Shown here: positions 1-32,557 of the stretch, piece after piece
Layout: the number at the start of each line of letters is the position of its first letter
How positions within the stretch are numbered: the first letter of the stretch is position 1
Assembly (NCBI GenBank): GCA_026627305.1
Contig: JAPNVD010000017.1
Coordinates: 1-32,557, forward strand
Length of the DNA stretch: 32,557 nt
Source of the DNA: Sulfolobaceae archaeon
Lineage (GTDB): Archaea; Thermoproteota; Thermoprotei_A; Sulfolobales; Sulfolobaceae
Direction: 5' to 3'
Translations under genes and position numbers: made by a program
Notes under the pieces: generated by a model
What the model saw: only the letters and a program-made list of their open reading frames with translations
What the model was told of the DNA's origin: nothing
The model's database searches: none

Positions 1-265
1 ACTATATGAAGAGGCAATATACTCACAAGAAGGTTACTTACTAACAGCAAACCTAGCAGACTACCCAATACCAACAGCAAAAGAAAGCATAAAAGTGGAG
101 TGGAAAAACACAGAACTAGCAAGATCAGAAACACCAATAGGATCAAAAGGAATAGGAGAGCTACCAACTATATCAGCTACTCCAACTATAGTTTCTGCAG
201 TTGAGGATGCTATAAATAAGGACATCTATGAAATGCCACTAACACCAGAAAAAATACTAAAACTA
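1..265. repeat. Left arm of long inverted repeat
   Basis: Base p here matches the complement of base 32558-p at the right edge. Bases 1-159 match with a single difference (142), 160-202 are divergent but of equal length, and 203-265 match perfectly. The arm is coding sequence (3' end of a molybdenum hydroxylase large-subunit gene), so it is a pair of paralogous genes facing each other rather than a transposon end. The repeat may continue beyond the window. Confidence 0.95.
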
Positions 266-280
266 CTGGGAAAAATCTGA
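2..280 (+). CDS. Molybdenum hydroxylase large subunit, C-terminal end (partial)
   Basis: The open frame enters from the left edge and stops at TGA 278-280, giving the last 92 residues of a protein of the xanthine dehydrogenase / CO dehydrogenase / aldehyde oxidoreductase large-subunit family. The recognisable piece is ETPIGSKGIGE; the final Glu matches the conserved active-site glutamate of this family (GxGE), which acts as base next to the molybdenum centre. In Sulfolobales such proteins form the large chain of a three-subunit glyceraldehyde-type oxidoreductase with FAD and 2Fe-2S subunits, which are not in this window. The same 3' end recurs inverted at the right edge. Substrate cannot be told from this fragment. 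The family call is firm; the remainder of the gene is outside the window. Confidence 0.85.
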   Translation, partial: LYEEAIYSQEGYLLTANLADYPIPTAKESIKVEWKNTELARSETPIGSKGIGELPTISATPTIVSAVEDAINKDIYEMPLTPEKILKLLGKI

Positions 281-458
281 AGAAACCATACGTCTAAGAT
301 TTTTCATAAAAAGCATACGAAATCCTGAAGAGTACATACCTGCAATTCATTGCCTTTACAAGTCATGATTTATCATTTTAAATAGACCATCCTAAATAAA
401 AACTGTATAAATTAATTATGGAAAAATTTAATTCTAGAGGATTTGTTTAACTATCCAT

Positions 459-1136
459 GTGGAGCTCAAGTTTCCCATTTTAGTTGTTAACTTTAAGAAT
501 TATCCTGAATCTCAGGGAAGGAGAGGAATTGAGTTAGCTAAAAAGATTGAGAAAGCCGCCTTAGAGACTGGTAAGAGTGTAGCTGTAGCCCCTCCAACCT
601 CAATTCTGATGAAGGTAGTTGAAGAAGTTCAAATTCCAGTATTCGCTCAACATGCGGATCCAGTTGAAGCTAGCGCAACTACAGGTTACATTCCAGTAGA
701 GGCAATAAAGGAGGCTGGTGCAATTGGCAGTATAATAAACCACAGTGAGCACAAAGTGAAAAAAGAGCATATAGAGGCTGTAATTAAGAAATTACGAAGC
801 TATAATCTATACTCATTAACCTGTGCAGAAGATCCTAAGGAAGCATCAGAGATAGCTACTCTAGAGCCAGATATTATAGCAATAGAACCACCTGAACTAA
901 TAGGGACAGGAATTTCAGTTTCTAAAGCAAAACCAGAAGTAATAACGAATGGAGTAAACGCCGTAATGTCAATAAATAAGAAGATTAAAGTGCTAGCCGG
1001 TGCAGGGATAAGTTACTATGAAGATGTTAAGAAAGCTTTAGAGTTAGGCGCTCAAGGGGTTCTAGTGGCTAGTGCAATAGTTAAGGCAAAAGACCCCTAC
1101 GCGAAAACTCTAGAGTTCCTTAAAGCTTTTCCGTGA
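459..1136 (+). CDS. tpiA: Triosephosphate isomerase
   Basis: Interconverts dihydroxyacetone phosphate and glyceraldehyde 3-phosphate in the cytoplasm, in gluconeogenesis and the lower Entner-Doudoroff branch. The 225 residues match the short archaeal form (bacterial enzymes are about 250). Active-site residues are visible: NFKNY with Asn11 and Lys13, electrophile His95 in INHSEHK, and catalytic base Glu143 in AIEPPELIGTG, which opens loop 6. The phosphate-binding Gly-rich stretch VLAGAGIS and a final GVLVASAIVKA complete the barrel. The start is GTG (459), which puts the first strand directly before Asn11 as the family requires. It stands alone, converging on the leftward cluster whose last gene ends 47 bases away. 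Identification is very secure. Confidence 0.97.
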   Translation: MELKFPILVVNFKNYPESQGRRGIELAKKIEKAALETGKSVAVAPPTSILMKVVEEVQIPVFAQHADPVEASATTGYIPVEAIKEAGAIGSIINHSEHKVKKEHIEAVIKKLRSYNLYSLTCAEDPKEASEIATLEPDIIAIEPPELIGTGISVSKAKPEVITNGVNAVMSINKKIKVLAGAGISYYEDVKKALELGAQGVLVASAIVKAKDPYAKTLEFLKAFP

Positions 1137-1183
1137 TAAAAAAGAACAGCAAACTCGCCCTTTAGAGTGGGAAAGAGATCATT

Positions 1184-2035
1184 TCAGAGCTTCCTAATCC
1201 TAGATAACAATATACCTATGAACATTAGAGCTATACCTAAGATTTGCATAGGTAAGAGAGAAATACCGTCTAAGAAAATATCGAAAACTGTAGTTAGGAT
1301 AGGTATTGAAAACGCCATTACTGTAACTCTAGGTACTTTTTCTATCCTCAACATTAGGTTCCATAGGAAAAACGCTAAAGCTCCTCCAGGTAACGCTGTA
1401 TATAATATCCCTATAAAGAAATCTTGAGAGGGGTCAAGCTTAAAGTCAAAGGCTGAACCTATTAAAAAGAATATACTGCCGAATAAGAACTGTGTGAAGT
1501 TAACGTTCTTAGGGTCTGCATCCTTTAAAGCCCTATATAACACACTAAACAGAGCCCAAAATATCGCGTTTATTAATGTATAAATTGCGCCTAATACTAC
1601 AAAATGGCTCATTATTAAAGGTAAGCCATATAACGTAACTCCTAGAAAGCCTATAATCGCACCTAATATTACTATTTTAGAACTGTTTTCCTTTAAGATA
1701 AAATACGAGATGGGTATTGAAAATAAGGGCATTGAATAACTCAAGACTGCTGATTCTGAAGGGCTTACGTATAGTAAACCAAAAGCCCAAAGTAAAGAGC
1801 TCAATGACGTAAATATCGAAAGCGAAATTATTCGTTTGTTAATTATTAGTTTTCCTCCCATTAGGTAAAAAATTGTAGAGGAGATGAGGTACCTAAACAG
1901 ATTGAATACGAAAGGAGATGAATATTCTAGAGAAAGTTTTGCAAAATAATAATTAAACACTGAAATAAATATATATGGTAGTAAGTATGGCAGTATCTTA
2001 AGTGAAATTTTCACTGCATATCCTACGCTCTTCAA
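1184..2035 (-). CDS. DMT-superfamily (EamA-type) transporter
   Basis: A 283-residue, almost wholly hydrophobic protein with about ten predicted membrane helices arranged as two halves of five, the usual EamA/drug-metabolite-transporter plan. The second half begins near residue 145 after a loop containing LKEN, a motif common at the end of helix 4 in this family. Members export metabolites, amino acids or drugs across the cytoplasmic membrane; the substrate is unknown. It is the last gene of the leftward cluster, 46 bases after the aldose-epimerase gene, so export of a cluster product is possible but unproven. The start is TTG at 2035; no better ATG/GTG lies in frame nearby, so the exact start is uncertain. 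Confidence 0.8.
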   Translation of the reverse strand: MKSVGYAVKISLKILPYLLPYIFISVFNYYFAKLSLEYSSPFVFNLFRYLISSTIFYLMGGKLIINKRIISLSIFTSLSSLLWAFGLLYVSPSESAVLSYSMPLFSIPISYFILKENSSKIVILGAIIGFLGVTLYGLPLIMSHFVVLGAIYTLINAIFWALFSVLYRALKDADPKNVNFTQFLFGSIFFLIGSAFDFKLDPSQDFFIGILYTALPGGALAFFLWNLMLRIEKVPRVTVMAFSIPILTTVFDIFLDGISLLPMQILGIALMFIGILLSRIRKL

Positions 2036-2081
2036 CTTAAATAATTTACGAATTAAGGTAAGCGTTCCTTTGGGGGAAAAG

Positions 2082-2870
2082 TCAAGTAAAAATGATTTTA
2101 AACCAGAACTCCCTCTCTTCTGAAGGATATATTATGCTTAAACCCATACCATTATGATAAGCGTCAGGTGCTCCACTCATGGGTTCAATAGCTACAGCTC
2201 CCTTTATTCCTGTATAAACTTGTATGAATGGCATGTTTCTCCTAGTCAGTATAACTGTTTGATAAGAGCTGGTTAACTTCACATCTCCTTCAATTATGAA
2301 GCAATCGTCAAACTCTCTTTCACTTTGAGAGAAATTGAAAGGGATTAGCTCTCCAGTTGGTATTTTATTCTCCATCTTACACCTTAAAGTAATACCTTGA
2401 GTCAAGATTTGCCAATCGTTACTTACTATGAAGTAAGGATGAGCACCAACGGTTAAGGGTGCACTCCTGTTTCCCGAATTCTTCACCTGTATTAATACCT
2501 CTAATCCCTCGGTATCTAGGCTGTAACTTACAGTGTTTTCCAGAACTGTTGGATACCCTTCATGCTTCAGGGTGTATTTTAGTTTTATTGAGTTTGAGGA
2601 AGAGCTTATAATTTCCCATCTCTTATCTAAAACAAGGCCATGAATTGCGTTTCCTTCTTGGTTCTTTGGTAAAACATATCTTATTCCGTCAAATTCATAT
2701 TCCCCGTCCTTCACTCTGTTAGCGTAAGGGATTAGTAGTGCCATACCTCCATGAGTTGGTCTATTCAGATCTCCCCTTAAAATCAGGTCTTTAGAACTTT
2801 TAGTCAACGAAAAGAGATAAGCTCCTGTTTCTAAAACTTCTGCTTCGAAGGATTGATAAGAGATTTTCAT
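2082..2870 (-). CDS. Aldose 1-epimerase (GalM/mutarotase) family protein
   Basis: A 262-residue galactose-mutarotase-like beta-sandwich protein. Visible family landmarks are the Asn-Arg substrate-binding pair in PYANRV (about residues 49-54), His in NAIHG (about 77), the catalytic acid His in GAHPYF (about 145), and the catalytic base Glu in AIEPMSGAPDAYH (about 230). It should interconvert the anomers of a free aldose or act on a related sugar in the cytoplasm. It begins 15 bases after the UbiA prenyltransferase gene and is followed by the DMT transporter, so it is probably co-transcribed with the radical SAM cluster. No sugar enzyme is found among those neighbours, so this may be an unrelated passenger or a sugar-tailoring step. 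Confidence 0.85.
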   Translation of the reverse strand: MKISYQSFEAEVLETGAYLFSLTKSSKDLILRGDLNRPTHGGMALLIPYANRVKDGEYEFDGIRYVLPKNQEGNAIHGLVLDKRWEIISSSSNSIKLKYTLKHEGYPTVLENTVSYSLDTEGLEVLIQVKNSGNRSAPLTVGAHPYFIVSNDWQILTQGITLRCKMENKIPTGELIPFNFSQSEREFDDCFIIEGDVKLTSSYQTVILTRRNMPFIQVYTGIKGAVAIEPMSGAPDAYHNGMGLSIIYPSEEREFWFKIIFT

Positions 2871-2885
2871 AACATTCTAGGTGGA

Positions 2886-3752
2886 TCAAGAAAATAAAAA
2901 CGTTAGTATCAATATGAAAGAGACCATTAAATAACTTATAGCTAGATTTCTAATTGCGGGTATAAACAATTTCGGCTTTTCATGGTATTTATAACCAGTC
3001 CTCACTGAAGAATAAATTAAAGGAGCTGTGATCAAGCCTATAAGACTAACTAAAGGAGCGATCTTAAGAAGAGAATTAATTATGAGAATTATCAACGATA
3101 ATGAGGCAAACATCGCATAGAATACTACAGCATTTTTTGTCCCAACCCTTACTGCTATATCTCTCTTACCGGATAAGAGGTCTTGATAATAGTCTGGAAT
3201 CTCGTTAGCTACTGCTATAGCAACTACAATAAATCCTGGAACTAAGGATACTAGAATTGGTGCTATTGATAAATGAAATGTCTGCAAATAGTAACTACCT
3301 AAAGTCATCAGGGGTCCGTAAGATAAGAAAATCGAAAGCTCACCTAAGCCTCTGAACGCTAGCCTTAATGGAGGTCCCACGTAAAATACTGCAAAAAATG
3401 TACCAGCTAGTACGATATATAAAATTATGAAACTGTAAAGTAAAGATAAATAAATGGCTAAAGATATGGCTATAACGAAAGAAGCAGTGCCTAAAATAAA
3501 TATTGAAATAGAGGGCTTTTTCTTCTCATCTAGCATAAAGACTCTATCTGCAGGATCGAAATATTCATTATAAGTCTCAACCCCTGTAACCATTAGCACT
3601 ATCCCTATTAATCCCAAGATAAATGTAAAGATGTTTACTTTGTGTTGTTGCCAATAAGATATTGAAAATCCTAAGAAATAGGGTATTAGACCAGCGAGAA
3701 GGAAGAATCTATACCTTACTGTAGTAATAAACCTCAAAAGCGGAGATGTCAA
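2886..3752 (-). CDS. UbiA-superfamily ring prenyltransferase (MenA-like)
   Basis: An integral membrane prenyltransferase of 288 residues with about eight or nine helices. Both Asp-rich prenyl-diphosphate/Mg sites are intact: ETYNEYFDPADR (about residues 58-69) and NEIPDYYQDLLSGKRDIAVR (about 184-203). The second, with NExPD and GKR, resembles 1,4-dihydroxy-2-naphthoate prenyltransferase (MenA) more than heme O or digeranylgeranylglyceryl-phosphate synthases. It would attach an isoprenoid chain to an aromatic or quinoid ring. The TTG start overlaps the TGA of the preceding radical SAM gene (TTGA), so translation is coupled. Sulfolobales use benzothiophene quinones (caldariellaquinone), so a role in quinone tailing is a reasonable inference, not shown by the sequence. 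Confidence 0.88.
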   Translation of the reverse strand: MTSPLLRFITTVRYRFFLLAGLIPYFLGFSISYWQQHKVNIFTFILGLIGIVLMVTGVETYNEYFDPADRVFMLDEKKKPSISIFILGTASFVIAISLAIYLSLLYSFIILYIVLAGTFFAVFYVGPPLRLAFRGLGELSIFLSYGPLMTLGSYYLQTFHLSIAPILVSLVPGFIVVAIAVANEIPDYYQDLLSGKRDIAVRVGTKNAVVFYAMFASLSLIILIINSLLKIAPLVSLIGLITAPLIYSSVRTGYKYHEKPKLFIPAIRNLAISYLMVSFILILTFLFS

Positions 3753-4702
3753 GACAAATCTAACTCCACTAGATCGTTTGCTTTAGCCAGGAGTTTAGGA
3801 TTGGACTTTACGCTCTCAACCCATTCTGCTACTTTTGGATGCTTCCACCCTTTTTTGTATCTTTCCCACATCTCTTCGAAACTATGTTTCCTGATATCAG
3901 CTACAACATAAGGTATAGAGCCTATAAGTTTCACTTTACCATGTGCTAAAACTAATGGACTGGCAGGAGGATGTCTATACATCACTTGCATCTCTTCAAT
4001 TATATCGAAGGGGTAATATAGTACCCTCATTTTACCTTCGTATTGCTTTGCTTTTCTCTCTAACATTTTTTTGTACTCTTCATACTCTTCGTCAGTTAAA
4101 CCTATGATATCCCAATAATCTACAGCTCTACCTAAATACATGGTCTTTCCTGTTTCAAAAACTTTTACACCTAGTTCAGCAGCAAAGTCTATCAATTTTT
4201 CAGCTTCATGGATGTTGAATTTTGCGGGAACAAATACTATTTCAACATTTGCTCCTTCTTCAATAAGGTACTTTATCGCATTTATTGTCTTTTCAAAACT
4301 AGCCCCAGGCCTCATCTTTGTGTAAGTTTCAGGCGTGTATCCATCAACGCTGATCTGTATTGATCTTAAGTCCAGTTCTGCTAGCCTTTTTGCTACGCTT
4401 TTACTTATTAATTGGCCGTTAGTCTCTATCTTGAGCTCCACATCATGAGACCTAATTATTTCAGCTACTTCCCAGAATGCTGGGTGTAGTAGTGGTTCTC
4501 CTCCTGATATTGCAACATATGGTACTGAGTGATCCACTAGAACTTTAGCAAAATTTATCGCTTCCTCTTTTGTTAGCTCTCCCGGAAAAGCTCCAGTAGG
4601 AGATGACTTCCATAGACAATGAATACATTCTAAATTACACCTATTAGTTATGTGCCATGCGATAAAAAGGGGAGAGTCAAGATTTTGAATATCAATTTGC
4701 AT
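3749..4702 (-). CDS. Radical SAM protein A (PqqE/SPASM-like architecture, no auxiliary cysteines)
   Basis: A radical SAM enzyme of about 317 residues. The CNLECIHC motif (CxxxCxxC) near residues 22-29 binds the 4Fe-4S cluster that cleaves S-adenosylmethionine, SGGEPLLHP is the SAM-binding GGEP motif, and ETNGQLIS follows on the next strand. The C-terminal segment G-x-V-K...IRKHSFEEMWERYKK has the shape of a SPASM tail (G-x-x-x...sl.eiW), but the three radical-SAM cysteines are the only ones in the protein, so no auxiliary cluster can be bound. A GTG at 4711 overlaps the PqqD stop; I prefer ATG 4702, preceded by AAGGAG. Its stop overlaps the UbiA start. It is likely one of three paralogous enzymes modifying the peptide at 7426-7518. 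Confidence 0.9.
   Translation of the reverse strand: MQIDIQNLDSPLFIAWHITNRCNLECIHCLWKSSPTGAFPGELTKEEAINFAKVLVDHSVPYVAISGGEPLLHPAFWEVAEIIRSHDVELKIETNGQLISKSVAKRLAELDLRSIQISVDGYTPETYTKMRPGASFEKTINAIKYLIEEGANVEIVFVPAKFNIHEAEKLIDFAAELGVKVFETGKTMYLGRAVDYWDIIGLTDEEYEEYKKMLERKAKQYEGKMRVLYYPFDIIEEMQVMYRHPPASPLVLAHGKVKLIGSIPYVVADIRKHSFEEMWERYKKGWKHPKVAEWVESVKSNPKLLAKANDLVELDLS
3823..3915. repeat. 93-base repeat shared by radical SAM genes A and C
   Basis: Matches 6483-6575 with two differences. It encodes the C-terminal VVADIRKHSFEEMWERYKKG region and ends abruptly on both sides, so the tail of one gene appears to have been copied onto the other. Confidence 0.9.
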
Positions 4703-4707
4703 ATTAT

Positions 4708-4974
4708 TCACTCCTTGAGAAGATCCATTTTCTTCAATTGATCTATAAATTCATAAACATCGTTTCTGATCTGCTCTTTTTCACCTTCATACTCATTGCT
4801 CAGTTCTTCAATTATTTGATCTATGCTTTTGCCCTCTTTTATCTTATTTATAATCTCCTTTCCTACCTGATTAGTGACAAACACTTTTTCAGTTTCCGTG
4901 TCAAAAACCACAACCCCGAATTTTTCATCCTTTAATTTTATCCTTCTCTTGAGCTCCAAATAGACAACACCCAA
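4708..4974 (-). CDS. PqqD-family peptide-recognition (RRE) protein
   Basis: An 88-residue PqqD-like protein: an N-terminal beta region in which FGVVVFDTETEKVFVTNQVG is the typical strand-strand-'lN.tg..i' signature, then helices with a GKSIDQIIEELSNEYEGEKE segment equivalent to the 'g.t..eiv..l...y' helix-turn-helix of PqqD. In PQQ, lasso-peptide and related pathways this domain binds the leader of the precursor peptide and presents it to the modifying enzyme. It lies between radical SAM genes, and its stop overlaps the next of them. The listed start is TTG; a second in-frame TTG 15 bases later (4959) would also give a complete domain. About 60 bases separate it from the gene before. Confidence 0.85.
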   Translation of the reverse strand: MGVVYLELKRRIKLKDEKFGVVVFDTETEKVFVTNQVGKEIINKIKEGKSIDQIIEELSNEYEGEKEQIRNDVYEFIDQLKKMDLLKE

Positions 4975-5036
4975 TAATTATATTTGGCTTAACATAATAA
5001 AAATTATCGCTAATTATAAGAAAAATCTGTTTAAAC

Positions 5037-5369
5037 TTATATATTTGACTTTTTTACTTTTCTTTTGCTCTTTTTATAAGGTCTACCTATTATATTTAAA
5101 GAATTCTTAATCATAATATAATCGCTTATCCTCGAAAGAGCCTCGTTTGGATCGCCTACACCCTTTAGTATTTCTGCTAGTCCTTTTTCATTAATATATT
5201 CAAGCCAAGCCACTATATGGCCCTCCTTTAAGTGCCATTCCACGCAGGCGGAATCTAATTTAGACAGTCTTTCAATTTCGTTCTTCAACTCCACGATATT
5301 ATGAGCTACGCCTACTACTCTGTCATAACTTTTGAAGTAGAAGGGCTCCATGGTTTTACTCTTTATCAA
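5037..5369 (-). CDS. Small conserved-looking protein in radical SAM cluster (possibly DUF5752-like)
   Basis: A 110-residue soluble protein. The body (about 8-85) contains PFYFKSYDRVVGVAHNIVEL, then a Glu/Lys helix, a CVEWHLKEGHIVAWLEYI segment and LAEILKGVGDPNEALSRI. This order (FYF, helix, S/V-x-x-H-x-x-x-G-x-x-x-x-W, LA) resembles what I recall of the DUF5752 family, whose function is unknown to me. The tail (about 90-110) is strongly basic. It sits 23 bases after radical SAM gene B and before PqqD, so it probably belongs to the pathway as an accessory factor. An internal Met at residue 7 is an alternative start closer to the conserved PFYF. Confidence 0.7.
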   Translation of the reverse strand: MIKSKTMEPFYFKSYDRVVGVAHNIVELKNEIERLSKLDSACVEWHLKEGHIVAWLEYINEKGLAEILKGVGDPNEALSRISDYIMIKNSLNIIGRPYKKSKRKVKKSNI

Positions 5370-5392
5370 CTATACTATAAAAATAGGAGGTC

Positions 5393-6349
5393 TTATTCTA
5401 TAGATAATGGTATGAACTCAATAGATTTAGCTAATAACCTATAATCCTTTATAGCACTATTTATAAAGTCGATGACCTGTGGATGTCTCCAGGCCTTCTT
5501 ATATCTCTCCCATAATGTCTTAAGATCGTCCTTTCTTACATTTCCTATTACAAAGGGAAGGGAATTAGCTAACCTAATGTAGCCATTAGCTGTGACTATC
5601 GGAGCAGGGGTTGGATGTTGAAGTGTATATGCTAATTCTTCAGCAGGGGAAAGTTTAGAGTAAATTATCCTCATTTTGCCCTGATATTCTTTTTCCTTTT
5701 TCTCCAGAATTTCTATATATTTAGCTATTTGTTCTTCTGTAGGATTAACAATGCTCCAATTTAAAGCAGCTCTTCCCATATAGATTGGTCTTGCAGTATA
5801 AAGTGTTCTTACTCCTAACGAAGCCAATAAATCTATGAGCTTTCCTGTTTCCTCTATATTGAATTTAGTGGGTACGAATACTACTTCAACGTTAACTCCG
5901 TACTCCACTAAATTCTTAATGGCTTCTATTACCTTCTCATAACTACCTCGCACTCTCATTTTTTCATATGTCTCCTTTGAGGCTCCATCAAAGCTGACCT
6001 GAACAGCCTTGAAGTCAAGTTCTGCTAGCCTTTTTGCTACGCTTTTACTTATTAGTTGGCCATTAGTCTCTATCTTGAGCTCTACATCATGGGATCTAAG
6101 AAGTTCCACAAGTTTCCAGAATGCTGGGTGTAGTAGTGGTTCTCCTCCTGATAGTGTTACATATAGTACTTGGTGGTCTACTAACTCTTTACCAAACTTT
6201 AGAACCTCATCAACACTCAACTCATCAGGATAAGGTTCGTGAGAAGCCCAAAGGCAATGGATGCATTCTAAATTACACCTATTAGTTAACTGCCATATCA
6301 TATAAAGAGGATATTCTAAATCTTCGTATGTAATAGAGTTAAGCTCCAT
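5393..6349 (-). CDS. Radical SAM protein B (paralogue, no auxiliary cysteines)
   Basis: A 318-residue paralogue of the other two radical SAM proteins of the cluster. It has CNLECIHC at 25-32, SGGEPLLHP near 68, and ETNGQLISKSVAKRLAEL on the following strand. The C-terminal region (GYIRLANSLPFVIGNVRKD then LKTLWERYKKAWRHP) is SPASM-shaped but contains no cysteine, so only the SAM-cleaving cluster is expected. This copy differs most from the others in the C-terminal third, which suggests a different regiospecificity or a different step. It starts 59 bases after protein C and is followed by the 110-residue protein. A 126-base stretch of its DNA is identical to the corresponding part of protein C. 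Confidence 0.9.
   Translation of the reverse strand: MELNSITYEDLEYPLYMIWQLTNRCNLECIHCLWASHEPYPDELSVDEVLKFGKELVDHQVLYVTLSGGEPLLHPAFWKLVELLRSHDVELKIETNGQLISKSVAKRLAELDFKAVQVSFDGASKETYEKMRVRGSYEKVIEAIKNLVEYGVNVEVVFVPTKFNIEETGKLIDLLASLGVRTLYTARPIYMGRAALNWSIVNPTEEQIAKYIEILEKKEKEYQGKMRIIYSKLSPAEELAYTLQHPTPAPIVTANGYIRLANSLPFVIGNVRKDDLKTLWERYKKAWRHPQVIDFINSAIKDYRLLAKSIEFIPLSIE
6109..6234. repeat. 126-base perfect direct repeat, copy in radical SAM gene B
   Basis: Identical base for base to 7125-7250 in gene C, although the genes are clearly diverged on either side (differences begin at once on both flanks). It covers the coding for the N-terminal helix, the GGEP strand and HPAFWKL. The sharp borders point to gene conversion between paralogues. 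Confidence 0.95.
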
Positions 6350-6408
6350 AATATCTCTTTTGACTTACAAGTTAATAAAAATCGCTTTTGAGAGATTTTG
6401 AGTTATCC

Positions 6409-7380
6409 TTAAAGGTCTGGAAGTTCTATCTGTAGTTCTGCCTTAGAAATAGCCCTGGGATTTAATGAAACCTCCTTAACGTATTCTGCTACTTTTGGAT
6501 GCTTCCATCCTTTCTTGTATCTTTCCCACATCTCTTCGAAACTATGTTTCCTGATATCAGCTACAACATAAGGTACTGAGTTTATCAGCTTTACCTTGCC
6601 GTTAGCAGTTATTATAGGATTTCCCGTGGGATGTTTAAATTTGATCTGTAATTCCTCTACAATATCTCGTGGATGAAAATAGAGTCTCATTTTGCCTTCG
6701 TATTGTTTTGCTTTTTCATCAATTATGTTTTTTAAATATTCGTATTCTTTTTCGTTAAGACCTAATAGGTTCCAATATTTAACCGCTCTTCCCATATAGT
6801 AAACTTTGCCCGAATAGAACGCTCTCACTCCTAAACCTGCTACCATATCAATCAGTTTCTCGACCTCACTAAGGCTAAATTTAGATGGTACGTACAGTAC
6901 TTCAGTTCTAACACCGTATTCATTTAGATATCTCAGCGCATCTAATGCCTTAGACAGTGAGGCATTGGGCCTCATTCTGCTATAAGTTTCTTGTGAGGCG
7001 CCATCAATACTTATCTGTACAGAACGTGGGTTCAAATCAGCTATTCTTTTCGCTACGCTTTTACTTATTAGTTGGCCATTAGTCTCTATTTTTACATCTA
7101 CTCCTCCTGAGGAAAGTAGATCCGCAAGTTTCCAGAATGCTGGGTGTAGTAGTGGTTCTCCTCCTGATAGTGTTACATATAGTACTTGGTGGTCTACTAA
7201 CTCTTTACCAAACTTTAGAACCTCATCAACACTCAACTCATCAGGATAAGTCGCATTTGGTCCAGATTCCCACAAACAGTGGATGCATTCTAAATTACAC
7301 CTATTAGTTAACTGCCATCCAATGTATATAGGAGAAGATAATTGCTCATAACTTATACTTTCTAAACTTTCTTCTTCCAT
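6409..7380 (-). CDS. Radical SAM protein C (paralogue, first enzyme after the peptide gene)
   Basis: A 323-residue radical SAM protein with CNLECIHC at 28-35, SGGEPLLHP and ETNGQLISKSVAKRIADL. The C-terminal ADIRKHSFEEMWERYKKGW is nearly identical to that of protein A. As in its two paralogues, no cysteine occurs outside the CxxxCxxC motif. It is the enzyme gene nearest the 30-residue peptide, whose stop codon lies 45 bases upstream, a typical place for the enzyme acting on a RiPP precursor. No strong Shine-Dalgarno is visible before ATG 7380; a T-rich stretch lies just upstream. Annotation pipelines often call such proteins 'coenzyme PQQ synthesis protein'; the product need not be PQQ. Confidence 0.9.
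   Translation of the reverse strand: MEEESLESISYEQLSSPIYIGWQLTNRCNLECIHCLWESGPNATYPDELSVDEVLKFGKELVDHQVLYVTLSGGEPLLHPAFWKLADLLSSGGVDVKIETNGQLISKSVAKRIADLNPRSVQISIDGASQETYSRMRPNASLSKALDALRYLNEYGVRTEVLYVPSKFSLSEVEKLIDMVAGLGVRAFYSGKVYYMGRAVKYWNLLGLNEKEYEYLKNIIDEKAKQYEGKMRLYFHPRDIVEELQIKFKHPTGNPIITANGKVKLINSVPYVVADIRKHSFEEMWERYKKGWKHPKVAEYVKEVSLNPRAISKAELQIELPDL
6483..6575. repeat. 93-base repeat, copy in radical SAM gene C
   Basis: Partner of 3823-3915 in gene A, two differences over 93 bases. Confidence 0.9.
7125..7250. repeat. 126-base perfect direct repeat, copy in radical SAM gene C
   Basis: Partner of 6109-6234. The central part (about 38 bases around the GGEP codons) is also shared with gene A near 4470-4510. 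Confidence 0.95.
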
Positions 7381-7382
7381 AA

Positions 7383-7416
7383 TAGAAATAAAAGAATAAG
7401 AAAAAATAAAAAACTT
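7383..7416 (-). terminator. T-rich tract between peptide gene and first radical SAM gene
   Basis: Read on the minus strand this is an almost unbroken T-rich run (TTTTTTATTTTTTCTTATTC and more) starting about 10 bases after the peptide stop. Archaeal RNA polymerase often terminates at such runs without a hairpin. Partial termination here would make the peptide mRNA more abundant than the enzyme mRNA, as is usual for precursor peptides. Confidence 0.5.
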
Positions 7417-7425
7417 CCTTAAAGC

Positions 7426-7518
7426 TCACGTAAATCTTATGAAGGGCTGCGCCATAACTCTGTCAGTAACTTCACTTAAAACAGGTTTCTCCCACTTCTT
7501 CTTCTCAGCCATTTGCAT
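7426..7518 (-). CDS. Putative RiPP precursor peptide with W-x-x-P-x-L leader motif
   Basis: A 30-codon frame beginning MQMAEKKKWEKP, continuing VLSEVTDRVMAQPFIRFT and ending TGA; a second ATG two codons in gives 28 residues. An in-frame stop lies just upstream, so it is not the tail of a longer gene. The KKKWEKPVL segment fits the [Y/W]-x-x-P-x-L motif by which lasso-peptide leaders are bound by PqqD-type domains, and it recalls the start of PqqA (W-x-K/A-P...SE). The likely core is the last 7 to 10 residues (around AQPFIRFT). It has no Tyr, Cys or Glu-x-x-x-Tyr pair, so it cannot be a normal PqqA. A TATA-like box at 7544-7552 is about 26-30 bases before the start, making it the first gene of the leftward cluster. 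Confidence 0.7.
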   Translation of the reverse strand: MQMAEKKKWEKPVLSEVTDRVMAQPFIRFT

Positions 7519-7543
7519 CACATATAATCTTCATCATAATCAT

Positions 7544-7552
7544 ATTAAAAAT
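7544..7552 (-). promoter_or_regulatory. TATA-like box for peptide/radical SAM cluster
   Basis: On the minus strand reads ATTTTTAAT, preceded by a purine-rich GAAA (BRE-like), about 29 bases before the first ATG of the peptide gene. This fits a leaderless Sulfolobales promoter placed between ctaB and the peptide. Confidence 0.45.
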
Positions 7553-7597
7553 TTTCCTTTGAATGCAGAAATTGTAGGATTTTATAAATTATTAAAT

Positions 7598-8470
7598 TTA
7601 CTTTAGAACTTCTGCAATTATAATGACTAAAAACACTATTGCTAGATAGATGTTAGTTAATTTGAATAAACTGAATGCAGATTCCTTAGTAAGCTTTCTT
7701 GTCATATTCAATGAGTATCCTAAAAGGATTAAGCTAAGGGCAATTAACAATATTAAGTATATAAGAGGCATGGATAAATAATAGTATAAAAGCCATGAAA
7801 TTATAAACATTGTGACAGTAAACACATTAATTATGATCGCTACTTTCCTCTCAGAAACCACAACAGGTAACATCGGCACATGTGCCCTGACATAATCATC
7901 TTTATACTTTATTGCAATGCTCCATATATGTATAGGAGTCCATAGAATTATCAACATGTAGAGTAGAAAAGGCTGGATCGCAAAGGGCTTATTAGTTACT
8001 GCAGACCACACTACAAATACTGGAGCCCCGCCTGCAAAGGAGCCTATTACGATATTCCAAGCTGTGACTCTCTTAGTAAGATAATTATAAAGGATTGGGT
8101 CAAATAAAACGCCTACCAAGATCCACAACGTGGAGTATATTGAGAAAATATCAGCAAGTGCGCAAGAGAGAGCTATAAGCGCTATTCCAAAGTACAATGC
8201 CTTAATAGGTGGGTATATTCGACCAGAAGGCAAGGGTCTCTTTTTAGTTCTATCCATTATGCTATCTATATCCTTATCTATATAGTTTGTAACGGAGTTT
8301 ATTCCTGAAGCTGCTATATACGTTATAAGAGTTGCAGCAAGTATCTTCCACAAATCAGTCCTGCTAAAAGCCAAAAAGCCTCCAGCTAATCCCCCTAAGG
8401 CAAGGAGTGCACTTACTGCGGGTTTAGTGAGCTCAAAATAAGCCTTAGCGCTTAGATTTAAACTGCTCAT
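7598..8470 (-). CDS. ctaB: Protoheme IX farnesyltransferase (heme O synthase)
   Basis: A 290-residue UbiA-superfamily membrane enzyme that attaches a farnesyl-type chain to heme b, making heme O, the precursor of the A-type hemes of terminal oxidases. Diagnostic motifs are NYIDKDIDSIMDRTKKRPLP (first Asp-rich site, about residues 61-80, with the KRPLPSG ending typical of CtaB) and IKYKDDYVRAHVPMLPVV (second site, about 187-204). About eight or nine hydrophobic helices alternate with these loops. It is on the same strand as the radical SAM cluster and ends 79 bases before the peptide start. Sulfolobus oxidases use heme A-type groups and caldariellaquinol, so ctaB near a second UbiA enzyme is suggestive of respiratory cofactor synthesis. 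Confidence 0.93.
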   Translation of the reverse strand: MSSLNLSAKAYFELTKPAVSALLALGGLAGGFLAFSRTDLWKILAATLITYIAASGINSVTNYIDKDIDSIMDRTKKRPLPSGRIYPPIKALYFGIALIALSCALADIFSIYSTLWILVGVLFDPILYNYLTKRVTAWNIVIGSFAGGAPVFVVWSAVTNKPFAIQPFLLYMLIILWTPIHIWSIAIKYKDDYVRAHVPMLPVVVSERKVAIIINVFTVTMFIISWLLYYYLSMPLIYLILLIALSLILLGYSLNMTRKLTKESAFSLFKLTNIYLAIVFLVIIIAEVLK

Positions 8471-8588
8471 ATATTGTAGTATTGATTTTAATTTTAAAAA
8501 TTTTAATACGATAGTTGATTATTAAAACTAGAAGTGAACAAAATTGATTATTTATTAACTAATTTTGTTTTATAAATTTACAAAACAG

Positions 8589-8684
8589 TCATTCAGGTCT
8601 TAATAACAATAAGGCTAATGTCAGCATATATAGCGCTTTCTTCTTTTTATCTTCTTCTGTGTCTTTTGTGTTTAGTGTATCCAT
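8589..8684 (-). CDS. Candidate 31-residue protein, charged N-terminus and hydrophobic C-terminus
   Basis: An ATG frame of 31 codons in the otherwise empty gap between ctaB and the Gfo/Idh/MocA gene. It begins MDTLNTKDTEEDKKKK and ends in a Leu-rich ALYMLTLALLLLRPE, so it could be a small tail-anchored peptide. A GAGGATG lies about 9 bases before the ATG, and a TATA-like TATAAAAAAT stands about 26 bases upstream (8704-8716 complement). No family is recognised. The size is small enough that chance cannot be excluded. Confidence 0.35.
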   Translation of the reverse strand: MDTLNTKDTEEDKKKKALYMLTLALLLLRPE

Positions 8685-8813
8685 AATTTCATCCTCATAA
8701 ATACTATTTTTTATACCTATCACCTCTATGTATAAACTCTATGAGTTAAAATTTAAACATTTCCGCCCTTCATTTAAAATAAACAAATTAATATATCATT
8801 CGAATGGGTAAGT

Positions 8814-9776
8814 ATGGAGCTCAAAATTGCTGTAATTGGGTGTAGCGGTTTTGGCAACGTTCATTTAGAGGCGTTAAGAGAACTAGGATATCCCTTTTAT
8901 GTGTTCAGCAGGAGTAAAGAAAAGGCAGAAGAATGTGCTAGAAAATACAATGCATTAGGTTTCTTTACATCATACAAGGACGTTATAAAATCTGATGTCG
9001 ATATTGTTGACCTTATAGTGAGTCACGATTCCCATTATCCTATGACTGTGGCAGCTCTAGAGGCTGGAAAACATGTAATGTTAGAGAAGCCTATAGCTAG
9101 GACTGAGGAGGAAGCTATTGGAATGATAAGGATAGCTAAAGAGTTAGGATTGAAGTTTATGGTATTAGAGAACTTCTACTTTGATTCAACGGTATGGGCT
9201 GCCAAAAAGGAGATGGAGAGGCTCGGTAAGATATCATTACTCGTTGTAAGGAGCACTCATTTTAATTCTCCTGGTGGTTGGAGGGCAATAAAAGAAAAAA
9301 TGGGTGGCGGCGCCTTTATAGATGGTGGTGTTCATTTTGTTGATACTATATTAAATTTAGGAGGAGATTACGAGGAAGTTAAGGCACATTGTAATAAGTA
9401 TTTCTCTGGACTTGAGGGAGAAGATACTACACTTGCTCTATTTAAATTTAGATCTGGAGCTTCAGGTGTTATGATATATAGTTGGTCTGCAAAGTATCCA
9501 CCAAGGGTTCCAGCGTTTGAAATATATGGCGAGAACGGGAGCATTATAGAAGATCCTAGTGGTAGAATTAATAGAAAACCTTTCGGAAATCTAATAGTTA
9601 ATGTAAATGGCGAAGCTAAAGTGGTTGAAGTGGAGAAGAGGAATCCTATAGTGGAGGAATTAAGAGGATTTGTAGAAGCCGTTAGCCAGAACAAAGAAGT
9701 CCCTATGCCTCCTGAAATTGCGTTAAGGGATCTAAAAGCGGTATTAACAGTTTATAAAGAATGTGGAGAAATTTAA
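8814..9776 (+). CDS. Gfo/Idh/MocA-family NAD(P)-dependent oxidoreductase
   Basis: A 320-residue cytoplasmic dehydrogenase. The N-terminal Rossmann fold starts with IAVIGCSGFGNVHLEAL (GxGxxG variant, residues about 5-21). The hallmark EKP motif is in HVMLEKPIART (about 88-98), and the C-terminal substrate domain contains GGGAFIDGGVHFVDTIL (about 164-180), with the Asp and His of the family's D-x-x-x-H active site. Members oxidise or reduce cyclic polyols, sugars and amino-sugar derivatives; the substrate here is unknown. It is a single gene transcribed away from ctaB with a TATA-like TTAATATAT about 24 bases before ATG 8814. It could feed the sugar-acid pathway encoded further right, but no operon link exists. 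Confidence 0.9.
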   Translation: MELKIAVIGCSGFGNVHLEALRELGYPFYVFSRSKEKAEECARKYNALGFFTSYKDVIKSDVDIVDLIVSHDSHYPMTVAALEAGKHVMLEKPIARTEEEAIGMIRIAKELGLKFMVLENFYFDSTVWAAKKEMERLGKISLLVVRSTHFNSPGGWRAIKEKMGGGAFIDGGVHFVDTILNLGGDYEEVKAHCNKYFSGLEGEDTTLALFKFRSGASGVMIYSWSAKYPPRVPAFEIYGENGSIIEDPSGRINRKPFGNLIVNVNGEAKVVEVEKRNPIVEELRGFVEAVSQNKEVPMPPEIALRDLKAVLTVYKECGEI

Positions 9777-9817
9777 TCAAACATAATATTTTATTTTAAA
9801 AACATTTCTTCTTTATT

Positions 9818-9988
9818 TCAGAAATAGTAATAGTAATTGCCTATATTTCTTACTTTCTGTAGATACTTCCACTCTTCAGGATATTCGATCCTTAGGAATT
9901 CTTCTGGTAACTCTAATATGTTAACATCATCAACTGCCTCTTTAGTAACTTTTTCCTCTTTTTTCCTTCTCAATAGCTCTAGTGCCAT
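9818..9988 (-). CDS. Small protein of 56 residues, unrecognised
   Basis: A 56-codon frame in the gap between the Gfo/Idh/MocA gene and the aldo/keto reductase gene. It begins MALELLRRKKEEKVTKEA, has a middle part LELPEEFLRIEYPEEWKYLQ and ends in GNYYYYF. It is charged, with a likely N-terminal helix and a remarkable run of four tyrosines before the final Phe. A GAGGT Shine-Dalgarno lies about 8 bases before ATG 9988, and a TATA-like TTTAAATAC about 41 bases upstream gives it its own short-leader promoter. Codon choice looks like its neighbours. No family recognised; I believe it is a real gene. Confidence 0.6.
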   Translation of the reverse strand: MALELLRRKKEEKVTKEAVDDVNILELPEEFLRIEYPEEWKYLQKVRNIGNYYYYF

Positions 9989-10090
9989 TTTCTTCAACCT
10001 CTAATACTTATATTGTATACAGAAGTATTTAAACTTTGCCCCTTAATGCTTATACTTACAATAAGTTAGTTAAAAAACGGGTTCAAACTT

Positions 10091-11119
10091 TTAAGACTGC
10101 CTAGTTAACTCTTCTATTCTTTTCATATCATCACTAGATAGATTAACGTTTAGACTTTCTATGTTTTCTAAGAGCTGGTTTTCACTCGTCACTCCTATTA
10201 TTGGTATTATGGTAATATTCAACTCCTCCTGCCTCTTTATGAGCCATGCTAAAGCTAACTGAGAAATTGTAATACCTTTTTCTTTCGCAATATCGTTAAG
10301 TTCTAACAATATCTTCAAATTTCTGTCATTAAAGAGCTCGTTCTTCACGCTCTCAAATAATGATGCCCTACTTAATTCAGGAAGTTTCCAAGTTTTATTC
10401 TGGAAGTCGACGTACTTAGCAGTTAGTAGCCCTTGGTGTAGAGGGCTATAAACCAGTAAGGCTAATCCATATCTTTGTGCAACAGGTATTTTGTCAGCCT
10501 CTATCCTTCTGTCTATAATGTTATATCTCTCTTGCATCGAGACAAACTTCTCTAGGTTGTACCTTTCTGACAGCTCCATGAATTCCACAATATCATGGGC
10601 TGAGTGGTTACTCTCGCCTATATAGTATACCAATCCTTGCTTTACTAAAGAGTCCAGTGTTCTCAAGGTTTCGAGCTTTGGAGTATCTGGGTCTGGCCAA
10701 TGGATTTGGTATAAGTCTATATAAGTGGTATTTAAACGCTTTAGGCTCTCTTTGATTTGCCACATTATGTGTTTTCTAGAAAGTCCCTCTCCATGTGGCC
10801 AAGGTCCCATCTTACCTCTTACTTTAGTTGCTAAAATAATTGATTCTCTATCTATACTTTTAAGGAATTCTCCAAGGATCCTCTCTGATGTACCAACGTG
10901 GTTAAGGTCTGCAGTTTGCATTGATCCTGCATACCTATTAGCAGTATCAAAGAAGGTAATTCCTAAATCGTATGCTTTTTTAAATAGCTTTAATGAAAGT
11001 TCTTTATCTACCTTATGGACTCCGTATTCGTCCAGTTCTGGCAATACGGGGAGGTGCCATGTACCAAGGCAGAGTTGAGATACTTTAACACCTGAATTGC
11101 CCAATTTCACATATTTCAT
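10091..11119 (-). CDS. Aldo/keto reductase
   Basis: A 342-residue NADPH-dependent aldo/keto reductase of the large Tas/YhdN-like group (TIM barrel). The catalytic tetrad is visible: Asp and Tyr in FFDTANRYAG (about residues 57-66), Lys in LATKVRGK (about 96-103) and His in YQIHWPD (about 137-143). Cofactor-binding segments include VYSPLHQGLLTAKY (about 222-235) and IIPIIGVTSENQLLENI near the C-terminus. It reduces carbonyls of sugars or other aldehydes; the substrate is not predictable. Single gene, with convergent or divergent neighbours only, although sugar oxidoreductases are plentiful in this window. The start at ATG 11119 places KYVKLGNSGVKVS correctly as the first strand. Confidence 0.92.
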   Translation of the reverse strand: MKYVKLGNSGVKVSQLCLGTWHLPVLPELDEYGVHKVDKELSLKLFKKAYDLGITFFDTANRYAGSMQTADLNHVGTSERILGEFLKSIDRESIILATKVRGKMGPWPHGEGLSRKHIMWQIKESLKRLNTTYIDLYQIHWPDPDTPKLETLRTLDSLVKQGLVYYIGESNHSAHDIVEFMELSERYNLEKFVSMQERYNIIDRRIEADKIPVAQRYGLALLVYSPLHQGLLTAKYVDFQNKTWKLPELSRASLFESVKNELFNDRNLKILLELNDIAKEKGITISQLALAWLIKRQEELNITIIPIIGVTSENQLLENIESLNVNLSSDDMKRIEELTRQS

Positions 11120-11356
11120 GAGTATAGAACACTATTATGTCAGGATAAAAATCTTGAGCTTACCATGTTATTAATATTAGTTTAATCACTGAAATTGACC
11201 AACATGAATTAAGAGAATAATGGTGATTATATTATCAGTGGTAAGTAACATATTTATTTTTGTCAGATAGAGTTCACCTAAATATTTTTTATTCCTCTTC
11301 GCAATAACCATAATGCTTTTTATTTTTAAGCAGTTCGTGATAATGTAAAAGTTAAT

Positions 11357-13921
11357 ATGAATAATGAACTTAAGATTACAACAGACCTAGACGAGAATTT
11401 AAAGTTGGAACAAGAAGAAGTAATAGCTTCAAAGGGGAAAATAGTAGTAAAGAAAAATGGTAAAATAATAAAGGAGATAACCAATGTAGAGAAATTAAAG
11501 ATAGATAGGAACATAGGTATAAGCAAACTTATTGCAATAACAGAAGATGGTAAGGAAATAGATGTAGCATATTTTACAAAGGCAAAAGAGGAAGATTTCA
11601 TTAAGTTCGCTGAAGCTTATAATAATAACATATTTGATATCTCACCTGAAGGTGAAAAGGAGAGAGAAATAAAGGGAAACGTTGGAACGTTAAAGTGGTT
11701 ATGGGGATTAGTTAAACCCTATAGAAAGACGCTAATTCTAGGGACTATACTCTCGTTTTCTGCTACCGCCTTTAGTCTTGTCCCACCATACCTTTTAAAG
11801 ATACTTATAGATAGTGTATTGCTCAATAATTCGCATCCTATAAGGCTATTTGAGGAGATAATAACGTTATTAGTTATGTCATATTCTTTTCAATCCTTGT
11901 TCTCCTCATTACAAAGTAGGGTGTTAAACAATTTAGGTTCTAGGATTGTGAACGATCTAAGGCATAAGCTTTATACACATGCAGTAAAATTAGATCCTTC
12001 ATTAATCGAGAGGATTTCTCCGAGTAGGATTCTATCAAGGTTGACAACGGATGCAGGAAACACAAACTGGTTATTAGTGTGGGGTATGCCCACGCTCATA
12101 AATAACCTATTCATATTAGTGGGTATAGGTGTGATTTTATTCACGTTAAACGTAACTTTAGCTACTTACATCCTAATACCCATACCTATAATTTTAGGAC
12201 TTATAATATACTATAGGAAAAAATCTCATAGGCTTTACCACAGAAATTGGAGAAGAAGTGCAGACATAACTTCAGCCATAAATGATACAATACCCAACTA
12301 TTTTGTAATAAAGTCTTTCGTTAAGGAAAAAGAGGAGAGCGATAGATTACATAATTTATTGAATAAACTATACGAGTCAAACTATTCAATAAACGTACTT
12401 AACAGCACTATTTGGCCATTAGTAGGTTTTGTATTAACAATGTCCACTGTAATGATTTGGTGGGTTGGAGGATTAGAGGAAATGAAGGGCATCATAGAGT
12501 TAGGTGTAATTACTGCGTTCATTTCCTATGCTTCTCAGTTTTACGGACCCATAGGTAACCTAAGCAATACTATACCTTTCATACAGCAGTCTATAACCTC
12601 AGCGGAGAGAATAAGAGAGGTTTTAGATACTAAGCCAACGATCTATAGTCCTCCTAACGCGAAGAAGCCTGAAATGCCAGCTGAGATAGTCTTTGATCAT
12701 GTCTATTTCGGTTACGATCCTCATTTCCCAGTGGCGAAAGATGTTAGCTTTACAATAAAGCCAGGTCAAAGGGTTGCTATCGTGGGTAAGAGCGGCTCAG
12801 GGAAAACAACTATAGCTAAGCTTCTCCTGAGGTTCTATGATGTAAATGAGGGAAAGATAACTATTGGAGGCGTAGATATCAGGCAGATAGATCTTGATTA
12901 TCTCAGGCAGAAAATAGCTTATGTCCCTCAGGATGTGATACTCTTCGATACGACTGTAGGATTCAACGTAGCCTATGGTAACCCGAATGCCACACCGAAG
13001 GACGTGATTAAGGCTTGTAAAATAGCACAAATACACGATGAAATAGTTAAGTTACCTTTAGCCTATGATACTGTGTTAGGTGAAAGAGGATCTTATTTAT
13101 CGGGAGGTCAAAGACAGAGGTTAAGCATAGCAAGAGCTATAATAAAGGATCCTGCCGTTATCGTCTTCGATGAGGCAACTTCAAACTTAGATGTAATGAG
13201 TGAAAGGGAGGTTTACAAAACTATTATGAACCTCTCTAAAGGGAAGACTGTAATTCTGGTTACACACAACGTTCATGAGGTCATGAACTCAGACAAAGTC
13301 ATCGTAATGAAAAACGGAGTTATTGTTGAGGAAGGAAGTCCTAAAGAGCTACTAAATAAGAAAGGAGAATTTTACAACATGTTTAGGGAACAGATAAACG
13401 AAGAGGGATTAGGCAATATAAATATAGAAGAGGATGTAAAAATCAAGGATACTATTGTCACTAACTTATCTAAAATAAAGGTTATGAAATCAGAACTAAA
13501 GAGCAAAGTAAACGTGATTATTGATGGGAAGCTCTATACCGATTTAACACCAAAACTATTGTTCCCGATTTCTAGTCCTAAAGTAGTTGGGTTCTATGAT
13601 GAAGATATGAACGAAGTTGCTATAATTGAGGATTATACTAAGCTTGATGAGAGTTCTAAAAAAGCATTAGAGGAGGTGATCTCGTATAACAATCTAATAT
13701 TTAAGGTAAAGAGGATAAAGGACATTAAAGTAAAGGGCGATCATTTAGAGTGGGTTCTAGATACTGATAGAGGAAATACTGTTGCCTATACCTATAGTAG
13801 AAGGAGTATTATAATACTTGACGGTAAGGTGGCAATTGTTGATAAATATGATAATATATATCAAATAGACGTAAAGTCGTTAGATTCGAGGAGTTATAAG
13901 CTACTTTATGAGACAATATGA
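11357..13921 (+). CDS. ABC exporter with extra N-terminal and DUF1854-like C-terminal domains
   Basis: A fused ABC half-transporter of 854 residues, about 250 longer than the usual MsbA type. Order: a beta-rich N-terminal domain (1-95) with no membrane segment; six helices of an ABC transmembrane domain (about 115-410); a nucleotide-binding domain with Walker A GKSGSGKTT (about 476), Q-loop YVPQD, signature YLSGGQRQR (about 578), Walker B VIVFDEAT (about 600) and H-loop VTHNVHE; and a C-terminal domain (about 700-854) with LFPISSP...VGFYDEDMNEVAII, WVLDTDRGNTV and LDSRSYKLL, which fits DUF1854. The architecture recalls bacterial exporters linked to cyanophycin metabolism. It probably works as a homodimer exporting a lipid, peptide or drug. 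Single gene with its own AT-rich promoter. Confidence 0.9.
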   Translation: MNNELKITTDLDENLKLEQEEVIASKGKIVVKKNGKIIKEITNVEKLKIDRNIGISKLIAITEDGKEIDVAYFTKAKEEDFIKFAEAYNNNIFDISPEGEKEREIKGNVGTLKWLWGLVKPYRKTLILGTILSFSATAFSLVPPYLLKILIDSVLLNNSHPIRLFEEIITLLVMSYSFQSLFSSLQSRVLNNLGSRIVNDLRHKLYTHAVKLDPSLIERISPSRILSRLTTDAGNTNWLLVWGMPTLINNLFILVGIGVILFTLNVTLATYILIPIPIILGLIIYYRKKSHRLYHRNWRRSADITSAINDTIPNYFVIKSFVKEKEESDRLHNLLNKLYESNYSINVLNSTIWPLVGFVLTMSTVMIWWVGGLEEMKGIIELGVITAFISYASQFYGPIGNLSNTIPFIQQSITSAERIREVLDTKPTIYSPPNAKKPEMPAEIVFDHVYFGYDPHFPVAKDVSFTIKPGQRVAIVGKSGSGKTTIAKLLLRFYDVNEGKITIGGVDIRQIDLDYLRQKIAYVPQDVILFDTTVGFNVAYGNPNATPKDVIKACKIAQIHDEIVKLPLAYDTVLGERGSYLSGGQRQRLSIARAIIKDPAVIVFDEATSNLDVMSEREVYKTIMNLSKGKTVILVTHNVHEVMNSDKVIVMKNGVIVEEGSPKELLNKKGEFYNMFREQINEEGLGNINIEEDVKIKDTIVTNLSKIKVMKSELKSKVNVIIDGKLYTDLTPKLLFPISSPKVVGFYDEDMNEVAIIEDYTKLDESSKKALEEVISYNNLIFKVKRIKDIKVKGDHLEWVLDTDRGNTVAYTYSRRSIIILDGKVAIVDKYDNIYQIDVKSLDSRSYKLLYETI

Positions 13922-14099
13922 TAGGATAGTTTATTTAACTTACCTAGATAAGTTAGTGGGCGTAATAGTTTCCTTTTTAATACTAATTTCACACCTTTTA
14001 GGGATACAGAAAACATTCTAAAACCAATATGTATTCTGAAACATCATACTAAGGATATATACAATAAATTTAAAAACCAAACGAAATACAGTATTAATT

Positions 14100-14744
14100 G
14101 TGAAATCTTTATCACAAGTGGCATATGATGGTATACTAAATTTAATATTGAGTGGTAAGTATAGGCCAGGATATCCATTGAAGGAAGACGAATTGGCTAG
14201 TGAATTAGGAATAAGCAGAACACCAATAAGAGAGGCTTTAGCTAGACTTGAGAGGGAAGGCATAATATTAAAGAGTGGAAGGTCTTACGTCGTAATCCCT
14301 ATGACCAAGGATGATGTAATACAGCTATATGAAGTAAGAATTCCCCTTGAAGCTGAAGCTGCAAAGCTTGCAGCATTGAGAGCTAGCCCACAGGAAATAG
14401 AGGAAATAATGAGAATAATAGATAGTATAAAGAAAGCTAGAGGAGTTGATGATCCTTTGGAGTTAGCTAGTTTAAACGGTAGATTTCACGAACTTGTTGT
14501 TGCCTCATCTCATAACAAGTATTTAGAAGAGATGCTAAGGAATGTAAGAACCAGGTTGAAGATAGTTAGAGTCACATTATTTACAGGAAGTCAACGCAAA
14601 GAGGAAGAAGTTAGGGAGCATGAAGAGATAGCAATGTCAATAAGGGACAGAAAGGCAGAGGAGGCTTATAATAAGATGAAAGAGCATGAAGAAAACGTTT
14701 TAAAGTTCGTAAAAGAGACCGTGTTGCCATTATTGTTCTCGTGA
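14100..14744 (+). CDS. GntR-family transcription regulator (FadR/FCD type)
   Basis: A 214-residue regulator. The N-terminal winged helix (about 5-68) has LKEDELASELGISRTPIREA, the near-invariant GntR recognition helix. The C-terminal all-helical FCD domain (about 78-205) has NGRFHELV, REHEEI and MKEHEENV, supplying the three metal-binding His residues of this group (the usual Asp is Asn here), so an organic acid or sugar acid bound near a metal is the likely effector. The start is GTG 14100 with a TATA-like AAATTTAAAAA about 27 bases before it (leaderless). Its 3' end overlaps the convergent dehydratase gene by 15 bases. By position it most likely controls the sugar-acid genes at 14.7-21 kb. 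Confidence 0.92.
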   Translation: MKSLSQVAYDGILNLILSGKYRPGYPLKEDELASELGISRTPIREALARLEREGIILKSGRSYVVIPMTKDDVIQLYEVRIPLEAEAAKLAALRASPQEIEEIMRIIDSIKKARGVDDPLELASLNGRFHELVVASSHNKYLEEMLRNVRTRLKIVRVTLFTGSQRKEEEVREHEEIAMSIRDRKAEEAYNKMKEHEENVLKFVKETVLPLLFS

Positions 14745-15869
14745 TTCTAGATCACTGAACTTCAAAACTCTAATCCCTTTTTTAAAGGGGTATTTATTAT
14801 TTAACACTTCTTCGTTAATCTCAATATTTTCCGGTATATTGACTTTGCCGTTTTTAACCTTTAGATCTATCTTGAATACGTCCTCTGGTAATGGAGCTAG
14901 TGGAAACTCTACTCTAACGATATCTTCCTTGACTGCCGCTATTTGAAGCGTATGGTATAACGCTATTGCAGATCTGTGTGGCCTTAAATGAGGCATGACC
15001 TTAACGTTGTTTAACCTAGCTATTTCTATAACGCTTAAAAACTGTTCAACACCACCTATTTTACTGATGTCAGGTTGGATATAAGTAACGCCGCTGTTTA
15101 TCAACTCTTCAAAATTTTTTAACGAATACTCGTTTTCTCCCGCTGCGATGGGAACTGGAGATTTCTCAGTTAATTTCGATAGGTTTTCATAATCGTAAGG
15201 AGGCCATAAGGGTTCTTCAATCCATTCAACTTCATATCTTGATATCATATTTGCAAAATCTAAAGCGGACTTCAGATCAAAGGGTGAATTGAGATCTATA
15301 GCGATTTTAACATCATAACCTAAGTTTTCCCTTATGTATTTTATGGTTTCCAACACTTGATGGGGTGGCTGATGAATCTTGATAAAATCGAAACTTCTTT
15401 CGATAGCATTTTTAACAGCTTTTAACACATCTTCTTTATTCTTATATCTAGGGAAGCTAGCGTAAACTGGTACACTATCTCTTGCTTTACCACCTAACAG
15501 TTCATAAATCTTCATTTTATGCATATTTGAATATGCATGCCATAGAGCCATGTTAACAGAACTTAAAGCGCCAGTTACAACGCCACATAAACCAGCAGAG
15601 AATAGCAACTTATTAAGTAATTCCATGGTTTTGCTAATAGACGAAATTTCCTTCCCTTCTAAATAAGGAATAATTAAATCTGTTAGAACACCCTCATACG
15701 CTGAAATAATTCCACTTCCTGCTACAAGGGTCTCTCCCCATCCTTTAAATTCCCCATCTAACTCCACTTTGACATAAAGTTGTACTCCCCACTCTTCTGT
15801 CCATTCAGATAAGGGATCATCAATATAGGGTATGGATGCCTTAAAAACTGATATATTAGATATCCTCAT
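14730..15869 (-). CDS. Mandelate racemase/muconate lactonizing-type enolase-superfamily enzyme (probable sugar-acid dehydratase)
   Basis: A 379-residue enolase-superfamily protein with capping domain (1-125) and barrel. Metal ligands are Asp192 (IAIDLNSP), Glu218/219 (WIEEPLW) and Glu245 (AAGENEY); a catalytic Asp267-His294 pair (QPDISKIGG, MPHLRPH) is present. The second-strand motif is K164-I-H166 instead of the usual Lys-x-Lys. Sugar-acid dehydratases of this group turn aldonates or aldarates into 2-keto-3-deoxy acids, and that is the best guess. It starts 3 bases after the stop of the UxaA large-subunit gene, so it is the third gene of the operon (leftwards) and overlaps the regulator gene tail-to-tail. 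Substrate unassigned. Confidence 0.87.
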   Translation of the reverse strand: MRISNISVFKASIPYIDDPLSEWTEEWGVQLYVKVELDGEFKGWGETLVAGSGIISAYEGVLTDLIIPYLEGKEISSISKTMELLNKLLFSAGLCGVVTGALSSVNMALWHAYSNMHKMKIYELLGGKARDSVPVYASFPRYKNKEDVLKAVKNAIERSFDFIKIHQPPHQVLETIKYIRENLGYDVKIAIDLNSPFDLKSALDFANMISRYEVEWIEEPLWPPYDYENLSKLTEKSPVPIAAGENEYSLKNFEELINSGVTYIQPDISKIGGVEQFLSVIEIARLNNVKVMPHLRPHRSAIALYHTLQIAAVKEDIVRVEFPLAPLPEDVFKIDLKVKNGKVNIPENIEINEEVLNNKYPFKKGIRVLKFSDLESREQ

Positions 15870-15872
15870 CTC

Positions 15873-17039
15873 TCACGCACTTATATACAATTTTATTGGA
15901 GAGAATTCCTCATGTTGTAACACTTCAGCAGCTGTTAATCTTCCGTTCGCTACCCTTAGCGTATAATTAAATATCCTTTCTCCTGCATCCTTCAATGTGG
16001 TCTTCAACTGTAGTAGGTCAGAAACGTCAACATCTATATGCTCAGACATTAATTTTACAGTCTTAGGATTAGCTGAGATCTTGACCACTGGTATTATTGG
16101 ATGACCTACAACGTTCCCTTGACCTGTGGTAAACAAATGAAGTACTGAACCCTTAGCTGCGAATAATGTAACAGCCTCAGCTGCAGCAGAGGATGTGTTT
16201 ACGAAACATAACCTAGAGTTACCCTTAGGTAAAGGATCTAGGTAGTCCAAGACACAAGTGATAGGCTTAGTTCCCAGCTTTTGAATATTCCCTAATGCCT
16301 TTTCCTCTATTGTGGTTAAGCCACCTTTTATATTTCCCTCAGTTGGCTGCGAACCCAAGAGATCAACTCCTTGTGATTCTATGATTTTTATATATTCGTT
16401 GTATATTTTCCAGAACTTCTCCCTTAACTGAGGGTCTATTATCCTATTAGCCACAATATCCTCAGCTCCGGTTAATTCAGAAGTTTCTCCGAAAAGCACA
16501 GTAGCTCCATAATCTATTAATTTATCAACGGCATAGCCAGTTGCAGGGTTTGACGCTAGTCCAGATGTGGTATCTGACTCTCCACACTTTATACTTATCG
16601 TTAAAGAGGAGAGATCAACGCTAGTCCTCTGTTTTTCACTTGCCTCTTGGACAAACTCTTTTGCCTTTCTTGACGCTCTTTCAATAGTAGCCAAATCCCC
16701 ATAACCTTCTATGGGGAAAACTTCAACAGGTTTACCAGTTTCAGCTATCTTGTCTGCAACCTTATTTGCCCAGTTCTCTTCTATTCCTATCACTATTGCA
16801 GCCGCTACGTTAGGATTGGCACCTGTGCCAGAGAGGATATGGAATAGTAAATCGAGATCCTGACCGAACTGAAGCCTACCATAAGGATGGGGTATTGCGA
16901 CAACTCCTTTAATTAGTTTAGCTACACCCATTGCAGCGGTATTAGATAGGTCATCGACTGGTATTACTACAACATGGTTTCTCACTCCAACGCTACCGTT
17001 TTCCCTGATATAACCATTTATTGTAAGCTTCTCAACCAT
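15873..17039 (-). CDS. UxaA-family dehydratase/lyase, large (C-terminal) subunit
   Basis: About 388 residues corresponding to the catalytic C-terminal part of altronate dehydratase / galactarate dehydratase / (2R)-sulfolactate sulfo-lyase. Landmarks are GYIRENGSVGVRNHV at the N-terminus, IKCGESDTTSGLASNPATG (about 170-190, with the family Cys), LFGETSELTGAED and LFTTGQGNVVGHPIIPV (about 300). These iron-dependent enzymes remove water from altronate or galactarate, or sulfite from sulfolactate. The small SAF subunit is encoded separately just upstream. The frame can start at GTG 17048, overlapping the SAF stop; I prefer ATG 17039, preceded by GAGGTGA at good spacing. Confidence 0.88.
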   Translation of the reverse strand: MVEKLTINGYIRENGSVGVRNHVVVIPVDDLSNTAAMGVAKLIKGVVAIPHPYGRLQFGQDLDLLFHILSGTGANPNVAAAIVIGIEENWANKVADKIAETGKPVEVFPIEGYGDLATIERASRKAKEFVQEASEKQRTSVDLSSLTISIKCGESDTTSGLASNPATGYAVDKLIDYGATVLFGETSELTGAEDIVANRIIDPQLREKFWKIYNEYIKIIESQGVDLLGSQPTEGNIKGGLTTIEEKALGNIQKLGTKPITCVLDYLDPLPKGNSRLCFVNTSSAAAEAVTLFAAKGSVLHLFTTGQGNVVGHPIIPVVKISANPKTVKLMSEHIDVDVSDLLQLKTTLKDAGERIFNYTLRVANGRLTAAEVLQHEEFSPIKLYISA

Positions 17040-17044
17040 ATTTT

Positions 17045-17344
17045 TCACCTCTTAGAAAGAGTACCCCACCTAATTGATTTTAAATTATGTGTATGTACAT
17101 GCTCTCCTGTTTTTATGTCTTTAGTAGCAACCCCAATTGGTCTACCATATTTTATGACTCTTTCTCCTGTTTTTATATCTTTAAGGGCTATCTTATGCCC
17201 CAAGGGTATATCCTCTAACGCTATTAATTTAGGTCCAGGAGATCCATCGTCAATATAAACTCCCTCAACTTCTTCCCCCTTTTTAATATCTGTTATTGCG
17301 ACTCCTACATTGTCCTCCTTACTATGAACGGCAAAATGAGGCAT
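17045..17344 (-). CDS. UxaA-family small subunit (SAF domain)
   Basis: A 99-residue SAF-domain protein equivalent to the first about 100 residues of fused altronate dehydratase, or to SuyA of sulfolactate sulfo-lyase. It shows FAVHSKEDNVGVAITDIKKG at the N-terminus, then IPLGHKIALKDIKTGERVIKYG and the final GEHVHTHNL, where the HxH and the KYG-x-x-I-G turn are characteristic. Together with the large subunit the total (about 490) equals a full UxaA. A TTG at 17353 is possible, but ATG 17344 lies exactly 26-27 bases after the TATA-like box at 17366-17375, so a leaderless start there is favoured. It leads an operon of three genes (small, large, mandelate-racemase-like). Confidence 0.88.
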   Translation of the reverse strand: MPHFAVHSKEDNVGVAITDIKKGEEVEGVYIDDGSPGPKLIALEDIPLGHKIALKDIKTGERVIKYGRPIGVATKDIKTGEHVHTHNLKSIRWGTLSKR

Positions 17345-17365
17345 ATTTGGCAATGAGAACTTGTG

Positions 17366-17375
17366 CTTTTAAAAT
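17366..17375 (-). promoter_or_regulatory. TATA box of the split-UxaA operon
   Basis: On the minus strand reads ATTTTAAAAG, centred 26-27 bases before ATG 17344. This fits a leaderless transcript and decides between the two possible starts. Confidence 0.55.
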
Positions 17376-17395
17376 TATCGTATATGAGGGGGTAT

Positions 17396-17408
17396 TATGT
17401 TTAACATA
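17396..17408. promoter_or_regulatory. 13-base inverted repeat in the divergent promoter region
   Basis: TATGTT-T-AACATA, two perfect 6-base arms around one base, lies between the divergent SAF-subunit and MupG-like genes, upstream of both TATA-like boxes. It is a candidate operator for the nearby GntR-type regulator. The region is very AT-rich, so chance is a real alternative. Confidence 0.35.
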
Positions 17409-17575
17409 TTAAATTTAAAAATTTTATACTATTATATCAATATAATGTAATGTTTAAAGGAGAGTTGAACAGGTTTGTACTTTTGTTATTAAGTATAAAC
17501 ATCATAACTCTTGTTTAACGATTGTGGACTATCTATCCCAAAAAACATAAAAGTGTACCCATTAATCATTTACCA

Positions 17576-18595
17576 ATGAGACTCGGCATATCGATATTTC
17601 CAGGATGGAAAGAGATAAAATCAGAGCAGATGGAGCTAATAAAGAAGGCAAACGAATATGGATACTCTCAGATATTTATGGGTATAGGTCCAGGAACTCA
17701 CTGGAGGACACCTGTTACTGAGGCATTTAAAGAGGCAAAGGAATATTTAGAACTTGCGAACAAACTAGGCTATTACGTATTTTTTGACGTAAATCCCGAA
17801 ATATTTAGAGAGTTGTCGGTTTCACCTCAAACCGTAGATAAGTTTAAAGACTACGGTTTTTCAGCTATAAGGGTTGATTATGGCTTCAGTGTTGAACAGA
17901 TAATAGAGATGTCTAAGAAGATAAAGATTGAACTTAATCCCTTTGAATTTCCACTAAATGAGTTAGATTCATTCCTACAGAAGGTCGATATGGAAAAGGT
18001 TGCTGTCTCTCATAATTACTATCCTGTCTATTATACTGCTATTTCTCTTTCTGATGCTGTAGAGAAAAGTAAGAGGTTTAAAGAGAAAGGTCTGAGCGTA
18101 GGAGCATTTGTAGACAATTCTAAGTTTAGATTGAGGACTACAGTTGAAACTTTAAGGTTTAAAACACCAGGTTATGCGGGAAGACTACTCTTTTTGGCTG
18201 GGGTAGCGGATAGGATCTTAATTGGCGACCCAGTGCCCTATGAGGATGATTTGCTCTCTCTAAAAAACTCCTTCATTGGTGATAGCGTTTTGTTCAATGT
18301 GATTACAGAAAGGGAGGTAAAACAACAGGAACAGCTGATTCACCTAGTCTGTGAAGTGAAGGACTTCATGTTGCAGTGTAGATCAAATGGGAATGTTGAA
18401 TGTGAAAGGGAAGAGGTTAATAGTCTAGAAAAAGGGAATGTCATATTGAACTGTAAAGATAATAGGAGTATAATCATCGGTTTAAAGGATACCTATGGGA
18501 TTGTGGATAAAAGCTATAGGCTAGGTGAGATCGTAGAAAAAGAGCTGTTAGACTTTAAGCCTACTAGGATCAGCCTAAAGATTGTTAAGTTGTAG
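17576..18595 (+). CDS. MupG/DUF871-family TIM-barrel protein
   Basis: About 339 residues with the plan of the DUF871 family (MupG, 6-phospho-N-acetylmuramidase of Gram-positive bacteria): [10 protein letters not shown] at the N-terminus, [12 protein letters not shown] and [12 protein letters not shown] in the barrel, [18 protein letters not shown] (bacterial form HNFYP...TGLS), GAFVDN and [15 protein letters not shown]-terminal cyclophilin-like part (about 220-339) completes the fold. The usual role, cleaving MurNAc-6-phosphate ethers, is improbable because Sulfolobales lack muramic acid. A TTG at 17522 opens the frame earlier; ATG 17576 fits the family start and has CATAAAA 26 bases upstream. 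It overlaps the convergent dehydratase gene by 11 bases and faces the UxaA operon. Confidence 0.83.
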
Positions 18596-19775
18596 GATCT
18601 TTCCAAGTACCTTTTACTACCCAAAGCGGTTCGTTTTCGTTAAAGTATTCTTCACCGCCCTTCACTAAGGACTCCTCTATTATTTTTTCGTTAACTTCAA
18701 CTCCTATTCCTGGCTTTTCAGGTACCTTTGCATATCCATTTTCGACTGGTGTTCCATTGTAAATGAGATCCCTTTTCCACTGAGGGAAATAATCGTAAAA
18801 CGATTCTTGAATCAAAAAGTTAGGAATTACAGCATCTAGTTGTAGTGTAGCTGCGTTCAATATGGGTCCTTGAGCGTTATGATAAGCCATTAGCACATCA
18901 AAGGCTTCAGCCATTCCTGAGACTTTCTTTGCTTCAGTAATCCCTCCAATCCTATATAGATCTATTTGGAGAAAATCCACTAGACCCTCTTTCATAAACT
19001 GTAAAGCATGAGCTTTAGTGATTATCCTCTCCCCTAAAGCTACCTTAAGTCTAGTCATTTGCCTATACCTTCTTAAGCCCTCTATATCTTCTGGATGTAC
19101 TGGCTCTTCCATAAATAGCGGATTATACTTCTCTAACCTCTTAGCTATCTCAATTGCTGATGTAACGTTAAACCTACCGTGGTGCTCTATTAAGATGTCG
19201 ACATCATCACCAACAGCTTCTCTAACAGCTCTTACTCTCTCTTCAGCTAGCTTTAAACCCTTCTTTGTGATATTATCAAAATGAGGTCCGAAAGGATCGA
19301 ATTTCAGTGCCTTATAACCCCTTCTCACAACATCTTTAGCTTTTTCAGCGAAGTCTTCAGGTGTTACACAATTAGCATACCAACCATTAGAGTAAACTAG
19401 TATCTCATCCCTCGTCTTTCCTCCTAGTAATTTATATAAAGGGGCACCAAACTCCTTTCCTATTATATCCCACGATGCTATATCAATTGCACTTAGAGCC
19501 GTTGTAGATTCGAGGGAAATACTTAGGTTAAAGTCATGTTTATACCATTCTAACCTATTTTTCTCTACATTAAATACATCCTTTCCAATGAAAACCCTTG
19601 AAACGCTCTTAACCATATTTACAACAGCGTTAGCCCTCAGTGCTGTTACAGTTTCTCCCCAACCCACCTTTCCATCATCAGTAGTTACCTTAACTAGAAC
19701 CATTAATGAGGCCCACTTAGCTTCTGTTACTTCCTTACCCAAGAGGAAAACATCAATGTTTCTTATCTTATCCAT
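18585..19775 (-). CDS. Gluconate dehydratase-like enolase-superfamily enzyme
   Basis: A 396-residue protein closely similar, from memory, to the Sulfolobus gluconate/galactonate dehydratase (GnaD) of the promiscuous Entner-Doudoroff pathway, with shared blocks such as [54 protein letters not shown] and LWVVKGTWK. Catalytic parts: K158-x-D160, Glu197 with the adjacent His pair, Glu223/224, Glu249 (ALGER) and His299 (AYHNAQGP). It should dehydrate an aldonate to the 2-keto-3-deoxy acid. The Asn-Ile-Gly of GnaD appears as Tyr-Arg-Ile-Gly here and the 80-95 loop differs, so the substrate may differ. It lies 37 bases downstream of the SDR gene in a two-gene operon. Confidence 0.9.
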
Positions 19776-19812
19776 AGTGTTTATAGATTAATTTTATCTT
19801 AAAAAACTGATA

Positions 19813-20586
19813 TTATACTAATCCTTTAGTTATCTCCTCAGGATCTGGTTTCCTGCTTATTATTCTCCCACCATCAATAATTATTTCCTCACCTGTTATG
19901 AAGGTGTTGAGGTCTGATGCTAAAAAAGCTAAAAGCCTCGCAACTTCAATCATCCTTCCCATTCTACCTAAAAGCGTAGCAGCTCTTCTATCTAGATCTT
20001 CAGGTACTTCCTCTGTTTTAGAATAAATAGGTCCTGGTGTTACCGTAATAACTTGTATTCCATATTTTCCTAAATCTACAGCTAAGGATCTCGTCATTGA
20101 AATGAGACCACCCTTTGTAGTAACATATGCAAAAGAGTTTTCGAGAGGGAAGTGAGCTTGGATCGCTGCAACATTGATAATCTTTCCCTTGATTCCGTTC
20201 TTAATCATTAGCCTAGCCGCCATTTGTGACAGTAAGAATGGTGCTGTCAAGTTAAGCGCTATCATGCTGTTCCACTCATCTAAGGTTATGTCTAGAACGG
20301 AATATCTTGAGTTCCTCGATGCGTTATTGATTAGGACATCTACAACACCAACCTTCTTCTCATAGGTTTTGATGAAATTTAAAACATCCTGTTGATCTGC
20401 TAAATCAACCTTATAAAATTTGATTTTATTAGGATATTTTTCCTCCAACTCCTTACCTTTTAGCTCATCTCTTCCAATCGCATAGACGTAAGCCCCTAAC
20501 TCCGAAAATAACCTTGCAGTTGTTTCGCCAATTCCATGAGTTGCGCCAGTTATAATAATCCTTTTACCTTTAAGGGAAATTTCCAT
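19813..20586 (-). CDS. SDR-family oxidoreductase (catalytic Ser replaced)
   Basis: A 257-residue classical short-chain dehydrogenase/reductase. TGATHGIG (13-20) binds NAD(P), NNAS (87-90) is the structural motif, Asn112 is in place, and Y154-V-T-T-K158 is the catalytic YxxxK. The catalytic Ser expected 13 residues before the Tyr is Ala141 (IINVAAIQ). The rest, including [10 protein letters not shown] and the C-terminal [12 protein letters not shown], is normal. Family members oxidise or reduce sugars and sugar acids, for example gluconate 5-dehydrogenase. It is first in a leftward operon with the dehydratase; a TATA-like CTTATAAG at 20609-20616 lies about 26 bases before the ATG, giving a leaderless transcript. 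Confidence 0.9.
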
Positions 20587-20813
20587 GGTAGAATCACTCT
20601 CTTACACGCTTATAAGATTATGCTAAAATCGCTAATCTCAAGAGTTTTCCGTATCGAGCGTATTATTATATTAATAAGAAGTAGGTTATTTATTTATAGT
20701 TAGTTACTAATTAATCGTGTCGAGCCTGAGTTAGTAGTAATTCATATAAATCTGAATCATACAAGCATTTATTGAATATACTAGGGGATACATATAAATA
20801 TATGTTATATATA

Positions 20814-20829
20814 TTTATGTATACATAAA
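20814..20829. promoter_or_regulatory. 16-base perfect palindrome with GTATAC core
   Basis: TTTATGTATACATAAA is its own reverse complement. The G-T-x-x-A-C core agrees with the general operator shape of FadR-subfamily GntR regulators. It lies about 230 bases upstream of the SDR start and 300 bases upstream of the 21128 gene. A longer palindrome with the same core is at 28773-28794. Confidence 0.5.
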
Positions 20830-20959
20830 ATAAGTGGCTAAGAGATATTTACCTAAATATATTTAAGAAAGAGTGCTATAACCAAATAAGTGTTTAAGTT
20901 AACAAAAATTTTTCTTATTAAGTTTACTTTTACTCGTCATAGCGTGGATAGGAGGTTAT

Positions 20960-21016
20960 ATGCGAAATAAAGATTTTAATTTCTCGTTACAAAAATTATT
21001 ACATAGTCAGCCATAA
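20960..21016 (+). CDS. Very short frame (18 codons) with strong ribosome site, doubtful
   Basis: ATG 20960 is preceded at 4 bases by GGAGGT, the best Shine-Dalgarno in the region, and reads MRNKDFNFSLQKLLHSQP before TAA. The same frame is open for 19 more codons upstream and would encode a hydrophobic stretch (FFLLSLLLLVIAWIGGY), but no start codon is seen there. It may be a small peptide, the tail of a decayed membrane-protein gene, or chance. Confidence 0.2.
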   Translation: MRNKDFNFSLQKLLHSQP

Positions 21017-21127
21017 AGGTCGTTAAATTCATGGGTTGATAAATTGGTTAACTTCGGACTGTTTGCGTGGATGATCTATAAACTATAAAATAAGCTTTTA
21101 AGGTTTAAGTCGTCAAAATAAACTAAG

Positions 21128-21637
21128 ATGACTCTAAACAAGAGGTTATTTCTCGTCTTCATAATCCTGTTCATGATAGCTATAGGTTTGGGCTTATTTA
21201 CTTATCTATACTCAAATACAATGGCTTCGTATTATTCATCAACGCTTTTCCTGTCTGAAGAAGGGTTAAAATCTTATGAGTTTAATGTAAATGCTGGCGA
21301 TAGAATATTTGTAACAGGAAACACTACTGCGCCTATCTATATTGTGTTCTCCCCTGGACGGCAATTCGGACCATTTAATGGCTCTTTTAGTAAAAACTTT
21401 TACATTCATATCTCTGGAAAAGTCTATATTGGTTTTGAGGCTACTGCTATAGCTCCTCCTAAAATTAATTTTAGGATAATAATATATAATTCATGGTTCG
21501 ACAGTGTTGGATATCCTCTAGCTATACTATTTGCTGTTTTAGCGCTGATATTCCTGGCGTACTCTTACGTTTTGGGAAGAGCAGAGACAGCAAGTAAGTT
21601 ATCTAGAAGGGTCTCATCAAGTCGTAAGAAGCGATAA
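21128..21637 (+). CDS. Membrane protein with external beta domain, unrecognised
   Basis: A 169-residue protein with one N-terminal helix (about 7-30, LFLVFIILFMIAIGLGLF), an external domain of about 100 residues rich in Phe, Tyr, Gly and short beta strands (GDRIFVTGNTTAPIYIVFSP, GKVYIGFEATA), a second helix (about 133-152) and a basic tail ending SSSRKKR. The topology puts both ends in the cytoplasm and the beta domain outside; NTT and NGS sequons there could be glycosylated. Such small TM-beta-TM proteins are common in Sulfolobales and have no assigned role. It precedes another unknown gene on the same strand, 72 bases away. Confidence 0.75.
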   Translation: MTLNKRLFLVFIILFMIAIGLGLFTYLYSNTMASYYSSTLFLSEEGLKSYEFNVNAGDRIFVTGNTTAPIYIVFSPGRQFGPFNGSFSKNFYIHISGKVYIGFEATAIAPPKINFRIIIYNSWFDSVGYPLAILFAVLALIFLAYSYVLGRAETASKLSRRVSSSRKKR

Positions 21638-21709
21638 TAGTGGTAACAGAAAGGGAAGTTCTATAAAAATTTATTAAGGTTTAATTGGAATAACCGTAAT
21701 TGATATTCG

Positions 21710-22252
21710 ATGGATGTTCTAATACCATTCTTAAAGCTTGATGAGAAAACTCTAATAGATGCTTACTTCTTAAATAAGGTATCCTTTCCCTATACTAGAA
21801 TACTTCTAGTAAGGAGTAGCCTTAAAAATATGAACTATGGAGAGGGACATAAAATACTATCCCCATTATCGTTAAGTGAAATATACGAACTTCTGAAAGA
21901 AGGCTATAGTGATTTGCAAAAAAAGATTGAGGAGGTAAAGAATAAGAAAACTAACCTTGATAGCCTGGATATAATATTTTCAACACTATATAATCCTGGT
22001 TATTATTTTAAGAAAAGAGAAGGAGGATTAACTGTGGCTGTATTATTTAACATATACAAATCAGCATATAATCTAGTGTTAAGCAAATTAGAGCGTCTAA
22101 GGGAAACAGGAGCTAATACTGTTTTTACCTATGCAAAAGTCAATATTGCCAATTCACAGATCTTCCTAGATGATAATAAGGATGAAGTGTACAATTATTT
22201 ATTTAGTCATGATAGTTCTTTTAGGAATGCTATGCTGAATGTCTTATCTTAA
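21710..22252 (+). CDS. Hypothetical protein, mostly helical
   Basis: A 180-residue soluble protein I do not recognise. It opens with MDVLIPFLKLDEKTLIDAYF, has a predicted amphipathic or coiled helix around 65-90 (LSEIYELLKEGYSDLQKKIE), a Gly/aromatic loop NPGYYFKKREGG (about 104-115) and a long helix about 118-150. There are no cysteines, no signal peptide and no membrane segment. It is preceded by AT-rich sequence with its own possible promoter, and its end overlaps by 23 bases a small gene on the opposite strand (22230-22406). Confidence 0.7.
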   Translation: MDVLIPFLKLDEKTLIDAYFLNKVSFPYTRILLVRSSLKNMNYGEGHKILSPLSLSEIYELLKEGYSDLQKKIEEVKNKKTNLDSLDIIFSTLYNPGYYFKKREGGLTVAVLFNIYKSAYNLVLSKLERLRETGANTVFTYAKVNIANSQIFLDDNKDEVYNYLFSHDSSFRNAMLNVLS

Positions 22253-22406
22253 CTATGGCGTAAATAATGATGAATATTGACAGGACGAGTACAACTGTTT
22301 GAGGGAAAAGCACCTGCGGAGATCTGTAAATAAGAATAGAAAAAAGATCTAAGATTAATAAGATGAAACCCATTGAAAGTAATGTCCTGTAAGCTTCTTC
22401 CATCAT
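22230..22406 (-). CDS. Small two-helix membrane protein (58 residues) following the permease gene
   Basis: A 58-codon frame starting 2 bases after the permease stop codon and preceded by GAGTAAGG. It reads MMEEAYRTLLSMGFILLILD onward and contains two clear hydrophobic segments, about residues 9-27 and 35-52, joined by YRSPQVLFPQ and followed by a short basic tail (KIRHSA). The tight spacing implies translational coupling with the DppB-type permease. It may be an accessory or stabilising subunit of that transporter. It overlaps the end of the convergent gene by 23 bases. No family is known to me; two in-frame ATGs leave the start open by one codon. Confidence 0.65.
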   Translation of the reverse strand: MMEEAYRTLLSMGFILLILDLFSILIYRSPQVLFPQTVVLVLSIFIIIYAIVKIRHSA

Positions 22407-22408
22407 CC

Positions 22409-23443
22409 TTACTCTTCCCCAACCTTGGCTCTAGGATCTAGGAAGGAGTAAGTAAGATCTGCTATTAAGTTACCAACTATCACTGCAACGATAAGTATTA
22501 TGAAGACTCCCATCTCTGTGGGGTAATCATTAGAAGTTATCGCTGTTATTAGCAGATCGCCAACTCCAGGATAGGAGAATGTCTGTTCTACAAATAACGA
22601 ACCGCCAAAGGAAAACCCTATAGCGATTATTAGACTAGTGTAAAGCGGTAATATGGCATTTTTACCGATGAATTTACTTTCAATTATATCTTTTTTAACG
22701 CCAGCTATTTCCGCAAAGTTTACGAAATCTTCACCTAGGACGCTGATCGTATTAGCCCTCATATGTAAGATCCAACCTACAAGGTTTATTATTGTTAGGG
22801 TAACTATTGGGAGAAAGGCATGATATAAAATACTTGCGATGAACACAATATCATGATGAAAACCTGAGCCAACGAAAGGGGATTCGAATACGGGATTAAT
22901 GTTAGGGCTAAACGCCCCACCAGTAGGAAAGACATGATATATGAAACCTAGAGTAAATACTAAAAGTGCGGCATATACGTATACTGGTACAGCTCTCAAT
23001 ATAGATAAGGAGACTGTAGATATGGAATCAGTTTTAGATCCTCTTATATAGGCTAATTTTTGTCCTAGCCTTATCCCTAGGAAGAAGCTTATTAGAATAG
23101 AGGTTGTTACAATGAATAAAGTCCACGGTAAAGCTGCTGCTATTATAGTGGCTACAGGCACATCAGTAACTATTGATACTCCTAAATTACCATGAAGAAC
23201 ATTTCCTATATAATTTATTGCATTTATAAAGGGATTTCCATGAGGTCTTAACGTGTTTAAGTACTGTTCAAGAGACACATAAAGTCCTGGTTTGGTGGCA
23301 AAATCCTGCGGGTTAATGAATTGCATTATATAATTAGCAGGTGAATAGGGTGAAAACTCCAATAATGCCCAACTTATTACTATAGTCGCAAAAATAGCTA
23401 TCAATGCTGAAGCTAGCCTCCTAGCCAACCACTTATAATTCAT
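22409..23443 (-). CDS. Dipeptide/oligopeptide-type ABC transporter permease (DppB-like)
   Basis: A 344-residue inner permease of the Dpp/Opp class with an N-terminal helix (about 10-30), the large external loop typical of DppB (about 31-100) and five further helices. The EAA loop that contacts the ATPase is visible as NFAEIAGVKKDIIESKFIGKNAILPL (about 243-268), and a C-terminal FLDPRAK is characteristic. It pairs with the DppC-like permease at 25761. Unusually for the class it is on the opposite strand from the rest of the transporter, sharing a 95-base divergent promoter region with the binding-protein gene. In Sulfolobales, transporters of this class also carry oligosaccharides. Confidence 0.92.
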   Translation of the reverse strand: MNYKWLARRLASALIAIFATIVISWALLEFSPYSPANYIMQFINPQDFATKPGLYVSLEQYLNTLRPHGNPFINAINYIGNVLHGNLGVSIVTDVPVATIIAAALPWTLFIVTTSILISFFLGIRLGQKLAYIRGSKTDSISTVSLSILRAVPVYVYAALLVFTLGFIYHVFPTGGAFSPNINPVFESPFVGSGFHHDIVFIASILYHAFLPIVTLTIINLVGWILHMRANTISVLGEDFVNFAEIAGVKKDIIESKFIGKNAILPLYTSLIIAIGFSFGGSLFVEQTFSYPGVGDLLITAITSNDYPTEMGVFIILIVAVIVGNLIADLTYSFLDPRAKVGEE

Positions 23444-23508
23444 AAGTACTAGTTAGCATTTGCGAATATAAGTATTTTGTTATGATAAAACTGCAAAATA
23501 CCATAAAG

Positions 23509-23518
23509 TTTATAAATT
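23509..23518 (+). promoter_or_regulatory. TATA box of the solute-binding-protein gene
   Basis: TTTATAAATT centred 26 bases before ATG 23539, the standard spacing for a leaderless Sulfolobales promoter, in the divergent region shared with the permease gene. Confidence 0.65.
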
Positions 23519-23538
23519 AGAGCTTAAAATCATCTAAT

Positions 23539-25623
23539 ATGCAAAGGAAATTATTAAATAAGATAGGAGTATTGCTAGTGTTAATTGTTACTTTTATAAT
23601 TGCAGCAGAAGGGGTTGCATCAGCCCAAGCAACAGCTTTTCCATCAACAATAACATTATCCCTATATAACTCTAACATAGAGTTCTATTCCTCATTCACC
23701 ACTTATAATCCTAATATATTTGCCGGAGGACTAGGCGGGAACGTTTATGGTTTCATCTACGCTTATTCTACAATAGTTAACGTTAGTAATTCACAGATGT
23801 TGCCAGTGTTAGTAGTATCTTGGAATTTCTCACCCGCTAACTGGGAACAAGTATGGACAACACAACCGGTTAACGTAACGCTAGTCCTTAGAAATGATAC
23901 TGGTTGGAGCAACGGACAGCCTGTTACAGCTTATGATATATTAGCTGATTGTCTAGTTCTAGATATGTTTGGTGCACCGCCATATCCCAATTATACGGTT
24001 ATTAACAATTACACCATAGTGGAAACTTGGCCTAAAGACACATTATCACCCATTCTTATGACTGATACTCTCATCAATACTGTAGGACTTGGTTCTGTAG
24101 CTCTTATAATACCATATTCAGTATGGAAACCTATTGTTCAGCAGATTTTAGGTAACTGGACTTTAATTCAACAAGCCAATAAACAATCTACGCAAATAGT
24201 CCAGAACATTAGGAACGAGATCAAGAACTTTAAGCCTTCTAATGTAGTTAATTATCCATATAGTGGTCCATTCTATCTAGCGCAATTGACCTCTAGCGAG
24301 ATCATATTTAAGAAGAACCCATATTACTTCGATGCCCCATATATACCAATAAATGAGGTTGTGATTTATCAGTATGGTTCAGCAGATTTAGCTACTGCTG
24401 CTATAACTAGCGGTCAGGTTTCCTTAGACTGGTCAGGATTTACAGGGCTCTCACCTACACAGTTATCATCTCTGCCTTCTTCACTTAAACTAATAGGAAT
24501 TCCACAACCATTTGGTTGGGCTATAGCGTTTAACTTAAAGGATCCATGGCTAAGATATGTACAAGTAAGGCAGGCTATTGCGTATATACTAAATAGAAGT
24601 GCTATAGCTGCTGTAGGTGGCCCATTAGTGGAGCCTGTCCACATACCTAATGCAATACCTAATGAGACTTACTACTCATTCATGAGGACTCCTCAATATC
24701 TGTCTCATCTGAATCCCTATCCTGTTAATCTAACTAAGGCTGCTCAACTATTAGAGAGTGTTGGATTGTATGAGAAAAACGGTCAATGGTACTATCCAAA
24801 TGGTACACCATTTACTCTTGTAATAGGAGCTGGAGCACCACCGCCACAGGCGTTAGCGATGCTTGAAGAAATCCAGAAGCAATTAGAAGACTTCGGGATT
24901 AGTGTTAGTCTACATATCTATACAGTAGTTTCGCAGTGGCATCAAGCATGGCAGAACGGTACTGGTTACGACCTGTGGTTCGAGAACTGGGGTAGTTCAT
25001 ATTCGCCTGGCACAGCTCCATGGAGTTTAGTTTTAAGCTACTTCGGTGGCTATCCGTGGAATGTTACGCAGTGGGACGAGAATTTAACATTACCTAATGG
25101 TACTGTTATTGATTTCTATAAATTATTACAGGAGACTGAGTCTCCAAACACTACACAACAGTTAATACAGGCTAATCAGGAGTTATCTTACTACATGAAC
25201 CAGTACTTACTGCCTGTGCTGCCTTTAGTAGAAATTGAGAATTATGTGGTTATAAATCCATCACTATTGACTAATGCACCACCTTCGAACTCATGGATAT
25301 GGGAAGAAGCACAATACGGAATAGGCGGAACTGCAATGATACAGGCGTTAATTGATTATTGGTATGCTCCTCTGTATAAGAGCACAATCGTCACCACTAC
25401 AACAACGACTACTACAACAACTACTGTTCCAGTAACTACTACTTCAGTCACTACAACTACCTCACTATCCACTGTAACCGTAACCTCAACTGTTCCAGTC
25501 ACTACCACTGTTACCTCAACGATTACTAAGACTGTAACTTCATTAGTTCCAATAATTGTAGCGGTCATTATTGTCATAATAGTTATAGTAATTGCTGCTG
25601 TTCTCTTAATGAGAAGAAGGTAA
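23539..25623 (+). CDS. Membrane-anchored solute-binding protein of Dpp/Opp-type ABC transporter
   Basis: A 694-residue extracytoplasmic binding protein (SBP_bac_5 family). It has a Sec-type signal peptide (1-31, basic MQRK then a hydrophobic core, cut near ASAQA). The binding domain (about 40-600) shows RNDTGWSNGQPVTAYDIL, GPFYLAQLTSSEIIFKKNPYY and QVRQAIAYILNRSAIAAVGG, all family signatures. A Thr/Ser/Val stalk follows (about 617-670, long Thr runs), then a C-terminal helix and RRR anchor. This signal-domain-stalk-anchor plan is typical of peptide-class binding proteins in Sulfolobus. Many Asn-x-Ser/Thr sites suggest heavy glycosylation. The ligand is a peptide or, given the neighbourhood, an oligosaccharide or sugar acid. 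Confidence 0.93.
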   Translation: MQRKLLNKIGVLLVLIVTFIIAAEGVASAQATAFPSTITLSLYNSNIEFYSSFTTYNPNIFAGGLGGNVYGFIYAYSTIVNVSNSQMLPVLVVSWNFSPANWEQVWTTQPVNVTLVLRNDTGWSNGQPVTAYDILADCLVLDMFGAPPYPNYTVINNYTIVETWPKDTLSPILMTDTLINTVGLGSVALIIPYSVWKPIVQQILGNWTLIQQANKQSTQIVQNIRNEIKNFKPSNVVNYPYSGPFYLAQLTSSEIIFKKNPYYFDAPYIPINEVVIYQYGSADLATAAITSGQVSLDWSGFTGLSPTQLSSLPSSLKLIGIPQPFGWAIAFNLKDPWLRYVQVRQAIAYILNRSAIAAVGGPLVEPVHIPNAIPNETYYSFMRTPQYLSHLNPYPVNLTKAAQLLESVGLYEKNGQWYYPNGTPFTLVIGAGAPPPQALAMLEEIQKQLEDFGISVSLHIYTVVSQWHQAWQNGTGYDLWFENWGSSYSPGTAPWSLVLSYFGGYPWNVTQWDENLTLPNGTVIDFYKLLQETESPNTTQQLIQANQELSYYMNQYLLPVLPLVEIENYVVINPSLLTNAPPSNSWIWEEAQYGIGGTAMIQALIDYWYAPLYKSTIVTTTTTTTTTTTVPVTTTSVTTTTSLSTVTVTSTVPVTTTVTSTITKTVTSLVPIIVAVIIVIIVIVIAAVLLMRRR

Positions 25624-25643
25624 GATAAATAAGTTTAGCTTAT

Positions 25644-25668
25644 AAGAGAAGTTATTTTTCCTTCTCTT
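25644..25668 (+). terminator. Stem-loop with pyrimidine tract after the binding-protein gene
   Basis: AAGAGAAG (25644-25651) and CTTCTCTT (25661-25668) form a perfect 8-base stem with a 9-base loop, followed by a T/C-rich run to about 25680. Placed 20 bases after the stop of the most abundantly needed gene of the transporter, it could be a partial terminator or an mRNA 3'-end stabiliser. Confidence 0.55.
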
Positions 25669-25760
25669 TTCTCCTCTTGTTAAAATCTTATAAATATTCC
25701 CTTTTCTCATGTAGGATTGATGAAAGATTTATAATTCTAATTATTATAGTTAGATAATGT

Positions 25761-26636
25761 ATGAGGAATAAGCTCTTAGAATACCTCCTACTTTTATGGA
25801 ATAATAAGAAGTCTAGAGCAGGGCTTATAATTACTGTGTTTTACGTGGTTATAGCTGCAGTAGGGCAGTTGGTCTTTCCAAAGACGTATTCTTTGCCTCC
25901 AAGCTCTAAAACGATATTTTTGCCTCCAAATCCTCATAATTTTTACTTGTGGTTTGGGACAGGACCTTTTGCTGAAAGTATTATAGTTCAGTTAATTCAG
26001 GGAGCAAAATCTGTGATCGAAGTTAGTTTCTTAGCTGGTCTATATGCTACTTTAATTGGAATGGTTGTTGGAATAGTAGCAGGTTATTTAGGAGGAATAG
26101 TAGACAACATCTTAATGGGAATTACAGATATTGTATTAACCTTACCAAGCCTGATACTAACAGTGATAATAGCTAGCGCCTTTAGAACGAGCAATCCGTT
26201 ATTCCTCGCGGCCATATTAAGTATTACTAGCTGGGCTGGTTTAGCTAGGGCAGTGAGGTCACAGGTTCTTGTTATAAGGAATTCTCCTACTACTGAAATA
26301 CTAAAGGTCTTAGGTCTTAGTAGGAGTTATATCATATTTAGGGAAATAGTTCCTGCTTTAGGATCTTATATAGCTATTCACTACATATTTAACGTGGAGT
26401 CAGCAGTTTATGCTGAAGTAGGACTATACTATTTGGGAGTCTTACCATATAATCCGAACAACTGGGGTGCTATGATACAATTAGCCCTTTCATATGGTGC
26501 TGCACTAGGTGGAAAAGCTGTATACTTCTTCATGTTCCCTGTAATAGCTATCGTTGGATTCATGTCTGGCTTAATATTGTTAAGCTATGGTATAGATGAG
26601 ATAGCCAATCCTAGGATAAGAACTTATAATCAGTAA
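25761..26636 (+). CDS. Dipeptide/oligopeptide-type ABC transporter permease (DppC-like)
   Basis: A 291-residue permease with an N-terminal cytoplasmic stretch (RNKLLEYLLLLWNNKKSRAG, the OppC N-terminal domain), a first helix about 22-38, an external loop with the FGTGPFAES motif (DppC proteins have 'lGTD..G.D'), and five more helices. The EAA-type ATPase contact is at VRNSPTTEILKVLGLSRSYII-like positions (about 172-192). It completes the channel with the divergent DppB-like protein. It begins 137 bases after the binding-protein stop, behind the stem-loop, and has its own AT-rich upstream region. Confidence 0.92.
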   Translation: MRNKLLEYLLLLWNNKKSRAGLIITVFYVVIAAVGQLVFPKTYSLPPSSKTIFLPPNPHNFYLWFGTGPFAESIIVQLIQGAKSVIEVSFLAGLYATLIGMVVGIVAGYLGGIVDNILMGITDIVLTLPSLILTVIIASAFRTSNPLFLAAILSITSWAGLARAVRSQVLVIRNSPTTEILKVLGLSRSYIIFREIVPALGSYIAIHYIFNVESAVYAEVGLYYLGVLPYNPNNWGAMIQLALSYGAALGGKAVYFFMFPVIAIVGFMSGLILLSYGIDEIANPRIRTYNQ

Positions 26637-26703
26637 TTTTAGCGACGTTAGAACTTTGAGAAAGTTGTATATATAACATTTGGTATAATTTTATTAGTAG
26701 TTT

Positions 26704-27651
26704 ATGTTATTGGAAGTCAGTGACTTAAGTGTCATTTATTCTGCTGGTAATAAAGTAGTGAGAGCTGTAAACAATGTAAGTTTTGATCTGGAAAAAGGAG
26801 AGGTTTTAGGAATAATTGGTGAAAGTGGATCAGGAAAGAGCACTCTTGCAAACGCAATTATAAGGGCTATAAAACCACCTGGCAAAATAGTTTCTGGAAG
26901 AGTTATTTATAAGGGAAAGGATTTACTGGAAATGCCGTACGATGAATTCAGGAAAATCATGTGGAAGGAAATATCATATGTACCTCAAGCTAGCCAAAAT
27001 GCCCTTAATCCAGTTATTACTGTTTATGATTCCTTTAAATATGTAGCTGATAGCCATGGATTTAACGATGAAAAAGCCTTGAGAGAAAAAGTTAGTGAAT
27101 TGATGAAGTTAGTAGGTTTAGATCCTAAAAGAGTATTAAACATGTATCCTTTTCAACTATCTGGAGGCATGAGGCAAAGGGTAATGATTGCTCTAAGTAT
27201 GCTTCTTGACCCAGAGTTAATAATAATGGATGAGCCCACTAGTGCTTTAGATATGCTTAATCAGGAACTCATCCTTAAATTAATAAAGAGCATAAATAAG
27301 GAGATGCAAATCAGCATAATTTATATTACCCACGATATCTTAAATGTGGCACAAATAGCTGATAGGTTATTTGTAATGTATAAGGGTTACATGATGGAGG
27401 ATGGTAAAACTGAGGACATCATCAAGGATCCCCTTAATCCCTACACTCAACTACTCATAAGCTCTATTCCACCATTGAAGGGAGAGATAAAAAACATAAA
27501 TGTTAAGGAAGATACTTCATATTATGTTTCTGGCTGTCCATTTCTGAGTAGGTGTGATCATGCTTTTGAAAGGTGTAAAGAACTACCTAGTGTTTTTCTA
27601 TATAAAAATAGAAAAGTGAGGTGTTGGCTCTATGAACCTCATGGAGCTTAG
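26704..27651 (+). CDS. Dpp/Opp-type ABC transporter ATPase (DppD-like)
   Basis: A 315-residue ATP-binding subunit. Walker A is GESGSGKST (about 40-48), Q-loop YVPQASQNALNP, signature LSGGMRQRV (about 155), Walker B with D-loop LIIMDEPTSALD and H-loop ITHD. The C-terminal oligopeptide-transporter extension contains Cys residues in the pattern GCPFLSRCDHAFERC plus a later RCWLYEPHG; as I recall, this four-Cys tail holds a 4Fe-4S cluster in the E. coli dipeptide importer. It powers import together with the next gene, which it overlaps by 20 bases, so the two are translationally coupled. Confidence 0.94.
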   Translation: MLLEVSDLSVIYSAGNKVVRAVNNVSFDLEKGEVLGIIGESGSGKSTLANAIIRAIKPPGKIVSGRVIYKGKDLLEMPYDEFRKIMWKEISYVPQASQNALNPVITVYDSFKYVADSHGFNDEKALREKVSELMKLVGLDPKRVLNMYPFQLSGGMRQRVMIALSMLLDPELIIMDEPTSALDMLNQELILKLIKSINKEMQISIIYITHDILNVAQIADRLFVMYKGYMMEDGKTEDIIKDPLNPYTQLLISSIPPLKGEIKNINVKEDTSYYVSGCPFLSRCDHAFERCKELPSVFLYKNRKVRCWLYEPHGA

Positions 27652-28609
27652 AGGTGTCTCAGTTATATTCGAGGACCGAGGTGGAGGTTTCTTTAAGCGT
27701 AGGAGATTTTATGCGTTGAAGAATGTTTCGCTAAATATCGGAGAAGATGATCTCATACTGGTACTAGGGGAAAGCGGTGCTGGCAAGACCACACTAGGGA
27801 GAGTTATCGTAGGGTTACAAAAGCCAACAAATGGCTCCGTTATATATAAAGGCTATGACGTTTGGAAGCAAAAGCGTAAAATTTATGCTACATATAGAAG
27901 AGAGGTTCAGCTAGTTCCTCAAGATCCCTATTCCACTTTACCATATAATAAAACCGTTAAAGAGATTTTAGAAGCTCCACTAAAACGATGGAACAAACTA
28001 AGTAAGCAAGAGTTAGAGAAAAGGTTAGTTGAACTTTTAGATATGGTGAGATTAAGCCCACCTGAGGACTTTTTAGATAAATATCCTCATCAACTATCTG
28101 GAGGTCAAAGACAAAGGCTAAACATAGCTAGAAGCCTTTCAGTTGATCCAAAGCTGGTAGTGGCTGATGAGCCAGTAACCATGGTGGATGCTTCATTAAG
28201 GCTAGGTTTATTAAATACTTTGGCAGAAATTAAAAACAAATTACACTTGTCTATGGTATTCATTACCCACGATATACCTACTGCTAGATACTTTTACCAC
28301 CTAGTTAAAAGAGGTAATACGATAGTAATTTTCGGGGGGAAGGTTGTAGAAGAAGGTGATCTTGAAGAATTATTGAGTAATCCTTATCATCCTTATACTA
28401 AAGATCTCATAAATATTACACCCAGTATTGATAACCTATATAAGGAAAAGCCTGAGGTTAAGATAAATTATGAAAGGGTAGATTTTGGATGTCCTTATCA
28501 GCTCAGATGTCCTTATGTTATGGACATATGCAAGAAAGAAGAACCTCAGCTAATTGGTACTAATTCCCATAGAGTCGCATGTTACCTCTATGGTGGACAA
28601 AATAGATAA
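27632..28609 (+). CDS. Dpp/Opp-type ABC transporter ATPase (DppF-like)
   Basis: A 325-residue second ATP-binding subunit. It has the DppF/OppF-type N-terminal insertion (FEDRGGGFFKRRRFYALKNV), Walker A GESGAGKTT (about 48-56), Q-loop LVPQDPYSTLPYN, signature LSGGQRQRLN (about 156) and Walker B LVVADEPVTMVD, where the usual D-loop SALD is TMVD. The C-terminal tail again carries four Cys (FGCPYQLRCPYVMDIC, then ACYLYGG). The listed ATG overlaps the previous gene; an in-frame ATG three codons later (27641) is also possible. It is the last gene of the importer operon; about 280 AT-rich bases follow before the glucose dehydrogenase gene. Confidence 0.93.
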   Translation: MNLMELRGVSVIFEDRGGGFFKRRRFYALKNVSLNIGEDDLILVLGESGAGKTTLGRVIVGLQKPTNGSVIYKGYDVWKQKRKIYATYRREVQLVPQDPYSTLPYNKTVKEILEAPLKRWNKLSKQELEKRLVELLDMVRLSPPEDFLDKYPHQLSGGQRQRLNIARSLSVDPKLVVADEPVTMVDASLRLGLLNTLAEIKNKLHLSMVFITHDIPTARYFYHLVKRGNTIVIFGGKVVEEGDLEELLSNPYHPYTKDLINITPSIDNLYKEKPEVKINYERVDFGCPYQLRCPYVMDICKKEEPQLIGTNSHRVACYLYGGQNR

Positions 28610-28772
28610 CAATGGGTGTACAATTTTTAGTTTAACATCGTCATACTAAAATATAATTTAATGTGTAAGTTTTAATATTATACCCAGAGCTATTAAGCGT
28701 CGGTATGTCTTTTTATATGAATATTTTATAAGAGTTAAAATCGATATTACTTAAATTTTTAGAGGAGATTTT

Positions 28773-28794
28773 AAAAATTTGTATACAAATTTTT
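28773..28794. promoter_or_regulatory. 22-base perfect palindrome with TTGTATACAA core
   Basis: The 22 bases read identically on both strands (AAAAATTTGTATACAAATTT followed by TT). The site lies 94-115 bases before the glucose dehydrogenase start. The GTATAC centre matches the palindrome at 20814-20829 and the G-T-x-x-A-C operator form of FadR-type GntR proteins, such as the one encoded at 14100. Confidence 0.6.
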
Positions 28795-28856
28795 TGAATA
28801 ATAGTATAAACTCGTGAAGTATATAAGATATTTTTATTGAAGCCTATTGTATCAAA

Positions 28857-28865
28857 ACTTATAGG
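28857..28865 (+). promoter_or_regulatory. TATA-like box of the glucose dehydrogenase gene
   Basis: ACTTATAGG centred about 27 bases before ATG 28888, consistent with leaderless transcription of the dehydrogenase-kinase pair. Confidence 0.5.
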
Positions 28866-28887
28866 TATCTTTTCTTAACCAACTCTA

Positions 28888-29988
28888 ATGAAAGCTGTTG
28901 TTGTAAGACCTCCAAAAGTGGGCGTTTCTATTGAAGAATTAAAAGAACCTGAACCAGAGCCAAATAAAGTCAAGATAAGAATTTTGAATACTGGAATTTG
29001 TGGAACTGATAGAGAGATAGTTAATGGAAAACTTATAACAGCGAGACCTCCCAATGGTAGAGATTATTTAATTTTGGGTCATGAAGCTATTGGTGTTGTT
29101 GAGGAGAACTGCTGTGGATTCAAGAAAGGAGAAATAGTTATGCCTGTGAATAGGAGAGGTTGTGGTCATTGTTTAAACTGCCAGATCGGTAGGCCAGACT
29201 TCTGTGAGACGGGAGAATTCGTTGAAGCAGGAATCTCAGGTCTAGATGGCTTTATGAGGGAATACTATTACGATGATCCCAAATGGTTAGTAAGAGTTCC
29301 CTACGAAATTAAGGATTTCGCAGTAATGGCACAGCCTTTATCAGATTTAGAGAAGAGCCTAGAGGAAATACTAAATGTCCAAAAGAGGGTTCCCATATGG
29401 ACATGTGATGATGGAACTTATAACTGTAGAAAAGCACTGGTTATAGGTACTGGACCAGTAGGTACTCTGATTTCCCTATTATTGAAGACATATGGATTTG
29501 AAGTATGGATAACAAATAGAAGGGAACTTAACGACATGGAAAGGACTATAGCCGAAGAAGTGGGACTTGAGTTTTATAACTCAGCAAATGGATATGATGG
29601 GTTAAAAGAGAAGGTTGGAAGGTTCGATCTAATATTTGATGCCTCTAACGCTTTTACATATATAGCAAGTCAAGTTTTACCGTTATTGAACTATAACGGA
29701 ATATTGGGTCTCTTCGGTTTTCCACAATCAGGACAATTAAGTTTAAGTTATGCTGAGCTGCAAAGCCTCATATTTAGGAGTAACGTAATAGTAGGGCTAG
29801 TTAATGGTCAGAAACCTCATTTTGAAATGGCTATGGTTCATTTAGCAGCGTGGAAAACTATGTGGCCTAAAACGGTTAAGGCTATGATAACTAAAGAAGT
29901 ACCTATAGAGGATGAGAAAGAGGTTAAGGAGGTAATAATGAATAAATTGCCTAGTGAGATAAAAGTGAAAATCGTATGGAGCAAGTAG
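28888..29988 (+). CDS. gdh: Glucose 1-dehydrogenase (Sulfolobus Gdh type, zinc MDR family)
   Basis: A 366-residue zinc alcohol dehydrogenase-type enzyme closely resembling the promiscuous Sulfolobus glucose dehydrogenase that oxidises glucose, galactose and pentoses to lactones with NAD(P). Catalytic zinc residues are Cys38 (GICGTD), His65 and Glu66 (GHEAIG). The structural zinc lobe has Cys92, 95, 98 and 106 (GCGHCLNC...DFC). The nucleotide-binding GTGPVGTLISLL follows, with NRR (about 210) in the position that allows NADP binding. QKRVPIWTCDDGTYNCRK and LVNGQKPHF are shared Sulfolobus-specific blocks. It is probably a paralogue of the main enzyme. It overlaps the following kinase gene by 13 bases. 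Confidence 0.93.
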   Translation: MKAVVVRPPKVGVSIEELKEPEPEPNKVKIRILNTGICGTDREIVNGKLITARPPNGRDYLILGHEAIGVVEENCCGFKKGEIVMPVNRRGCGHCLNCQIGRPDFCETGEFVEAGISGLDGFMREYYYDDPKWLVRVPYEIKDFAVMAQPLSDLEKSLEEILNVQKRVPIWTCDDGTYNCRKALVIGTGPVGTLISLLLKTYGFEVWITNRRELNDMERTIAEEVGLEFYNSANGYDGLKEKVGRFDLIFDASNAFTYIASQVLPLLNYNGILGLFGFPQSGQLSLSYAELQSLIFRSNVIVGLVNGQKPHFEMAMVHLAAWKTMWPKTVKAMITKEVPIEDEKEVKEVIMNKLPSEIKVKIVWSK

Positions 29989-30929
29989 CTTCAATCGGTG
30001 AGCTTCTTTTAGATATCATACAAGTACCACAGTCTGAAAGGTCAGATAAAGTTTATTCTATTTTTAGTCCAGGAGGATCCGCAGCTAACACTGCAGTGGG
30101 CTTGGCAAGGCTAGGGGTTAGAGCGAAATTCATTGGAGTCGTAGGCGACGATTATATAGGGCATTTTCTCTTAGATTATATTAAGAGAAGTGGTGTTTTA
30201 ATAGATCAAGTAAAGGTTAAGAATTTTAGGACTACAGTTGCTATAGTTATCCTTAAAGAAGGCGGTGAAAGAGAATTCGTCATCTATAGAAAACCATTTG
30301 TAGAGACAGCAGATTCCATGTTAGATTTAAAAGATATCGATGTTAACGAAATAGTCAGAGAAAACGATATTATTCTTACAACGGGTGTAGCGTTATCTCA
30401 AGAACCTTCAAGAAGTACCGTATTAAGGGTTATTGAAGAGTCACATAAGAACGATAAAATCACGATTTTAGACCCTAATATAAGATTAGACATATGGAGC
30501 TCAAAAGAAGAGATGATACACATTCTACTTAGTTCTCTAAGAAGTTTTGACGCATTTTTAGGTTCAATAGAGGAGGCTCAGATGCTAACTTCTTTGAGCG
30601 ATCCTGAAGAGATAGCTGATCATTTGATCAGCAAGTATGGTTTAGATCTTGTGGCGATAAAAATGGGTAAGAAAGGGGCATATGTTAAAACTAGTGGAAA
30701 AGAAGAAGCCTTAGTTCCGTCCTTTAATGTTAAGGTAATAGATACTACAGGTGCAGGTGATGCGTGGAATGCAGGCTTTATTTATAGTTATTATGTAAAG
30801 AAGGATAAATTAGAGGAAAGCGTGAAGTTCGCGAACGCAGTAGCTGCTTTGAAATGTATGGATTATGGTGCTATGTATCCTCTACCAACTCTAAACCAGG
30901 TGAAGAAATTCCTTTTGGAAAACAAATAA
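29976..30929 (+). CDS. PfkB-family sugar kinase (2-keto-3-deoxygluconate kinase-like)
   Basis: A 317-residue ribokinase/PfkB kinase. The substrate-side GGSAANTAVGLARLG (about 33-47) and the C-terminal signature DTTGAGDAWNAGF (about 250-262), with the catalytic Asp and anion-hole GAGD, are intact. The RKPF segment, TTGVALSQEPSR and ILDPNIRLDIWSS resemble the archaeal 2-keto-3-deoxygluconate kinase layout (Tyr-Arg-Lys, TGITLA, NIRPKLWSS), so phosphorylation of a 2-keto-3-deoxy sugar acid in the semi-phosphorylative Entner-Doudoroff branch is the leading idea. Ribokinase or fructokinase activity is the alternative. The 13-base overlap with gdh argues for one pathway. The matching aldolase is not in the window. 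Confidence 0.88.
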   Translation: MEQVASIGELLLDIIQVPQSERSDKVYSIFSPGGSAANTAVGLARLGVRAKFIGVVGDDYIGHFLLDYIKRSGVLIDQVKVKNFRTTVAIVILKEGGEREFVIYRKPFVETADSMLDLKDIDVNEIVRENDIILTTGVALSQEPSRSTVLRVIEESHKNDKITILDPNIRLDIWSSKEEMIHILLSSLRSFDAFLGSIEEAQMLTSLSDPEEIADHLISKYGLDLVAIKMGKKGAYVKTSGKEEALVPSFNVKVIDTTGAGDAWNAGFIYSYYVKKDKLEESVKFANAVAALKCMDYGAMYPLPTLNQVKKFLLENK

Positions 30930-30955
30930 ATCAGTTTTTATTTATATTTCATAAT

Positions 30956-31777
30956 ATGGTAAAGAAGTGCCCACGATGTGGTCATGAGAACCCTGATGAT
31001 GCTTATTTCTGTGAATTCTGCCACTATCCGTTAATCAGTACTTCACAAGGAGGACAACCGCCAACTTCTCCACCAACCCCTTCTGAGTTTAGGATTCCTA
31101 AAGAGACACAAGAGGTTTCTCCTTCTGAAGTTAAAGGACTAAACTATTTACGAAGGTTTTCCTTATTCTATGTTATTTCAATGTTCTTTATAGGTATTGG
31201 GTCTAGTGCTTTTGTAATAAATTCCGTCATAGGAGGTCTAATAGCTCTAGTGGGAGCGATTATTGGAATCTATTCAATCCTTTTAGTTAGGTTAGGTTAC
31301 TCTAAACTATCTGAGGTCAGCAATGAATTTAAATCACCAGCATTAGGGAGCTTACTAATTATCGTTGGTTTAATTTTAACGATAGTAGCAGAAGGTGTTG
31401 GTGTCTACATATTACTTTCTAATCCAACTCTACTCAATCAATTGGAGAACTTTATAACCACTGGTACTTTGCCTCCAATCACTTCAGCGATGTTAGATCT
31501 TGCATATGTAGGTTTAATATACCTAATAGCTATTATATTATCTGTAGTAGGAATATTCCTAAGTTTAGTATTGGGACCCTTTAGGTTAGAGAAGAGATAT
31601 GGAGGGATGTTTAGAGTTGCAGGTTGGTTATTCCTTTTCGGATTTTTACTTTCCTTCTTTGGTCTAATAAATAGTTATGTAGGATTTGTAGGTTTTCTAT
31701 TAACTCTTATTGCATCACTAATATTCCTTAATAACCTAAATGTCGTTATATATAAAATAAAAGGCATGAGAAAATAA
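30956..31777 (+). CDS. Zinc-ribbon multi-pass membrane protein (DUF973-like)
   Basis: About 273 residues. It starts MVKKCPRCGHENPDDAYFCE, a zinc ribbon with two CxxC pairs (CPRC, CEFC), followed by a Pro/Ser/Thr linker (about 30-58) and six hydrophobic helices (about 70-265) in a Gly-rich pattern like the Sulfolobales DUF973 proteins. A longer open frame runs back into the kinase gene, but ATG 30956 is directly before the zinc ribbon and has TTTTTATTTATA just upstream, so it is the likely start. The function is unknown; the ribbon faces the cytoplasm and could bind RNA, DNA or a partner protein. Confidence 0.82.
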   Translation: MVKKCPRCGHENPDDAYFCEFCHYPLISTSQGGQPPTSPPTPSEFRIPKETQEVSPSEVKGLNYLRRFSLFYVISMFFIGIGSSAFVINSVIGGLIALVGAIIGIYSILLVRLGYSKLSEVSNEFKSPALGSLLIIVGLILTIVAEGVGVYILLSNPTLLNQLENFITTGTLPPITSAMLDLAYVGLIYLIAIILSVVGIFLSLVLGPFRLEKRYGGMFRVAGWLFLFGFLLSFFGLINSYVGFVGFLLTLIASLIFLNNLNVVIYKIKGMRK

Positions 31778-31821
31778 AAGGAGTTTAATTTTTTCTGTCT
31801 CCAAATGTATATAAAACCTGT

Positions 31822-32292
31822 ATGGTAGAGAAACTCCTTATCTTGGTAAGGCACGGAGATGCGGAGTCAAAAGGGGATGATTATTCTAGAAAACTTACAG
31901 ATAAAGGTATCAAACAGGTTGAGCTTACAGCTTCTATTATAAAGAATTCAGGGATTATGCCTAAAGTAGTGTATTCAAGCCCTCTAGTTAGGGCTGTTCA
32001 GACAGCTGAAATAATAGTGAACAATTTAGGCTTAAAGATAGAAATAAAGAAAGTCAAGGAACTAGAAGCTAATAGGGATCCAAACGAGTTTTTGAAGATA
32101 ATTCAAGATGAGAAAGAGAGCCCTATTTTAGCTGTTGGTCATGACCCCTTTATGACGAACCTTGTTAAAAACCTAACTGGGGCAGATGTCGACTTCAAAA
32201 AAGGTGGAATAGCCATCATAGATCTGGAGACAAAGAAGCTGAGAGTATTATTATATCCTGAATTTTGTGAAAAATCCTCACAGTCTTCCTAA
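31822..32292 (+). CDS. sixA: Phosphohistidine phosphatase SixA-like (histidine phosphatase superfamily)
   Basis: A 156-residue protein of the RHG (phosphoglycerate-mutase-like) superfamily, the compact SixA form. The nucleophile motif LVRHGDAES is at 8-16, SSPLVRAVQTAE supplies the second Arg (about 53-64), a Glu lies near 83, and the second His is in AVGHDPFMTNL (about 103-113). Known SixA proteins dephosphorylate phosphohistidine in phosphotransfer proteins; Sulfolobales lack such two-component systems, so the target is probably a phospho-sugar or another phosphoprotein. It converges on the right-hand molybdenum hydroxylase gene and overlaps its end by 15 bases. Confidence 0.9.
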   Translation: MVEKLLILVRHGDAESKGDDYSRKLTDKGIKQVELTASIIKNSGIMPKVVYSSPLVRAVQTAEIIVNNLGLKIEIKKVKELEANRDPNEFLKIIQDEKESPILAVGHDPFMTNLVKNLTGADVDFKKGGIAIIDLETKKLRVLLYPEFCEKSSQSS

Positions 32293-32556
32293 TAGTTTTA
32301 GTATTTTTTCTGGTGTTAGTGGCATTTCATAGATGTCCTTATTTATAGCATCCTCGATAGCATTAACGATCGTTACTGCAGATGCTACTGTGGGATGTTC
32401 TCCTATTCCTTTTGAGCCTATTGGTGTTTCTGATCTTGCTAGTTCTGTGTTTTTCCACTCCACTTTTATGCTTTCTTTTGCTGTTGGTATTGGGTAGTCT
32501 GCTAGGTTTGCTGTTAGTAAGTAACCTTCTTGTGAGTATATTGCCTCTTCATATAG
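32278..32556 (-). CDS. Molybdenum hydroxylase large subunit, C-terminal end (partial, second copy)
   Basis: The open frame enters from the right edge on the minus strand and stops at 32278, giving the last 92 residues of a second large-subunit gene of the xanthine dehydrogenase/aldehyde oxidoreductase family. It contains the same ETPIGSKGIGE with the presumed catalytic Glu. Differences from the left copy are confined to about 14 residues after GIGE (HPTVASAVTIVNAI versus LPTISATPTIVSAV) and the final GRL versus GKI. It is thus a distinct paralogue homogenised with the left copy. The upstream part and partner subunits lie outside the window. Confidence 0.85.
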   Translation of the reverse strand, partial: LYEEAIYSQEGYLLTANLADYPIPTAKESIKVEWKNTELARSETPIGSKGIGEHPTVASAVTIVNAIEDAINKDIYEMPLTPEKILKLLGRL

Positions 32557-32557
32557 T
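32293..32557. repeat. Right arm of long inverted repeat
   Basis: Mirror partner of 1-265. Identity is one mismatch in the outer 159 bases, then a 43-base divergent window (32356-32398), then 63 identical bases (32293-32355). Confidence 0.95.

Follow-up and report, generated by a model that had tools for sequence, protein, structure and literature searches.

The window analysed here is the whole stretch of 32,557 nucleotides of contig JAPNVD010000017.1 from a Sulfolobaceae archaeon. Every gene that a sequence-only reading had listed for the locus, namely a 30-codon gene, three radical SAM genes, a gene for a 110-residue protein, a PqqD-like gene and a UbiA gene, was found, all of them on the minus strand:

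2886..3752, minus strand, UbiA-family prenyltransferase, MenA/UBIAD1-like (PF01040, 69 bits, cut-off 34.2)
3749..4711, minus strand, rSAM3, radical SAM enzyme (PF04055, 97.5 bits, cut-off 29.5)
4708..4974, minus strand, PqqD-like discrete RiPP recognition element, RRE (PF05402, 59.9 bits, cut-off 23.4)
5037..5369, minus strand, 110-residue protein, family-wide resident gene
5393..6349, minus strand, rSAM2, radical SAM enzyme (PF04055, 105.9 bits, cut-off 29.5)
6409..7380, minus strand, rSAM1, radical SAM enzyme (PF04055, 95.8 bits, cut-off 29.5)
7426..7518, minus strand, putative RiPP precursor peptide, an ORF of 30 codons (start ATG 7518, stop codon ends 7426)
7546..7551, minus strand, TTTTTA element resembling a promoter (TATA) and belonging to the peptide gene, 33 bases upstream of ATG 7518

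The stop/start overlaps claimed for the last two junctions are present as well, reading GTGA between the PqqD-like and rSAM3 genes and TTGA between rSAM3 and UbiA, and these three genes are translationally coupled. The likelier start of rSAM3 is ATG 4702, with AAGGAG lying inside the end of the PqqD-like gene. A TTTTTA element was observed at -29 to -33 of the peptide, rSAM1, rSAM2, 110-residue, PqqD-like, epimerase and heme O synthase genes, its background frequency being 0.7–0.8% of all positions. It is absent upstream of rSAM3, and UbiA also has no element of its own. Coupling is limited to the PqqD-rSAM3-UbiA part, and the remaining cluster genes look separately transcribed. The scan of window proteins revealed neither a protease nor an exporter nor any further RiPP marker beside the cluster, and an Rfam search of the window gave no match. 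The gene adjoining the cluster encodes a heme O synthase.

The peptide gene is probably real, because its TTTTTA element stands at -33, within the spacing of its neighbours, and because it encodes a WEKPVL motif within the leader sequence KKKWEKPVL. WEKPVL matches the published RRE-recognition motif W/Y/LxxP, which is said to be common to FusE, McjB, PqqD and StsC (PMC12710340, in excerpt); the same excerpt describes double-alanine variants of the radical SAM precursor StsA at W-V and K-P that were not retained by StsC. The match exceeds chance expectation. When the gap that holds the peptide was shuffled 20,000 times by dinucleotides and scored with patterns picked after the peptide was seen, an ORF with [WYF]xxPx[LIVM] arose 395 times and one with [WY]xxPx[LIV] 126 times, falling to 11 when a basic residue was also required in front. 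Four of the 259 small ORFs of the window, the peptide counted among them, carry [WY]xxPx[LIV]. The C-terminal half of the peptide contains neither Cys nor Tyr and ends in PFIRFT; that its Phe-Ile-Arg might serve as a three-residue cyclophane site is speculation. No homologue was found in the 30 other genomes of the family, nor any match in PDB, Pfam or PHROGs, and a lasso precursor model of NCBIfam matched weakly (E 0.29), below its cut-off.

The PqqD-like protein has the domain and fold of an RRE, combining the PF05402 match with the beta3-alpha3 winged-helix order in its predicted model (E12-17, E20-25, E30-34, H36-46, H51-61, H66-82). Among PDB sequences the lasso RREs TbiB1 and TfuB1 come nearest to it, the model aligns with 5v1v at a TM of 0.82, and the seven Foldseek matches at E <= 0.001 are six leader-bound lasso RRE chains followed by PqqD. 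A second, lone PqqD-like protein is encoded elsewhere in the genome without an adjacent radical SAM gene; therefore the RRE fold alone is no proof of a RiPP role.

rSAM1, rSAM2 and rSAM3 are paralogous proteins encoded in tandem, and they exchange sequence. Each contains three cysteines in total, which in rSAM1 are only those of CxxxCxxC. This core of the SPASM/twitch enzymes is present in all three proteins, and by alignment none of them holds the auxiliary-cluster cysteines: four C-terminal cysteine columns are held by 36–39 of the 43 sequences in the alignment, and two further columns by 26–27. A maturase-like fold was assessed for rSAM2, one of the three, whose predicted model (pLDDT 93.7) found the RiPP maturases SkfB, SuiB and PqqE as its first seven Foldseek chains. 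All NCBIfam maturase models listed scored below cut-off for these proteins.

The prenyltransferase had been called MenA-like. MenA is indeed its nearest subfamily and supplies its best NCBIfam models, but the protein scores only 81.1 bits with TIGR00751 (cut-off 102.15) and lies below the cut-off of every MenA model listed. It matches UBIAD1 (8djk) with an E of 2.7e-5 and belongs to the UbiA superfamily, retaining the acidic motifs NEYFDPAD and NEIPDYYQD. Compared with NDxxDxxxD, the first of these motifs has NE and lacks one residue.

The expectation that the gene order would be conserved across Sulfolobales did not hold, the cluster being present in one of 31 family genomes. Close relatives of the radical SAM and PqqD-like proteins have the same distribution as the peptide (1/31), and relatives of the UbiA protein in the family are limited to 29–31% matches in three other genomes. 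No comparable set was found in 229 genomes of the class, in 398 sampled genomes of the phylum or in a scan of 84,980 species restricted by pattern, and these searches turned up no relative that keeps the three radical SAM genes. Among 45 relative loci from a collection of genome contigs, a UbiA relative (E <= 0.01) occurred in none and a PqqD relative in two (L080 and L081, at the same positions). Viral contigs supplied the radical SAM alignment with nine distant loci and gave no UbiA locus. The PqqD-like protein had no plasmid match at 1e-5, and the 456 plasmid records matching rSAM2 were all under 60%.

A different distribution was observed for the 110-residue protein, which had been counted as a member of the pathway. 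Its gene, with a more likely start at ATG 5351 (104 residues), is present in 31 of 31 family genomes, compared with one for the cluster, and in 44 of 229 class genomes. Because the genes around it vary and a radical SAM gene lies nearby in only one of 13 enlarged loci from other families, there in opposite orientation, it was rejected as a pathway part and, on these comparisons, is probably a passenger.

By its tetranucleotide profile the contig belongs to its genome, with r of 0.58–0.78 against 10 stretches of its own genome and 0.17–0.54 against eight from other genomes. The cluster itself (r 0.54) is not odd for its length, as 19 of 43 own pieces score equal or lower. On these profiles recent horizontal transfer or contamination was rejected, although there are two counter-signs. 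The triose-phosphate isomerase encoded on the contig is closer to another family of the same order (55–57%) than to its own (43–47%, among the matches listed). For the heme O synthase, resemblance to those of the 12 other family genomes passing 1e-40 is no more than 35–39%.

Comparison with known systems places the locus near several of them. Streptosactin-type StsA/StsB/StsC share a short precursor with a W-x-K-P leader and a discrete PqqD-like RRE (PMC12710340, in excerpt), as well as a radical SAM maturase, StsB, but here there are three radical SAM genes, all lacking auxiliary-cluster cysteines, and a Cys-free peptide, and the StsB model gives at most 96.5 of 625 bits. The PQQ system likewise has a small peptide (PqqA), a PqqD-type protein and a radical SAM enzyme (PqqE), and PqqD and PqqE are among the best fold matches of the PqqD-like protein and rSAM2. 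Nevertheless, the reacting Glu and Tyr of PqqA (PMC10906245, in excerpt) have no counterpart as a pair in the Tyr-free peptide, and the model scores are low (PqqE 57.4–90.5 of 381.35; PqqD 39.5 of 46). For mycofactocin (MftA/MftB/MftC), a pathway to a redox cofactor, no NCBIfam model scores higher than MftC with any of rSAM1, rSAM2 and rSAM3 (116–145 bits, cut-off 265), and an MftC is the best plasmid match to rSAM2 (39% over 63% of rSAM2, residues 9–207). The invariant Cys-Gly-Val-Tyr end of its precursor (PMC3023750, in excerpt) is nevertheless missing from a peptide ending in FIRFT, and MftB reaches 23 of 33. The lasso RREs TbiB1, TfuB1 and PadeB1 are the closest in sequence and fold, with a leader motif of YxxPxL (PMC10368454, in excerpt) compared with WxxPxL here, but cyclase and B2 protease domains are absent from a Pfam scan of 30 window proteins, the peptide included.

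The earlier proposal of a RiPP-type pathway, in which radical SAM enzymes receive a short peptide from the PqqD-like protein, has gained ground, since leader motif, RRE fold and maturase fold agree, and the peptide, RRE and radical SAM genes probably form the core of such a biosynthetic cluster. The analysis itself shows gene order, coupling, the motif, the predicted RRE fold, the predicted rSAM2 maturase fold and the loss of auxiliary cysteines; binding, modification, release and prenylation are inferred. The 30-residue peptide would be translated and its leader bound by the RRE, to which W-E-K-P-V-L would add a beta strand; from there it would pass to the radical SAM enzymes. These three paralogues, with cysteines for the SAM-binding 4Fe-4S cluster only, may successively abstract hydrogen on the C-terminal half TDRVMAQPFIRFT. 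A protease encoded away from the cluster would free the modified piece, and UbiA, if in the pathway, would attach an isoprenoid chain and so place the product in the membrane. Translational coupling to rSAM3 suggests that UbiA acts in the pathway, and the prenylation step is put forward tentatively. The product may be a modified peptide or a cofactor. That it is a quinone derived from a peptide, a redox cofactor soluble in the membrane, is quite improbable; on that view the three radical SAM enzymes, free of auxiliary clusters, would trim a ribosomally made peptide to an aromatic or crosslinked core, which a MenA-like enzyme would then prenylate.

The same RRE-guided pathway could release an unprenylated product if UbiA served another quinone or lipid pathway and merely shared the transcript. 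This genome has many UbiA paralogues (six PF01040 matches), including two further MenA-like proteins elsewhere, and the phrase 'UbiA prenyltransferase' did not occur in the literature searched, among the matches listed; yet UbiA overlaps rSAM3 at TTGA without a TTTTTA of its own, and the cluster otherwise offers no reason for a prenyltransferase at that place, so that a separate role appears rather unlikely. It is less probable still that the peptide ORF is accidental, with the three enzymes acting on a small molecule (a tetrapyrrole, a nucleotide or other) and the PqqD-like protein a protein-interaction domain. The heme O synthase next door and the lone PqqD-like protein are compatible with this, and AhbD, NirJ and viperin models do match the radical SAM proteins, including PADLOC viperin models at up to 73.8 bits. 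However, the NCBIfam scores are far below cut-off (AhbD 93.1–113.5 of 500; viperin 61.4 of 180, rSAM3), and three other radical SAM proteins of the genome fit their best Ahb models far better (237–266 bits, also below cut-offs). The peptide's WxxP motif and its promoter spacing, and a predicted RRE fold nearest to leader-binding RREs, further argue against it.

A cluster that builds the head group of caldariellaquinone, the benzothiophene quinone type of Sulfolobales, and in which UbiA prenylates the quinone, would accommodate the MenA/UBIAD1-like enzyme and the neighbouring heme O synthase, but is very improbable. Tyrosine, which Zhou and White are said to have identified in 1989 as the caldariellaquinone precursor, is absent from the peptide. 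Excerpts describe caldariellaquinone as a Sulfolobales trait (PMC11707229), report its production by Metallosphaera sedula and Sulfolobus acidocaldarius, and call its biosynthesis uncharacterised (PMC13386864). This role is disfavoured because the quinone is an order-wide trait, whereas the peptide, close radical SAM and PqqD genes occur in one of 31 family genomes; moreover, this UbiA has only its 29–31% matches in three other family genomes, and each of the other 30 has its own UbiA proteins (2–4 matches).

The RRE-guided peptide pathway with possible prenylation is therefore retained as the preferred reading. To our knowledge, RRE-guided radical SAM pathways are known mainly from bacteria. 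The sole archaeal case in the literature searched is the mycofactocin plasmid of Haloterrigena (PMC3023750, in excerpt). The present host is a heat- and acid-loving archaeon of a thermoacidophile-type family, and its cluster offers a small, well-defined set of parts for expression. Its product is worth isolating, the same gene set having been seen in no relative searched. The cluster could reveal radical SAM peptide chemistry that proceeds without auxiliary clusters, and could tell whether conversion of a ribosomal peptide into a lipid is possible. As chorismate or free aromatic amino acids are the starting point of all isoprenoid quinone pathways known to us, a peptide-derived quinone, if true, would mean that a lipid electron carrier can arise in a new way.

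All seven genes that the sequence-only reading had assembled into an undescribed RiPP-type pathway were found on the minus strand, flanked by the genes for heme O synthase (7598-8470) and aldose 1-epimerase (2082-2870). In gene order these are:

7426-7518, minus strand, 30-codon open reading frame from ATG 7518 (the peptide, a putative RiPP precursor)
6409-7380, minus strand, radical SAM protein rSAM1
5393-6349, minus strand, radical SAM protein rSAM2
5037-5369, minus strand, 110-residue protein
4708-4974, minus strand, PqqD-like protein, a predicted RiPP recognition element (RRE)
3749-4711, minus strand, radical SAM protein rSAM3
2886-3752, minus strand, UbiA-family prenyltransferase

The stop/start overlaps described by the same reading at the last two junctions are present as GTGA and TTGA, the latter coupling UbiA to rSAM3. 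ATG 4702 is the better start for rSAM3, with AAGGAG eight bases ahead at the end of the PqqD-like gene, and coupling to that gene is preserved. Elsewhere on the contig, a triose-phosphate isomerase (459-1136) has its nearest relatives in a different family of the order (55-57%, against 43-47% for the genome's own family among the matches listed), although the contig composition fits its own genome. On the opposite strand, some 3.8 kb away from the peptide gene, an 854-residue ABC exporter ending in a DUF1854 domain (11357-13921) shows no sign of a link to the cluster.

The hexamer TTTTTA starts 29 to 33 bases upstream of seven gene starts in the cluster block, namely the peptide (ATG 7518), rSAM1, rSAM2, the 110-residue protein (ATG 5351), PqqD, the epimerase and heme O synthase, the starts at 7518 and 5351 having been picked with this spacing in view. 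Such spacing of a promoter element is the pattern of leaderless archaeal transcripts. No TTTTTA was found at this distance before rSAM3, UbiA or the plus-strand gene at 8814, and the plus-strand gene at 11357 has it at -34 and -40. An alternative peptide start at 7512 would place the element at -39. As background, TTTTTA occurs at -34 to -28 for 0.7-0.8% of all positions and for 12 of 512 minus-strand ATGs.

The peptide carries the leader sequence K-K-K-W-E-K-P-V-L. When the 217-base gap was dinucleotide-shuffled 20,000 times, an ORF of 20-80 codons containing [WY]xxPx[LIV] arose in 126 cases and the form with a preceding Lys or Arg in 11; among 259 small ORFs of the window the two forms occurred in four and one, respectively. 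Both patterns were set after the peptide had been seen. The only NCBIfam match of the peptide is a lasso precursor model (residues 4-12, E 0.29, 10.9 of 27 bits). According to PMC12710340, W/Y/LxxP is bound by numerous RRE groups, those for lasso peptides, PQQ and the sactipeptide StsA among them, and StsA was no longer retained by its RRE once W-V or K-P had been replaced by alanines. Among PDB sequences, the PqqD-like protein comes closest to TbiB1 (E 0.0011) and TfuB1 (E 0.0019). Its predicted model (three-row alignment, pLDDT 82.3) has the order beta3-alpha3, and the seven Foldseek matches at E <= 0.001 comprise five TbiB1 chains, TfuB1 and PqqD, the TbiB1 and TfuB1 chains all coming from entries containing a leader peptide. 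RRE resemblance and leader motif, the two sides of a binding pair, therefore agree in direction, and we infer that the peptide is bound by the PqqD-like protein. A second, lone PqqD-like protein is encoded on contig 34 of the same genome (L134:14224-14505), next to an apparent single-strand-binding OB-fold gene. Within the 17 kb examined there, the closest radical SAM gene, which looks methylthiotransferase-like, is some 9.5 kb distant, leaving a PqqD-like fold without an evident RiPP setting.

The three radical SAM proteins share 52-58% pairwise identity. Their genes share exact tracts of 126 (rSAM1/rSAM2), 61 (rSAM1/rSAM3) and 38 bases (rSAM2/rSAM3), and identity over 60-base blocks ranges from 35% to 100%; these patches in otherwise diverged genes are read as probable gene conversion. 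Each protein has only three cysteines, those of CxxxCxxC. In an alignment of 43 sequences (the trio and 40 taken from the 45 listed of 74 relatives), four C-terminal cysteine columns are occupied in 36-39 sequences and two more in 26-27, none of the six being occupied in the trio. The predicted rSAM2 model (pLDDT 93.7) has SkfB, SuiB and PqqE as its top seven Foldseek chains, and MftC is the top NCBIfam model for all three proteins, at scores under cut-off. The three proteins therefore look like maturases working without auxiliary clusters. The genome has better heme candidates than the trio: three other radical SAM proteins reach 237-266 bits with their respective best Ahb models, scores that likewise fall below cut-off. 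Contig 4 holds four closely spaced radical SAM genes (L135:1265-7519), one matching TIGR04053 over cut-off, two Ahb/NirJ-like under cut-off and one of B12-binding type by look.

The UbiA protein matches PF01040 (69 bits) and keeps the acidic motifs NEYFDPAD and NEIPDYYQD; UBIAD1 is its sole PDB sequence match at E <= 0.1. Its earlier label of MenA-like stands in that the top NCBIfam models are MenA types, but none passes its cut-off. We infer that it may act on the peptide product. Two further MenA-like UbiA genes lie on contig 15 (L136:3826-5148 and 5424-6230), one of them extended at its N terminus by about 130 residues, and PF01040 matches number six in this genome against two to four in each of 30 other family genomes.

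Conservation across Sulfolobales, peptide included, had been expected from the sequence-only reading; among 31 family genomes (E up to 10) the peptide was found in its own genome only, and constraint on its frame thus has no comparison sequence. rSAM1 (E <= 1e-40) occurs in one of 398 sampled phylum genomes, its own. rSAM2 (E <= 1e-30) has matches in 99 of 229 class genomes, the best outside its own at 38% over residues 11-213 and none above 39% among the matches listed. Matches to rSAM3 (E <= 1e-3) in all 31 family genomes, at best 38% outside its own, are distant radical SAM proteins, a common kind. The PqqD-like protein was found in 4 of 229 class genomes (three besides its own, at 28-40%) and UbiA relatives in 4 of 31 family genomes (three besides its own, at 29-31%). 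The genome itself is 79.5% complete. A scan of 84,980 species, its reach bounded by two peptide patterns and with own-genome records possibly absent, confirmed 45 loci out of 87 stretches, all at 22-32% identity except one 20-residue segment at 70%. No archaeal cluster with the same gene set was found in the literature covered (titles and abstract openings, most subscription papers being outside its scope), which also took in parts of PMC10821996, PMC3432047, PMC6770870, PMC10368454, PMC5067487, PMC10906245, PMC8551704, PMC11750793 and PMC3023750.

The 110-residue protein has no Pfam match above cut-off, and a start at ATG 5351 is consistent with the family matches, most of which align from query residues 2-7 onward. 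It occurs in all 31 family genomes and 44 of 229 class genomes, with up to three matches per genome; it is therefore taken as a resident gene enclosed by the cluster rather than the pathway member first supposed.

Caldariellaquinone, described in PMC13386864 and PMC11707229 as the quinone of the order Sulfolobales, is disfavoured as the cluster product because the quinone belongs to the whole order and the gene set does not. In the reading favoured here, the peptide precursor is bound by the PqqD-like RRE, its C-terminal half is modified successively by the three radical SAM enzymes, and the modified peptide is released and possibly prenylated. The MenA-like enzyme, the nearby heme O synthase and the precedents of PQQ and mycofactocin suggest that the product may have a redox role.
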